Positions 1-64,000 of a DNA stretch of 64,000 nucleotides are shown piece by piece. The notes under the pieces are model-generated. The model was not told where the DNA came from and did not search any database. It saw only the letters and a program-made list of their open reading frames with translations. Made by a program: the position numbers and the translations under genes. The stretch's first letter is position 1, and every line of letters starts with the position of its first letter. The stretch is from positions 4,656,501 through 4,720,500 of the forward strand of contig NZ_JAJOZB010000001.1 in NCBI RefSeq assembly GCF_023701745.1, in the 5' to 3' direction. The stretch is from Streptomyces sp. RKAG293. GTDB lineage: Bacteria > Actinomycetota > Actinomycetes > Streptomycetales > Streptomycetaceae.

Positions 1-135
1 CGGCTCCTTCCACTCCTCACTCATCTGCGCGCCGACCAGGGGAGTAACGCGGACCCAGGCCGGGGAAGGAACCGGACGGAGGGGACATCCGTCCCAGAGA
101 CGGCAACGGAAAAGGGCGGAGGTGGCCACCAGTGA
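1..135 (+). CDS. sigM: C-terminal end of an upstream ECF sigma factor (probable SigM), partial
   Basis: An open frame enters from the left edge in frame 1 and ends at TGA 133-135. Its first residues (RLLPLLTHL) look like the tail of sigma region 4, followed by a polar stretch rich in Gly, Arg and Thr. The stop overlaps the GTG of the next gene in a GTGA arrangement, the usual coupling of an ECF sigma factor with its anti-sigma factor. In Streptomyces the gene before rsmA-trxBA is sigM, and the assignment rests mainly on that context. Only about 44 residues are visible, so the identity is inferred and not proved. Confidence 0.5.
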   Translation, partial: RLLPLLTHLRADQGSNADPGRGRNRTEGTSVPETATEKGGGGHQ

Positions 136-1031
136 CTTCGACGACGGGGATGGACGCACACCCCGAGGTCTCGGAGATCTCGGACCTGGCCGAAGGCATC
201 CTTCCGCCGGGCCGCTCCGCGGACGTACGCGGCCATCTCGACGGCTGCGCGCTCTGCTCCGACGTGCGCACCTCGCTGGACGAGATCCGCAACCTGCTGG
301 GCACTCTCCCCGGCCCCCCGCGCATGCCCGCCGACATCGCCGGCCGTATCGACGCCGCACTCGCCGCCGAAGCGCTGCTCGACGCGACGGCGCCCCCGGC
401 TGTTCCACGTGGAACAGCCGACGCATCGGTTCCACGTGGAACAGCGGCGGCGGCCGATCGGCCCACCGGCCACGCTGCGGCCTCCACGGGACCCGGACGC
501 GGCCACGCCCGCCCCCGGCGCCGCTGGGCCAGGACACTGCTCGTCACGGCCTCCACGGTCGCGGTCCTGGGTTTCGGCGGCGTCCTGCTGCACTCCATCG
601 ACGTGGGTACGACCAGCAGCGACACCGCCAAGAAGGACTCGAGCGCCCAGGGCGCCGCGCGGACGCCCGCCGAGACACCGAACGAGGCCATGGCCGCGAG
701 TGCCCTGCAGGCACGCGTCCATGAACTCCTGGGGACGTACTCGACCGCCAAGGCCGGCAGCGATCCGCAGAGCCCGGCGCTCGGCTCGGACACCCCCGCC
801 ACCACGCCGCTGCGCGCCCACTCCGTCCCCCTGCCGCCGTGTGTGCAGGACGGCGTCCACCGCTCCGAGCAGCCGCTCGCCTCCGCGCACGAACCCTTCG
901 AGGGCACCGACGCATATCTGGTGGTCCTTCCCCATCCCGGCGACCCGGCCCATGTCGATCTGTATGTCGTGGACGCCGGCTGCTCCACCAAGCCGGGCCG
1001 GGTACTTCGCCAGGACACATACGCGCGCTGA
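132..1031 (+). CDS. rsmA: Anti-sigma factor with zinc-finger-like N-terminus (RsmA-like)
   Basis: This 299-aa protein probably binds and inhibits the ECF sigma factor encoded just upstream. The N-terminal region carries an HxxxCxxC motif (His35, Cys39, Cys42) typical of ZAS-type anti-sigma factors. In Streptomyces coelicolor RsmA this cysteine-containing region is reported to hold a [2Fe-2S] cluster. A basic stretch at about residues 128-133 precedes one membrane segment (about 134-154), so the C-terminal half should be extracytoplasmic. The GTG start overlaps the stop of the preceding frame and has GGAGG about 9 bases upstream. Two parS-like palindromes lie inside the gene and are translated as VPRGT at residues 91-95 and 100-104, in the flexible linker between the zinc finger and the membrane segment. 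The gene ends about 100 bases before trxB. Confidence 0.8.
   Translation: MTSTTGMDAHPEVSEISDLAEGILPPGRSADVRGHLDGCALCSDVRTSLDEIRNLLGTLPGPPRMPADIAGRIDAALAAEALLDATAPPAVPRGTADASVPRGTAAAADRPTGHAAASTGPGRGHARPRRRWARTLLVTASTVAVLGFGGVLLHSIDVGTTSSDTAKKDSSAQGAARTPAETPNEAMAASALQARVHELLGTYSTAKAGSDPQSPALGSDTPATTPLRAHSVPLPPCVQDGVHRSEQPLASAHEPFEGTDAYLVVLPHPGDPAHVDLYVVDAGCSTKPGRVLRQDTYAR
402..415. promoter_or_regulatory. parS: parS-like centromere site 1 (inside rsmA)
   Basis: Perfect 14-bp palindrome GTTCCACGTGGAAC, two symmetric changes from the Streptomyces consensus GTTTCACGTGAAAC. It is a predicted ParB loading site in the rsmA linker, with a second identical copy 13 bp downstream. Confidence 0.8.
429..442. 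promoter_or_regulatory. parS: parS-like centromere site 2 (inside rsmA)
   Basis: Second GTTCCACGTGGAAC palindrome, identical to the one at 402-415. Their centres are 27 bp apart, roughly two and a half helical turns. Confidence 0.8.
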
Positions 1032-1046
1032 CGGCGTACCGCCGCG

Positions 1047-1072
1047 GGAATGCTGGACCCTTAGGATCCGTT
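1047..1072 (+). promoter_or_regulatory. SigR-type promoter of trxBA
   Basis: GGAAT at 1047-1051 and GTT at 1070-1072 are separated by exactly 18 bases. This matches the established Streptomyces SigR consensus GGAAT-N18-GTT. It lies 61 bases upstream of the trxB start. The trxBA operon is a classic SigR (thiol-oxidative stress) target, so induction by disulfide stress is expected. Confidence 0.85.
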
Positions 1073-1132
1073 AGGCAGGACGAGAGTCCCGCCAGGGCCC
1101 CGCAGTAGTCGGTAGAGACGAGGAAGACACCC

Positions 1133-2083
1133 GTGAGCGACGTCCGTAACGTGATCATCATCGGATCCGGGCCTGCGGGCTACACCGCCGCGCTGTACAC
1201 AGCGCGCGCCGCCCTGAAGCCGCTGGTCTTCGAGGGATCGGTCACCGCAGGCGGTGCGCTGATGAACACCACCGAGGTGGAGAACTTCCCCGGTTTCCGC
1301 GAGGGCATCCTCGGCCCGGACCTCATGGACAACATGCGCGCCCAGGCCGAGCGCTTCGGCGCCGAGCTCATCCCGGACGACGTGGTAGCGGTGGACCTCA
1401 GCGGTGACATCAAGACCGTCACCGACACCGAGGGCACCGTCCACCGCGCGAAGGCCGTCATCGTCACCACCGGCTCCCAGCACCGCAAGCTGAACCTCCC
1501 CAACGAGGACCAGCTCTCCGGACGCGGGGTCTCCTGGTGCGCCACCTGTGACGGCTTCTTCTTCAAGGACCAGGACATCGCCGTCATCGGCGGCGGCGAC
1601 ACGGCGATCGAGGAAGCGACCTTCCTCTCCCGCTTCGCCAAGTCCGTGGCGATCGTCCACCGCCGCGACAGCCTGCGTGCCTCGAAGGCCATGCAGGAGC
1701 GCGCCTTCGCCGACCCGAAGATCTCGTTCGTGTGGGACAGCGAAGTCGCCGAGATCCACGGCGAGAACAAGCTGTCCGGCCTGACGCTGCGCAGCACCAA
1801 GACCGGTGAGACCTCGGAGCTGCCCGTCACCGGGCTGTTCATCGCCATCGGCCACGACCCGCGCACCGAGCTGTTCAAGGGTGTGCTGGAACTGGACGGC
1901 GAGGGATACCTCACCGTCGACGCGCCCAGCACCCGTACGAACATCCCCGGTGTCTTCGCCGCCGGTGACGTCGTGGACCACACCTACCGTCAGGCGATCA
2001 CGGCGGCCGGCACCGGCTGCTCGGCCGCGCTGGACGCCGAACGCTTCCTCGCCGCCCTCGCGGACGCCGAGAAGACCGCCTGA
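1133..2083 (+). CDS. trxB: Thioredoxin reductase
   Basis: This 316-aa cytoplasmic flavoenzyme transfers electrons from NADPH through FAD and a redox disulfide to thioredoxin. The FAD-binding dinucleotide motif GSGPAG is at residues 11-16, the redox-active CATC (Cys136, Cys139) is in WCATCDG, and the NADPH-binding GGGDTA motif follows. Length is normal for low-molecular-weight TrxB. It starts at GTG with GAGGAAG upstream. It is followed after 47 bases by trxA, its substrate gene, and preceded by a SigR promoter, so the two form a stress-induced operon. Confidence 0.97.
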
Positions 2084-2130
2084 CCCTCAAAACCCTCTCC
2101 CCCACACGTATCAAGCCTGAGGAGACTGCC

Positions 2131-2469
2131 GTGGCCGGCAAGACCAAGATTGTGACCGACGCGACCTTCGCCGAGGAGGTCCTCGCCAGCGACAAGCCCG
2201 TGCTGGTCGACTTCTGGGCCGAGTGGTGCGGCCCGTGCCGGCAGATCGCCCCCTCCCTGGAGGCCATCGCCGAGGAGCACGCCGACGACATCACCATCGT
2301 CAAGCTCAACATCGACGAGAACCCGGTCACGGCTGCCAAGTACGGCGTGATGTCGATCCCGACGCTCAACGTCTACAAGGGCGGCGAGGTCGTGAAGACC
2401 ATCGTCGGTGCCAAGCCGAAGGCCGCCATCAAGCGCGACCTGGCGGACTTCATCGGCGACGCCGTCTGA
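2131..2469 (+). CDS. trxA: Thioredoxin
   Basis: Thioredoxin of 112 aa, the general cytoplasmic protein-disulfide reductant and electron donor to enzymes such as ribonucleotide reductase and peroxiredoxins. The active site WCGPC (Cys33, Cys36) sits in [10 protein letters not shown], and the conserved cis-Pro region (MSIPT) is present. GTG start with GAGGAGA about 9 bases upstream. It is the second gene of the trxBA operon and ends at a strong hairpin terminator, with a parS-like site between the stop codon and the hairpin. Confidence 0.97.
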
Positions 2470-2501
2470 GTCGACGCCGTCCGGCGTTCCACCGTTCGAC
2501 C

Positions 2502-2515
2502 GTTCCACGTGAAAC
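2502..2515. promoter_or_regulatory. parS: parS-like site 3 (downstream of trxA)
   Basis: GTTCCACGTGAAAC differs from the palindromic consensus at one position. It is the only site of the seven seen here that is clearly intergenic between annotated genes with known ends. It directly abuts the trxA terminator stem. Confidence 0.8.
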
Positions 2516-2543
2516 AGGCCCGCTCCTCGAAGGAGCGGGCCTG
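2515..2543 (+). terminator. trxA rho-independent-type terminator
   Basis: A perfect GC-rich stem of about 13 bp (5' arm CAGGCCCGCTCCT) closes a 3-base loop. It lies 46 bases after the trxA stop and is followed by a weak T tract (TTCG). It may also stop leftward transcription from the convergent acetyltransferase gene. Confidence 0.8.
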
Positions 2544-2569
2544 TTCGCGTTCCGGAGGTTCCGCACAGC

Positions 2570-3187
2570 TCACAGCGGCCGGAGGACCGGCTCCTTCTGG
2601 ACGGCTCCCAGCAGCCGGTCGATCGCCATCTCGACGTCTTCCTTCCAGGAGATCGTCGATCGCAGCTCCAGCCGCAGCCGGGGATACCGCGGATGGGCGC
2701 GCACCGTCTTGAAGCCCACCGCCAGCAGGTGGTCGGCCGGCAGGACGCATCCCGGCTCGGCCCACTTCGCGTCGCCGAAAGCCTCGACGGCCTTGACTCC
2801 ACGGCGCACCAGGTCCTTGGCGACGGTCTGCACCAGGACCCGCCCGATGCCCTGCCCCTGGTACCCGGGCATGATCCTGGCGGTCATCAGCTGTACCGCG
2901 TCCGGCGAGACCGGACTGGTGGGGAAGGCCATGGAGCGGGGAACATACGCCGGCGGCGCGTAGAGAACGAAGCCGGCCGGGACGTCATCGACGTACACCA
3001 CCCGGCCGCACGAGCCCCACTCCAGCAGGACCGCGGAGATCCACGCCTCCTTCTCCAGCTCCGGCTTGCCCGCCTGGACGGCGGCCTCACCGCTTACCGG
3101 ATCGAGTTCCCAGAAGACGCACGCTCTACAGCGCTTGGGGAGATCCGAGAGGTTGTCCAACGTGAGCGGAACGAGCCGACGCCCCAT
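2570..3187 (-). CDS. GNAT-family N-acetyltransferase
   Basis: A 205-aa protein of the GCN5-related acetyltransferase fold, substrate unknown. The acetyl-CoA binding loop is visible as YQGQGIGRVLV (R/QxxGxG/A pattern), and the upstream beta strand includes FVLYAPP. It lies immediately downstream of parB on the same strand but behind a strong hairpin (3400-3435), so it probably has its own promoter. It converges on trxA. This neighbour is conserved beside parAB in Streptomyces, but no role in segregation is evident from the sequence. Confidence 0.85.
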   Translation of the reverse strand: MGRRLVPLTLDNLSDLPKRCRACVFWELDPVSGEAAVQAGKPELEKEAWISAVLLEWGSCGRVVYVDDVPAGFVLYAPPAYVPRSMAFPTSPVSPDAVQLMTARIMPGYQGQGIGRVLVQTVAKDLVRRGVKAVEAFGDAKWAEPGCVLPADHLLAVGFKTVRAHPRYPRLRLELRSTISWKEDVEMAIDRLLGAVQKEPVLRPL

Positions 3188-3399
3188 ACGGCCAGGCCCT
3201 CATTTCTGTCGCGAACCAAACTGCCCACGAATCCCCCCACCGCCCCCAAGCCCAGTCCCGCTGCCACGAGAGCGGCCATGTGCCGCTCGTGCTCCAGTCC
3301 GACCTTCGACGCACGCATGGGCTTCCCTCCCCAGAGAGGCTCCCTACCCCTACGCATCGTAGTCTCGCCCCCTGTCCCAGGACACTGAGGACAAGCAAA

Positions 3400-3435
3400 G
3401 AGCGGGTGGTGTTCCGGCCGGAACACCACCCGCTC
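3400..3435 (-). terminator. parB terminator
   Basis: A 36-bp perfect inverted repeat, arm GAGCGGGTGGTGTTCCGG with no unpaired loop, begins 15 bases beyond the parB stop. On the minus strand it is followed by TTTGCTTGTCC. Together these suggest termination of parAB transcription. Confidence 0.8.
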
Positions 3436-3450
3436 CCCTGAACGGCGGAC

Positions 3451-4545
3451 TCATTCGACGTCGTCGTCGGACTCCTCGTCGAGCCTGCTCTCCAGGACCT
3501 TGCCTTCACCGGGGGCCATCGTCCCCAGGATCCGCTCCAGATCCTCTATCGAGGCGAACTCCACCACGATCTTTCCGCGCTTCTGCCCCAGGTCGACCTT
3601 CACCCTGGTGTCGAAACGGTCCGACAGCCGCGTGGCCAGATTGGTCAGCGCCGGGGAGACCCGCCGTCCGGCCCGCGGGCCCACGGCCTTCTTCGCGCTC
3701 TGCGGCTCGGCGTTCATCAGGGTGACGATCTCTTCGACCGCCCGGACCGACAGGCCCTCGGCCACGATGCGGTGCGCCAGCAGATCCTGATCCTCCCCGT
3801 CCTCCAGGGAGAGCAGAGCGCGCGCGTGTCCGAAGGAGATCACTCCGGCCGCGACCCGTCGCTGCACGGGCGCCGAGAGCTTCAGCAGGCGCAGCGTGTT
3901 GGAGACCTGGGAGCGCGAACGCCCGATCCGGTCGGCCAACTGCTCATGCGTGCAGGCGAAGTCGCGCAGCAGCTGGTCATAGGCCGCCGCCTCCTCCAGC
4001 GGGTTCAGCTGGGCACGGTGCAGGTTCTCCAGGAGCGCGTCCAGGAGAAGCTTCTCGTCCTCGGTCGCCCGGACGATGGCCGGGATGTTCTCCAGACCCG
4101 CCTCCCGGCAGGCCCGCCACCGGCGCTCGCCCATGATGAGCTCATAGCGCTCCGGGCCGGCCTGTCGCACGACGACCGGCTGGAGCAGGCCCACTTCCTT
4201 GATGGACGTGATGAGCTCGTTCAGCGCATCTTCGTCGAACACCTCACGGGGCTGCCGCGAGTTCGGCGTGATCGAGTCGATCGGCAGCTCGGCGAAGTAA
4301 GCGCTCGGCGCCGCGGGCGCTTCGGCCGCCGGCGGATCCGGCTCTGTTTCACGTGAAACCGGGATGTCCACCGTCGGCGGAGCATCGTGGGCTCTGGAGT
4401 TCAGACCGGCGACCTTGGTGGCCGCCAGCATGCTCCGGTCCGCGGTCAGCAGCGGTACCGCGGACGGCGATGTACCCGCCGATGACGGTGCCGCCGGGAT
4501 CAGCGCGCCTAGACCACGGCCGAGCCCTCTGCGTCGATCACTCAC
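3451..4545 (-). CDS. parB: Chromosome-partitioning protein ParB
   Basis: This 364-aa ParB is a CTP-dependent clamp that loads at parS and spreads to form the origin segregation complex. The basic N-terminus ([14 protein letters not shown]) is the usual ParA-contact motif. The CTP-binding arginine patch GERRWRA is at residues 139-145, followed by a helix-turn-helix parS-binding domain ([19 protein letters not shown] region) and a C-terminal dimerisation segment. The GTG start overlaps the parA stop (GTGA), so translation is coupled. A perfect parS lies inside the gene and encodes VSRET at residues 63-67. It is needed for efficient segregation into spores in Streptomyces. Confidence 0.97.
4346..4359. 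promoter_or_regulatory. parS: parS site 4 (inside parB)
   Basis: Exact Streptomyces consensus palindrome GTTTCACGTGAAAC, within the parB linker, translated as VSRET. ParB bound here could also influence transcription of its own gene. Confidence 0.93.
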
Positions 4546-5591
4546 TGGATCCCCTCCGACATGCTGTGCTGATCATGCTCATTGGTGCCCTCGGCGCCGC
4601 GCAACGCCATCTCACGCGCCGCTTCGAGGTAGGACAGTGCCCCGCTGGAACCCGGGTCGTAGGTCAGCACGGTCTGGCCGTAGCTGGGTGCCTCCGAGAT
4701 CCGGACCGAGCGGGGGATGCTCGTGCGCAGCACTTCCTTGCCGAAGTGGGTACGCACCTCATCCGCGACCTGAGCGGCGAGCCGGGTCCGGCCGTCGTAC
4801 ATGGTCAACAGGATGGTTGATACATGCAGCTTGGGGTTGAGATGAGCGCGGACCAGATCCACGTTCTTCAGCAGCTGCCCCAGGCCTTCCAGCGCGTAAT
4901 ACTCGCACTGGATCGGGATGACCACCTCGGCACCGGCCACCAGGGCGTTCACGGTGAGCAGGCCGAGCGACGGCGGGCAGTCGATGAGGACATAGTCCAG
5001 CGGCTGCTCATAGGCCTCGATGGCCCGCTGCAGCCGGCTCTCCCGTGCCACCAGGGACACCAGCTCGATCTCGGCACCGGCGAGGTCGATCGTGGCCGGT
5101 GCACAGAACAGCCCCTCGACATCGAGGACCGGCTGTACGACCTCGGAGAGCGGTCGGCTCTCCACCAGGACGTCATAGATCGACGGCACATCGGCATGGT
5201 GGTCGATACCCAGCGCCGTGGAGGCGTTGCCCTGGGGATCGAGGTCGATCACCAGCACCCGCGCCCCGTGCAGGGCGAGCGAGGCGGCAAGGTTGACCGT
5301 GGTCGTGGTCTTCCCGACCCCGCCCTTCTGATTGGCCACCACCATCACTCGGGTCTGAGCCGGCCGAGGGAGCCCCTCGCCGGCCCGACCGAGCGCTTCG
5401 ACCGCCAACTGGGCGGCGCGACCGATGGGGGTGTCGTCCATCGGGGGCAATGTTTCACGTGAAACATCACCCCCGAATGATTCCGAACGGGGACCGGGGA
5501 CCGGATCGGTCATCGGCCCCGCGATGTTGGCGTCGGACCGCAAGGATTCACTCTCCTCGACTACAGGCTCGCAATGCACAGAGCCTGCCAT
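4542..5591 (-). CDS. parA: Chromosome-partitioning ATPase ParA
   Basis: ParA/MinD-type ATPase that binds nucleoid DNA as an ATP dimer and moves ParB-bound origins. In Streptomyces it also organises ParB complexes in aerial hyphae. The deviant Walker A motif KGGVGKTTT is at about residues 89-97, followed by the Walker A' DLDPQGN and Walker B-type [13 protein letters not shown] chose ATG 5591-5589 (349 aa, MAGSVHCEP) because the region from there matches the known Streptomyces ParA N-terminus. The frame is open further upstream and a GTG at about 5643 is possible. A perfect parS (VSRET) lies in the N-terminal extension. Confidence 0.93.
5452..5465. promoter_or_regulatory. parS: parS site 5 (inside parA)
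   Basis: Exact consensus palindrome GTTTCACGTGAAAC in the non-conserved N-terminal region of parA, read as VSRET as in parB. Confidence 0.93.
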
Positions 5592-5728
5592 GCTTTCGGG
5601 GTCGTGAACCAGCGAGGCCCGACTGCCTGTGGATGAATCCACCTCATGGGCCGACTTTGAGGGCTTCTTGGCGCGCGCCTCAGCCGCGGCACGACCGCGA
5701 CTGAGGACTCCTGGGAGCAGGGAGCGAC

Positions 5729-5742
5729 GTTTCACGTGGAAC
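5729..5742. promoter_or_regulatory. parS: parS-like site 6 (between rsmG and parA)
   Basis: GTTTCACGTGGAAC, one position off perfect symmetry. It lies upstream of the chosen parA start, in the rsmG-parA gap where the parAB promoter is expected, so ParB bound here could act as autorepressor (inference). Confidence 0.85.
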
Positions 5743-5824
5743 ACGATGCACAGCGATGTGCCCGTTATCTTGGAGACACTCCGAAATATGTCGTTTTGGC
5801 CGTTTGTATGGAGTAGAACGCGCC

Positions 5825-6589
5825 TCAGTACCGACGCCGGCCCGGGTTCTTCGCCGCCCGGCTGGCCCGCGCCGCCTTGGCCCTGCGCGTCGCCGCCCGC
5901 ACCCCGCCGGGGCTCTCCCCGACCACGACCCGCACCACCGTCGACAGCGGGTCCACCACGCCCTCGCCGACCTGCATCACCGAGGTCTCCACGGCACCGA
6001 GCCGGCCGAGCGCGGCCCGTGCCGCCTTCAGCTCCTCCTCGGCCGTGTCCCCCTTCAGAACGGCCATCTCGCCGTGCGGACGCAGCAGTGGAAGCCCCCA
6101 GCCGGCCAGCCGCTCCAGCGGCGCCACCGCGCGGGCCGTCACCACATCCACCGCCGGCAGCTTGCCCACCATCTCCTCGGCACGCCCCCGCACCACCGTC
6201 ACATTGGACAGCGACAGCAGCTTGACCACCTCGTCGAGGAACGTGGTCCGCCGCAGCAGCGGCTCCAGCAGGGTGATGTGCAGATCCGGACGGGCCAGCG
6301 CCAGCGGAATCCCCGGCAGCCCCGCTCCGGAGCCCACGTCGCACACCGTCATGTCCTGCGGAATCACCTCGGACAGCACCGCGCAGTTCAGCAGATGCCG
6401 CTCCCACAGCCGGGGCACCTCACGAGGACCGATCAGACCCCGGCGCACCCCCGCGTCGGCCAGCAGCTCCGCATAGCGGACCGCATCGGCGAAACGCTCG
6501 CCGAACACTGCCTGCGCCTGCTCGGGCGGTGCGGGAAGTTCCGCCGCCGCCTCCGCTGCCTCCTCCGTCACGAGGACTGTCCTTTCCAT
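5825..6589 (-). CDS. rsmG: 16S rRNA (guanine527-N7)-methyltransferase RsmG (GidB)
   Basis: This 254-aa SAM-dependent methyltransferase modifies G527 of 16S rRNA. Loss of the enzyme causes low-level streptomycin resistance and, in Streptomyces, altered antibiotic production. The SAM-binding motif [16 protein letters not shown] is clear, followed by [14 protein letters not shown] and the VVRGRAEE motif. The C-terminus is a basic Arg/Lys/Ala-rich tail ending GRRRY. It sits between khpB and parA on the same strand, as in all Streptomyces origin regions. A hairpin separates it from khpB. Confidence 0.95.
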
Positions 6590-6631
6590 CGATCCCGTTG
6601 CCGCACACCGCGACTTCCAGGCTTACAAGGA

Positions 6632-6661
6632 TCGGCCCCGTCCGCGAGCAGACGGGGCCGA
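6632..6661 (-). terminator. Hairpin between khpB and rsmG
   Basis: An 11-bp perfect stem (arm TCGGCCCCGTC) with an 8-base loop lies 30 bases beyond the khpB stop on the transcribed strand. No T run follows, so it may be a weak terminator or an mRNA-processing and stability element. Confidence 0.55.
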
Positions 6662-6692
6662 CTGAGCCGTACTGGGCCGTGCTCGGGCCCGA

Positions 6693-7226
6693 TCAGACCG
6701 GAAGCACGACCACCCGGCGCTCGGGCTCCTCGCCCTCGGACTCGCTGCGCAGCCCCGCCGCGGCGACCGCGTCATGCACGACCTTGCGCTCGAACGGCGT
6801 CATCGGGTCGAGCTTGACCGGCTGCCCGGTGCCCTTCGCCTCGTCCGCCGCCTTGGCGCCCAGCAGCGCCAGCTCGGTCCGCTTACGGGCCCGGAAGCCA
6901 CCGATGTCCAGCATCAGCCGACTGCGGTCGCCGGTCTCCCGGTGCACCGCGAGACGCGTCAGCTCCTGCAGTGCCTCCAGCACCTCGCCGTCCCGCCCGA
7001 CCAGCTTGTTCAGGTCACGGCTGGAGGATTCGCCGACGATCGAGACAGCAGCTCGCTCGCCCTCGACATCCATGTCGATGTCCCCGTCGAGGTCCGCGAT
7101 GTCGAGCAGACCCTCCAGGTAGTCGGCTGCGATCTCGCCTTCCTGCTCAAGGCGGGACAGGCGATCGGCGGAGCCGCCGTCGGTCACAGTGGTGCTGTTG
7201 CCTTCCGTCACGGATGGGCTCCTCAT
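6693..7226 (-). CDS. khpB: KhpB/Jag single-stranded nucleic-acid-binding protein
   Basis: This 177-aa protein has a central KH-like domain (SRDLNKLVGRDGEVLEAL with the GRDGE-type loop) and a C-terminal R3H domain (around HRETGDRSRLMLD and ERKVVHDAVA). An acidic N-terminus replaces the Jag-N domain of Firmicutes. Relatives bind RNA and affect cell elongation and division. ATG 7226 is chosen over a longer open frame because homology begins at MRSPSVTEG and the longer version would run into yidC. It lies 11 bases after yidC in the conserved rpmH-rnpA-yidD-yidC-khpB-rsmG order. Confidence 0.93.
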   Translation of the reverse strand: MRSPSVTEGNSTTVTDGGSADRLSRLEQEGEIAADYLEGLLDIADLDGDIDMDVEGERAAVSIVGESSSRDLNKLVGRDGEVLEALQELTRLAVHRETGDRSRLMLDIGGFRARKRTELALLGAKAADEAKGTGQPVKLDPMTPFERKVVHDAVAAAGLRSESEGEEPERRVVVLPV

Positions 7227-7237
7227 CAGGTTCTGCA

Positions 7238-8377
7238 CTACTTCTTGGACGGGTGCTTGGGGCGCTGCTGACCCTTGCGCTGTCCGCCCTTGGACGTTCT
7301 GGGGGAGCCGGACGCGCTGGAGCCACCGGACGGCTTGGCGTCCTCGGGCTCCTTCTTCGTCAGGCTCGGCTTGTCGGCCGTCGTGTCCGAAGCGGCCGAG
7401 GCCGACGATCCGGACGCGGAACCCTGAGCGGCGCCGGCGGCCGTCGTACGGCGTGCCTTGGTCTGCCGCTTCGGCTGCTGGCGGTTGGCGCGGGCGACCT
7501 CGACGGCCTCCTTGGCCGCGATCTCCTCGGGCGGCTCCACCAGCTTGCCCTTGGCCCGCAGCCGGTCCTGGCGCTGCTTGAAGGCCAGGCTGCCCGGCGT
7601 CGGGTTCCGGCGGATGACGAACATCTGCTGGCCCATGGTCCACAGGTTGGTGGTCAGCCAGTAGACGAGGACACCGACGGGGAAGTTGACACCCATCACG
7701 GCGAACATGACCGGGAAGACGTACATCAGCATCTTCTGCTGCTGCATGAACGGCGTCTTCACCGTCATGTCGACGTTCTTCGTCATCAGCTGGCGCTGCG
7801 TGTAGAACTGCGACGCCGACATCATGATGATCATGATCGCGGTGACGACGCGGACGTCCGTGATGGAGGCGCCGAGGGCCGCGACCTTGTCAGCGCTCTC
7901 GGTGAACTTGGCCGCCAGCGGAGCGCCGAAGATGTGCGCCTGCTTGGCGCTGTCCAGCAGGGGCTGGTTGATCGCACCGATCGTGTGACCGTTGGCGATG
8001 CTGCTCAGCACGCGGTACAGGGCGAAGAAGAACGGCGACTGGGCGATGATCGGCAGGCACGAGGAGAGCGGGTTGGTACCCGTCTCCTTGTACAGCTTCA
8101 TCATCTCTTCGGACTGTCGCTGCTTGTCGCTCTTGTAGCGCTCCTGGATCGCCTTCATCTTCGGCTGGAGCGCCTGCATGTTGCGGGTCGACTTGATCTG
8201 CTTGACGAACAGCGGGATCAGACAGATCCGGATCAGGACCACGAGCGACACGATGGACAGGCCCCAGGCCCAGCCACTGTCGGCGCCGAAGATCTTCCCG
8301 TACACCGAGTGGAACTGGACGATGATCCAGGAGACCGGCGTGGTGATAAAACTGAACAGATTCGAGATCGTGTCCAC
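7238..8377 (-). CDS. yidC: Membrane protein insertase YidC (Oxa1 family)
   Basis: Insertase of 379 aa that assists integration and folding of inner-membrane proteins alone or with SecYEG. Five hydrophobic segments are visible (about residues 10-30, 38-60, 110-135, 165-185 and 210-245). They include the conserved positively charged groove region ([14 protein letters not shown]) and a cytoplasmic coiled segment with [10 protein letters not shown]. The C-terminal 120 residues are a basic, low-complexity tail with many Lys, Arg, Ser and Ala, probably for ribosome contact. GTG start. Only 3 bases separate it from yidD. Confidence 0.96.
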
Positions 8378-8380
8378 TAA

Positions 8381-8713
8381 TCAGGCTCCTTGAGCATGGG
8401 GCGAGGTCTCTGCGGCCGGGCTGGTCTCAGCGACGGCGGAGGGACCGCCCTTGCTGTTGCGCAACATGTTGCGCAGCCGATCGTGCCACGGGGGGCGTTT
8501 ACGTGGCGGAACATGATCGACACCGCCGGGCGACCACGGATTGCACCGCAGGATGCGCCAGGCGGTCAGTGCCGACCCCTTTACCGCTCCATGCACGTCG
8601 ATGGCCGTGTACCCGTAGTGCGAGCACGAGGGGTAGTACCTGCAGACCGGGCCCAGCAAAGGGCTGATGGTCCACTGGTACACCTTGATCAGCGCCAGCA
8701 GTGGGTACTTCAT
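8381..8713 (-). CDS. yidD: Membrane protein insertion efficiency factor YidD
   Basis: Small 110-aa protein of the YidD family that helps YidC-dependent insertion. It has the family signature [20 protein letters not shown] followed by the Cys- and His-containing HYGYTAI and [14 protein letters not shown]. The N-terminus is amphipathic, for membrane association. Its ATG overlaps the rnpA stop (ATGA), so the two are translationally coupled. Confidence 0.95.
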
Positions 8714-9081
8714 CGCGCAACCCCTCCCAGCAGCCGCTGCAGGGCGGCGTCCAGGTCGCGGGCCAGCTGTGCATGGTCAGCACCACCCGCTCCGGGCAGC
8801 GCTCGTACGACTACCAGGCTACCGGGGGGCAGCAGGGCCAGTCGCTCGCGTACCAGGTGCCGCAGCCGGCGCTTCACAAGGTTGCGCTGCACGGCTCCGC
8901 CGACTGCTTTGCTCACGACGAAACCCGCACGTGCCGGGGGAGTGATCCCCCCCGATACGTGCGGGTCCATGGTCTCTGCCTGCAGATGGACAACCAGAAG
9001 CGGGCGACCCGCTCGGCGTCCACGGCGTACCGCTGCCGCGAAGTCCTGGCGCCGCCTCAGCCGGTTTTCGGTGGGCAGCAC
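8710..9081 (-). CDS. rnpA: Ribonuclease P protein component
   Basis: The 123-aa protein subunit of RNase P binds the catalytic RNA and helps mature tRNA 5' ends. The signature RNxxKRRLR is present as [15 protein letters not shown], and the N-terminal NRLRRRQDF is typical. The frame is open upstream, but GTG 9081 ([11 protein letters not shown]) fits the family start and leaves a short gap to rpmH. It overlaps yidD by 4 bases. Confidence 0.95.
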
Positions 9082-9100
9082 GGCATGTGACCTGTTGCGA

Positions 9101-9238
9101 TCAGGCGGACAGGCGGGCGCGGCCCTTGACGCGGCGCGTCGCCAGGATGGCGCGGCCTGCACGCGTGCGCATCCGCAGACGGAAGCCGTGGGTCTTGGCG
9201 CGGCGGCGGTTGTTCGGCTGGAAGGTGCGCTTGCTCAC
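9101..9238 (-). CDS. rpmH: 50S ribosomal protein L34
   Basis: A 45-aa, extremely basic ribosomal protein. The complete L34 signature is seen ([19 protein letters not shown]). GTG start at 9238-9236 with GAGCCCCCGAG-type spacing upstream. First gene of the leftward operon, divergent from dnaA. Confidence 0.97.
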
Positions 9239-9634
9239 TCGGGGGCTCCAGGGAAAATCGGATGAGGCGGGACGTCGCCTGGCTGTCACCGTGCGCCCAC
9301 GAAAAACTCGCGGACCATTTAGGTGCACCGCTTGACGATCTTCCAGGGGGTCCCGGTTGATCCTCGCCCATCGGTAGGCAGGCGGCAGCAGCCATCGACA
9401 ACTCGACCTCGATACGGTACGTGCGGTTGACCCATCCGGTCAAACCGGGGTCACCTGGGGCTCCGTTTGTGCACAGCCTGTGGACAACGACTTGAACCAC
9501 TGGGCCTGCGCTGACTACCGTGGCCGAACTCGGGCATCTACCGCACACCCGACCCGACATTCTTCCCGCCCGTCCCAAGAACCACACCTTCGTGGGATTC
9601 CTCGGCACCACCAGCGACTGAGAGAGCGTGCACT
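9239..9634. promoter_or_regulatory. rpmH-dnaA divergent promoter region with DnaA boxes
   Basis: This gene-free 396-base region holds the promoters of rpmH (leftward) and dnaA (rightward). Two DnaA boxes sit close together: TTGTGCACA at 9467-9475 (one mismatch) and TGTGGACAA at 9479-9487 (perfect, reverse orientation). This pair is well placed for DnaA autorepression of its own promoter, as reported for Streptomyces dnaA. No small gene is convincing here. Confidence 0.8.
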
Positions 9635-11404
9635 GTGGCTGACGTATCCGCCGATCTAGCCGCAGTGTGGCCCCGCGTACTCCAGAAGATCCTGGTGGAG
9701 AGCGAGGACCTCAAGCCGAAGGACGCGGAGTGGCTCAAGCGCACCCAGCCGCTCGCCCTCGTCGCGGGCACCGCGGTGCTGTCCGCCCCCAACGAGTTCG
9801 CCAAGAGCGTCCTCGAGGGGCGCCTGCTGCCACTGATCACCGAAGTCCTCAGCCGTGAGTTCGGACACCCGGTCGGCATCGCCATCGCCGTCGCGTCCGG
9901 CGGCGACCAGGACGGTCCGGCGCCGGCCCCGCAGGAGCCGGTCCAGGAGCCCGCTCCGTACGGCCAGCACCGGCGGGAGTACGACGAGTCCTACGACCGC
10001 CCGCAGTCCGACCGCCCGTCGCACGACGACGGCCCCCGGATGCGCCGCGCCTACCCCGACCATCCGTCCGGGCGCCCTGGCACCGACGAGTGGCCGCCGC
10101 GGCCCGCCGCCGACGATCCCTGGCAGCAGCCGCGGCTCGGCGGCTTCCAGGAGCGCGACAGCTACCAGAGCGACCGGGACCGCTACCCGGCGGACCGCGA
10201 CCGTGAGTCCTATCCGCCGGCTCCGCAGTCCGGCTACCGGTCGCAGCCACCGGAGCGCGACCGGCACGACTCGGGGCGTCACGACTCCGGACCCCGGGAC
10301 GGACACCGCGACCAGGGCCGTCACGACCAGGCGCCCCCCGGCCGCAGCAGCCAGGGCAGTGCGCCGAACGAGCCGACCGCCCGGCTGAACCCGAAGTACC
10401 TCTTCGACACCTTCGTCATCGGCTCGTCGAACCGGTTCGCGCACGCGGCGGCCGTGGCGGTCGCCGAGGCACCGGCCAAGGCGTACAACCCGCTCTTCAT
10501 CTACGGGGAGTCCGGGCTCGGCAAGACCCACCTGCTGCACGCCATCGGGCACTACGCGCGGAGCCTCTACCCCGGCACCCGGGTGCGGTACGTGAGCTCG
10601 GAGGAGTTCACCAACGAGTTCATCAACTCCATCCGCGACGGCAAGGGCGACACCTTCCGCAAGCGGTACCGCGAGATGGACATCCTGCTGGTCGACGACA
10701 TCCAGTTCCTCGCGAGCAAGGAGTCGACGCAGGAGGAGTTCTTCCACACCTTCAACACCCTGCACAACGCGAACAAGCAGATCGTGCTCTCCTCCGACCG
10801 GCCGCCCAAACAGCTGGTCACGCTCGAGGACCGGCTGCGCAACCGCTTCGAGTGGGGCCTGATCACGGACGTCCAGCCGCCCGAGCTGGAGACCCGGATC
10901 GCGATCCTGCGCAAGAAAGCGGTGCAGGAGCAGCTCAACGCCCCGCCCGAGGTGCTGGAGTTCATCGCCTCGCGCATCTCGCGGAACATCCGCGAGCTGG
11001 AGGGCGCGCTGATCCGCGTCACCGCGTTCGCGAGCCTGAACCGGCAGCCGGTGGACCTGCAGCTGACCGAGATCGTCCTCAAGGACCTGATCCCGGGCGG
11101 CGAGGACTCGGTGCCGGACATCACCGGGCCCGCGATCATGGCGGAGACCGCGGCGTACTTCGGGCTGGCCGTGGACGACCTGTGCGGATCGTCGCGCAGC
11201 CGGGTGCTGGTCACCGCCCGTCAGATCGCCATGTACCTGTGCCGTGAGCTGACGGACCTGTCGCTGCCGAAGATCGGCGCGCTGTTCGGCGGCCGCGACC
11301 ACACGACGGTGATGCACGCGGACCGCAAGATCCGGGCGCTGATGGCCGAACGGCGGTCCATCTACAACCAGGTGACCGAGCTGACGAACCGGATCAAGAG
11401 CTGA
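9635..11404 (+). CDS. dnaA: Chromosomal replication initiator DnaA
   Basis: A 589-aa AAA+ initiator that binds DnaA boxes in oriC and opens the duplex. Domain I spans about residues 1-85. Domain II (about 90-248) is greatly expanded and rich in Asp, Arg, Pro, Gln and Tyr, a Streptomyces trait. Domain III begins at [13 protein letters not shown], with Walker [10 protein letters not shown] at 291-299, Walker B LLVDDIQF, and sensor motifs further on. Domain IV contains the DNA-binding signature [14 protein letters not shown] start. It is followed by a strong terminator and then oriC. Confidence 0.98.
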
Positions 11405-11502
11405 TCCTGAGCGCCTCCTGAGCGCCTCCAGGACCCGTCCAGGGCTCGGACAACGGCCTCGATCACGGCATCGATCACGACTGAAGCACGGTGGAAACGC
11501 CC

Positions 11503-11540
11503 AGCGCCCCGGGAGTCGAACTCCCGGGGCGCTTCTTTTT
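11503..11540 (+). terminator. dnaA rho-independent terminator
   Basis: A 13-bp perfect stem (arm AGCGCCCCGGGAG), 5-base loop and TTCTTTTTG tail. It isolates oriC from dnaA transcription. Confidence 0.93.
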
Positions 11541-12248
11541 GTTCGAATCAGGGCTCGTGACCGGGGCTTCTCCACAGGTTGGGCCGGAAACGGCCGTCCA
11601 CACCCTGGGGACTGGGAAGTTGTCCCAACTGCCTCCACAGGCAGGCCCGCTGCATACTCATCAGGCGAGGTCAGTGGGGTGTGGATTTGTGGGAAACCTT
11701 CATCCACAGCCTGTGGACAGAGATTGTGGTTACCGGTCAGTCCGGAGGTTGTCCACCGGCCGCCCACAGCCTGAAGGGGGTTGTACACAGCTTCTCCACA
11801 CGTTTGTCCACTGTTCGGCAACAAAACGGCGTCTGTCCCCGGGGAGAGTGAACCGCGTCACACCAAGGGGGTGGATTGGGCTGGGGAGAACCCGGGTATT
11901 TCTGGGGACAGTGCTGGGGAGAAGTGGGGGTCCCCTGTGTATGCGGTGTGCACAACTTCTGGCTGTCCACAGAAGCGGGTGGTTATGCACCGCCTCCGCC
12001 CACAGGCGCGGTGGATAAAAAACGTGCCCTGACCTGCGCAGGAACCACTTATCCACGGTATCCACAACACCTATTACTACGACTACGTATAGATAACTGG
12101 GAACCTGCTTGGAAGCATGGGCTGTGAACAACTCGGGCCGGAGCCGCCCGACACCGCCCTGCCCGGCTTGACCTCAACCCGCACCGACTGTCGGCGCCGG
12201 CTGTCAGACTGTTCACCGACAGCCAGCAACAAGCAGGAGGCGGTTCCG
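11541..12248. other. oriC: Chromosomal replication origin oriC
   Basis: This non-coding region between dnaA and dnaN is packed with DnaA boxes in both orientations. Boxes within one mismatch of TTGTCCACA are TTCTCCACA 11568-11576, TGTGGACAG 11712-11720, TTGTCCACC 11749-11757, TTGTACACA 11781-11789, TTCTCCACA 11792-11800, TTGTCCACT 11804-11812, TGTGCACAA 11947-11955, CTGTCCACA 11963-11971 and TGTGAACAA 12123-12131. Weaker copies include TTATCCACG 12049-12057 and GTATCCACA 12058-12066. A relatively AT-rich stretch at about 12069-12100 may include the dnaN promoter. As in other Streptomyces origins, many weak boxes are used and there are no E. coli-type AT-rich 13-mers. I see no convincing protein gene. 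Confidence 0.95.
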
Positions 12249-13379
12249 GTGAAGATCCGGGTGGAGCGCGACGTACTCGCCGAGGCAGTGGCTTGGGCAG
12301 CCCGCAGCCTTCCGGCCCGTCCCCCGGTACCGGTCCTCGCCGGACTGCTGCTGAAGGCGGAGGAGGGCAGGCTCAGCCTCTCCGGCTTCGACTACGAGGT
12401 CTCGGCCCGGGTCGCGGTCGACGCGGAGGTCGAGGAGGACGGCACGGTCCTCGTTTCCGGCCGGCTGCTCGCCGACATCACGCGGGCACTTCCCAACAGG
12501 CCTGTGGAGATCTCCACCGAGGGTTCCCGCGTCACCGTGGTCTGCGGCAGCTCGCGATTCACACTCCACACCCTGCCTGTGGAGGAGTACCCGGCACTGC
12601 CCGCGATGCCGGTCGCCTCCGGCACGGTGCCCGGTGAGGTCTTCGCCGCCGCGGCCGCCCAGGTGGCCATCGCCGCCGGCCGTGACGACACCCTGCCGGT
12701 GCTGACCGGTGTGCGGATCGAGATCGAGGGCGACACGGTCACCCTCGCCGCCACCGACCGCTACCGCTTCGCGGTCCGCGAGTTCATGTGGAAGCCCGAG
12801 CAGGCGGACATCTCCGCGGTCGCCCTGGTGCCCGCCAAGACCCTGCTGGACACCGCCAAGTCCCTGACCAGCGGAGACACCGTCTCCATCGCGCTGGCGG
12901 GCTCCGGTGCCGGTGAGGGCCTGATCGGCTTCGAGGGCGCCGGGCGCCGCACCACCACCCGGTTGCTCGAAGGCGACCTGCCCAAGTACCGCACGCTCTT
13001 CCCGACCGAGTTCGCCTCGGTCGCCGTCATCGAGACCGCGCCCTTCGTCGAGGCCGTCAAGCGTGTCGCGCTGGTCGCCGAGCGGAACACCCCGGTGCGG
13101 CTCAGCTTCGAGCAGGGCGTCCTCACCCTGGAGGCCGGTTCCAGCGACGATGCACAGGCTGTGGAGCGGGTCGACTCCAAGCTCGACGGCGACGACATCT
13201 CGATCGCCTTCAACCCGACGTTCCTGCTGGACGGGCTCAGCGCGATCGACTCGCCGGTCGCCCAGCTCTCCTTCACCACCTCCACCAAGCCCGCGCTGCT
13301 CAGCGGCCGCCCGGCGGTGGACGCGGAGGCGGACGACGCGTACAAGTACCTGATCATGCCGGTGCGCCTCTCCGGCTGA
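12249..13379 (+). CDS. dnaN: DNA polymerase III beta subunit (sliding clamp)
   Basis: The 376-aa clamp tethers DNA polymerase III and other repair enzymes to DNA. Three clamp repeats are visible, with family motifs such as LPVLTGVRIE and the C-terminal YLIMPVRL. A longer open frame exists upstream, but GTG 12249 (VKIRVERDVL) with AGGAGG at 12235-12240 is the clear start and matches the normal length. It is the first gene right of oriC. Confidence 0.97.
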   Translation: MKIRVERDVLAEAVAWAARSLPARPPVPVLAGLLLKAEEGRLSLSGFDYEVSARVAVDAEVEEDGTVLVSGRLLADITRALPNRPVEISTEGSRVTVVCGSSRFTLHTLPVEEYPALPAMPVASGTVPGEVFAAAAAQVAIAAGRDDTLPVLTGVRIEIEGDTVTLAATDRYRFAVREFMWKPEQADISAVALVPAKTLLDTAKSLTSGDTVSIALAGSGAGEGLIGFEGAGRRTTTRLLEGDLPKYRTLFPTEFASVAVIETAPFVEAVKRVALVAERNTPVRLSFEQGVLTLEAGSSDDAQAVERVDSKLDGDDISIAFNPTFLLDGLSAIDSPVAQLSFTTSTKPALLSGRPAVDAEADDAYKYLIMPVRLSG

Positions 13380-13465
13380 CCGCTGCGCCTCTCCGGCTGA
13401 GCCGGTAGCGCGGGGCCGTCGTAGGCTCGGTCTAGGTCAGGCACGCTTCGAACGAAGGATCTGTG

Positions 13466-14344
13466 ATGGAGCTCGGTCTCATCGGTCTCGGCAAGATGGG
13501 CGGCAACATGCGCGAGCGCATCCGCCGCGCGGGCCACACCGTCATCGGCTACGACCGGAACCCGGACGTCGCCGATGTCCACAGCCTCAAGGAGCTTGTG
13601 GACACCCTCAAGGGTCCGCGGGTCGTGTGGGTGATGGTCCCGTCCGGTGCGGCCACCCAGTCGACCATCGACGAGCTGGCCGGACTGCTCTCCCCCGGCG
13701 ACATCGTCGTCGACGGCGGGAACTCCCGCTGGACCGACGACGAGAAGCACGGCGAGGAGCTGAAGGCCCAGGGCATCGGCTTCGTCGACTGCGGCGTCTC
13801 GGGCGGTGTCTGGGGCCTGGAGAACGGCTACGCGCTGATGTACGGCGGCTCCGCCGAGGACGTCGCCAAGGTGCAGCCGATCTTCGACGCGCTCAAGCCG
13901 GAGGGTGAGTTCGGCTCGGTCCACGCGGGCAAGATCGGCGCCGGCCACTTCGCGAAGATGGTTCACAACGGCATCGAGTACGCCATGATGCAGGCCTACG
14001 CCGAGGGCTGGGAGCTGCTGGAGGCCGTGGACTCCGTCACCGACGTCCGCGAGGTCTTCCGCTCCTGGCAGGAGGGCACCGTCATCCGCTCCTGGCTGCT
14101 CGATCTGGCGGTCAACGCGCTGGACGACGACGAGCACCTGGAGAAGCTGCGCGGCTTCGCGCAGGACTCGGGCGAGGGCCGCTGGACGGTGGAGGCCGCG
14201 ATCGACAACGCGGTGCCGCTGCCGGCGATCACCGCATCGCTGTTCGCCCGTTTCGCGTCCCGCCAGGACGACTCCCCGCAGATGAAGATGATCGCGGCGC
14301 TGCGTAACCAGTTCGGCGGCCACGCGGTCGAGAACAAGAAGTAG
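13466..14344 (+). CDS. gnd: 6-phosphogluconate dehydrogenase (decarboxylating), short YqeC type
   Basis: A 292-aa enzyme of the pentose phosphate pathway that oxidises 6-phosphogluconate to ribulose-5-phosphate with release of CO2. The N-terminal dinucleotide motif [12 protein letters not shown], substrate-binding CGVSGGVWG and KMVHNGIEY motifs are present. It belongs to the short class (about 300 aa, compared with about 470 in E. coli). An alternative GTG lies 3 bases upstream, but GAAGGA at 13454-13459 favours ATG 13466. The placement between dnaN and recF is conserved in Streptomyces. Confidence 0.95.
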
Positions 14345-14372
14345 TCATCACCGGGGAGGCCGGCGCACAGCC

Positions 14373-15506
14373 ATGCACGTAGCGCACCTGTCGCTAGCCG
14401 ACTTCCGTTCCTACGCCCGGGTCGAGGTACCGCTCGACCCGGGCGTCACCGCTTTCGTGGGACCCAACGGGCAGGGCAAGACCAACCTCGTCGAGGCGGT
14501 CGGGTACCTGGCCACGCTGGGCAGCCACCGGGTGGCCTCCGACGCGCCACTGGTGCGGTCGGGGGCGGAGCGCGCGGTGGTCAGGGCCCAGGTGGTGCAG
14601 GGCGACCGCCAGCAGCTCATCGAGCTGGAGATCAATCCCGGCCGCGCGAACCGGGCCCGGATCAACCGTTCGAACCAGGTCCGGCCGCGCGACGTGCTGG
14701 GCATTCTGCGGTCGGTGCTGTTCGCGCCCGAGGACCTCGCCCTGGTGAAGGGCGACCCCGGTGAGCGCCGCCGCTTCCTCGACGAACTGCTCACCACCCG
14801 CACTCCGCGGCTGGCGGGTACCCGTTCGGACTACGAGCGAGTGCTGAAACAGCGCAACACCCTGCTGAAGAGCGCGGCGATGGCCCGCAGGCACGGCGGC
14901 AAGGGCGGCGACCTGTCGACGCTGGACGTCTGGGACCAGCATCTGGCGGGTGTCGGCGCGGAGCTGCTCGCGCAGCGGCTGGACCTGACGGCCGCGCTGC
15001 AGCCGCTGGCGGACAAGGCGTACGAGCAGCTGGCTCCCGGGGGCGGCCCGGTCGCGTTGGAGTACCGCAGTTCGATCGGCGAACGACTCGCCGGAGCGAG
15101 CGGCCGGGAGGAGTTGTCCGGGCTGCTGCTGGAGGCGCTGGGCGAGTCCCGCAAGCAGGAGATCGAGCGGGGGGTGACGCTCGTCGGCCCGCACCGTGAC
15201 GATCTGCTGCTGCATCTGGGCCGGCTGCCGGCGAAGGGCTATGCGAGCCACGGCGAGTCCTGGTCGTACGCGCTGGCGCTGCGGCTGGCGTCGTACGAGC
15301 TGTTGAGCGCGGACGGCAGGGAGCCGGTGCTGGTCCTGGACGACGTCTTCGCGGAGCTGGACGCCAAGCGGCGCCGACGGCTGGCGGAGCTGGTGGCGCC
15401 GGGCGAACAGGTGCTGGTCACCGCGGCTGTGGAGGACGATGTGCCGGATCTGCTGGCAGGGGCGCGGTTCGCCGTCGAGCAGGGCGCAGCGGAGCGTGTG
15501 TCATGA
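14373..15506 (+). CDS. recF: DNA replication and repair protein RecF
   Basis: A 377-aa SMC-like ATPase that promotes RecA loading at gaps. Walker [10 protein letters not shown] is near residue 30. The signature-type motif and Walker B ([12 protein letters not shown]) are in the C-terminal part, with LRLASYELL between them. Its TGA overlaps the ATG of the next gene (ATGA). In-order neighbour of dnaN, gnd and gyrB. Confidence 0.96.
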
Positions 15507-16084
15507 GCGGGCAGCTGCCGGCGGACGGCCGGGACGCGGGAAAACCGACCGCATCGGGAGCACCGGACGCGGAGACCCCCGGCGACGGGCTGTCCGGGGT
15601 CGACCTGGCGCGGGTCGCGCTGCGCGCCGCCAAGGAGCAGGCGCGGGCGCGGGGCGCGGCGACGCAGCAGAAGAAGCAGGCGCGCCGCGGGGGCCTGCGC
15701 AGCGGTGCGCGCGCCGACGGCCGGGATCCGCTGCCGCTGGGTGCCGCGATCAGCCGGTTGATCACCGAGCGCGGCTGGGAGGCGCCGGCCGCGGTGGGCG
15801 GGGTGATGGGCCGCTGGCCGCAGATCGTCGGTGAGGACATCGCGCAGCACTGCGAGCCGGCGAAGTACGACGAGGAGGAGTGCGTCCTGACGGTGCAGTG
15901 CGACTCGACGGCGTGGGCGACGCAGCTGCGGCTGCTGGCTCCGACGCTGGTGGCGAGGCTGAACAGCGATCTGGGCCATGGCACGGTGAAGTTGATCAAG
16001 GTGCTGGGCCCGATGGGGCCGCCGCGTACCTACGGCCGGCTGCGCGCGCCGGGCAGCAAGGGCCCGGGCGACACATACGGGTGA
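15503..16084 (+). CDS. DciA-like DUF721 protein
   Basis: A 193-aa protein whose C-terminal half carries the DUF721/DciA domain ([18 protein letters not shown] and [17 protein letters not shown]). DciA proteins load or assist the replicative helicase DnaB in many bacteria that lack DnaC. The N-terminal part is low complexity, Ala/Arg/Gln-rich and probably disordered. It overlaps recF by 4 bases. The location next to oriC and gyrB supports a replication role. Function is inferred from the family. Confidence 0.85.
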
Positions 16085-18375
<2,291 letters not shown>

Positions 18376-18416
18376 GTCGGCCCCACCGCCGCCGCCCGAA
18401 AGGACTTTGACCAGCA

Positions 18417-21002
<2,586 letters not shown>

Positions 21003-21005
21003 GCC

Positions 21006-21707
21006 GTGAGTGGAGCCACGGGCGCCGCTGCTGGTGGGACGACAGGCCCGGACCGGCCGCAGGCGGCCACCCAGGCCGGTGCCGGCGGTGCCCCTGGTTC
21101 GCCCACGGACAGCGGCCCGCAGCAGGGGGGATCCACCGTGACCGACACACGTCCGCCGCATCATGCGGGCCCGCTTCAAACCTATGGCGCGGGGGTTCCC
21201 GGTGCACCGGAGCAGCCTCCGCACCAGCCCGCGCAGGCGTACGCGCCGCCGGCCGCTCAGGGGGCCGGCGTGGGGGCGCCGGCCGCCGCGGGCGTCCGCA
21301 GGCCGCGTCCCGCCGCCCGTACCGTCCCGCGGACGCGCAAGGCGCGGCTGCGGGTCGCCAGGGCCGACCCCTGGTCGGTGATGAAGGTCAGTTTCCTGCT
21401 CTCCATCGCGCTGGGCGTCTGCACGATCGTGGCGGTGGCGGTGCTGTGGATGGTGCTGGACGCGATCGGCGTCTTCAGCACCGTCGGCAGCACGATCAGC
21501 GACGCGACGACGGCGGAGGGCGGTGGCAGCGGTGGTTTCGACCTGGTGTCCTTCCTGTCGCTGTCCCGCGTCCTGGTCATCACCACGGTCATCGCGGTGA
21601 TCGACGTGGTCCTCGCGACGGCGCTGGCCACCCTCGGTGCCTTCATCTACAACATGTCCGCGGGCTTCGTCGGGGGCGTCGAGCTGACGCTCGCCGAGGA
21701 CGAGTAG
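21006..21707 (+). CDS. DUF3566 membrane protein
   Basis: A 233-aa protein with a long Gly/Pro/Ala-rich, probably disordered N-terminus (residues 1-115), then a conserved DUF3566 domain. This begins near RKARLRVARADPWSVMKVSF and contains two transmembrane helices (about residues 135-160 and 195-220). Genes of this family follow gyrA throughout Actinobacteria, including the mycobacterial Rv0007 position. The function is not established. The GTG start directly follows the gyrA stop, so translation is probably coupled. Confidence 0.88.
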   Translation: MSGATGAAAGGTTGPDRPQAATQAGAGGAPGSPTDSGPQQGGSTVTDTRPPHHAGPLQTYGAGVPGAPEQPPHQPAQAYAPPAAQGAGVGAPAAAGVRRPRPAARTVPRTRKARLRVARADPWSVMKVSFLLSIALGVCTIVAVAVLWMVLDAIGVFSTVGSTISDATTAEGGGSGGFDLVSFLSLSRVLVITTVIAVIDVVLATALATLGAFIYNMSAGFVGGVELTLAEDE

Positions 21708-21727
21708 CAGGGCGCCGGATTCCGATT

Positions 21728-21756
21728 TTGGGACATGGCCTGTGGTGCGCTAATCT
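21728..21756 (+). promoter_or_regulatory. Promoter of tRNA-Ile
   Basis: TTGGGA (21728-21733) and TAATCT (21751-21756) are spaced by 17 bases, 13 bases before the tRNA 5' end. This fits a housekeeping sigma promoter. The GCTAATCTT context also occurs upstream of tRNA-Leu (at about 50555). Confidence 0.7.
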
Positions 21757-21769
21757 TTCGTTGCAGCGC

Positions 21770-21843
21770 GGGCCTATAGCTCAGACGGTTAGAGCGCTTC
21801 CCTGATAAGGAAGAGGCCACAGGTTCAAGTCCTGTTAGGCCCA
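21770..21843 (+). tRNA. tRNA-Ile (anticodon GAT)
   Basis: A 74-base cloverleaf: acceptor GGGCCTA pairs with TAGGCCC, discriminator A. D-arm AGCTCAGACGGTTAGAGC, anticodon loop CTGATAA with GAT, T-arm GGTTCAAGTCC. CCA is not encoded. It lies right after the gyrA-DUF3566 operon, as in other actinobacteria. Confidence 0.97.
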
Positions 21844-21851
21844 CCGCGTTG

Positions 21852-21887
21852 AACGGCCCGTACGGATCCTGATCCGTACGGGCCGTT
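21852..21887 (+). terminator. tRNA-Ile terminator
   Basis: A 17-bp perfect stem (arm AACGGCCCGTACGGATC) with a 2-base loop and TTTGCT tail, 8 bases after the tRNA. Confidence 0.88.
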
Positions 21888-22023
21888 TGCTGTCTCCGGC
21901 GGGCTGTCCGGATGCTGTCCGGTACGGGAGTTGGAGCGGGTGCAGGTCACCGTTCGGTATCGGCCGGTGTGTATAGTCGGGCGCGTCAGGGCTCTCCCAA
22001 TCCAAGAAGGACGAGGTCGCGCG

Positions 22024-22164
22024 GTGAAGAAGTTTCTCCTGGTGGCACTGGCCGCCATCGGCGGGCTCCTCGTGTACCGCCAGATCCAGGCGGACCGCGC
22101 CGAGCAGGATCTGTGGACGGAAGCGACCGACTCCGTACCGGCAGGTTCCGGCGCGAGCGTCTGA
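22024..22164 (+). CDS. DLW-39 family small protein
   Basis: A 46-aa protein with a single N-terminal hydrophobic helix (FLLVALAAIGGLLVY) and the family signature RAEQDLW that gives the DLW-39 name. Start GTG 22024 is preceded by GAAGGACGAGG. The family is a tiny conserved protein in Streptomyces near gyrA. A link to secondary metabolism has been proposed, but the molecular role is unknown. A perfect terminator follows. Confidence 0.85.
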   Translation: MKKFLLVALAAIGGLLVYRQIQADRAEQDLWTEATDSVPAGSGASV

Positions 22165-22180
22165 GACGCCGAAGTGCTCC

Positions 22181-22211
22181 GAGGCCCCGACCGCACAGCG
22201 GTCGGGGCCTC
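22181..22211 (+). terminator. Terminator of the DLW-39 gene
   Basis: A 14-bp perfect stem (arm GAGGCCCCGACCGC) with a 3-base loop, 16 bases after the stop, then TTGCTGTG. Confidence 0.85.
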
Positions 22212-22370
22212 TTGCTGTGCCGGGCCGGGCGCTCCGTGCCGAACCCGGCCTCGGTGTGAGGGGGCACCCGCTGTTGCGGGACCGTGACGGGAAACGTCTT
22301 GAGTTTGCTCACGCAAATCAATACCTTCGCGGTAGCAAATAAAGCCGGTCCGGTCGAGGGGGAGCACAGC

Positions 22371-24317
22371 ATGCAACGACCACAGTGGCGCGCGGCTGCC
22401 GGGGCGGTGAGCGGCGGACTGCTGATCTCCGTCCTCGCGGCGCTCGGCGGGCCGGCGGCCGCGCAGGCCGCCGTACCGGCCGCGGACGACAGCCTGATCA
22501 TGGTGCTGGACTCGTCCGGATCGATGGCGGGAGCCGACGGCTCGGGCAGCACCCGGATCGAGTCGGCCCGCAAGGCCGTCAACACCGTCGTGGACACCCT
22601 GCCGGACGGTCACAGGACCGGGCTGCGGGTCTACGGCGCCGGCAAGCCGCACGGCTGCGACGACACCCAGCTCGCCGAGCCCGTCGTCCCGCTGGACCGG
22701 GACGCGATGAAGCGGGCCGTGGCGGCCGTCCAGCCCAAGGGGGACACCCCGACCGCCCTGGCGCTGACCCGGGCCGCGGGTGACCTGCCCAAGGACGGCC
22801 GGCGGACGGTCCTGCTGATCTCCGACGGCGAGTCCAACTGCGGAGCGCCCAAGCCCTGCGACGTGGCGGCCTAGCTCGCCGGGGACGGGATCGGGCTGCG
22901 GATCGACACCATCGGCTTCCAGGTGAAGGGCGCCGCCCGCGCGGAGCTGGAGTGCGTCGCCCGGGCCGGACACGGCGCGTACTACGACGCCCCCGACGCC
23001 GCGGCGCTCGCCCGGCAGCTGGTGCGCGCGTCACAGCTCAGCGCCGACGCCTACCGCTTCGACGGCACCCGCATCACCGGGGGCACGACGGCCGCACGGG
23101 CGGCGGCCGTCGCGCCGGGGCAGTACCTGGACACCATCGGGCCCGGAGAGACCCGCTGGTACGCGGCGGGCCTGGACGCCACCGCCACCGCGGTCCTCGC
23201 GGTGACCGCGGTCCCGCAGCCGGGCGTCAAGGTCGGCTACGGGGACGGCATCGAGCTGAAGGCGGCGTCGGCCGGCCAGTACGCGTTCACCTGCGACACC
23301 GGATCCGCGCACTTCGGGCAGGACGAGGGCGCGATGATCGTCACCGCGGCGGTGAGCCGGGTGCCGACCGCCAAGGGCGACGGCAGCTGTGACAAGGCCG
23401 GCCCGTATCTGCTCTCGGTGCACCGGACCAGCGCCCCCGGCTCCGACCAGGGCCGGTGGCCGATCGAGATCCGGTACGGGAGCGAGGCGCCGCTCAAGGC
23501 CGGGACCACGCCCGCGGCCGCCGAGACCGGGTACGGCGACAAGCCCGCGCCGCTCGCAGGCGACCCGAAGGACATCACGGGCGGCACCGGCTTCAACGAC
23601 GCGGCCGCGCTCACCAAGGGCGTCTGGCGCGACAAGCTGCTGCCCGCACAGACCCGCTTCTACAAGGTGCGGCTGGGCTGGGGACAACAGCTGAGCTATG
23701 CGGCCGAGTTCGCCAACGAGCCGGTGCTGGACGACGCGTCCGCGGCCTCCGTCTGGAGCTACGTCGAGACGGGGACGTACGGGCCGGGCCGGCAGCCGGT
23801 GCGCGACGCCTCCGGCGGCGACGACCACCGCAGCTACACCGGCAAGCCCCTGTCCGTGGGGCTCGGGACGGTACCGGTGACCTGGACCAACCGCTGGGTC
23901 GTCGGCGGCTCGGCCCCCGCGGTGCACAGTGCCGGGGACTACTACATCGCCGTGTCGCTCGGCCCGAAGGCCGCGCGGCTGGCGAGGAACGCGGCGGTCG
24001 GCGTCGTCCTGCGGGTCGATGTGACGGGCGACGAACTGGCCGGGCCGCAGTACCAGGCACCGGCTCTGGCCAAGGGCCAGACCAAGGACGACGGCAAGGA
24101 CGGCGGACAGGACGGCGGACCGGACGCCGGGAAGGCTGCCGGCAAGGGCGGCGATTCGGCTGCGGGCCGCGACAGCGGCGGCTCGGACGGGGGAGGATTC
24201 ATGACCGGATTCATGACCGGCAAGGACATGATCGCGGCAGGAGCGGGCGGGGCGGTCGCGCTCGCGGCCGTCGGCGGGGTGGCGCTGGTGCGCCGGACGA
24301 AGAGGGGCGGAGCGTAA
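22371..24317 (+). pseudogene. VWA-domain exported protein interrupted by an in-frame TAG
   Basis: Read through, the frame would encode 648 residues. They comprise a signal peptide (about 1-40, cleavage near AQAA), a von Willebrand A domain with MIDAS DSSGSM and SDGESN, two beta-rich modules, a Gly/Asp/Lys-rich linker, and a C-terminal membrane helix followed by RRTKRG. An amber codon at 22872-22874 splits the VWA domain after CDVAA. The frame continues in register (LAGDGIGLRIDTIGF), so a single CAG-to-TAG change explains it. Start ATG has GGGGGAG upstream. The 3' end overlaps the next gene (TAATG), a paralogue of its C-terminal modules. It could be a true nonsense mutation, a sequencing error or a suppressed codon. 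If real, a truncated 167-aa product would be secreted without its anchor. Confidence 0.85.
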
Positions 24318-25633
24318 TGCGCGGACGCGGACTGTTGGTGGCGGTTGCGGTGGCCGGCGTGACGCTCGCCGGGCTGCAGGGCACGGCACTGGCGGACACC
24401 GCCGTGCCCGTGTGGCAGCCGCAGGGCACGGCGGTGAAGGGCGCGGCCACGACGGCCGAGGCCCAGGCGCTCACGCCGGGCGGCACCTACAAGGACACCC
24501 TCAAGGTGGGCGACACCAAGTACTACGGCGTGGACCTGGACGCGAAGTCCTCGGCGTACCTTTCGGCGTTCGCCGTTCCGAAGCCGGGCGCCAAGGTCGC
24601 CTACGGGGACGGCATCGACCTCAAGCTGCAGAGTGCCGACGGCACCGACTGCGACAGCTTCGACGCGCACTTCGACAACGACGGGGCGGCGCGGCCGGTC
24701 GGCGGCTACACGGCGCGGACCATCGAGAAGGACGGGCGGTGCCAGGAGGCCAACCGCTACACCCTGCAGATCAAGCGGGAGAGCGCCGGGACCTCGGACC
24801 CGGCTGAGTGGCCCGTCGAGATCCGTTTCATGTCGGAGCCGGCCCTCAAGGCCGACGCCAAGCCCGCGCCCGCCTCCAGCGCCACGGAGGCGTCTCCCAC
24901 GCCGGTGACCGGAACGCCCAAGCCGGCGCAGGGCGGCACCAGCTTCAACGATGCGGCGGCCATCAAGAGCGGCATCTGGAACGACAAGGTGCTGCCCGGC
25001 GAGACCCGCTTCTACAAGGTGCCGGTGGACTGGGGCCAGCACGCGGTCCTCTTCGCCGACTTCGCCAACGCGCCCGCGGCCAAGGAGAACGGCTTCCAGA
25101 GCGCCGGGGTGCGGGTCGACGCGTACAACCCCGCCCGCGGCCACATCGACGACGACACGGAGTCCTACGCGGGCAAGCAGACGTCGATCACCGGCCAGAC
25201 CGTACCGGTCTCGTACGCCAACCGGTTCGAGAGCGGCAGCAAGGTCTCGGCCACCCGGTTCGCGGGCTGGTACTACTTCGCGGTCAGCGTGCACCCGGGC
25301 GTCAAGGACGTGGTGAACGGCCCGATCGGCGTCACTCTGCGGCTGGACGTCAAGGGGGCGGTGACTCCTTCGCCGGGGTACGACGGTGACGCGGCCAAGG
25401 CCGGGTTCAGCATCAGCGGCGACGATCTGGCGAAGGCCGACGGCACCGCCACGGGTGGCGGTTCGAGCTCCACGATGCGGCTGGTGGCGTTCGCGGCGCT
25501 CGGGGCGGGCACGGTCCTGCTGCTGAGTCTGGCGGTGTGGCTGGTGGCGGCGCGGCGGCGGGTTGCTGTTCCTCAGGCGCCGCCGCAGTCGCAGGCGCCG
25601 CAGTCGGGGTACGGGCCGCCGCCTGCTTGGTAG
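24317..25633 (+). CDS. Exported membrane-anchored protein, paralogue of the upstream VWA protein tail
   Basis: A 438-aa protein with a signal peptide (about 1-27, ending ALA-DT) and two beta-rich modules. One is near residues 50-190 (GGTYKDTLKVGDTKYYGV, PKPGAKVAYGDGID) and one near 215-360 (GGTSFNDAAAI, LPGETRFYKVPVDWGQ). A Ser/Gly linker, a C-terminal helix (about 395-418) and a Pro/Gln cytoplasmic tail follow. Both modules align by eye with the upstream protein, so the pair arose by duplication. The modules could be PPC-like beta-sandwiches, though that is uncertain. ATG overlaps the previous stop by one base. Function unknown. It converges with the kinase gene with a 6-base gap. Confidence 0.82.
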   Translation: MRGRGLLVAVAVAGVTLAGLQGTALADTAVPVWQPQGTAVKGAATTAEAQALTPGGTYKDTLKVGDTKYYGVDLDAKSSAYLSAFAVPKPGAKVAYGDGIDLKLQSADGTDCDSFDAHFDNDGAARPVGGYTARTIEKDGRCQEANRYTLQIKRESAGTSDPAEWPVEIRFMSEPALKADAKPAPASSATEASPTPVTGTPKPAQGGTSFNDAAAIKSGIWNDKVLPGETRFYKVPVDWGQHAVLFADFANAPAAKENGFQSAGVRVDAYNPARGHIDDDTESYAGKQTSITGQTVPVSYANRFESGSKVSATRFAGWYYFAVSVHPGVKDVVNGPIGVTLRLDVKGAVTPSPGYDGDAAKAGFSISGDDLAKADGTATGGGSSSTMRLVAFAALGAGTVLLLSLAVWLVAARRRVAVPQAPPQSQAPQSGYGPPPAW

Positions 25634-25639
25634 CTGAAC

Positions 25640-26956
25640 TCAGGCCGCTGTCAGCGCCCAGATGCCCACCGCGAAGCAGAGCGCGGCGACGATCAGGATC
25701 GGGATCACCAGCTTGGCCGGTGGTCCCGGTCGGCGTGTCTGCGGAACCGGTTGCAGAGCGGGGGGCGGTGTGGGGGGTACCGCCGCTGTGTACGGGCGGG
25801 TGGGTTCCGGTAGCTGGGGCGGGCCTGTGGGTGCCTCTGCCGCGGGTTGGGCCGGTCCTGTCTGGAGGTGGCTCTGGGACGCTGCTGCCGCCGTGTACGG
25901 GTTGTGGGCGGGGGGCGGTGGGGTCTGTGTTCCCGTCTGGGGGTAGCCGTACGCGGGCGGCTGCTGCGGTGCGTACTCCGGGGACGGGGACGGGGACGGT
26001 ACCGGGGCCGGTGGCGGCTGGGGCGCCGGGAGGTGGAAGCTGCTGGTTTCCTCGGCCCGGGCCCGACGCCGCTTCCGGTGCGGGCCCTGGGCGTCGAAGC
26101 CCTCCGGCAGTGGGCCGATCTGGTCGAAGACCTCGACCGGCTCGTCGTCCAGACCGGGCACCGACAGCAGCTCGACCACGGCGGAGAGCGCCTTGCGGGC
26201 GCCGGTGGCGGTGCGGAAGCGGGCGTCCGGGTCGGGTTGCAGCAGATTGCCGATGACCTGCCACATCGGCTCGGGCACACCCTGCGGGGCGCGCGGGACG
26301 CCCTCGTTCAGGTAGCGCTCGTAGATCGCCTGGGCGTCCGGCTTCTGCCCGCTGAGCAGGTAGAGGGCGACCAGGCCGACCGCGTACAGATCGGCCGGGA
26401 AGTCGGGTTCCGCGCCCATCATCTGCTCGGGCGCGAAGTAGCCCGGGGTGCCGACGACGTAGTTGACCTCGGTCAGCCGCGGCTCGCCCTTGCGCATGGC
26501 GATGCCGAAGTCCGACAGCCGCAGGTGCGGCTGGCCGGTGCCGGTGGCCTCCAGCAGGATGTTGGCGGGCTTGATGTCCCGGTGCACGACGCCTTCGGCG
26601 TGGACGGCCGTCAGCCCGGAGAGCAGCTGGTCGAGCAGGGCGCACACGAAGTGCGGGGGCAGCGGCCCGTAGTCACCGATCAGGTGGGAGAGCGATCCGC
26701 CGCGGACCAGGTCCATGGTGAACAGGACCTTGTCGTCGTCGGCGGCCCAGCTGGCGGGCGCCAGGACGTGCGGATGGTCGATCCGCATCGCCTGCTCGCG
26801 GACGAAGCGCAGCAGGGCGTGCGCGTCGCTCTGCTGGAGGACCTTCGCCGCGACATAGCGTCCCCGCCGGTGGTCCCAGGAACGCCAGACCGCGCCCGAG
26901 CCGCCCCGTCCGATCGGGTCCACCAGCTCGTACCGGCCTGCGAAGACCTCACCCAT
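25640..26956 (-). CDS. Membrane-bound serine/threonine protein kinase
   Basis: A 438-aa Hanks-type kinase. The Gly-rich loop GRGGSGAVW is atypically rich in Gly. The catalytic Lys lies in VAAKVL, the catalytic loop reads HRDIKPANILL, the metal-binding motif is DFGIA, and GTPGYFAPEQ forms the activation-segment end. The kinase domain covers about residues 8-275. A long Pro/Gln-rich linker leads to a single C-terminal membrane helix (KLVIPILIVAALCFAVGIW) with almost nothing beyond it. It therefore lacks an extracellular sensor, unlike PknB. It may form an operon with the upstream XRE-type regulator gene (29-base gap). Substrate unknown. Confidence 0.9.
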   Translation of the reverse strand: MGEVFAGRYELVDPIGRGGSGAVWRSWDHRRGRYVAAKVLQQSDAHALLRFVREQAMRIDHPHVLAPASWAADDDKVLFTMDLVRGGSLSHLIGDYGPLPPHFVCALLDQLLSGLTAVHAEGVVHRDIKPANILLEATGTGQPHLRLSDFGIAMRKGEPRLTEVNYVVGTPGYFAPEQMMGAEPDFPADLYAVGLVALYLLSGQKPDAQAIYERYLNEGVPRAPQGVPEPMWQVIGNLLQPDPDARFRTATGARKALSAVVELLSVPGLDDEPVEVFDQIGPLPEGFDAQGPHRKRRRARAEETSSFHLPAPQPPPAPVPSPSPSPEYAPQQPPAYGYPQTGTQTPPPPAHNPYTAAAASQSHLQTGPAQPAAEAPTGPPQLPEPTRPYTAAVPPTPPPALQPVPQTRRPGPPAKLVIPILIVAALCFAVGIWALTAA

Positions 26957-26985
26957 GGTCTGCGACCCGCCCCCTGCTCATCCGG

Positions 26986-27537
26986 TCAGCCCTGGTGCGC
27001 CTCGTAGTGGGCGATCGCTTCCGCGGTGCGCCCGGCGCCGTACACATGGAGGAACTCTGCCAGTTGTGGATGGCTGGACGCGAGGGTGTTCGCCGCTTCC
27101 GCAATCTCTTCGGCGGACGCGACGGCCCGCAGCAGCGACTGGATGTCCCGTACGACGTGCCGGGCGGCGCCGGCGGCGGAGCCCGAGGAGGAGCTGTGGG
27201 TGGTGCCGGTGAGGACGGAGGAGCCGGACGACTGCCGGATGTCGTCCATCCGCGAGGTCGCCTCGGAGGACGTCACGCTGCCGTCCGCGACATGCCCGGC
27301 GAGATCCTGGAGTGCTTGCAGCCGCTGGACGACGGCCGGGTTGCCGATCTTCGCGCGCTGACCGCTCATCAGCTGCGAGAGCATCGGCGCGGAGAGCCCC
27401 AGCACCCCCGCCAGGCGCGCCTGGTTCAGCCCGAGATCGCCGATGAGGCGGCGGAAGAGGTCGCCGAGCGGCTCGCCGTACCAATTGCGCTGCAGCTCCT
27501 GCGCGCGGCTGGCGGCGTCGTGCGGAGAGGGGTCCAT
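26986..27537 (-). CDS. XRE-family helix-turn-helix regulator
   Basis: A 183-aa protein. The N-terminal helix-turn-helix (LFRRLIGDLGLNQARLAGVL then SAPMLSQLMSGQR) is a Cro/C1-type DNA-binding domain. The rest is helical, with a Ser/Gly-rich hinge and an Ala-rich C-terminus. ATG 27537, preceded by AGGAG at 7 bases, is preferred to an upstream TTG. It is transcribed ahead of the kinase gene, which could phosphorylate or be regulated by it (inference from gene order). Confidence 0.85.
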   Translation of the reverse strand: MDPSPHDAASRAQELQRNWYGEPLGDLFRRLIGDLGLNQARLAGVLGLSAPMLSQLMSGQRAKIGNPAVVQRLQALQDLAGHVADGSVTSSEATSRMDDIRQSSGSSVLTGTTHSSSSGSAAGAARHVVRDIQSLLRAVASAEEIAEAANTLASSHPQLAEFLHVYGAGRTAEAIAHYEAHQG

Positions 27538-27637
27538 ACGCACTCCTGTTTGCGGCCGTGAATCCTGCAAAGCATCCTACGGACCGGGATACTGGGTCGG
27601 GGTCGCGTCCCGGAACGGGTACGCTGTTCTGCGAAGA

Positions 27638-27710
27638 GGGGCCTTAGCTCAGTTGGTAGAGCGCTGCCTTTGCAAGGCAGATGTCAGGAGTTCGAATCTC
27701 CTAGGCTCCA
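27638..27710 (+). tRNA. tRNA-Ala (anticodon TGC)
   Basis: A 73-base cloverleaf: acceptor GGGGCCT with AGGCTCC, discriminator A. D-arm AGCTCAGTTGGTAGAGC, anticodon loop TTTGCAA with TGC, T-arm GAGTTCGAATCTC. CCA is not encoded. Confidence 0.97.
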
Positions 27711-27718
27711 CAGTGTTG

Positions 27719-27752
27719 ATCAGCGCGGGACCGTCAGCGGTCCCGCGCTGAT
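27719..27752 (+). terminator. tRNA-Ala terminator
   Basis: A 15-bp perfect stem (arm ATCAGCGCGGGACCG) with a 4-base loop, followed by TTGCG. Confidence 0.8.
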
Positions 27753-27796
27753 TTGCGTATCGGATCACCATCCGGTGCTGCACAATCGGGGGCGTG

Positions 27797-31216
<3,420 letters not shown>

Positions 31217-31221
31217 GCGAA

Positions 31222-31234
31222 CGGTCAGTGACCG
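31222..31234. promoter_or_regulatory. Putative operator before the MFS gene
   Basis: CGGTCAGTGACCG is a 13-bp inverted repeat with a 1-base centre, and ACCGGTCAG continues the theme just downstream. It lies in the 46-base gap between the AfsR-like stop and the MFS start. Regulator unknown; the AfsR-like protein is a candidate. Confidence 0.4.
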
Positions 31235-31262
31235 GTCAGAACGCTCTGACACAGTCACCGGC

Positions 31263-32912
31263 ATGACGAAGAATCAGCAGGCGGCGCAGCGTGCGCAGAC
31301 CTCCACGACTCCCTTGGATCCCCGGCGTTGGGCGGTACTGGCGATCTGCTGTGTGGCCGCGGCGCTTCTCGGTATCGACACCAGCGTGCTCAACTACGCG
31401 ATCCCCTCGCTCGTCACCGACCTGAAGCCGTCGGGCACCGAGATCCTGTGGATAGCGGACATCTACGGGTTCGCCCTCGGCGGCCTGCTGGTGGTGATGG
31501 GCAACCTCGGTGACCGGATAGGCCGCAAGAAGCTGCTGCTGCTGGGCGCCGGCGCCTTCGGGGTGGCCTCGGTCCTCACCGCGTACGCCACCAGCCCGGA
31601 GATGCTCATCGGCGCCCGTGCGCTGCTGGGGGTGGCCGGCGCGACGATCATGCCGTCGACGCTGTCGATCGTCCGCAACGTGTTCACCGATCCCCGCGAG
31701 CGCACCACGGCCGTGGGCATCTCCGGCGGCGTCGGGGCGGGCAGCTTCGCGCTCGGCCCGGTCGTCGGCGGCGCGCTGCTGGACCACTTCTGGTGGGGTT
31801 CGGTCTTCCTGATCAACGTCCCGGTCCTGCTGGCGGTCCTGATCGCCGGTGCGATCGTGCTCCCCGAGTCCCGCAACCCCGACCCGGGACGGCTGGACTG
31901 GATCAGCGTCCCGCTCTCGATCGCCGGTCTGCTGGGTGTCATCTTCGCCATCAAGACGGCCGCCCGTGACGGTGTGCACGAGCCGTCGGTGTGGATCGCC
32001 GCCGCGATCGGCGCCGGCTGCCTGATCGTCTTCCTCCGGCGTCAGACCCGTATCGCCTCACCGCTGCTGGACATCAGGCTCTTCCGCAACCCGGCCTTCA
32101 CCGGCTCCGTCAGCGCCAACCTGGTCGCGATCTTCGCCTCGGCCTCGCTCTCGCTGGCCTTCTCGCTCTACTTCCAGGCCGTCCGTGGCTGGTCCCCGCT
32201 GATGGCGGGCCTGGCGCTGCTCCCCGGCCCGCTGTCCGCCGCCTTCGCCGCGCCGCTGTCCTCCGCCCTGGTACCGAGGATCGGCCGGGCCAAGGTGGTG
32301 GCCCTGGGCCTGGTCCTGATGTCGGTCAGCATGGTCGGTCTCGGCCTGGTCACCCCGGACTCCAGCTACTGGCTGCTGCTGCCCGCCCTGATCGTCAACG
32401 GTGCGGGCATCACGCTGACGTTCACCGTCACCTTCGACACGGCGATGGCGAGCGTGCCGAAGGAGCGGTCGGGCGCCGCGGCGGCGATCTCCGAGACGGC
32501 GATGGAGCTCGGCGGGGCGCTGGGCATCGCGGTCCTCGGCTCGGTACTGACCGGTGTCTACCGCGGCGGTCTCGACCTGCCGGCGGGCATTCCGGCCGGT
32601 GCGGCCCAGGCCGCCAGGGAATCGGTCGGCGGGGCGGTCGGGCCCGGCGCGCAGCTGTCCGGCCCGATGGGGCGGCAGGTCGCCGAGACGGCGAGCCAGG
32701 CCTTCACCCACAGCATGCACGTCACCACCCTGGCGGGCGCCGGCCTGATCGCCGTCGCGGCGGTCATCGCGTTCTGCACCCTGCGGGGCGTCCCCGCGGT
32801 GATCGACGAACCGGCCGACGAGGACGGCGCGAAGGACGGCGCGAAGGACGGTGGGACGGCCGGCGACGTGTCCGACGGGACGGACGGCGCCAGGGAACTG
32901 GTCGGCAGCTGA
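31263..32912 (+). CDS. MFS drug-efflux transporter, DHA2 (14-TM) family
   Basis: A 549-aa proton-driven exporter with 14 predicted membrane helices. The first helix carries LLGIDTSVLNYAIPSL (motif D1-like), the 2-3 loop shows GNLGDRIGRKKLLLLGA (motif A), and motif C-like GPVVGGALLDHFWWGSVF is present. Such proteins export antiseptics and antibiotics. The C-terminal tail is Asp/Lys/Gly-rich and probably disordered. ATG start. Probably co-transcribed with, or controlled by, the AfsR-like gene directly upstream. It ends before a very long hairpin. Confidence 0.92.
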   Translation: MTKNQQAAQRAQTSTTPLDPRRWAVLAICCVAAALLGIDTSVLNYAIPSLVTDLKPSGTEILWIADIYGFALGGLLVVMGNLGDRIGRKKLLLLGAGAFGVASVLTAYATSPEMLIGARALLGVAGATIMPSTLSIVRNVFTDPRERTTAVGISGGVGAGSFALGPVVGGALLDHFWWGSVFLINVPVLLAVLIAGAIVLPESRNPDPGRLDWISVPLSIAGLLGVIFAIKTAARDGVHEPSVWIAAAIGAGCLIVFLRRQTRIASPLLDIRLFRNPAFTGSVSANLVAIFASASLSLAFSLYFQAVRGWSPLMAGLALLPGPLSAAFAAPLSSALVPRIGRAKVVALGLVLMSVSMVGLGLVTPDSSYWLLLPALIVNGAGITLTFTVTFDTAMASVPKERSGAAAAISETAMELGGALGIAVLGSVLTGVYRGGLDLPAGIPAGAAQAARESVGGAVGPGAQLSGPMGRQVAETASQAFTHSMHVTTLAGAGLIAVAAVIAFCTLRGVPAVIDEPADEDGAKDGAKDGGTAGDVSDGTDGARELVGS

Positions 32913-32926
32913 CCCGTATCCCCGCG

Positions 32927-32973
32927 CATGGCGGAGGGCGGGAGACCCTACCGGTCTCCCGCCCTCCGCCATG
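32927..32973. terminator. Bidirectional hairpin terminator between MFS and DUF5324 genes
   Basis: A perfect 21-bp stem (each arm begins and ends in CATGGCGGAG / CTCCGCCATG) encloses the 5-base loop CTACC. It starts 15 bases after the MFS stop and is 121 bases from the convergent DUF5324 stop. No T run. Confidence 0.75.
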
Positions 32974-33093
32974 AGGTGCGTACGCGCTGTATCGATAGGA
33001 GGTCCAGGACCCCGGTGCCACCGGCTGCCGGGCCGGCCCGGTTCAGGGGCGGCTCAGGGTCGGGGGCGGCCCGGGATCAGGGGCGGTGCGAGG

Positions 33094-33828
33094 TCAGGAT
33101 TCGTCGCCGTGGTCCGGGCGTTCGATCCGGTCCGCCTCGGCCTGCTTCGCCTGCACCTCGGGGTCCAGGGGCTCGACGGGCGAGCCGTCGACCTTGTCGA
33201 GCGGGTCGGCCTTGTCCGTACGGTCCATGCCGACGAGGGTCGGGCCGCTGCCGTTGAGCGTGGCACGGTCCGCGACCTCGGTCGGCGGAGCGGGCTCGAC
33301 CAGCCAGTCCGGGTTGGTCTGCTTGCTCCACCACTTCCACGCGGCGAAACCGGCCCCGCTGATCACGCCGAGCACCACAAGGCGCTTGAACGCCTTGCCC
33401 GCCTTGGCGCGGCGCCGGTGCTGCCGGCCCAGCTTGTCGATCTCGGCGATGGACACCCTGCCCTGCAGTGCGGCCAGGGCGGCCGCGCCACGTGCCACGG
33501 CCTCGTCACGGGCGGGGCCCGCGGCGGCACGGGTGACCTCCACCGCGTGTCCGACCCGGGGGGCCGCGTACTCGTTGGCCTGGCGCGCGGTCAGCGCGGC
33601 CTTGACGGCCGCGGTGTCCACGGCCGAAGCGACCTTGGGCGGTAGTGCGGCATGTGCCTTCTGCGCGGCGGTCGCCACTCGGGGCGTCAGCCAGATCTTT
33701 GCCTCGTCCGCGTAGTGCGCGGCGCTGTCCTTGGCGGTGACGGCGTATGGAGCGACCACCTCAGCGGCGTGCTGCATGCTGTCCTTGGTCTGCCCGGCTG
33801 CGTTGCGCACGCTGTCGATGCGGGTCAC
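33094..33828 (-). CDS. DUF5324 family membrane-associated protein
   Basis: A 244-aa protein. The N-terminal two thirds are Ala-rich amphipathic helices (VRNAAGQTKDSMQHAAEVV, TAKDSAAHYADEA) that resemble apolipoprotein- or YtxH-like coils. A single hydrophobic segment (LVVLGVISGAGFAAWKWW) and an acidic Asp/Pro tail follow. GTG 33828, preceded by GGAGG, is the start; the longer open frame lacks a ribosome site. Function unknown, but the family is widespread in Streptomyces near this locus. Confidence 0.8.
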   Translation of the reverse strand: MTRIDSVRNAAGQTKDSMQHAAEVVAPYAVTAKDSAAHYADEAKIWLTPRVATAAQKAHAALPPKVASAVDTAAVKAALTARQANEYAAPRVGHAVEVTRAAAGPARDEAVARGAAALAALQGRVSIAEIDKLGRQHRRRAKAGKAFKRLVVLGVISGAGFAAWKWWSKQTNPDWLVEPAPPTEVADRATLNGSGPTLVGMDRTDKADPLDKVDGSPVEPLDPEVQAKQAEADRIERPDHGDES

Positions 33829-33970
33829 AGGAACCTCCTCCTCGGTGGCGTACGGTTTTCGCCTATCCACCCGATTTGAAATCATGCCTGTTTACGGCCG
33901 GTCCGGCATGTGCGACCGGGCATATGGGTCAAGGCGGGACACACGGAGAGCTTCCACCGACGATGCCACG

Positions 33971-34085
33971 ATGCGCGCCGGTACGCGATAGAGATGCGCG
34001 CCGGTACGCGATGGAGATGCGCGCCGGTACGCGATGGAGATGCGCGCCGGTACGCGATGGAGATGCGCGCCGGTACGCGATGGAG
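33971..34085. repeat. Five tandem copies of a 23-bp repeat
   Basis: Units begin at 33971, 33994, 34017, 34040 and 34063, each with core CGCGCCGGTACGCGATGGAG. The first copy has one change (ATAGAG in place of ATGGAG). The core CGCGCCGGTACGCG is an imperfect palindrome. The array lies in the DUF5324-ppiA divergent gap, ending 74 bases before the cyclophilin start. It makes spurious open frames. It could be a cis-regulatory array or a simple slippage product. Confidence 0.95.
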
Positions 34086-34159
34086 CCGGGGAAGCCGACG
34101 GCCACTCCTCGTCCGTGCGAGGATTTGTCCCTGTCAGCGAAGACTATGGAAGGTAGATC

Positions 34160-34693
34160 GTGGCCGAGCAGCTCTATGCGACCCTGAAGACCAACCACGG
34201 GGACATCGAGGTCCGGCTCCTGCCGAACCACGCACCGAAGACCGTGAAGAACTTCGTCGAGCTCGCCGAGGGCACGCGTGAGTGGACCGACCCGAAGACC
34301 GGCAAGCCGACCAACGCGAAGCTGTACGACGGCACGGTCTTCCACCGTGTGATCACCGGCTTCATGATCCAGGGCGGCGACCCGCTGGGCAACGGCACCG
34401 GCGGTCCCGGCTACGAGTTCGCGGACGAGTTCCACCCCGACCTCGGGTTCGACAAGCCCTACCTGCTGGCGATGGCCAACGCGGGCCCGGGCACCAACGG
34501 CTCGCAGTTCTTCATCACCGTCTCCCCGACCACGTGGCTGACCCGCAAGCACAGCATCTTCGGCGAGGTCACCGATGTGGCCAGCCAGAAGGTCGTGGAC
34601 GCGATCATCGCCACCCCGACCAACCCGCGCACCGACCGCCCGGTGCAGGACGTCGTCATCGAGTCGGTCGTGATCGAGACCCGCGAGGGCTGA
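34160..34693 (+). CDS. ppiA: Cytoplasmic cyclophilin-type peptidyl-prolyl isomerase
   Basis: A 177-aa cyclophilin that catalyses cis-trans isomerisation of Xaa-Pro bonds. Conserved active-site elements are visible: FHRVITGFMIQGGDP, NAGPGTNGSQFFIT and the Trp in the TTWLTRKHSIFGEV region. No signal peptide, so cytoplasmic. GTG start with GGAAGG upstream. Similar to S. coelicolor cyclophilin A of this locus. Confidence 0.95.
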   Translation: MAEQLYATLKTNHGDIEVRLLPNHAPKTVKNFVELAEGTREWTDPKTGKPTNAKLYDGTVFHRVITGFMIQGGDPLGNGTGGPGYEFADEFHPDLGFDKPYLLAMANAGPGTNGSQFFITVSPTTWLTRKHSIFGEVTDVASQKVVDAIIATPTNPRTDRPVQDVVIESVVIETREG

Positions 34694-34719
34694 TCGCGCC
34701 GTACTCTTCGGGAACACTG

Positions 34720-34751
34720 CGCCCTGCCCGTCCGTATGGAGGGGCAGGGCG
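34720..34751 (+). terminator. Hairpin between ppiA and rhomboid gene
   Basis: A 10-bp stem (arm CGCCCTGCCC) with a 12-base loop, 26 bases after the ppiA stop and just before the rhomboid ribosome site. No T run. It could be a weak terminator or a translation-modulating element. Confidence 0.45.
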
Positions 34752-34777
34752 ACGCGCGTCCCCAGGAAGAGGACCTC

Positions 34778-35626
34778 ATGGACCAGGCGGTCTACTGCTA
34801 CCGGCACCCCGATCGCGAGACCGGCATCCGCTGCACCCGTTGCGAACGGCCGATCTGCCCGGAATGCATGGTCAGCGCCTCGGTGGGCTTCCAGTGCCCG
34901 GAGTGCCTGGGCGAGGCCCGGCGGACGACGCCCGCGCCGCGTACGGTCGTGGGCGGCACGGTGGCCGCCGACCCGCACCTGGTCACGAAGATCCTCATCG
35001 GGCTGAACCTGGCGGTCTTCGTGCTGGTGCAGGCGCTCGGCGACCGGCTCGCCGGCGACCTGTCGCTGTACGCGTACTGCGACCCCGTCGTGCGGCAGTA
35101 CTGCATCGGCGTCTCCGAGGGCCCCGACCAGTGGTACCGGCTGATCAGCTCGGTCTTCGCGCACCAGGAGTACTGGCACATCGGCTTCAACATGCTGACG
35201 CTGTGGTGGATCGGCGCACCGCTGGAGGCCACGCTCGGCCGGGCCCGCTATCTGGCGCTGTATCTGATCTCGGGGCTCGGCGGCAGTGCTCTGGTGCTGC
35301 TGCTCGCCCCGTACCCGGGTGCGCTGGGGGCCTCCGGGGCGATCTTCGGCCTCTTCGGGGCCACCGCCGTCTTCATGCGGCGCAGCCGGATGGACATGCG
35401 GCCGATCCTGATCCTGCTCGGGCTGAACCTGTTCTTCAGTTTCACCTGGTCGAACGTCAGCTGGCAGGGCCACCTCGGCGGCCTTGCGGCCGGCACGGTG
35501 ATCGCGATCGGGATGGCGTACGCACCGCGCGAGCGGCGCGATCTGGTGCAGTGGGGGACCTGTGCGGCGGTGCTGGCGGCCACCCTCGTGGCCAGCTGGA
35601 TCGCCGTGGCTCAGATCACCGCCTGA
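34778..35626 (+). CDS. Rhomboid-family intramembrane serine protease
   Basis: A 282-aa membrane protease. The N-terminus is a B-box-type zinc-binding module (CYRHPDRETGIRCTRCERP, CPECMVSASVGFQCPEC). Six to seven membrane helices follow, with catalytic Ser in GASGAIFGLFGA and catalytic His in WQGHLGGLAAG. HIGFNMLTLWWIG gives the oxyanion-helix HxxxN motif. ATG 34778, with AGGAAGAGG upstream, is preferred over a longer frame. Substrates unknown. Confidence 0.92.
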   Translation: MDQAVYCYRHPDRETGIRCTRCERPICPECMVSASVGFQCPECLGEARRTTPAPRTVVGGTVAADPHLVTKILIGLNLAVFVLVQALGDRLAGDLSLYAYCDPVVRQYCIGVSEGPDQWYRLISSVFAHQEYWHIGFNMLTLWWIGAPLEATLGRARYLALYLISGLGGSALVLLLAPYPGALGASGAIFGLFGATAVFMRRSRMDMRPILILLGLNLFFSFTWSNVSWQGHLGGLAAGTVIAIGMAYAPRERRDLVQWGTCAAVLAATLVASWIAVAQITA

Positions 35627-35655
35627 AGGGCGTTACCACTGGCGTTGATCAGACG

Positions 35656-35854
35656 TTATCCACAACGAGTACCCGATCCTGTGCACCCTGTGGGGAACGT
35701 GTGTGCGTGCGGTCACCGCATCGTGTTTTCCCTGCAAGATCAACGAAAGACCGGTGGCCGACACATCGGCCACCGGTCACACCGGCGTCAACCTCGTAGA
35801 GGTTATCCACAGATCTTCCGACCTTTTCCCCACTGTGGATAACCGTGTGGACAA
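35656..35854. promoter_or_regulatory. Cluster of strong DnaA boxes
   Basis: Four high-quality boxes lie in the convergent gap between the rhomboid gene and crgA: TTATCCACA at 35656-35664 and 35803-35811 (top strand), TGTGGATAA at 35834-35842, and TGTGGACAA at 35846-35854 (reverse). Each is equal to or better than most boxes in oriC. The last two are 12 bp apart. A weaker TGTGGGGAA occurs at 35689-35697. S. coelicolor has described DnaA-box clusters near oriC (H24, H69, D78), and this may be the counterpart of one of them. Confidence 0.85.
35749..35778. terminator. Hairpin after the rhomboid gene
   Basis: A 13-bp perfect stem (arm GACCGGTGGCCGA) with a 4-base loop, 122 bases after the rhomboid stop and inside the DnaA-box cluster. 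Confidence 0.65.
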
Positions 35855-35891
35855 CTCTGGGGAGAACCGTCCGGGCCAGCTCGGGAGCCGG

Positions 35892-36146
35892 CTACTTCCA
35901 CTGCGTGGAGACCACGAATCCGCCCGCGATGAAGCCGAAGCCCACCACGATGTTCCAGTTCCCCAGCGCGTCGATCGGCAGGCTGCCCTGCGTGACGTAG
36001 AAGAGGACGATCCAGGCCAGACCGATGACGAAGAACGCCAGCATCAGAGGTGCGACCCAGTTGAAGCCGGACTTGAGCTTTATCGACTGCGTCTTCTCCG
36101 GCGGCGGAGTGAAGTCGGCCTTCTTGCGGATCCGTGACTTCGGCAC
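35892..36146 (-). CDS. crgA: Cell-division protein CrgA
   Basis: An 84-aa protein with a basic N-terminus ([12 protein letters not shown]), a Pro-rich segment and two transmembrane helices (about residues 30-52 and 64-80). CrgA influences FtsZ ring assembly and sporulation septation in Streptomyces. In mycobacteria it bridges FtsZ and PBPs. GTG start with AGGAG upstream. It diverges from the DUF881 gene and converges on the rhomboid gene. Confidence 0.96.
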
Positions 36147-36286
36147 GAGGAACTCTCCTGTCGATGCGCTGCGTAACCGCGCGGGGATGTCGGGGATGTG
36201 AGGCTGGCCGGGCGGGTGGGGGCACCACCGCGGACGGGCGTCCGTTAGCGTAGTGCTTCCTCGGGTGTGAAGGAGACAAGGGTACG

Positions 36287-37069
36287 GTGACCGATTCCGG
36301 CGACGCGCCCCCCTCCCGTCCTTCTCCCGCTCGTCCTTCCACCCGCACCGTAGTACTGCGGACGCTCAGTGCGGGAGTCTTCGCGCTGGCCGGACTGATC
36401 TTCTGGATGAGCTTCGACACGGCCAAGGGCGTCAACATCCGCAGCGACGACCCGCTGCCCAAGCTCTCGGACAACGTGCGCAAGCAGAGCAGCCGGAACC
36501 AGGAGCTGGAGAAGCAGCTCACCGCGGTCCGGAACGATGTCGACACCCTCACCCGGCAGGGCGTCGGCGCCACCGACGCGAACCGCAAGCAGCTCGATCT
36601 GCTCGAAGAGGAAGCCGGCACGAAGGCGCTGACCGGACCGGCACTGAACGTCACCCTCAACGACGCCCCGCCGAACGCCACCGCGCTCGTCCCCGGCGTG
36701 CCCGACCCGGCGCCCAACGACCTGGTCATCCACCAGCAGGACCTGCAGGCCGTGGTCAACGCGCTGTGGGAGGGCGGGGCCGAGGGCATCCGGGTCATGG
36801 ACCAGCGGCTGATCTCCACCAGCGCGGTCCGCTGCGTCGGCAACACCCTGATCCTGCAGGGCCGCGTCTACTCCCCGCCGTACAGAATCACCGCTGTGGG
36901 TGACCAGAAGAAGCTGCGCGCCGCCATCGACCGGAACGCGACCATCCAGAACTACCTCCAGTACGTCAACGCCTATGGGCTCGGCTGGAAAGTGGAGGCG
37001 GACAACCGGGTGACTCTTCCCGGCTACTCCGGCACAGTGGATCTCCACTACGCGAAGCCCGTCTCCTGA
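36287..37069 (+). CDS. DUF881 family membrane protein
   Basis: A 260-aa protein with one N-terminal membrane helix ([18 protein letters not shown]), a coiled-coil segment ([22 protein letters not shown]) and an extracytoplasmic DUF881 domain ([37 protein letters not shown]). Family members sit beside cell-division genes such as crgA and sbp in Actinobacteria. The biochemical role is unknown. GTG start, preceded by GGAG. First of a rightward run of sortase and amidotransferase genes. Confidence 0.9.
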
Positions 37070-37111
37070 CCGGATTCGCGACCGGCGGCGGGCGAGGGGG
37101 CGGGGGCGCCG

Positions 37112-37834
37112 ATGACGATCCGGCTGGTGGTGCGGACGCTCAGCGAACTGTGCGTCACCGCGGGTGCGTTGATCGTGCTCTTCGTCGTCTACCTCCTGTT
37201 CTGGACCGGTGTGCGCGCGGACAGCGCGATGAACGGCGAGCTCGACCGGCTGCAGAACACCTGGGCCACCGGCTCCCTGGCCCCCGCGGAACCCACCCCC
37301 GCCCCGACCGCGACCAGCGGCACGCCGTCCGCCGCCCCGCCCGCCCCGGCACCGGCGCCGTACCGGAACGGCACGTCGTTCGCCGTCATGTACATCCCGC
37401 GGCTCGGCTCCGGCTGGCACAAGCCCGTCCTGCAGGGCACCGGCACCGGCGTGCTGAAGAAGGGGCTGGGGCACTACACGGGCACCGCGCGGCTCGGGGA
37501 GACCGGCAACTTCTCGGTGGCCGGCCACCGGCGCACCTACGGCGACCCCTTCAAGGACTTCCCCAAGCTGCGCAAGGGCGACCGCGTCTACCTCTTCGAC
37601 GGCACGTCCTGGTACACGTACGTCCTGGACCGCGACCCCTTCCGTACCGTCCCCACCGACGTCGGCGTCATCGACCCGGTGCCGAGGGAGTCCGGCTGGA
37701 CCGCGCCGGGCCGCTATCTGACGCTGACGACCTGCGACCCCGAGTGGGGCCACAGCCACCGGCTGATCGCCTGGGCGCACCTGGAGACGGTGAGCCCGGC
37801 CGGGCAGGGCGAGCCGAAGGGTTTGTCCGGGTAG
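37112..37834 (+). CDS. Class E sortase (first of three)
   Basis: A 240-aa transpeptidase with an N-terminal membrane anchor (residues 10-30), a Pro/Ala/Thr-rich spacer and a sortase domain. Catalytic His lies in SVAGHRRTYGDP, Cys in LTLTTCDPEWG, and Arg in SHRLIAWAHL. Class E sortases of Streptomyces attach chaplins and other LAxTG proteins to peptidoglycan. This copy is more divergent than the two downstream. ATG start. Confidence 0.9.
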   Translation: MTIRLVVRTLSELCVTAGALIVLFVVYLLFWTGVRADSAMNGELDRLQNTWATGSLAPAEPTPAPTATSGTPSAAPPAPAPAPYRNGTSFAVMYIPRLGSGWHKPVLQGTGTGVLKKGLGHYTGTARLGETGNFSVAGHRRTYGDPFKDFPKLRKGDRVYLFDGTSWYTYVLDRDPFRTVPTDVGVIDPVPRESGWTAPGRYLTLTTCDPEWGHSHRLIAWAHLETVSPAGQGEPKGLSG

Positions 37835-37895
37835 GCCACCGGTCCCGCCGATCTCCCCTTACTCTGTTCCGGGGAACCGGGAAGGAAGGCACCGC

Positions 37896-38108
37896 ATGTA
37901 CGGCTGGATCTGGCGGCATCTGCCGGGCAACGTGTGGCTCAGAGCGCTGATCTCGCTCGTGCTCGCACTGGCTGTCGTGTACGTCCTGTTCCAGTACGTC
38001 TTCCCGTGGGCCGAACCGCTGCTGCCGTTCAACGACGTGACCGTGGACAACGGTATGAACGCGACGAGCGGTATGAACGCGACGAACGGGATGGCCGCCG
38101 TCCGATGA
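37896..38108 (+). CDS. Small single-helix membrane protein
   Basis: A 70-aa protein with WIWRHLPGNVWLR followed by one membrane helix (about 15-40), a Pro-rich turn (FPWAEPLLPF) and a degenerate repeat of NGMNAT near the C-terminus. Start ATG 37896. Its TGA overlaps the next ATG (ATGA). Similar small proteins precede the amidotransferase gene in Streptomyces. No function known. Confidence 0.8.
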   Translation: MYGWIWRHLPGNVWLRALISLVLALAVVYVLFQYVFPWAEPLLPFNDVTVDNGMNATSGMNATNGMAAVR

Positions 38109-38743
38109 CCGCTCGCATCCTCGTGGTGGACAACTACGACAGCTTCGTCTTCAACCTGGTCCAGTACCTCTACCAGCTCGGCGCCGAGTGCGAGGTGCTG
38201 CGCAACGACGAGGTCGAGCTCGCGCACGCGCAGGACGGCTTCGACGGGGTGCTGCTCTCCCCCGGGCCCGGCGCGCCGGAGCAGGCCGGGGTCTGTATCG
38301 ACATGGTCCGGCACTGCGCGGAGACCGGGGTGCCGGTCTTCGGCGTCTGCCTGGGCCTGCAGTCCATGGCCGTCGCCTACGGCGGCGTGGTCGGCCGGGC
38401 GCCCGAGCTGCTGCACGGCAAGACCTCGGCCGTGACGCACACCGGCACCGGGGTGTTCGCCGGGCTGCCGTCGCCCTTCACCGCGACGCGCTACCACTCG
38501 CTGGCGGTGGAACGGGACACCGTGCCACCGGAGTTCGAGGTCACGGCCTGGACGGACAGCGGCATCATCATGGGGCTGCGGCACCGGGACGCGGCCGTCG
38601 AGGGCGTTCAGTTCCACCCCGAGTCGGTCCTCACCGAATGGGGCCATCTGATGCTCGCCAACTGGCTGGTGGCGTGCGGAGACGAAGGCGCCCCCGACCG
38701 TTCGACGGGACTGGCGCCCGTGGTCGGCAGGGCCGGGGCGTGA
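38105..38743 (+). CDS. pabA: Class I glutamine amidotransferase, anthranilate/aminodeoxychorismate synthase component II
   Basis: A 212-aa glutaminase subunit that supplies ammonia to a chorismate-using partner for anthranilate or 4-amino-4-deoxychorismate. The motifs DNYDSFVFNLVQY, LLSPGPGAPEQAG, nucleophile Cys in GVCLGLQSMA, and the catalytic His-Glu in QFHPESV are all present. PabA and TrpG cannot be told apart from this sequence alone, and no component I gene lies in the window. It overlaps the genes on both sides (ATGA and GTGA), which locks it into the sortase operon. Confidence 0.9.
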   Translation: MTARILVVDNYDSFVFNLVQYLYQLGAECEVLRNDEVELAHAQDGFDGVLLSPGPGAPEQAGVCIDMVRHCAETGVPVFGVCLGLQSMAVAYGGVVGRAPELLHGKTSAVTHTGTGVFAGLPSPFTATRYHSLAVERDTVPPEFEVTAWTDSGIIMGLRHRDAAVEGVQFHPESVLTEWGHLMLANWLVACGDEGAPDRSTGLAPVVGRAGA

Positions 38744-39242
38744 CCGGCATCCGCCCGGACGAGCCCCCGTCCTACGAGGACACGGGTCAGTTCGCGGTGG
38801 CGGTCGGACAGCTCGCGGACCCGCTCAGCGACCCCCTTCCGGGCCGCGGGCCGCTTCGGCCGGCGCCCGAAGCGACGGAACCCCCTCCCACACCCGCATC
38901 ACCGTCAACACCCGCACCACCGGCATCTGCCGACGCCTCCGACTCCTCCGGCACCTCCGACGCGGGCCAGGAGGTCATCGGCTCCCCCTGGTTCCGCCCG
39001 CACGAGATGCCGCAGCCGGCGTCCCAGCAGGTGCCTCAGCAGACGTCCGTAGCGCCGGAGCAGCAGGTGAGCGCGCCGCCGCCCGCGTACGACACGGCGC
39101 CCGCCGCGTACGACGACGCGCCCGCCGCGTACGACGAGGGATACGGTACGGCGTACGAGGGCGGGTACGACAGCGGTTACGACACGGGGACGGCCGTGTC
39201 CGCGCCCGCGCCGGTATCCACCCCCACCCCACCCCCACCCCC
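38740..39242 (+). pseudogene. Out-of-frame 5' segment of the second class E sortase gene
   Basis: GTG 38740 overlaps the amidotransferase stop (GTGA). It opens a frame for a Pro/Thr/Ala/Gln-rich cytoplasmic extension with AYDxAPAAYD-type Tyr repeats. The frame loses register in a C-rich tract at 39220-39242 made of A plus C5, C4, C5, C5. Adding one C to the short C4 run would restore a Thr-Pro repeat and join it directly to the sortase frame that starts at 39243. I therefore read 38740-40298 as one gene broken by a one-base deletion, or by a sequencing error in the homopolymer. Confidence 0.75.
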
Positions 39243-40298
39243 GTGCCGACGCCGACGCCGACGCCCCCCAGGGTCCGGCGCAGGGGCGTGCCCGGCGAGA
39301 CGGCGCAGTTCCCCGCCGTGCGCCCGGGCGGAACGCCGGACGAGCCCGCCGGGACGGAAGAGCCCGGTGCGACCGGCGCCGCGGACGAGATCGCGGCCAC
39401 GGCGGCGGGCGCTCCCGCGACGAGTGCGCCGGCGCCCGGCGGCCGTGCCGAGCGCCGTAAAGCGGCCAAGCAGGGCGCTGGGCACCGTGCCAGGGGCCGG
39501 GCGGCCGCCGGGGCCACCACGGCCTCCGAGCCCGTCCAGACGGCTCCGGCGGCTCCGGCGGTCCCCATGACCCGTCTGGAGGCCAGACGGGCGGAGCGGG
39601 CGGCCAAGGACAGCGCCGCGGTGATCCTCAGCCGGGTGATCGGCGAGGTGTTCATCTCGGTCGGTGTGCTGATGCTGCTCTTCGTGACGTACCAGCTCTG
39701 GTGGACCAACATCCGCGCCCATCAGCAGGCCAGCGGCGCGACCAGCGCGCTGCAGAACCAGTGGAACAACGACACGAGCGCGAAGAAGAACGACGACCGC
39801 AAGGCCGACGCCTTCTCCCCCGGCCAGGGCTTCGCGATCATGTACATACCCAAACTGGATGTGAAGGCGCCGATCGCCGAGGGCGTCTCCAAGCACAGCG
39901 TCCTGGACAAGGGCATGATCGGCCACTACACGGGTGCGCTGAAGACGGCGATGCCGTGGGACAAGCAGGGCAACTTCGCGCTCGCGGCCCACCGCAACAC
40001 CCATGGAGAACCGTTCCGCTACATCAACAAGCTGGTGCCGGGCGACAAGATCGTGGTCGAGACCGAGAGCACGTACTACACGTACGAGATGACGAGCGTG
40101 CTGCCGAGCACGTCTCCCTCGAACGTCAAGGTCATCCAGCCGGTCCCGCAGGGCTCCGGATTCACCAAGCCGGGCCGCTACATCACCCTGACCACGTGCA
40201 CCCCGGAGTTCACCAGCACTTACCGGATGATCGTCTGGGGCAAGATGGTCGAGGAACGGCCGCGCAGTCAGGGCAAGCCTGCCGCGCTGCCCGACTGA
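39243..40298 (+). CDS. Class E sortase (second), catalytic part with truncated or frameshifted N-terminus
   Basis: As read from GTG 39243 the product is 351 aa. It comprises a disordered Pro/Ala/Arg-rich region, one membrane anchor (about residues 125-145, VIGEVFISVGVLMLLFVTYQLWW) and the sortase E domain. Catalytic His is in FALAAHRNTHGEPF, Cys in ITLTTCTPEF and Arg in STYRMIVWG. No ribosome site precedes 39243, so in nature translation probably begins at 38740 with a frame correction. It resembles S. coelicolor SrtE proteins, which anchor LAxTG substrates including chaplins. Confidence 0.88.
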   Translation: MPTPTPTPPRVRRRGVPGETAQFPAVRPGGTPDEPAGTEEPGATGAADEIAATAAGAPATSAPAPGGRAERRKAAKQGAGHRARGRAAAGATTASEPVQTAPAAPAVPMTRLEARRAERAAKDSAAVILSRVIGEVFISVGVLMLLFVTYQLWWTNIRAHQQASGATSALQNQWNNDTSAKKNDDRKADAFSPGQGFAIMYIPKLDVKAPIAEGVSKHSVLDKGMIGHYTGALKTAMPWDKQGNFALAAHRNTHGEPFRYINKLVPGDKIVVETESTYYTYEMTSVLPSTSPSNVKVIQPVPQGSGFTKPGRYITLTTCTPEFTSTYRMIVWGKMVEERPRSQGKPAALPD

Positions 40299-40342
40299 CC
40301 GGCCCCGGGCCGGACCACGGACTGCCACAGAACGGAACAGCG

Positions 40343-41035
40343 GTGACGACGACCAATCGCGGCGGGCGGGGCCCGGTCGCGGCCATCATCAGTGTGATCG
40401 GTGAAGTGCTGATCACCACGGGGCTGGTGCTCGCCCTGTTCGTCGTCTACTCGCTGTGGTGGACGAACGTGATAGCCGATCGCCACGCGAAGCGGGACGG
40501 CGACAAGGTCCGGCAGGACTGGTCCGCCCCCGGCCCCCGCGGCCTCGACACCAAGGACGGCATCGGCTTCCTCCATGTCCCCGCGATGGGCAGGAACTTC
40601 GAGGTCCTGGTCAAGAAGGGCACCGACACCGACATCCTGAACGAGGGCGTCGCCGGCTACTACGACCAGCCCGTCAAGTCGGCCATGCCGTGGGACAAGC
40701 AGGGCAACTTCACGCTCGCCGCCCACCGCGACGGCCACGGCGCCAAGTTCCACAACATCGACAAGCTCAAGAACGGCGATCCGGTCGTCTTCGAGGACAA
40801 GGACACCTGGTACGTCTACAAGGTCTACTCGGTCCTCGACGAGACCTCGAAGTACAACGTCGGCGTCATCAACCAGATCCCGACGGAGTCCGGCAAGAAG
40901 AAGCCCGGCCGCTACATCACCCTCACCACCTGCACCCCCGTCTACACCTCCCGGAACCGCTACGTGGTCTGGGCGGAACTGGTCCGCACCGACAAGGTCG
41001 ACGCGAACCGCACCCCGCCGGCCGAACTGGGCTGA
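40343..41035 (+). CDS. Class E sortase (third)
   Basis: A 230-aa sortase with a short N-terminus, one membrane helix (about residues 10-40, AIISVIGEVLITTGLVLALF), and a domain very similar to the preceding one. Catalytic His lies in FTLAAHRDGHGAKF, Cys in ITLTTCTPVY and Arg in SRNRYVVWAEL. Start GTG 40343. The close match to the second copy (AMPWDKQGNF, KPGRYITLTTCTP) points to tandem duplication. Confidence 0.93.
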   Translation: MTTTNRGGRGPVAAIISVIGEVLITTGLVLALFVVYSLWWTNVIADRHAKRDGDKVRQDWSAPGPRGLDTKDGIGFLHVPAMGRNFEVLVKKGTDTDILNEGVAGYYDQPVKSAMPWDKQGNFTLAAHRDGHGAKFHNIDKLKNGDPVVFEDKDTWYVYKVYSVLDETSKYNVGVINQIPTESGKKKPGRYITLTTCTPVYTSRNRYVVWAELVRTDKVDANRTPPAELG

Positions 41036-41120
41036 TCGTCACCCGGATTAATGAACATCCAACAATAGGCTGGAATTTTCGATTTGCACCGTTCTACGTT
41101 CCGCCCAGGAGGTGGTTCGT

Positions 41121-42077
41121 ATGAGCGAACACATCAAGCTGCCGGCCACGGCGGCTCAGCAGGACGCCATCGATGTCAACGACTTCGTCTACGTGGCGAC
41201 GGGGTCGCGCGTCCGCCGGCTGACCATGCCGGACGGAACCCACTGGTTCCCGGCGGTCGATGTCGCGGTGAATCTGGGGTACACCAATACGCGGCAGGCG
41301 CTCGGCATGCACGTCCCCGCAACATGCGCGACCACGGTGGCGGAACTTGCGTGAACCGTCTCCGGAGCAGACGGTTCACGCAAGTTCGCAGCTCACGGGC
41401 TGAAGAGTCACATGAAGTTGGTGAATCTCCAGGGTCTGGTCCGGCTCGTCAACGCCTGCACGAAGCCGGAGTCCGAGCCGTTCAAGCAGTGGGTGGCGGA
41501 GGTCGTCGTCGCCGTCCAACGGGACGGTTCGTACTCCCTGGACAAGGCGGAGATCCAGCCGACCGCGCCCGGCGCCCCGACCGCCTACGCGATGCCGGGG
41601 GACGTCGCCGACGCGATCGTCCGGCTGGAGGAGCACAACCTCCGGCTGGACGAGGCGCTGCTCACCACACAGCGCGAGGCGCAGGAGACGCGCCGGGACA
41701 TGGCGCGGTCGCAGGACCGGCTGGTCCGTGCCATGGACCGGATCGGTGACACGCTGGACGCCATGCTCGCCCGGCAGGCGCAGCCGGCTCCGGCCGCGGT
41801 GCCGGAGCCGCCCCGGCTCACGGCGGAATCCGTGCTGGCGGACTGGAAATCGCGGCTCTCCGTGACGGAGGACGTCTGGGCGGTGGCCATCGCCATCGCT
41901 CCCGTGCTGGCTGAGCACGGGGAGATCCGGCAGTCGCTGGAGACCATCGCGGCGCGGACCGGCCTGACGGTCCATCGGGTCAACGAGTGTCTGCGGTTCA
42001 TGCGCAAGCACGCCTGCATCCGCTCGCTCGGGGGGACTCACGAGGGGGCGCCGGTCTATGCGCTGAACCGGCAGTAG
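41121..42077 (+). pseudogene. Bro-N domain protein interrupted by an in-frame TGA
   Basis: The frame begins at ATG 41121 with AGGAGGTGG upstream. It encodes a Bro-N (phage-antirepressor-type) N-terminus (DVNDFVYVATGSRVRRLT, GTHWFPAVDVAVNLGYTNTRQAL). A TGA at 41352-41354 stops it after VAELA. The same frame continues as TVSGADGSRKFAAHGLK and MKLVNLQGLVRLVNACTKP, the second half of the Bro-N fold, then a coiled segment and a winged-helix-like C-terminus (ETIAARTGLTVHRVNECLRFM). A CGA-to-TGA change would explain the stop. Reinitiation at ATG 41412 could give a 221-aa product. The upstream 60 bases are unusually AT-rich for this chromosome, which suggests acquisition. Bro-N genes in Streptomyces are accessory regulators of unknown target. 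Confidence 0.8.
41343..41387. repeat. Perfect 19-bp inverted repeat spanning the Bro-N stop codon
   Basis: Arms GAACTTGCGTGAACCGTCT (41343-41361) and its exact complement (41369-41387) enclose the loop CCGGAGC. The TGA lies in the left arm. Its T pairs with A41378 in the right arm. Confidence 0.95.
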
Positions 42078-42091
42078 CCGGGAACGAAGGT

Positions 42092-42126
42092 GGGGGCCGT
42101 CGCAAACCGAAGTTGCGGCGGCCCCC
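42092..42126 (+). terminator. Terminator after the Bro-N gene
   Basis: A 14-bp stem (arm GGGGGCCGTCGCAA, one G-T wobble) with a 7-base loop, 14 bases after the stop. Confidence 0.75.
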
Positions 42127-42183
42127 GGCAGGCAGACTACTGACCCTCATCGGCGGTTCGCGGATGTTCCGGCGCTGTGTCAC

Positions 42184-42222
42184 ACGAAGGGGCCACGGAC
42201 GGGATGTCCGTGGCCCCTTCGT
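42184..42222 (-). terminator. pknB terminator
   Basis: A 17-bp perfect stem (arm ACGAAGGGGCCACGGAC) with loop GGGAT, about 35 bases beyond the pknB stop on the minus strand. It could also stop rightward transcription. Confidence 0.8.
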
Positions 42223-42256
42223 CGTGCTCGTACTTCCGGTTCTACCCGGCGGGCCG

Positions 42257-44230
42257 TCAGTTGCCGAACAGGCCGCCGTTGTTGTCGTTGCCGGTTCCGC
42301 CGGTGGTGAAGAGCTGGACCGTGCCGCCCTGCTGGACGGGCTGGTTCGGCTGCGGGAAGGACTGGGCGACGACGGCGTCGTCCTTCTTCGGGCCGAGGAC
42401 CTGGACCTTCAGGCCCATGCCCGCCAGCTGGTCCTTGGCGTCCTTCAGCGTCTTGCCGACCAGGTCGCCGGGGACGGTGAGGTTCTGCTGCTGCGGCGCC
42501 TTGGCGATGAACAGGGTGACCGTCTGGTCCGGTTGGGCCGTGCTGCCGCCCGCCGGGTCCTGCCGGATGATGGAGCCCACCGGCTTGTCGGCCGACTCCT
42601 CGTCCTGGGTCCGCACCTTCAGACCCTGGTCGATGAGCGTCTGCTTCGCCTGGGCCAGGGGCATCTGCGTGACGTCCTTGACCGTGATCTCCTCGGGCTT
42701 CTTGGCCACGGTCAGCGTGACGACCGTGTCCTTCGGCTTGAGGGTGCCGCCCGCGGGGTCCTGCTTGGTGACCGTGCCGTCGTCCTTGGTGTTCGACGTC
42801 TCGGTCACCTCCTTGACCTGGAATCCCTTGTCCTCGAGGGACTTCTTGGCGTCCTCGAACTTGTCGTTGACGACGTCCGGGACGGGGATCGGGGCCACGC
42901 CCTTGGAGATGGAGACCGTGATCGTCTTGTCGGCCGCGAGCGCGTCGTTGGCCTTCGGCAGCTGGTCGCAGATCGCGTTCGCCGGCTGCGCCTCGCAGAA
43001 CTTGGTGTCGCCCTTGACGACCTTGATGGACGGGTCGACGTTGGCGGCCGCGTTCTGGGCGTCGGCGAAGGACTTCCCCACGAGGTTCGGGGCCGTGAGG
43101 GAATCCGGCGCGCCCTTGTCGCTGAACAGCGCCCGGCCGAGGAAGATCGCGCCGACCAGGACGAGGATGCCGGCCAGTACCAGCAGCACCGTCGAGGTGT
43201 GGTTCTTCTTCTGCCGGCGGCGGTCGGGGCGGTCGTCGTAGCCGTAGCCCCCGTCGTCGTCGCGGACCGGGGGAAGCATGGAGGTCGCGGGGTTCTGCGG
43301 GGGCAGCGCCGTGGTCGCCGCGCCGTCACCGTAGCCGCCGCCGTACCCGCCGTAGCCGACGGATCCCATGGCGGCGGTCGCGCCCACGGGCTGCCCGTCG
43401 AGGTACGACTCGATGTCCGCACGCATCTCGTCGGCGGACTGGTACCGGTAGTCCGGGTCCTTGGCCAGCGCCTTGAGGACGATGGCGTCCATCTCGGGCG
43501 TGATCTCGGGGTCGAAGTTCGACGGGGGCTGCGGCTCCTCGCGCACATGCTGGTACGCCACGGCCACCGGGGAGTCGCCGACGAACGGCGGCCGCACGGT
43601 CAGCAGCTCGTACAGCAGGCAGCCGGCCGAGTACAGGTCGGAGCGGGCGTCGACCTGCTCGCCCTTGGCCTGCTCGGGGGAGAGGTACTGGGCCGTGCCG
43701 ATGACCGCGGAGGTCTGCGTCATCGTCATGCCGGAGTCGCCCATGGCGCGGGCGATGCCGAAGTCCATGACCTTGACCTGGCCGTTGCGTGTGAGCATCA
43801 CGTTCGCGGGCTTGATGTCGCGGTGCACGATGCCGGCGCGGTGCGAGTACTCCAGGGCCTGCAGGATGCCGACGGTCATCTCCAGCGAGCGCTCGGGCAG
43901 CAGCTTGCGACCGGAGTGCAGCAGTTCGCGGAGGGTGGAGCCGTCGACGTACTCCATGACGATGTACGGGATGGAGATACCGTCGACGTAGTCCTCGCCG
44001 GTGTCGTACACGGCGACGATCGACGGATGGTTCAGGGAGGCGGCCGACTGGGCCTCACGGCGGAACCGGGCCTGGAAGGACGGGTCGCGGGCGAGATCCA
44101 CCCGGAGCGTCTTCACAGCGACGGAGCGGCCGAGCCGGGTGTCGTGGGCGAGGTACACCTCGGCCATGCCACCGCGGCCGAGCACCGAACCCAGCTCGTA
44201 CCGGCCGCCGAGGCGACGCGGCTCTTCCAT
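42257..44230 (-). CDS. pknB: PASTA-domain serine/threonine protein kinase PknB
   Basis: A 657-aa membrane kinase that senses muropeptides or lipid II and controls growth and division. The kinase domain (about 10-275) shows GRGGMAEVY, catalytic Lys in VAVKTL, HRDIKPANVML, DFGIARAMGD, and the activation loop TMTQTSAVIGTAQYLSPEQ with likely autophosphorylated Thr. A juxtamembrane Gly/Tyr linker and one helix (about 355-378) lead to four extracellular PASTA repeats. These end in a Gly/Asn tail. ATG 44230 (MEEPRRLGGRYELG) matches the family start. Last gene of the fhaA-fhaB-PP2C-ftsW-pbpA-pknB operon. The PP2C gene provides the antagonist. Confidence 0.96.
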   Translation of the reverse strand: MEEPRRLGGRYELGSVLGRGGMAEVYLAHDTRLGRSVAVKTLRVDLARDPSFQARFRREAQSAASLNHPSIVAVYDTGEDYVDGISIPYIVMEYVDGSTLRELLHSGRKLLPERSLEMTVGILQALEYSHRAGIVHRDIKPANVMLTRNGQVKVMDFGIARAMGDSGMTMTQTSAVIGTAQYLSPEQAKGEQVDARSDLYSAGCLLYELLTVRPPFVGDSPVAVAYQHVREEPQPPSNFDPEITPEMDAIVLKALAKDPDYRYQSADEMRADIESYLDGQPVGATAAMGSVGYGGYGGGYGDGAATTALPPQNPATSMLPPVRDDDGGYGYDDRPDRRRQKKNHTSTVLLVLAGILVLVGAIFLGRALFSDKGAPDSLTAPNLVGKSFADAQNAAANVDPSIKVVKGDTKFCEAQPANAICDQLPKANDALAADKTITVSISKGVAPIPVPDVVNDKFEDAKKSLEDKGFQVKEVTETSNTKDDGTVTKQDPAGGTLKPKDTVVTLTVAKKPEEITVKDVTQMPLAQAKQTLIDQGLKVRTQDEESADKPVGSIIRQDPAGGSTAQPDQTVTLFIAKAPQQQNLTVPGDLVGKTLKDAKDQLAGMGLKVQVLGPKKDDAVVAQSFPQPNQPVQQGGTVQLFTTGGTGNDNNGGLFGN

Positions 44231-44408
44231 AGCTCTTGCCCTTCCCTTAACCGTGCCCTGTGGATGCTCGGGCATACGGTACCCGGCACGCTCGATGGAT
44301 CCGGGACCTGACCGGGTCCCGATATCCGACCGGTATCGCCACGAGCGGCGATGGGGTGGTTATGGGGAGGAAACTGCCCGGTGGGTGACGTGCGTCACGC
44401 GTCCCGTG

Positions 44409-45881
44409 TCACTTGTTCAGTACGGCCTCCATGACCTTCTTGGCGATCGGCGCGGCCAGGCCACCACCGGAGATGTCGCCACGGGAGGCGTCGGAGTCCT
44501 CCACGACGACGGCGACGGCGACCGGGGAGCCGTCGGCGGTCTTGGCGTAGGAGATGAACCAGGCGTACGGGTTCTTGCTGTTGCCGACACCGTTCTGCGC
44601 GGTGCCGGTCTTGCCGCCGACGGTGACGCCGTCGATCTGGGCGTTCGTGCCGGTGCCCTCCTTGACCACGGTCTCCATCATCTGCTGGAGCTTCTGGGCG
44701 TTGGCGGCCGACACCGGCTGCGAGAACTCGTGGGGCTTCGTCTGCTCGATCACGTTCAGGTTCGGCGCCTGCAGCTTGTCCACCATGTACGGCTGCATGA
44801 GCTTGCCGTCGTTGGCGATGGCGGCGGCGACCATGGCCATCTGCAGCGGGGTGGCCGCGGTGTTGTACTGGCCGATCGCGGAGAGCACGTTGGACGGCGC
44901 GTCCATCTCCTTGGAGTAGACGCTGGCGTCCGCGCGGACCGGCGTCATGATCTCCTGGTTGAAGCCGAACTTCTCGGCCTGCTCGCGCATCTTGTCCTTC
45001 TTGAGCACGTCACCGATGTGACCGAAGACGGTGTTGCAGGACACCTTCAGAGCCACCCGCAGCGAGGCGTTCTTGCAGGGCAGGTCGCCCTCGTTCTCCA
45101 GGTTCCTGGAGCTCTGCGGCAGCTTGTAGGGCAGCGGCGAGTCGGTCGGCGCGTCGATGTCCGTGATCTTGCTGATGTCGCCGTTCTCCAGCGCCGCGGC
45201 GGCCGTGACGACCTTGAACGTCGAGCCGGGCGGGTAGACCTGGCGCAGCGCCCGGTTGAGCATCGGGTCGTCGGGGTTGTTGGCCTTCTGCAGGGCGAGC
45301 CAGTTCTTCTGGTCGGTCTTCGTGGAGGAGCCGGCGAAGGTCGACGGGTCGTACGAGGGCGTGCTGGCCAGCGCCAGGATCGCGCCGGTACGGGGGTCGA
45401 GCGCGGCGACCGCGCCCTTCTTGTTGCCGAGGCCGGTGAACGCGGCGAGCTGGGCCTTGGCGTTCAGGGTCGTGATGACCTTGCCGCCCTGCTTCTCCTT
45501 GCCGGTCAGCATGTCGATGGTGCGGTTGAAGAAGAGCCGGTCGTCGTTGCCGGTGAGGAACTTGTCGTAGACGCCTTCGAGGAACGTCGTCTGGTACGCC
45601 TGCGAGGCGTAGCCGGTGACGGGGGCCCACATGGGGCCGTCCTTGAAGGTGGCCTTGTACTTGAAGTCGCTGCCGGGCGTCTCGACGCTGCCGGTGAGCG
45701 ACTTGCCGTCGACGATGATGTCGCCCCGCGGCTGGGCGAACTGGTTGATGCTCACCCGCCGGTTGTGCTTGTCGTTCGCCAGCTCGTCACCCGTGACGAA
45801 CTGCACATAGTTGACGCGGATCAGCAGGGCGAGGACGAGCAGGCCGCAGAAGACCGCGACCCGTCGCAGGGGCTTGTTCAC
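44409..45881 (-). CDS. pbpA: Class B penicillin-binding protein (PbpA)
   Basis: A 490-aa transpeptidase that crosslinks peptidoglycan. N-terminal membrane anchor (VAVFCGLLVLALLIRVNYV), a dimerisation or pedestal domain (QPRGDIIVDG), then the penicillin-binding domain. The latter has SxxK as STFK in YPPGSTFKVV, SxN as SCN in VSCNTVFG, and KTG in VGGKTGTAQNG. The GTG start overlaps the ftsW/rodA stop (GTGA), which fits a SEDS-bPBP pair acting together. It resembles mycobacterial PbpA. Confidence 0.95.
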   Translation of the reverse strand: MNKPLRRVAVFCGLLVLALLIRVNYVQFVTGDELANDKHNRRVSINQFAQPRGDIIVDGKSLTGSVETPGSDFKYKATFKDGPMWAPVTGYASQAYQTTFLEGVYDKFLTGNDDRLFFNRTIDMLTGKEKQGGKVITTLNAKAQLAAFTGLGNKKGAVAALDPRTGAILALASTPSYDPSTFAGSSTKTDQKNWLALQKANNPDDPMLNRALRQVYPPGSTFKVVTAAAALENGDISKITDIDAPTDSPLPYKLPQSSRNLENEGDLPCKNASLRVALKVSCNTVFGHIGDVLKKDKMREQAEKFGFNQEIMTPVRADASVYSKEMDAPSNVLSAIGQYNTAATPLQMAMVAAAIANDGKLMQPYMVDKLQAPNLNVIEQTKPHEFSQPVSAANAQKLQQMMETVVKEGTGTNAQIDGVTVGGKTGTAQNGVGNSKNPYAWFISYAKTADGSPVAVAVVVEDSDASRGDISGGGLAAPIAKKVMEAVLNK

Positions 45882-47260
45882 TGGGTGCGCACCACCTGGG
45901 TCGGTTCGGCATCGGTTGACGGGGCGGGGCTGGGTGCCGGGCGGCGCGCGGTGTCGCTGATGCGCAGCAGGATCGCGACCAGCGCCCAGTTCGCGATGAC
46001 GGAAGAACCGCCCTGGGCGAGGAACGGCATGGTCATACCGGTGAGCGGGATGAGGCCGGTGACGCCGCCGGCGACCACGAAGACCTGCAGCGCGAAGGCG
46101 CCCGACAGGCCGATCGCGAGCAGCTTGCCGAACGGGTCGCGGGCCGCGAGGGCGGTGCGGACACCGCGCTCGATGAGCAGCCCGTAGAGCAGCAGGACGC
46201 CCATCAGGCCGGCCAGGCCGAGCTCCTCGCCGACGGTGGCGAGGATGTAGTCGCTCTTCGGGGCGATGCCGCCGATGAGCCGGGAGTACCCCTGGCCCAG
46301 GCCGGAGCCGAACATGCCGCCGGAGCCGAACGCGTACATGGTCTGGGCGGTCTCGGTGACCCCGCCGTTGACCAGCGCGAGCGGGTTCAGCCAGTTGTCG
46401 ACGCGGTCCTTGACGTGGTGCTCGAAGGTGGAGACGAAGACCGCGCCGGCGGCCGACAGCACCAGGCCGAAGACGATCCAGCTGGTGCGCTCGGTGGCGA
46501 CGTACAGCATGATCACGAACAGGCCGAAGAAGAGCAGCGAGGTGCCGAGGTCGGTCTCGAAGACCAGGATCAGCAGGCTGAGCACCCACAGCACCAGGAT
46601 CGGTCCGAGGTCGCGGCCGCGCGGCAGGTACAGGCCCATGAAGCGGCGGCTGGCGAGCGCGAGCGCGTCCCGCTTGACCATCAGGTAGCCGGCGAAGAAG
46701 ACGGTGATGATGATCTTCGCGAACTCACCGGGCTGCAGCGAACCCACACCCGGGATGGTGACCCAGATCTTGGCGCCGTTGATGCCGGGGAAGAACACCG
46801 GCATGATCAGCAGGACCAGCGCCACCACCATGGAGATGTAGGTGTAGCGCTGCAGGATCCGGTGGTCCTTGAGCACGACCAGCACGGCGACGAAGAGCGC
46901 GACGCCGAGCGTGGACCACATCAGCTGGGTCGGCGCCATCGCCTTGCCCAGCGAGGGCTCCAGGTCCAGCCGCCAGATGAACACCAGGCCCATGCCGTTG
47001 AGCAGCGTCGCGATCGGCAGCATCAGCGGGTCCGCGTACGGCGCGAACTTCCGCACGATGAGGTGCGCGATGCCCGCGAGCAGGCCGAGGCCGAGGCCGT
47101 AGGCGAGCAGGCCGGCGGGCAGCGAGCCGTCCTTGGCCAGGCCGACGTTCGCGTACGCGAAGACCGGGATCAGCACGGCGAAGACGAGCAGCGCGAGCTC
47201 GGTGTTGCGCCGGCTGGGTGCGCCGACGGAAGAGATGGTGCTGGTGTTGCTGGCACTCAT
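45878..47260 (-). CDS. SEDS-family peptidoglycan glycosyltransferase (FtsW/RodA-like)
   Basis: A 460-aa polytopic protein with about 12 membrane helices that polymerises lipid II with the adjacent class B PBP. Signature stretches: GINGAKIWVTIPGVGSLQPG, FETDLGTSLLFFGLF with the catalytic Asp, YSRLIGGIAPKSDYILATVG and PFLAQGGSSVIANW. The family name (FtsW, RodA or SfrA-like) is not resolved from the sequence. Overlaps pbpA by 4 bases. The PP2C gene precedes it by 22 bases. Confidence 0.94.
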   Translation of the reverse strand: MSASNTSTISSVGAPSRRNTELALLVFAVLIPVFAYANVGLAKDGSLPAGLLAYGLGLGLLAGIAHLIVRKFAPYADPLMLPIATLLNGMGLVFIWRLDLEPSLGKAMAPTQLMWSTLGVALFVAVLVVLKDHRILQRYTYISMVVALVLLIMPVFFPGINGAKIWVTIPGVGSLQPGEFAKIIITVFFAGYLMVKRDALALASRRFMGLYLPRGRDLGPILVLWVLSLLILVFETDLGTSLLFFGLFVIMLYVATERTSWIVFGLVLSAAGAVFVSTFEHHVKDRVDNWLNPLALVNGGVTETAQTMYAFGSGGMFGSGLGQGYSRLIGGIAPKSDYILATVGEELGLAGLMGVLLLYGLLIERGVRTALAARDPFGKLLAIGLSGAFALQVFVVAGGVTGLIPLTGMTMPFLAQGGSSVIANWALVAILLRISDTARRPAPSPAPSTDAEPTQVVRTQ

Positions 47261-47282
47261 GAAGAGCTGCCCCCTCCTCGTA

Positions 47283-48752
47283 CTACTGCTGGGTGCCGCA
47301 CTGCGGGGCCAGCTTCTGTTCGTCGGGCGAGAGGGTGGGGCCAGGGGTCGGGACCGCGCCGGTCGGCTTGTTCAGCTTGTCCTGGGCCGCCTTCGCGGCG
47401 GCCTTGGCCTTCGCGGCGTTGGTCTTGCCCGCTTCGACCTTCTTGCAGACGTCGGCCTGCTTGGCCAGCTCGTCGGCCTTGTCGGTGGCCTGGCCGAGGC
47501 TGCTCAGCGCGATCGTGGCCTCGACCTGGTCGCGCTGGTAGGCCGGCAGGTACTTGAGTTCGATCTCGGGGCGGTCCTGATGGACCTTCGACAGGCTGAT
47601 CCACGCCAGCTTCTGGTCGATGCCCTGGTAGACGGCGACGTGCTGGTCCTTGGCGCCCACGTAGTACTGGGTCTGCGTCCAGCGGTAGCCGGCGTACAGG
47701 CCGCCGCCGAGGACGCCGAGGATGACGACCAGGATCACCGAGCGCTTGAGCCACTTGCGCTTCTTGACCGGCTTGTCGAGCTCCGCGTCGTCGAACGCGC
47801 CGAAGGAGCCCATCGGGGCCGCGCCGGCCATCGTCAGATCGCCGCTGCCGGGCGGGCCGAAGGAGCCCGCGGGGCCCGTCTGCTGCGGCGGGGGCGTCCG
47901 GCCCAGCTCCGAGGCACGGCCGGCCGGGGTCTGCAGGTGCCGCGGGTCGGAGAGCGGCAGCTGGCTGTCGGCGACGGCGCCCACCACCACCGGGGTGTCG
48001 TTCAGCTGTCCGGCCAGCGTGTCGCTGTCGTCCACGTCCAGGACGTCGGCGACGATGCAGGTGATGTTGTCGGGGCCGCCACCGCGCAGCGCGAGCTGGA
48101 TCAGCTCCTGCACGGTCTCGTTGGGTGCCTGGTACCCCGCGAGGGTGTCCTCGAGGGTCTGGTGGCTGACGACGCCCGACAGCCCGTCGGAGCAGATCAG
48201 ATACCGGTCGCCGACCCGCACCTCGCGGATCGACAGGTCCGGCTCCACGTGCTCGCCACTGCCCAGCGCGCGCATCAGCAGGGAGCGCTGCGGGTGGGTG
48301 GTGGCCTCCTCCTCGGTGATCCGGCCCTCGTCGACGAGCCGCTGCACCCAGGTGTGGTCCTGCGTGATCTGGGTGAGCAGACCGTCGCGGAGCAGGTACG
48401 CGCGGGAGTCGCCGACGTGGACGAGGCCGAGCCGCTGCCCGGTCCACAGCAGAGCGGTGAGCGTGGTGCCCATGCCCTCCAGCTGCGGGTCCTCCTCGAC
48501 CATGACGCGCAGCTGGTCGTTGGCGCGCCGTACGGCGGTGCCGAGCGACGTCAGGATGTCGGAACCGGGAATGTCGTCGTCGAGCGTGACGATGGTGGAG
48601 ATCACCTCGGACGAGGCGACCTCACCGGCCGCCTGGCCGCCCATGCCGTCGGCGATCGCGAGCAGGCGCGGACCGGCATAGCCGGAGTCCTCGTTGCCCT
48701 CCCGGATCATGCCCTTGTGCGAACCGGCGGCGAAACGCAGGCTCAGAGTCAT
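47283..48752 (-). CDS. PP2C-family serine/threonine phosphatase
   Basis: A 489-aa membrane phosphatase that reverses PknB-type phosphorylation. The catalytic domain (about 1-240) has the metal-binding motifs EDSGYAGPRLLAIADGMGGQ, GDSRAYLL, SDGLSG and GGPDNIT. A Gly/Pro/Phe linker, a membrane helix (about 325-345) and an extracytoplasmic Ala/Lys-rich coiled tail with two Cys follow. ATG 48752, preceded by GAGG, is chosen; longer in-frame starts at 48782 and 48797 are possible. Operon with fhaA, fhaB upstream and ftsW/rodA downstream. Confidence 0.94.
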   Translation of the reverse strand: MTLSLRFAAGSHKGMIREGNEDSGYAGPRLLAIADGMGGQAAGEVASSEVISTIVTLDDDIPGSDILTSLGTAVRRANDQLRVMVEEDPQLEGMGTTLTALLWTGQRLGLVHVGDSRAYLLRDGLLTQITQDHTWVQRLVDEGRITEEEATTHPQRSLLMRALGSGEHVEPDLSIREVRVGDRYLICSDGLSGVVSHQTLEDTLAGYQAPNETVQELIQLALRGGGPDNITCIVADVLDVDDSDTLAGQLNDTPVVVGAVADSQLPLSDPRHLQTPAGRASELGRTPPPQQTGPAGSFGPPGSGDLTMAGAAPMGSFGAFDDAELDKPVKKRKWLKRSVILVVILGVLGGGLYAGYRWTQTQYYVGAKDQHVAVYQGIDQKLAWISLSKVHQDRPEIELKYLPAYQRDQVEATIALSSLGQATDKADELAKQADVCKKVEAGKTNAAKAKAAAKAAQDKLNKPTGAVPTPGPTLSPDEQKLAPQCGTQQ

Positions 48753-48839
48753 GCGCACCTCGCCCGTCGGCTCCGGGTACATCCGCACGCTGCCCACCCT
48801 CTCGCTCGCGCTCGCTGGCTCCGCTCGCCCATTGTGCGA

Positions 48840-49355
48840 CTACTTCCGCAGCTCGATGACGGTCTTCCCGATGCGGATCGGCGCGCCGATCGGCACCGGG
48901 GTCGGCGTGGTCAGCCGATTCCGGTCCAGATAAGTGCCGTTGGTGGATCCGAGGTCCTCGACGATCCACTGGCCGTCCCGGTCCGGGTAGATCCTGGCAT
49001 GCCGACTGGACGCGTAGTCGTCGTCGAGCACGATTGTTGAGTCGTGCGCCCGGCCGAGCGTGATGGTCTGGCCCTGCAACGCGACCGTGGTACCCGTCAG
49101 CGAGCCCTCGGCGACGACCAGCTTGGTCGGGGCGCCACGGCGCTGTCGGTTGTTCTGCGGCTGTTGCCGCTGGTTCTGCGCCTGTTGTTGGCGCTGCTGC
49201 GGCGGGCGGGACGGGTCGGCCCCGCGCCGTGCCGCGCGCTGGGTCACCCGGGTCCCGAACAGGTCACTTCTGATGACCTGTACCGCGACGATGACGAACA
49301 GCCACAGTACGGCGAGGAAACCCAACCGCATGACCGTCAGGGTCAGCTCTGACAT
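48840..49355 (-). CDS. fhaB: FHA-domain protein FhaB (FipA-like)
   Basis: A 171-aa protein with an N-terminal membrane helix (LGFLAVLWLFVIVAVQVI), a Gln/Arg-rich linker and a C-terminal FHA domain that reads phosphothreonine. The FHA signature is ITLGRAHDSTIVLDDDYASSRHARI and LGSTNGTYLD. It can recruit phosphorylated division proteins, as its mycobacterial relative links FtsZ and FtsQ. Start ATG 49355. Confidence 0.94.
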   Translation of the reverse strand: MSELTLTVMRLGFLAVLWLFVIVAVQVIRSDLFGTRVTQRAARRGADPSRPPQQRQQQAQNQRQQPQNNRQRRGAPTKLVVAEGSLTGTTVALQGQTITLGRAHDSTIVLDDDYASSRHARIYPDRDGQWIVEDLGSTNGTYLDRNRLTTPTPVPIGAPIRIGKTVIELRK

Positions 49356-49365
49356 TGCCCCCGCT

Positions 49366-50226
49366 TCACCCTTCGGCTTGCCGGTACACGATGGTGGTGC
49401 TCCCGACGACGATGCGAGAGCCGTCGCGGAGCGTAGCGCGCAAGGTGTGCTGCCCGTCCACCACAATGCCGTTTGTTGATCCGAGGTCTTGGACCACGGA
49501 AGGCGATCCGACCCTGATTTCGCAGTGCCGGCGCGAGACGCCGGGGTCGTCGACCCTGACATCCGCCTCGGTGCTGCGGCCGAGAACGAGCGTCGGCCGG
49601 GAAATCTGGTGCCGGTTGCCGTTGATCTCGATCCAGCGCCGCACCGCGCCGCCGCCGGGACCGCCCTGCGGCGATCCGGCGCCGGGCAGCCGCGTCACGG
49701 GCGCCGGTCCGCCGGCACGTCCGCCCGGAGGCGGCCCCGCCGGCATCGGGGGCGGTCCCGAGGGACGATACGGCGCCGCGGCGCGCGGCGGCTCGTGCCG
49801 CTGCATCGGCTGCGGCGGCTGTTGCTGGTGGGGCTGCGGTTGCTGGGACTCGCTGGACGCGAGCGTGCGGCTGCGCACCCGGTACAGGCCGGTGTCGAGG
49901 TCGTCGGCCTTCTCCAGGTGGACCTTGATGCCGCCCATGAAGGTGTAGCGCTGCTGCTTGGCGTAGTCCTTCACCATGCCGGCGAGTTCCTCGCCGAGCT
50001 GCACGGAGTACGGACTGAGCCGTTCGAAGTCGGGCGTGCTCAGCTCGACGATGAAGTCGTTGGGCACCACAGTGCGGTCGCGGTTCCAGATCGTGGCGTT
50101 GTTGTCGCACTCACGCTGGAGCGCGCCCGCGATCTCGACCGGCTGGACCTCGCTCTTGAACACCTTGGCGAAGGTGCCGTTCACAAAGCCCTCGAGACGC
50201 TGCTCGAAGCGCTTCATTACTCCCAT
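49366..50226 (-). CDS. fhaA: FHA-domain protein FhaA with DUF3662
   Basis: A 286-aa cytoplasmic protein. N-terminal DUF3662 (MKRFEQRLEGFVNG, KVFKSEVQPVEIAGALQREC), a Pro/Gln/Gly-rich middle and a C-terminal FHA domain (VLGRSTEADVRVDDPGVSRRHCEI, LGSTNGIVVDG). Mycobacterial FhaA binds phosphorylated MviN and slows peptidoglycan synthesis. GGAGGGAGG about 7 bases upstream fixes ATG 50226. First gene of the operon. Confidence 0.95.
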   Translation of the reverse strand: MGVMKRFEQRLEGFVNGTFAKVFKSEVQPVEIAGALQRECDNNATIWNRDRTVVPNDFIVELSTPDFERLSPYSVQLGEELAGMVKDYAKQQRYTFMGGIKVHLEKADDLDTGLYRVRSRTLASSESQQPQPHQQQPPQPMQRHEPPRAAAPYRPSGPPPMPAGPPPGGRAGGPAPVTRLPGAGSPQGGPGGGAVRRWIEINGNRHQISRPTLVLGRSTEADVRVDDPGVSRRHCEIRVGSPSVVQDLGSTNGIVVDGQHTLRATLRDGSRIVVGSTTIVYRQAEG

Positions 50227-50640
50227 GGGGCACCTCCCTCCTCGGGCTCTTCCGATACTGCTTACTGATCGTATCCACGCGCCGGGAAAACGGCTGGTTC
50301 CCCGATCCCGTGGGACGGGGCAGTGTCAACCCTCACACGGTCCACTCGGATGGTAGATGCGGCTCCTGTCCAGTGTCCCGCAACCGGGGGCGCGGCCGTA
50401 CAGCGCGGTGCTCTCCGGTGAACCCTGCCCGGTGGGGGCCGGGGTACACGGCGCGGACGGCTTCGGAGGCCGGCACCCGGGCGGGCTCAGGCGCCGGGCG
50501 GTGTCCGCCCCGGTGGGCGGGCGGAAACGGGTGTGATTCCACCCCTGCCGCCGTGCTAATCTTCTCGAGTCGGAAGGCGCTCCCGCACTGCCCGGACCAC
50601 GGTCCGGAGGGTGAAGGAGCATCGACCGGCGCCACTTATT
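50227..50640. promoter_or_regulatory. Divergent gap between fhaA and tRNA-Leu
   Basis: A 414-base region with no convincing protein gene. It must hold the fhaA operon promoter on the minus strand. TAATCT at 50557-50562, in the same GCTAATCTT context seen before tRNA-Ile, is a likely -10 for tRNA-Leu about 80 bases upstream of the mature 5' end, but its -35 is weak. Several short open frames here look like GC-rich noise. Confidence 0.5.
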
Positions 50641-50723
50641 GCGCGAGTGGCGGAACGGCAGACGCGCTGGCTTCAGGTGCCAGTGTCCTTCGGGACGTGG
50701 GGGTTCAAATCCCCCCTCGCGCA
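50641..50723 (+). tRNA. tRNA-Leu (anticodon CAG)
   Basis: An 83-base class II cloverleaf: acceptor GCGCGAG with CTCGCGC, discriminator A. Anticodon stem CTGGC/GCCAG around TTCAGGT, long variable arm TGTCCTTCGGGACGT, T-arm GGGGGTTCAAATCCCCC. CCA is not encoded. Confidence 0.96.
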
Positions 50724-50739
50724 CAGAGTAGAACCGTTG

Positions 50740-50785
50740 AACGGTCTCTCCGGAGTGACGAAAGTCGCTCGGAGGGGCCGTTTTT
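50740..50785 (+). terminator. tRNA-Leu terminator
   Basis: A long, slightly imperfect stem of about 19 bp with wobble pairs around a GAAA loop, followed by GTTTTTCG. Confidence 0.75.
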
Positions 50786-50975
50786 CGTTGGCCGGTTGTT
50801 TCGTGGACGTGGCCCGGGTGACGCTCGTCACTCCTGAGCGGCCCCGCCTCGTGTTCCGCCATCCCCAGAACCCCGTTGGCGTTGTCGGACCCCCCGCGTA
50901 GATTCAGCGCCGGTGTCGTCACCGACGATCACCGGACGTTCACCGGCGTTCGCGCCGGATCCCGAGGGGGGATTC

Positions 50976-52556
50976 ATGACCGTGATGCACCGAAGGCTGC
51001 CCGGACGGTGGCGCTTCGCCGTTGTTCCGGCCGCGGCGTTGCTCGCCGCCGCGGCAGCCACGACCCCGGCGGCCGCCCAGGACGCCGCACCGGTCCCGGC
51101 ACCGAGCGGACCCGCCACCACCCCGTCCCCGTCGGGCGGGGGTGACGCCTGCGGGGCCACCGCGCCCTACGGATACATCGGAAACACGGGCGTCACGTTC
51201 TCGGCGACATCGAACGGCAAGTCGACGGTCACGTACACCACCGAGTTCCTCATCCAGCCGGGCGACGGCTCGGCGCCGTACGACTACACGCAGACCGGGT
51301 ACGGCGGGGGCCTGCGCCGGCTGCAGCTCCCGGCCGCCGACTTCACCGACGGGGTGACGTACACCTGGCAGGTCCGTGAGACGGCCTCGGACGGTGGGGT
51401 CTCCGACTGGTCGGCCGGCTGCCACTTCATCGCCGACCACACCCGGCCCGCCGTGCCGGTCGTGAAGTCCAAGGTGTTCCCGCCGTCCGGCGGTACGACT
51501 CCGGCGCCGCCCGTCCGCACCACGGGTGCCTTCACCTTCAAGGTGTCCGGGCCGGCCGCGGCCGACGCCGTGCGGTTCGAGTACGCGCTGAACGGCGCCG
51601 TGCCCAGCATCGGTGCCACGTCGGTACCGGTCGGTCCGCACGGCACGGCGACCGTGAAGCTGACGCCCACCCAGTGGGGGACGAACTGGCTCAACGTCCG
51701 GACGGTGGACCGGGCAGGGAACCTCTCGGAGGACGCGCAGTACACCTTCATGGTGTCGTCCGCCGCCGAGCAGGACCACTTCGGCGACCTCAACGGCGAC
51801 GCGCATCCCGACCTGCTGGCCATCGGTGCGGACGGCAAGCTGTATGTCCTGTACGGGAAGGGCGACGGCACGCTGAAGAAGGCGGTGACGTACGCCGACT
51901 CCGGAAGCGCATGGGCACCGGGTGCCGTGCTGCGGAACGGGGACTCGGACTGGGACGGCTACCAGGACCTGCTCAGGGTCAGCGACACCGGGTACATGAC
52001 GGCGTACAGCAACAACGGTCTGGGTGACTTCGACCAGAGCACGCAGCGACTGGGGAAGTGGACCCGGGCCGACGGCACCAGCTGGAAGGGCGCCACGCAG
52101 CTCCTCCACGGCAGCGGGGACGGCCATCTGCTCACCGTGGAGAACGGCCGACTGCTGCGGTGGGACCCGGGTTTCGGATCGATCACCCCCACCGTGCTGG
52201 CCACCGGCCTGGAGAACCGCACCGTCATCACCCCTGGTGACGTGACCGGCGACGGCATCGTGGACATCCTGTTCCGGGACGACGTGTCCGGCAGGATCAC
52301 CCTCGCGGCGGGCAACGCCGACGGGACGATCGCCGCCCCTTCGGCCTGGAAGGCGTTCGGCAGGGGATTCACCGCCGCGGCCTACCCGCGGATCCTCAGC
52401 GCAGGGGACGCCAACGGTGACGGTGTCGCCGACCTCTACGCGGCCGACAAGCGCGGCACCCTGAAGTTCTTCGCCGGGCTCAGGGGCGGCGGCTTCGCAC
52501 CCGCGACGGGCGCGCACGGCGCTCTCGACTGGACGACCGTCGTCTCGGCCGACTGA
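50976..52556 (+). CDS. Secreted FG-GAP/VCBS repeat protein
   Basis: A 526-aa exported protein. The signal peptide (about 1-35) runs RRLPGRWRFAVVPAAALLAA and ends near AAAQ. A Pro/Ser/Thr linker is followed by fibronectin-like or CBM-like beta domains (about 60-260), then a beta-propeller of FG-GAP/VCBS repeats. Recurrent calcium-binding D-x-D-G-D motifs are DLNGDAHPDL, DSDWDGYQDL, DVTGDGIVDI and DANGDGVADL. ATG 50976, with AGGGGGG upstream, is the start. Such proteins act in adhesion or carbohydrate binding; the ligand is unknown. Ends before a bidirectional terminator. Confidence 0.88.
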   Translation: MTVMHRRLPGRWRFAVVPAAALLAAAAATTPAAAQDAAPVPAPSGPATTPSPSGGGDACGATAPYGYIGNTGVTFSATSNGKSTVTYTTEFLIQPGDGSAPYDYTQTGYGGGLRRLQLPAADFTDGVTYTWQVRETASDGGVSDWSAGCHFIADHTRPAVPVVKSKVFPPSGGTTPAPPVRTTGAFTFKVSGPAAADAVRFEYALNGAVPSIGATSVPVGPHGTATVKLTPTQWGTNWLNVRTVDRAGNLSEDAQYTFMVSSAAEQDHFGDLNGDAHPDLLAIGADGKLYVLYGKGDGTLKKAVTYADSGSAWAPGAVLRNGDSDWDGYQDLLRVSDTGYMTAYSNNGLGDFDQSTQRLGKWTRADGTSWKGATQLLHGSGDGHLLTVENGRLLRWDPGFGSITPTVLATGLENRTVITPGDVTGDGIVDILFRDDVSGRITLAAGNADGTIAAPSAWKAFGRGFTAAAYPRILSAGDANGDGVADLYAADKRGTLKFFAGLRGGGFAPATGAHGALDWTTVVSAD

Positions 52557-52588
52557 CCGCACCACCTGCCGGAACGCCTGCGGGCAGC

Positions 52589-52624
52589 CGTCTGCCGCGC
52601 ACCTCTCGGGGTGCGCGGCAGACG
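52589..52624. terminator. Bidirectional terminator between FG-GAP gene and enoyl-CoA hydratase gene
   Basis: A 15-bp perfect stem (arm CGTCTGCCGCGCACC) with 6-base loop TCTCGG, in a 107-base convergent gap. Confidence 0.85.
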
Positions 52625-52663
52625 CCGTTCGGTGCCCGACCGGGCGAGCGGGTGGGCAGGTCG

Positions 52664-53455
52664 TCAGATGGTGGCGGAGTCGCCGTGGCGGCCGAGGCCG
52701 GAGGTGAAGCGGCGGGCGCCTTCGGTTACTCCGGCGAGGGCGGCGGAGGCGTTGTGGAGTTCCTGGCGGAGGGCTTCGGGTTCGGGGAGGCCGGCCTGGG
52801 TGCGGGCGGACTCGCGGTCGGCGCGCATGCAGGCGGCCGGGTAGCGGGCGATGTCGGCGGCGAGTTCGCGGGCGGCCCGCAGGGCTTCGTCGGGGGGTAC
52901 CAGGCGGTTGACGAGGCCGATGGCGTGGGCCTCGGGGGCGGGTACCGGGCGGCCGGTCAGGATCAGGTCCATCGCCCGGCTCTCGCCGATGAGGCGGGGC
53001 AGCCGTACGGTGCCGCCGTCGATCAGCGGAACGCCCCAGCGGCGGCAGAAGACGCCGAGGACGGCGTCCTCCTCGGCGACCCGCAGATCGCACCACAGGG
53101 CGAGTTCCAGTCCGCCCGCGACGGCGTGGCCGCTGATCGCGGCGATGACGGGTTTGGACAGCCGCAGCCGGGTGGGTCCCATCGGGCCGTCGCCGTCCTC
53201 GGCGACCCGGTTGCCGCGGTCGGTGCCGACGGCCTTGAGGTCCGCGCCGGCGCAGAAGGTGCCGCCCTGGCCCCACAGGACGGCGACAGCGGCGTCGGGG
53301 TCGGCGTCGAAGTCCCGGAACGCGGCGGCCAGGGCCGCGGCGGTGGGGCCGTCGACGGCGTTGCGCGCCCCGGGGCGGTTCAGGACGACGGTGGTGACGG
53401 GGCCGTCGCGCTCGACGCGGACCGGGGCGTCGGCGGCGTCTTCGGGTGCGGTCAC
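52664..53455 (-). CDS. Enoyl-CoA hydratase/isomerase (crotonase) family protein
   Basis: A 263-aa crotonase-fold enzyme that probably hydrates trans-2-enoyl-CoA in fatty or branched acyl-CoA breakdown. The oxyanion-hole motifs GGTFCAGADLKAV and ISGHAVAGGLELALWCD are present. The catalytic Glu position in RWGVPLIDGGTVRL reads Asp or Gly, so the exact reaction is open. GTG start overlaps the preceding acyl-CoA dehydrogenase stop (GTGA). Operon with the dehydrogenase and, upstream, the TetR gene. Confidence 0.9.
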   Translation of the reverse strand: MTAPEDAADAPVRVERDGPVTTVVLNRPGARNAVDGPTAAALAAAFRDFDADPDAAVAVLWGQGGTFCAGADLKAVGTDRGNRVAEDGDGPMGPTRLRLSKPVIAAISGHAVAGGLELALWCDLRVAEEDAVLGVFCRRWGVPLIDGGTVRLPRLIGESRAMDLILTGRPVPAPEAHAIGLVNRLVPPDEALRAARELAADIARYPAACMRADRESARTQAGLPEPEALRQELHNASAALAGVTEGARRFTSGLGRHGDSATI

Positions 53456-55086
53456 AGGAGGTGGCGGGCGCGGTCGATGAGGGGTGCGGTGTCGGTGCCG
53501 GCGGGGAGGGTGCCGAAGGCGCGGCCGTGGTCGCCGCCGAGCCGGGAGGCGCAGAAGGCGTCGGCAGCGGGGCTGCCGTACTGGACGAGCAGCGAGCCCT
53601 GCAGGACCAGCGCCATCGACTCCACGATGCGCCGGGTGCGGAATTCGAGGTCGGTGAGGTCGCCGAGCTCCTTCTTGAGTTCCGCCACGGACGCGTCCAG
53701 CCGCCGGTCGGCGCCCGCCGCCAGGTCGGTCTCGGCGAAGAACGCCTCGACGGAGTCGGGCTGACGGGCCATCGCGCGCAGCGCGTCGAGCGCCGAGACG
53801 TTGCCCGAACCCTCCCAGATCGACATCAGCGGAGCCTCGCGGTAGAGGCGCGGCATGCCCGACTCCTCGATGTAGCCGTTCCCGCCGAAGCATTCGAGGG
53901 CTTCCGCGGCGTGCACGGGACCGCGCTTGCACACCCAGTACTTGGTGACGGCGAGCGCCAGCCTGCGGAAGGACTCCTCGGCGGCGTCGCCGCGCGCCGC
54001 GCGGTCGGTGGCGCCGGCCAGCCGGATCGCGACGGTGGTGGCGGCCTCGGACTCCACGGCGAGGTCCGACAGGACGTTGCGCATCAGCGGCTGGTCGATG
54101 AGCGGGGCACCGAACGCCGAGCGGTGCGCGGTGTGGTGGACGGCCCGGATCAGGCCGGCGCGCATACCGGTGGCGGCGCCCAGGACGCAGTCCAGACGGG
54201 TCAGGTTGACCATGTCGATGATGGTGCGGACCCCGCGGCCCTCCTCGCCGATGAGATACCCGAGGGCACCGTCGTACTCGATCTCGGCGGAGGCGTTGGA
54301 GCGGTTGCCGAGCTTGTCCTTGAGGCGCTGCAGCTGGATGCGGTTGCGGGATCCGTCGGGGAGGACGCGCGGCAGCAGGAAGCAGGAGAGGCCGCCGGGG
54401 GCCTGGGCGAGGGTCAGGAACAGGTCCGACATGGGCGCGGACGTGAACCACTTGTGGCCGGTCAGCGTGTACGTGCCGGCCTCGCCGCCGGACGGCACGG
54501 CCCGGGTGGTGTTGCTGCGGACGTCCGAGCCGCCCTGCTTCTCGGTCATCGACATACCGGCGATGAGGCCGCGCTTGCCGGCCGGGGCGCGGAGCCCGAA
54601 GTCGTACTCGCGGGCGGCGAGCAGCGGCTCGTACGCGGCGGCGAGCGCGGGGTTGGCGCGCAGGGCGGGGATGGCGGCGTACGTCATGGAGACCGGGCAG
54701 ATGTGGCCGGGCTCGACCTGGCCCCAGACGTAGAGCTTGGCGGCGCGGGCGACATGGGCGCCGGGCCGGTCGTCGCGCCAGGGGGCCGCGTGCAGGCCGT
54801 GGCTGACGGCGGTGTCCATCAGTTCGTGCCAGGCGGGGTGGAACTCGACCTCGTCGATGCGGTTGCCGTACTGGTCGTGGGTGCGCAGCACCGGTTCGTT
54901 CTCGTTGGCCAACCGGCCCAGTTCTTGGGCGTGTTCGGTGCCCGCGAGCGTTCCCAGGGTGTGCAGCGAGTCCTCGGACCAGCCGGCGCCCTGGCGGTGC
55001 AGACCCTCGATGAGGGTGGCGTCGGCGGCGACGTCGTGGCCGGTCAGGGGCGGTGCTTGGTTGGTGACCTCATGAGTCTGCGGCAT
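53452..55086 (-). CDS. Acyl-CoA dehydrogenase, AidB-like
   Basis: A 544-aa flavoprotein. The N-terminal extension THEVTNQAPPLTGHDVAADATL is typical of the AidB-like subclass. FAD-binding and substrate motifs include MSMTEKQGGSDVRSN, GHKWFTSAPM and the C-terminal EALECFGGNGYIEESGMPRLYREAPLMSIWEGSGN. The arginine-rich groove and Glu of ECFGGNGY support dehydrogenase activity on a branched or long acyl-CoA; AidB in E. coli protects DNA from alkylation. It overlaps the TetR gene by 17 bases. Confidence 0.92.
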   Translation of the reverse strand: MPQTHEVTNQAPPLTGHDVAADATLIEGLHRQGAGWSEDSLHTLGTLAGTEHAQELGRLANENEPVLRTHDQYGNRIDEVEFHPAWHELMDTAVSHGLHAAPWRDDRPGAHVARAAKLYVWGQVEPGHICPVSMTYAAIPALRANPALAAAYEPLLAAREYDFGLRAPAGKRGLIAGMSMTEKQGGSDVRSNTTRAVPSGGEAGTYTLTGHKWFTSAPMSDLFLTLAQAPGGLSCFLLPRVLPDGSRNRIQLQRLKDKLGNRSNASAEIEYDGALGYLIGEEGRGVRTIIDMVNLTRLDCVLGAATGMRAGLIRAVHHTAHRSAFGAPLIDQPLMRNVLSDLAVESEAATTVAIRLAGATDRAARGDAAEESFRRLALAVTKYWVCKRGPVHAAEALECFGGNGYIEESGMPRLYREAPLMSIWEGSGNVSALDALRAMARQPDSVEAFFAETDLAAGADRRLDASVAELKKELGDLTDLEFRTRRIVESMALVLQGSLLVQYGSPAADAFCASRLGGDHGRAFGTLPAGTDTAPLIDRARHLL

Positions 55087-55681
55087 TGCGTCCTCCCAGA
55101 GCGCGTAGGGCGAAGGAGACGAGGGCGGGGATCAGGTCGTCGGGTGCGCCGCCGTCGGCGAGCGGGCCGACGAGGGCTTCTCCGACGGCCCCCACCAGGG
55201 CGGCGGCGGTGAGATGGGGGTCCTGGGCCGGCAGCCGTCCGGAGGCGACGCCGGCGGCGATCTGTTCCGCGATCACATCGCGGAACGCGCGGCGGAAGAT
55301 CAGCCGTTCGGCGTCGACGGCGGCGTCGACCGGCTCGGCGAGCAGGGCGTAGGCCAGCCGCGGTGACTTCAGGGCCCGTCCGGCGAAGGTCTCGATGATC
55401 GCGGCGACCCGGCCGTGCAGGTCGGCGGGCCGGTTGGCGGCGGCCCGGACGGCCTCGACCTCCCGGCCGCAGACCACCCGGAACAGCTCCGCGACGAGCT
55501 CGGCCTTGCTGGGGAACGAGCGGTAGACGCTGCCGGCCGCGATACCGGCCCGTTCGGCGACCGCGGCCACCGAGCAGGCGGCGTAGCCGCGTTCGGCGAG
55601 CAGCTCCACCGCTCCGTGGAGCACGGCGTCGCGCTGGGCGTCGAGGCGCGCCTGGATGGTGGGGGTCCTGCGGTAGGGCAT
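55070..55681 (-). CDS. TetR-family transcriptional regulator
   Basis: A 203-aa repressor with an N-terminal helix-turn-helix (AVELLAERGYAACSVAAVAERAGIAAGSVYRSFPSKAEL, split here only by the usual loop). The C-terminal ligand-binding domain is Ala-rich. It is the first gene of an operon with the acyl-CoA dehydrogenase and crotonase, so it is a likely acyl-CoA-responsive autoregulator. ATG start. Confidence 0.92.
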   Translation of the reverse strand: MPYRRTPTIQARLDAQRDAVLHGAVELLAERGYAACSVAAVAERAGIAAGSVYRSFPSKAELVAELFRVVCGREVEAVRAAANRPADLHGRVAAIIETFAGRALKSPRLAYALLAEPVDAAVDAERLIFRRAFRDVIAEQIAAGVASGRLPAQDPHLTAAALVGAVGEALVGPLADGGAPDDLIPALVSFALRALGGRNAADS

Positions 55682-55769
55682 ACGTAGGAGTGAAGCAGTG
55701 ATTCAGTTCTTCATCAAGACCCGGTCCTGACGGTTCTGGGACGCTTCGGCCGGGCTGCTGCCGGGTTTC

Positions 55770-56492
55770 TCAGGGCTTCTTCGGGGTGAAGAGCGCGGTG
55801 GCCAGGGCCAGTCCGAGGACGGCGCCGGTCAGCTGGGCGGCGATGAAGCCGGGCAGTGAGCCGGGGGCGATTCCGGTGAACGTGTCGCTGAAGGAGCGGC
55901 CGACGGTGGCGGCGGGGTTGGCGAACGAGCTGGAGGAGGTGAACCAGCAGGCGGCGCCGATATAGGTCGCGACGGCGACGGGTGCCAGCTGGGTGCGGCC
56001 GCTGCGGACCAGGCCGGTGACGAGCAGCACGAGCCCGGTGGTGGCGACGACTTCGCTCAGCAGCAGATGCCCCGCCGACAGGTCGTGGGTGGACCAGCTG
56101 ATCAGCGGGCGGTCGAACATGGCGTCCGCGAGCACCGATCCGGCGATGGCGCCGGAGGTCTGCGCGATGACGTACAGGGCCACGGTCCGGGCGCCGTACG
56201 CGGTCGGGCCGCCGCGTGCGGTCCACCAGTCGGCGAGGGTGACCACGGGGTTGAGGTGCGCGCCGGAGACCGGGGCGAGAAGGGTGATCAGCACCCAGAG
56301 TCCCAGGGCGGTGGCCAGCACGTTGGCCAGCAGCTGCACCCCGACGTCCTGGCTGAGGCGGGTGGCCTGGATTCCGGAGCCGACCACGACGGCCACCAGG
56401 GCGGCGGTGCCGACCAGTTCGGCGGCGGCTCTCCTGAGGGGCGGGACAGCCGGCCGGGTGGCTTCCCGCGCCGGAACGGCCTGTGTCTGCAT
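55770..56492 (-). CDS. Aquaporin/MIP-family channel
   Basis: A 240-aa channel with six membrane helices and two half-helix NPA-type loops: HLNPVVTLADWW (NPV in place of NPA) and FANPAATVGRSF. A selectivity-filter Arg is not obvious next to the first motif, so the substrate (water, glycerol or metalloid) is uncertain. In Streptomyces similar proteins often sit in arsenic clusters, but no ars genes are adjacent here. ATG 56492 is chosen; a longer frame extends to 56564. Confidence 0.82.
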   Translation of the reverse strand: MQTQAVPAREATRPAVPPLRRAAAELVGTAALVAVVVGSGIQATRLSQDVGVQLLANVLATALGLWVLITLLAPVSGAHLNPVVTLADWWTARGGPTAYGARTVALYVIAQTSGAIAGSVLADAMFDRPLISWSTHDLSAGHLLLSEVVATTGLVLLVTGLVRSGRTQLAPVAVATYIGAACWFTSSSSFANPAATVGRSFSDTFTGIAPGSLPGFIAAQLTGAVLGLALATALFTPKKP

Positions 56493-56524
56493 ACCCAGAT
56501 TCTGAGGCCTGTATCGGAATATTG

Positions 56525-56541
56525 TTTCCGTATACTGGAAA
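56525..56541. promoter_or_regulatory. Putative operator before the aquaporin gene
   Basis: TTTCC and GGAAA arms 7 bases apart, overlapping GGAATATTGTTTCC just upstream. This AT-rich spot is 33 bases from the chosen start and could be its promoter or a repressor site. Confidence 0.4.
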
Positions 56542-56585
56542 TGAGACATGTTCGGTATCGCCACCGGCTGGTTCCGGCGGGTCGC

Positions 56586-57935
56586 TCACTGGTCGGGAAG
56601 CCAGTTGCCGTGGAATCCGTAGGGCACCCGCTGGGGCAGATGGATGGTCGCGACCGGCGGGGCGGCGAGGTGCTCGGCGTCCAGGATCACCAGGTCACTG
56701 GTGCCGGTGCCGGCGTCGTACACATAGGTGAGCAGCCAGCCGGGGCCGCCCGCGAGGTCGTCGGCCGGGGCGAAGGCGGCTTCGCCGGGGGTGCGGCCGG
56801 GCGCGAACTCATGGCTGCTGACGCCGCCGGTCCGCAGGTCGTAGCGGACCAGGGCGCCGGCCACCGGCCCGCGTCCCAGCCCCTCGGCGGTGGTGACATG
56901 GCCGAACCGGGCCGGCCGGCCGGCGAGCCGGTCGTCGACCCGGGGGAACTCGCACGGCCGGTCGTCGATCTGCTCCTCGGCGACGGTGCCGGTCACGAGG
57001 TCCAGCGTCCAGCGCCACAAGGTGGCGGGCCGGTGGGCCAGATCCGGCGCGTAGTGGTGCGGATAGCGCGTGACGTGCAGGACGATCCGGTCGCCATCAC
57101 CCTCGTCGTACGCGTTGAGCCCGTGGAAGACGTAGCAGGGGTCGATCGGGAACCAGCGGACGGCGCCGTACGGATCGTCCCTGCGCAGCACGCCGAGCCG
57201 GGCGCCGTAGGCCGGGTCCCACTGGTACGGCATGCCGCCGCCGGGGCGCATGGCCTCCTGGAGGTTGAAGACCACGGGCAGATCCATGAACACCACGTGG
57301 GAGGCGGTGAGATGGAAGTCGTGCATCATCGTGTGCGCCGGGACGTCCACGGGGCGGCTGACGACCAGCTCGCCGGAGGCGTCGGCCCGGTGGTACGTGA
57401 GGTACGGGGCGGTGAGCCCGCCGTATCCGAAGAAGTGCAGCTCCCCGGTGGTCGGGCAGGTCTTGGGGTGGGCGGTCATCGGGGTGTCGAGCCGGCCGCC
57501 GAAGTCGTACGGTCCGACGGTCTCCAGCTCATGCCCGGGGCGGCAGTCGATCTCGTACGGGAACGACGCCTCGACCAGGGCGAGGGTGCGGCCCGCGTGC
57601 CGGACGATGTGGGTGTTGGCGGGGCCGGCGGTGAGATCCAGATTGCCCTGGTCGTCATAGATCCGGGCGCCGTGGGTGAAGGTCGAGGTACGGACCCAGC
57701 GGTTGCGGTACGAGGTGGCGCGGCCGCCTTCGAGGCGGACGCCGTGCACCATTCCGGCGCCGAAGAACCAGTGCGGGGAGGCGGCGTCCTGCGGGTTGGG
57801 GCCGTTGCGCAGGTACCAGCCGGTCAGCTCGGGCGGGATCGATCCGGTGACCAGCAGGTCGTAGGCGGTCAGTTCCTCCGCGACGGGGGCGAAGTTGCCG
57901 GACAGATGCGGGGCGGCGGCGGGCTGCTGGGTCAT
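56586..57935 (-). CDS. Carotenoid oxygenase (RPE65/CCD family)
   Basis: A 449-aa non-heme iron dioxygenase that cleaves carotenoids or related polyenes to aldehydes. The seven-bladed propeller motifs are seen: YLRNGPNP, WFFGAGMVHGV, and the four iron-ligand His in MTAHPKTCP, MMHDFHLT, FHGLNAYDEGD and YGFHGNWLPD. Substrate unknown. It follows the membrane protein gene by 6 bases as an operon controlled from the PadR gene side. No carotenoid biosynthesis gene is in the window. Confidence 0.93.
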   Translation of the reverse strand: MTQQPAAAPHLSGNFAPVAEELTAYDLLVTGSIPPELTGWYLRNGPNPQDAASPHWFFGAGMVHGVRLEGGRATSYRNRWVRTSTFTHGARIYDDQGNLDLTAGPANTHIVRHAGRTLALVEASFPYEIDCRPGHELETVGPYDFGGRLDTPMTAHPKTCPTTGELHFFGYGGLTAPYLTYHRADASGELVVSRPVDVPAHTMMHDFHLTASHVVFMDLPVVFNLQEAMRPGGGMPYQWDPAYGARLGVLRRDDPYGAVRWFPIDPCYVFHGLNAYDEGDGDRIVLHVTRYPHHYAPDLAHRPATLWRWTLDLVTGTVAEEQIDDRPCEFPRVDDRLAGRPARFGHVTTAEGLGRGPVAGALVRYDLRTGGVSSHEFAPGRTPGEAAFAPADDLAGGPGWLLTYVYDAGTGTSDLVILDAEHLAAPPVATIHLPQRVPYGFHGNWLPDQ

Positions 57936-57941
57936 GCGGGG

Positions 57942-58508
57942 TCAGCCTTCCTGCGTGCCGGGCTCGGAGAGGCGGGCCCGGACGCGGTCCGGGTAGCGGG
58001 CGGTGAAGAGCGCGGGGACCACGAAGCCGGCGACCTGGATCGGGATCGAGACACCGCTGCCGAGGTCCGCGGCGTAGACGGGGATCAGCACGGCGGCGGT
58101 GACGGTGAAGGCGGCGGCCCAGACGGCGGTGATCACCACGTTGATCCGGAGGAAGACCGGGCTGTTCCACACCTCGGGCGGGGCCTGGCGCTTCGCGATG
58201 CCGGTGGTGAAGGGGCGGCGGACGGCGAGGGTGGCCCAGGCGGTGATGGCCAGCCAGCCGAGCGACAGCGCCCCGCTGTAGTCCTCCAGGCCGGAGTCCG
58301 GACGGGAGAAGGCGACCACGCTGAGGACCGCGAAGAACGCGATCGTGCTGAACTCCAGAATCTGGGACTCGGCGGCGATGCCCGCCTTGCGGTCCTGGAT
58401 CAGCAGCCAGATGCCGAGGACGAGACCCGTGAGAGCCCCCCACTGCCAGCCGGCCGAGGAGACGGCGGCGAAGGCGATCCAGGGGATGAAGCCGCGCAGG
58501 TAGTTCAT
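57942..58508 (-). CDS. Conserved multi-pass membrane protein of unknown function
   Basis: A 188-aa protein with about five to six membrane helices (YLRGFIPWIAFAAVSSAGW, LTGLVLGIWLLI, ILEFSTIAFFAVLSVVAF, LSLGWLAITAWATL, NVVITAVWAAAFTVTAAV, IQVAGFVVPALF). I do not recognise the family. It precedes the carotenoid oxygenase gene and diverges from padR, so it may handle the substrate or product of the oxygenase. Start ATG 58508. Confidence 0.8.
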   Translation of the reverse strand: MNYLRGFIPWIAFAAVSSAGWQWGALTGLVLGIWLLIQDRKAGIAAESQILEFSTIAFFAVLSVVAFSRPDSGLEDYSGALSLGWLAITAWATLAVRRPFTTGIAKRQAPPEVWNSPVFLRINVVITAVWAAAFTVTAAVLIPVYAADLGSGVSIPIQVAGFVVPALFTARYPDRVRARLSEPGTQEG

Positions 58509-58594
58509 GACAGGCCTTCCAGTGGTCCGGGTTCCGGGTTCGTGGTCCGGGTGGGTGGTCCCGGATGGTGGTCCGGGTCCGGCATTCCATTTCC

Positions 58595-58637
58595 GACGTG
58601 TCAAAAGTAGAACGTCCAGCATTGACGTGTCAAGAGT
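58595..58637. promoter_or_regulatory. PadR-type operator: direct repeat
   Basis: GACGTGTCAAAAGT (58595-58608) and GACGTGTCAAGAGT (58624-58637) are a near-identical direct repeat 29 bp apart. They sit in the divergent gap between the padR gene and the membrane-protein/oxygenase operon. The second copy ends 10 bases before the padR start, so binding would repress padR too. Confidence 0.6.
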
Positions 58638-58647
58638 GGAAGGTAGG

Positions 58648-59181
58648 ATGGAACACATGAGCCTCCGCCACGCACTGCTGGGCCTCTTGGTCGAACGTCC
58701 GGCCAGCGGCTACGACCTGATGAAGCTGTTCGAGACCTCCCTCGCCAATGTCTGGCCCGCGACCCAGAGCCAGGTCTACGGCGAGCTGGGGCGTCTCGCC
58801 GATACGGGCCTGCTGGAAGTGGCCGCGGAAGGACCGCGCGGCCGCAAGGAGTACGCCCTCACCGACGAAGGCCTCGCCGAGCTGCGGCACTGGCTCACCG
58901 AGACGGAACCCGACCGGGTGCGCCGCAGCGAAACGTTGCTGCGGGTCTTCTTCCTGGGCGTTCTCACTCCGGTGGAGGCGTGCGCGTACCTCGGGAACGA
59001 GGCGTCCCGCGCCGCCGATCACCGGGCCTCGCTGAAGGAGCTGGAGGCGGCGGTGAACTGGGGCGACGACCAGCCCTCCGTCTACGGCCGGCTGGCCCTG
59101 GAGTACGGGCTGCGCTTCACCGCCATGCAGGAGGAGTGGGCCCGCTGGGCCGCGGACCAGGTCGCGGACCGCGCGCGCTGA
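58648..59181 (+). CDS. PadR-family transcriptional regulator
   Basis: A 177-aa winged-helix repressor. The DNA-binding part matches the family ([57 protein letters not shown]), with a helical C-terminal dimerisation domain ([14 protein letters not shown]-like coil). ATG 58648 and ATG 58657 are both possible; I chose the first. It is divergent from the oxygenase operon and likely represses it in response to a phenolic or aldehyde ligand (inference). Confidence 0.9.
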
Positions 59182-59350
59182 CCCGCGGCCCGGCACACCG
59201 ATCGGCCGAGTGGCGGAGCGGCCGGTCCGGACCGGCCGCGCAAGGGTGGCAGCCCGGCGGGAACCGGGGCAGGGTGGTGTCCGTTGGAGCTATTGGGCAA
59301 AGGAATCGTCAAGCGGCGCGGCCCGCGCCGGATTGAGCAGGGAGTCCATC

Positions 59351-59926
59351 ATGGGTGTCAGCCTCTCCAAAGGCGGCAATGTCTCGCTGACGAAGGAGGC
59401 CCCCGGACTGACGGCGGTCACCGTCGGCCTGGGCTGGGACGTGCGCACGACGACCGGCACCGACTTCGACCTGGACGCGAGTGCGCTGCTGGTCGATACG
59501 ACCGGCAAGGTTGTCTCGGACAAGCACTTCATCTTCTTCAACAACCTCAAGAGCCCGGACGGTTCCGTCGAGCACACCGGCGACAACCTCACGGGCGAGG
59601 GCGAGGGCGACGACGAGGCCGTCAAGGTGAGCCTCGCGACCGTTCCGCCCGAGGTCGACAAGATCGTGTTCCCGGTCTCGATCTATGAGGGCGAGAGCCG
59701 TCAGCAGAGCTTCGGCCAGGTCCGCAACGCGTTCATCCGTGTGGTGAACCAGGCGGACAACAACGAACTGGCACGTTACGACCTCACCGAGGACGCCTCC
59801 ACCGAGACCGCGATGGTCTTCGGCGAGCTCTACCGCAACGGCGCGGAGTGGAAGTTCCGGGCTGTCGGCCAGGGCTACGCCTCGGGGCTGCGCGGTATCG
59901 CGCAGGACTTCGGCGTCAACCTCTGA
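59351..59926 (+). CDS. TerD-family protein
   Basis: A 191-aa TerD-type calcium-binding protein, related to tellurite-resistance and stress proteins abundant in Streptomyces. The signature [19 protein letters not shown], a metal site in [11 protein letters not shown], and [12 protein letters not shown] are visible. ATG with GGAG upstream. A single copy without terBCZ neighbours here. It ends before a strong convergent terminator. Confidence 0.94.
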
Positions 59927-59942
59927 CCTCGGCGTCATGTGA

Positions 59943-59978
59943 GGAAGGGCCGCGCGACGACTGTCGCGCGGCCCTTCC
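59943..59978. terminator. Bidirectional terminator between terD and MFS genes
   Basis: A 16-bp perfect stem (arm GGAAGGGCCGCGCGAC) with loop GACT, in the convergent gap. Confidence 0.85.
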
Positions 59979-60014
59979 CCGTCTGTTCCGTCCGCGGTGT
60001 CCGCCGGTGGATTC

Positions 60015-61475
60015 CTAGGCGGGCTGGTCGGCCGGCGCGCTGACCGGGGCCGGGCCGGAGGCCGCGACCTGCGGCCGGGCGTGGCGGGCCGGGATGAAGG
60101 CGGCGATCAGCAGGGCGGCGAGGCCGGCCCCGCAGGCGATCGCGAACGCGACCCGGAAACCGTTCAGCGTGGGCAGCGGCACGCCGCCGAACGGCTGCGT
60201 CATATGGGCGAGCACCACGCCGACGACCGCGCTGGAGACCGAGGTGCCGATCGACCGCATCAGAGTGTTGAGGCCGTTGGCGGCCGCCGTCTCCGACAGC
60301 GGCACGGCGCCCATGATCAGCGCGGGCATGGCGGCGTAGGCGAGCGCGATGCCGGTGCCGATGACCGCCGATACCAGGATGACCTCCCAGACGGTGTCCA
60401 TCAGGAACAGCCCCATGGCGTAACCGGCGGCGACGACCGCCACCCCCAGCATCAGCGAGGTCTTCGGGCCGCGGGCGGCCGAGATCCGGGCCGACAGCGG
60501 CGAGATCACGATCATCACCAGCCCGGCGGGGGCCAGGCACAGCCCGGCCGCGACCATCGACTGGCCGAGGCCGTAACCGGTCGCCTTGGGCAACTGCAAG
60601 AGCTGCGGAAGCACGATCGACATCGCGAAGAGGGCGAACCCGACCAGGACCGACGCGAGGTTGGTGAGCAGTACCTGGGGGCGGGCGGTGGTCCGCAGAT
60701 CCACCAGCGGCGCGGTGGTCCGCAGCTCGAAGGTGCCCCAGCCGAGCAGGATCAGTACGGCGGCGCCGAGCAGTCCGAGGGTGGTGCCGCTGCCCCAGCC
60801 CCAGTCGCCGCCCTTGGACACGGCCAGCAGGAGACAGACCAGCCCGGCCGAGAGGCCGGCCGCACCGGGGAAGTCGAACCGTGCGGGGGTGCGCACCGCC
60901 GACTCGGGGACCAGGAAGAAGATGAGCGCGGCGGCCGCCGCCCCGAGCCCGGCCGAGCACAGGAACAGCGAGTGCCAGTCGAAGTGCTGGGCGATCGCCG
61001 CGGCACCCGGCATGCCGAGCGCTCCGCCGATGCCGAGCGAGGAGCTCATCAGGGCCATCGCGGAGCCCATCCGCTCCTTGGGCAGCTCGTCACGCATGAT
61101 GCTGATGCCCAGCGGAATGACGCCCATCGCGCCGCCCTGGAAGGCCCGGCCGATCACCATCGGGAGCAGCGAGGTGGTGAAGGCGCAGATCAGCGAGCCG
61201 ATGATCAGCAGGCCGAGGCTGAACAGCAGGATCCGCCGCTTGCCGTACATGTCGCCGAGCCGGCCCATGACGGGGGTGGCGACCGCGCCGGCCAGCAGGG
61301 TCGCGGTGATCACCCATGAGGCATCGGAGGCGGAGGCGTGCAGCAGTTCGGGGAGCTCGGGGATCAGCGGGACCACGAGGGTCTGCATGACCGCCACGAC
61401 GATGCCCGCGAACGCGAGCACCACGACGATGGAGCCGCCCCGGTCGCGGGCCGCTGGATCGGATATCTGGGGCAC
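60015..61475 (-). CDS. MFS transporter, DHA2-type efflux pump
   Basis: A 486-aa exporter with about 14 membrane helices. Motif A-like GRLGDMYGKRRILLFSLG, and motif C-like SLGIGGALGMPGAAAIAQHF. The longer open frame is less likely: GTG 61475 has GGAGG 8 bases upstream. It diverges from the MarR gene across a perfect 35-bp palindrome, so it is the probable MarR target. Confidence 0.92.
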   Translation of the reverse strand: MPQISDPAARDRGGSIVVVLAFAGIVVAVMQTLVVPLIPELPELLHASASDASWVITATLLAGAVATPVMGRLGDMYGKRRILLFSLGLLIIGSLICAFTTSLLPMVIGRAFQGGAMGVIPLGISIMRDELPKERMGSAMALMSSSLGIGGALGMPGAAAIAQHFDWHSLFLCSAGLGAAAAALIFFLVPESAVRTPARFDFPGAAGLSAGLVCLLLAVSKGGDWGWGSGTTLGLLGAAVLILLGWGTFELRTTAPLVDLRTTARPQVLLTNLASVLVGFALFAMSIVLPQLLQLPKATGYGLGQSMVAAGLCLAPAGLVMIVISPLSARISAARGPKTSLMLGVAVVAAGYAMGLFLMDTVWEVILVSAVIGTGIALAYAAMPALIMGAVPLSETAAANGLNTLMRSIGTSVSSAVVGVVLAHMTQPFGGVPLPTLNGFRVAFAIACGAGLAALLIAAFIPARHARPQVAASGPAPVSAPADQPA

Positions 61476-61502
61476 GTGTACCGCCTCCGGGTGAAGTTGT
61501 TG

Positions 61503-61537
61503 ATGTGCACGATACACAGGATGTGTATCGTGCACAT
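61503..61537. promoter_or_regulatory. MarR operator: perfect 35-bp palindrome
   Basis: ATGTGCACGATACACA, 3-base centre GGA, then the exact complement. It lies 28 bases before the MFS start and 55 bases before the marR start. It is well placed to repress both genes. Confidence 0.8.
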
Positions 61538-61591
61538 TGCGTACCTCGTGGATACGCGCGGCGCGCAGGACGCGGTGACATAGGAGGCAGT

Positions 61592-62056
61592 GTGCTGGAG
61601 CGACTCGAACGGGAGTTGATGCTTGTCGCCCGGCACCAGGTGATGGCCCGCCGGGACCCGGCCGGCGGGCGGCTGGAGAAGTCCGCCTATCTGCTGCTGA
61701 CCAGGATCGAAGCGGACGGCGCGATGTCCATCGGACAGCTCGCGGAGGCGTTCGGCCTCGACACCTCGACGGTCAACCGGCAGACGGCGGCGCTGCTGCG
61801 GGCCGGGCTGGCGGAGCGCGTCGCGGATCCGGACGGCGGAATGGCGCGGAAGCTGCGGATCACCGGTGCCGGCAAGGACCGGCTGGCGGCCGACCGCGCG
61901 GTCCATCTGGAAGGCCTGGGCCGGGTGCTCGCGGACTGGACGCCGCGGGAGATCGGGCAGTTCGAGGACGTACTCACCCGGTTCAACCGCAGCATCGAGG
62001 CCCTGGAGGGACGCGAATGGCCCCGCCCGGAATCGGGCGGGGCCGGCGACGCGTAA
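61592..62056 (+). CDS. MarR-family transcriptional regulator
   Basis: A 154-aa winged-helix regulator (MSIGQLAEAFGLDTSTVNRQTAALLRAG, DPDGGMARKLRITGAG), probably a ligand-responsive dimeric repressor. GTG 61592 is preceded by AGGAGG. It faces the MFS exporter gene across the 35-bp palindrome. Its TAA stop is part of the first unit of a 14-bp tandem repeat. Confidence 0.92.
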   Translation: MLERLERELMLVARHQVMARRDPAGGRLEKSAYLLLTRIEADGAMSIGQLAEAFGLDTSTVNRQTAALLRAGLAERVADPDGGMARKLRITGAGKDRLAADRAVHLEGLGRVLADWTPREIGQFEDVLTRFNRSIEALEGREWPRPESGGAGDA

Positions 62057-62136
62057 GGCGTGGCTCGTAAGGCGTGGCGCGTAAGGCGTGGCGCGTAAGG
62101 CGTGGCGCGTAACGCGTGGCGCGTAACGCGGGGATG
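62053..62136. repeat. Tandem array of a 14-bp unit after marR
   Basis: Units GTAAGGCGTGGCGC start at 62053, 62067, 62081, 62095 and 62109, and a degraded sixth at 62123. The first ends in CTC; the fifth and sixth have GTAACGCG. The marR stop TAA (62054-62056) lies in unit one. Confidence 0.93.
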
Positions 62137-62157
62137 TGGGAGAGGGAGCCGTGGGCC

Positions 62158-62805
62158 TCAGGCGGCCAGGCGGACGGCGAGCGCCTTGGCCTTGGCGACC
62201 GCTTCCTCGTGGGCGCGGGCGCGCGACGCGTCGGCCTGGTCGCGGAGGTCGGCCATCGCCGGGTTCACATGCGCGAGCGTCAGCTCGGGCACGATGAAGT
62301 CGACCTCGAGGCCGAGCATGCCGGTGAGCACCTTCTCCAGGTAGTTCGAGGCGAACTCGAAGCTCTCCCGCGGGGTGCCGGAGGCGTACGAACCGCCGCG
62401 GGCGGTCACGACCGTGACCGGGGTGCCGGCCACCGTGGACGCCTCGCCGCCGGTGCGGCCGATGATGATCACCTGGTCGAGCCATGCCTTGAGGCTGGAG
62501 GGGATCGTGAAGTTGTACATCGGGGTGCCGATCAGCACCGCGTCGGCCTGCTCCAGCTCCCCGGCGAGGGTCTCCCGCAGGGCGTGGGCCGCCCGCTGCT
62601 CGGGGGTGTGGTCGGCCGCCGGGACGAAGGCCGCGGTGATGGCGTCGGCGGTCAGATGGGGGAGCGGATCGGCCGCGAGGTCGCGGTAGATCACGGTGCC
62701 GTCCGGGTGCTGCGCCTCCCATTCCTTGCGGAAGGTCGCGGCGACCTCGCGGGAGACGGAGCCCTCGTGGAAGGCGGAGGAGTCGATGTGCAGCAAGGTG
62801 GGCAT
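62158..62805 (-). CDS. azoR: FMN-dependent NADH-azoreductase
   Basis: A 215-aa flavodoxin-fold reductase of the AzoR type that reduces azo compounds and quinones. Family motifs: LLHIDSSAFHEGSVSRE, IGTPMYNFTIPSSLKAWLDQV and VTARGGSYASG. ATG 62805 follows GGAGG. It diverges from the HxlR regulator gene, its likely controller, which points to induction by quinones or electrophiles. Confidence 0.93.
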   Translation of the reverse strand: MPTLLHIDSSAFHEGSVSREVAATFRKEWEAQHPDGTVIYRDLAADPLPHLTADAITAAFVPAADHTPEQRAAHALRETLAGELEQADAVLIGTPMYNFTIPSSLKAWLDQVIIIGRTGGEASTVAGTPVTVVTARGGSYASGTPRESFEFASNYLEKVLTGMLGLEVDFIVPELTLAHVNPAMADLRDQADASRARAHEEAVAKAKALAVRLAA

Positions 62806-62859
62806 GGGAATGCCTCCACTTTCGGAAGACGGTGCGAACGCCGCGACGCGATGGGCGCC

Positions 62860-62941
62860 TGCGTTCTTTCGTACGTAGCTATTGATAGCACAGTAGCTTA
62901 CTTTTCTGCAGTAGCAAGTGGGACGGCAGTACGCTGTACCC
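62860..62941. promoter_or_regulatory. azoR-hxlR divergent regulatory region
   Basis: An AT-rich patch within the azoR/hxlR gap contains repeated AGTAGC (62892-62897 and 62910-62915, 18 bases apart) and CTATTGATAGC. Typical of an HxlR-family operator overlapping both promoters. Exact boundaries are uncertain. Confidence 0.45.
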
Positions 62942-63379
62942 ATGCAACGGGGACAGCAGGCGCAGGCGGAGCTCGGGGCCGAGGTGTGTACGGGCGTCGA
63001 CATCGCGCTCACGCGCGTCTTCGAACTGCTGGGCAAACGGTGGACCGGGCTGATCGTGGCCGTTCTCACCCAGCGGGCGGCGTACTACGCCGACCTGCGG
63101 AGATCCCTCCCCAAGATCAGCGAGCGCATGCTGTCGGACCGGCTGAGCGAGCTGGCCGACGCCGGGCTGGTCGTCCGTGAGGTCGACGAAGGTCCACCGC
63201 TGCGCGTGACCTACCGGCTCACCGAGGCCGGCCTCGGTCTCGGCCCGGCCCTGCACGAGCTGGGTCTGTGGGCCGAGACGTACCTGCTGGGCGGCATCGA
63301 CGCGGCGGGCGACCTGGAAGGGCCGTGCGCGGGCGCGCAATCCAGCCCCTCCCGGCCCCAGCAGAACGAAATCTGCTGA
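62942..63379 (+). CDS. HxlR-family transcriptional regulator
   Basis: A 145-aa winged-helix protein. The family signature is seen: ELLGKRWTGLIVAVL, LRRSLPKISERMLSDRLSELADAGLV and VTYRLTEAG. A Cys (about residue 17, in EVCTGVDIAL) is in the position used for electrophile sensing by YodB/HxlR-type quinone sensors. ATG 62942. It is divergent from azoR, which fits regulation of an azoreductase. The stop codon is the first triplet of an 8-bp tandem array. Confidence 0.92.
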   Translation: MQRGQQAQAELGAEVCTGVDIALTRVFELLGKRWTGLIVAVLTQRAAYYADLRRSLPKISERMLSDRLSELADAGLVVREVDEGPPLRVTYRLTEAGLGLGPALHELGLWAETYLLGGIDAAGDLEGPCAGAQSSPSRPQQNEIC

Positions 63380-63464
63380 ACGCCTGAACGCCTGAACGCC
63401 TGAACGCCTGAACGTCTGAACGTCTGAACGTCTGAACGTCTGAACGTCTGAACGCCTGAACGCC
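63377..63464. repeat. Eleven tandem copies of an 8-bp unit
   Basis: TGAACGCC (copies 1-4 and 10-11) and TGAACGTC (copies 5-9), 88 bases in all. The first TGA is the stop codon of the HxlR gene. Each unit carries TGA at its start, so stops occur in all frames. Confidence 0.96.
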
Positions 63465-63531
63465 TGGACAGCTGAAGGTCTCGGCGGGCCGGCCGGTGCC
63501 GGGTGATTTCCGACGGCCGACGGCCGAAGTC

Positions 63532-64000
63532 CTAGCCCGGTAGCGGCAGTTCGAACCAGACGACCTTGCCGACCGCCTTGCGGCTCGTACCCCAGCGCCG
63601 CGACAGATGCGAGACGAGCGCCAGGCCGCGGCCCTCCTCGTCGTCCGCGTCGGCCCGCCGCAGCTGCGGCAGGTTGTGATCGTCGTCGCTGACCTCGACC
63701 AGCAGCTTGCCGACGTTCATCAGCCGTAGCTGGACATCGTGCGACGCCACCCGCAGCGCATTGGTGACCAGCTCGCTGACCAGCAGTTCCGTGACGTCCG
63801 TGAGCCGGTCGAGACCCCAGATGCCGAGCTGCTGCCGGGTGAGTTCACGGGCGGTGCGGACCTCCGCGTCGTCCATGCGCAGCGTCCACTGGGCGACGTC
63901 CTTGGAGGCGATGCCCTCGAACCGGGCGACGAGCAGGGCGACATCGTCCCGCCGGTCCTCGGAGTGCAGCCGGCTGAGGATCTGCGCGCACACGTCCTCC
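63532..64000 (-). CDS. C-terminal end of a SpoIIE-type PP2C phosphatase with HATPase domain, partial
   Basis: The frame runs out of the right edge. The last residues of a PP2C/SpoIIE domain are visible (RRDDVALLVARFEG), followed by a GHKL-type ATPase module. The N-box is LLVSELVTNALRVA, and the G-box region is DEEGRGLALVSHLSRRWG. This is the architecture of Streptomyces proteins that control sigma factors by anti-anti-sigma dephosphorylation and anti-sigma kinase activity. GTG 63993 is an internal codon, not a start. Confidence 0.8.
   Translation of the reverse strand, partial: EDVCAQILSRLHSEDRRDDVALLVARFEGIASKDVAQWTLRMDDAEVRTARELTRQQLGIWGLDRLTDVTELLVSELVTNALRVASHDVQLRLMNVGKLLVEVSDDDHNLPQLRRADADDEEGRGLALVSHLSRRWGTSRKAVGKVVWFELPLPG

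Follow-up and report, generated by a model that had tools for sequence, protein, structure and literature searches.

Bro-N gene and inverted repeat in the window

The window analysed here is a 64,000-nucleotide stretch of the chromosome of Streptomyces sp. RKAG293. Between a sortase gene and pknB (neighbours named from sequence), it carries a Bro-N regulator gene that is interrupted by a single in-frame TGA. The protein obtained by reading through this codon belongs to the Pfam Bro-N family PF02498 (1.8e-15; 57.7 bits at a cut-off of 25.6). The two halves of the domain, taken separately, reach 24.8 and 26.1 bits, each close to the cut-off, and the TGA therefore splits the Bro-N domain itself. 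The gene encodes an N-terminal Bro-N domain, a long coiled coil and a C-terminal winged-helix-like domain, the last being visible in the AF2 model of a relative (L026). In PHROGs, the relatives are assigned to phage anti-repressor families. A recent arrival of the gene from a phage or plasmid was rejected on account of its sortase/pknB flanks and of the fact that only distant Bro-N relatives are found in phages, plasmids and viral contigs. The features of the locus are as follows; types a and b are the two sequence types of the repeat described in the next section.

41121..42077, + strand: Bro-N regulator gene of 318 codons, split by one TGA; PF02498 when read through; intact in relatives
41343..41361, + strand: left arm of the dyad, GAACTTGCGTGAACCGTCT; complementary to the right arm, conserved and covarying in relatives
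41352..41354, + strand: in-frame stop codon TGA within the left arm; type b has GAG here, type-a relatives in most cases CGA or CAA
41362..41368, + strand: spacer of 7 nt; the dyad axis is base 41365, the middle base of codon 41364-41366
41369..41387, + strand: right arm of the dyad, AGACGGTTCACGCAAGTTC; complementary to the left arm, conserved and covarying in relatives
41388..41393, + strand: GCAGCT; relatives have here, after the dyad, a nearly fixed GCAGGT, which is also kept in non-coding copies
41412..42077, + strand: continuation of the open frame beyond the TGA, beginning at ATG 41412 and in the same frame; encodes the second half of Bro-N and the C-terminal domains

A sequence-only reading of this locus had described a perfect 19-bp inverted repeat with a 7-base loop inside the Bro-N coding sequence, with the stop codon at 41352 pairing with A41378. 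Both observations hold. The arms 41343-41361 and 41369-41387 are 100% complementary over 19 bp, and the TGA lies in the frame of ATG 41121 as well as ATG 41412. The stem which that reading expected from a fold prediction is strong: the RNA fold of positions 41335-41400 has a predicted energy of -40.7 kcal/mol (z = -6.0). At the base composition of the window, perfect arms of at least 19 bp with loops of 3-10 nt are expected 3e-5 times per window. By length, the repeat ranks second among the 16 perfect inverted repeats of at least 11 bp in the window, and the genome holds a single copy of it.

Upstream of the Bro-N genes (e.g., positions 41040-41120 of the window; 5830-6000 in L026), TGAAC lies about 75 nt before the start codon and TANNNT-like hexamers occur near -28. 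This shared pattern looks like a conserved promoter.

The repeat in Streptomyces relatives

One close relative was found, L022/L006 of Streptomyces sp. H39-S7, with 85% amino acid identity and the same upstream neighbours. Its gene is intact and has CGA at the position of the stop codon, and its repeat is a 16/19 quasi-palindrome with three mismatches in the centre. The Bro-N family as a whole is present in about a quarter of Streptomyces genomes (73 of the 296 drawn, E up to 1e-40), at several chromosomal places. When homologous codons of 116 aligned Streptomyces genes were compared around one axis, the inverted repeat was found at the same codons, its axis lying in one codon column, at the middle base. 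Two sequence types share this axis: type a, to which the window gene is similar, and type b, which reads GAGACCGTAAC-TGGAG-GTTACGGTCTC. Pairing at this axis, counted in an initial set of 57 genes, amounted to 82% of positions in type b and 78% in type a, compared with about 25% at other axes; the longest perfect arms within genes reach 20 bp (L105, L136). GC3 is strongly reduced around the dyad, and the wobble bases near it are nearly fixed, GCA and GGT accounting for 96% and 93% of the respective codons.

The type-c subfamily (L153-L165, mostly about 275 aa) has no repeat, shows ordinary GC-rich codons at this place and lacks the low-GC3 stretch; it offers a natural control for the function of the dyad. 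The absence of the repeat from relatives, which the sequence-only reading had named as evidence against its account of the stop codon, is confined to this divergent subfamily, and the repeat is no accident of one gene. In several Streptomyces genomes, two Bro-N paralogues are separated by 12-26 kb, the dyad being of type a in one and of type b in the other (G172, L093/L114; G318, L089/L115; G241, L087/L116; G280, L138/L113).

Phage and viral Bro-N genes

Six Bro-N genes from phages and a plasmid were picked as controls, yet five of them carried an inverted repeat at the homologous place. In 128 distinct viral Bro-N intervals, the mean best repeat score was 6.76; equal windows taken from these genes gave 4.50 and the synonymous null gave 4.44 (Wilcoxon p about 1e-20). 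Taken singly, 58 of the 128 genes were significant at p<=0.05. Among the 81 viral genes with a clear repeat, 60 had the axis 4-5 codons downstream of the HVDEEDK motif, and in 53 it fell on the middle base of a codon. At the level of sequence, these comparisons show a dyad that extends beyond Streptomyces to the homologous site in many phage Bro-N genes.

Covariation and codon choice

Covariation was counted in sister pairs, which need no ancestral sequences. In 58 independent Streptomyces pairs, 73 positions had changed on both sides, and 51 of these were Watson-Crick in both genes; slid controls gave 0-6 double changes that kept pairing. The 60 independent viral pairs yielded 50 compensatory double changes versus 1-11 in slid controls. 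In the non-redundant sets of types a and b, the covariation score was matched by none of 500 shuffles and stood far above every slid version. Pairing also exceeded a synonymous null, in which amino acids were kept and codons redrawn: 92% of the type-a genes reached p<0.05, as did 90% of those of type b (82% when codons were drawn by local usage). An artefact of protein composition is ruled out by the synonymous nulls of both the Streptomyces and the viral sets. As the alignments show, the arms differ widely yet stay complementary through paired changes, the choice of codons being tuned to the repeat.

Constraint on DNA or RNA

In RNA helices, G-U pairs are tolerated. The mismatches within the Streptomyces repeats comprised 32 G-T and 37 A-C, i.e., a GT/(GT+AC) fraction of 0.46 with a null of 0.50; for the viral repeats, the counts were 27 and 45 (0.38, null 0.47). 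Since G-T mismatches are not favoured over A-C, the constraint would act on DNA rather than on the sense mRNA. Of the two marks of a structured RNA, covariation is present, and the preference for G-U over A-C is not. This argues that selection concerns a DNA-level property and argues against an mRNA hairpin. A transcript selected for its fold, for example one that is processed by RNase III or that serves autogenous control of translation, would agree with the strong predicted RNA fold and with the retention of structure despite sequence variation. It appears quite unlikely, however, with the mismatch fraction at or below the null in both sets, with at least one extra copy located upstream of the gene, at -225, and with no Rfam family matched (only a sub-threshold mir-4000, E 0.18).

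An intrinsic terminator was rejected as well: the right arm is followed by GCAGCTCACGGG, which contains no T-run, and the repeat lies within the reading frame.

Protein segment encoded by the dyad

Around the dyad, the AF2 model of the Streptomyces protein was of poor quality. A phage Bro-N protein with a deeper alignment was therefore modelled, and its model was confident over roughly residues 1-100. The dyad of the phage gene L192 (nt 610-638) encodes residues 55-64, and the wing strand of the predicted model spans residues 56-63. In this model of a winged-helix domain, the helix-turn-helix is followed by a wing hairpin, whose first strand the dyad would encode. The nearest solved folds are listed below.

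Granulovirus Orf22 N-terminal domain: Z 9.7, 101 residues, 4.5 A
MBP1 DNA-binding domain (1mb1): Z 8.2, 86 residues, 2.8 A
PCG2 bound to DNA (4ux5): Z 7.8, 97 residues, 3.4 A
DdrC: Z 7.5, 85 residues, 3.1 A

The phage Bro-N domain may thus be called MBP1/PCG2-like (APSES) by likeness of fold only, the Z values being moderate for a predicted model. The wing of PCG2 makes base-specific contacts with DNA (PMC4333399).

Extra copies and spacer inversion

Non-coding copies of the element, i.e., the dyad plus AGCRTT..GCAGGT, adjoin some Bro-N genes. Copies beside a gene or at its former place were recorded at L043, L023, L026, L052, L094, L105, L110, L180, L183 and L185, those at L183 being two in tandem; two copies, in G182 and G292, are at places without a full gene. 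Most were found by searching for the element itself; in the one search with whole genes, the fragments near a gene were likewise centred on the element. Several of the copies look like eroded gene remnants. Some have perfect arms of 18-20 bp (L094, L043), sometimes longer than those of the gene copy. The copies within one genome differ at the variable positions of the arms, and most are self-complementary.

The number of dyads was one in G000, two in G062 and one in each phage record with a match. In these four genome and phage records, no dyads were present beyond the gene's own and the relics beside it; thus, they contain no regulon, and an operator regulon was rejected. A second dyad serving as a promoter operator was sought in upstream regions, where only relic-like copies were found, in a few genomes. 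A REP-like dispersed repeat was likewise rejected in view of the low copy number and the lack of GTAG or CGTC tags at the ends.

The arms GAGACTGTGACT/AGTCACAGTCTC occur with the spacers GGA and TCC, which are an exact inversion of each other. Spacer inversion has been reported as a signature of template switching in yeast genes (PMC8604942).

Origin of the stop codon

The sequence-only reading proposed that, had the ancestral codon been CGA, its C:A pair would be the only imperfection of the hairpin, and that template switching would have repaired it into TGA. Such a codon has support: no relative has a stop here, type-a relatives mostly have CGA or CAA, and the nearest one has CGA. The single mismatch is borne out in part, as C:A occurs at this pair in 4 of 24 type-a sequences, but L022 has three mismatches and C:C at this position. 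As for the mechanism, an adjacent AC-to-GT change separates the window from L022 and most relatives, and both bases match the opposite arm; hence, a single conversion tract could yield both bases in one step, although one base change taken alone is indistinguishable from a C-to-T transition. The repeat is also more perfect in the window (19/19) than in L022 (16/19) and in most type-a relatives, whose arms are imperfect, as in a corrected quasipalindrome. The changes that one switch could explain are this dinucleotide in the window and the GGA/TCC spacer elsewhere in the family; single point changes are also possible. The TGA of the window thus fits arm conversion by template switching.

For the stop codon alone, an ordinary C-to-T transition, or an assembly error, that completed the palindrome by chance has nearly an even chance of being the right account. 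A single change is enough where the right arm already reads TCA, and four type-a relatives are in the C:A state; the neighbouring base, however, has also shifted toward the right arm relative to L022 and most relatives. Programmed readthrough and a truly split gene were rejected, the relatives being intact. The window gene has no further stop or frameshift, and its dN/dS versus L022 is 0.28. This lack of other decay indicates that the break is recent or is an error in this one genome. The nonsense codon illustrates the coding cost of perfectly paired arms. A second, degraded Bro-N gene with an in-frame TGA, L146 (G286:C9:293466-294185), was observed in another Streptomyces genome.

Possible function of the dyad

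The fixed place of the dyad, its free sequence and its coding cost point to selection on symmetry. We consider the best explanation to be a selected DNA dyad within the Bro-N gene that probably serves for self-binding and owes its maintenance in part to template switching; its probability is put at about 0.45. Symmetry would be selected at the DNA level, and a Bro-N dimer, or a partner of Bro-N, would most likely bind the dyad in its own gene and thereby exert autogenous control. Given that the protein is predicted to be winged-helix-like, the dyad most likely exists because the product of the gene would bind it. The same bases would encode the wing, so that the site and its reader could change together, and template switching between the arms during replication probably supplies many of the paired changes. 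In the window gene, the arms would have become perfectly complementary over 19 bp, with the result that the left arm reads TGA and the gene is split. The window gene is thus best explained as a broken copy of a functional design and not as a device built around the stop codon.

A more specific proposal, which we regard as doubtful, is a self-encoding operator: the putative Bro-N-bound dyad would be the very stretch that encodes the recognition wing, and each paired change would alter the site and the reader at once. If this is true, paralogues and phages could drift to private specificities, with the paired changes arising from template switching.

Several observations speak against a selected self-binding site. 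The copies within one genome differ at the variable arm positions, which ill suits a strictly sequence-specific reader. In each of the four genome or phage records examined, the dyad is single apart from relics beside the gene. In addition, type c has no dyad, only 58 of the 128 viral genes are significant individually, and the fold matches are moderate. A rival account is a purely mutational origin, in which an early palindrome in a tolerant loop perpetuates itself through template-switch correction without any selected function, the TGA being one such correction. The mechanism is known (PMC7202029, PMC8604942, PMC8794818), and it would explain the concerted multi-base changes between close sisters, the inverted spacers and the longer perfect arms of non-coding relics that are free of coding constraint. 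It seems rather unlikely all the same, as conversion alone has been argued to leave nearly all repeats perfect (PMC6649704), whereas imperfect arms are common here. Conversion alone thus accounts less well for these arms and for the single fixed codon site across Streptomyces and phages, and the constraint reaches outside the dyad to GCAGGT and the low GC3. The dyad might also be a recombination or module-exchange site, a hotspot for swapping Bro-N wings between genes, since a segment surrounding it has been replaced between types a and b, the gene occupies several chromosomal places and relic copies adjoin genes. This is highly unlikely: no recombinase adjoins the genes in the loci read, the arms are free to vary, unlike those of known recombinase sites, and the relics resemble eroded gene remnants.

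Comparison with known systems

The coding palindromes of nematomorph mitochondria (PMC6649704) are similar to the Bro-N dyad in being repeats within coding sequence whose arms both encode protein and are kept complementary. Nematomorph palindromes, however, are scattered over many genes, nearly always perfect, and both gained and lost; the Bro-N dyad belongs to one family and one codon position, is often imperfect, and is common to bacteria and phages, so that it falls outside the nematomorph pattern. Quasipalindrome hotspots of E. coli (PMC7202029) and yeast (PMC8604942) share with it the transition from imperfect to more perfect repeats, spacer inversions, multi-base changes and coding consequences. 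Such hotspots are isolated mutational events, whereas the Bro-N family has conserved its repeat at a single site. REP/RAYT and other tagged palindromes (PMC3733652) are similarly short, have a tag-like flank (GCAGGT in Bro-N) and are in some cases located in genes; the non-coding copies beside the gene add to this likeness. Unlike REP/RAYT, the Bro-N dyad occurs in one or a few copies, each of them in or next to a Bro-N gene or where such a gene used to be, and has neither a GTAG or CGTC tag at its ends nor a tyrosine transposase.

Some DNA-binding regulators have autogenous or internal operators, with a dyad in or near the regulator's own gene. The Bro-N dyad is similar in lying within the gene of a regulator with a predicted winged-helix-like fold. 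It differs in that the sequence of the half-site is not conserved and that the site would encode part of the DNA-binding domain itself.

No earlier report of the Bro-N dyad was found in open-licence papers, and an earlier report elsewhere is possible; nor did the open-licence papers searched yield any other conserved, covarying coding inverted repeat at one codon position in bacteria and phages. With these dyads, it can be tested cleanly whether functional palindromes are maintained by template switching. A further hint that they give concerns the regulation, or private specificity, of a large and poorly understood family of phage antirepressors.

Other inverted repeats of the window

The Bro-N gene contains a second inverted repeat at 41617-41653, TCGTCCGGCTGGAGG-agcacaa-CCTCCGGCTGGACGA, with 15-nt arms that include mismatches. 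It is located at the start of the coiled coil and recurs there in about a dozen relatives, among them L022, L037, L040 and L049; it may be a simple consequence of the repeated VRLEE/LRLDE peptide. A perfect 17-bp inverted repeat at 42184-42222, between the convergent Bro-N gene and pknB, is probably a bidirectional terminator. The longest perfect inverted repeat of the window lies at 32927-32973, with arms of 21 bp and a loop of 5 nt.
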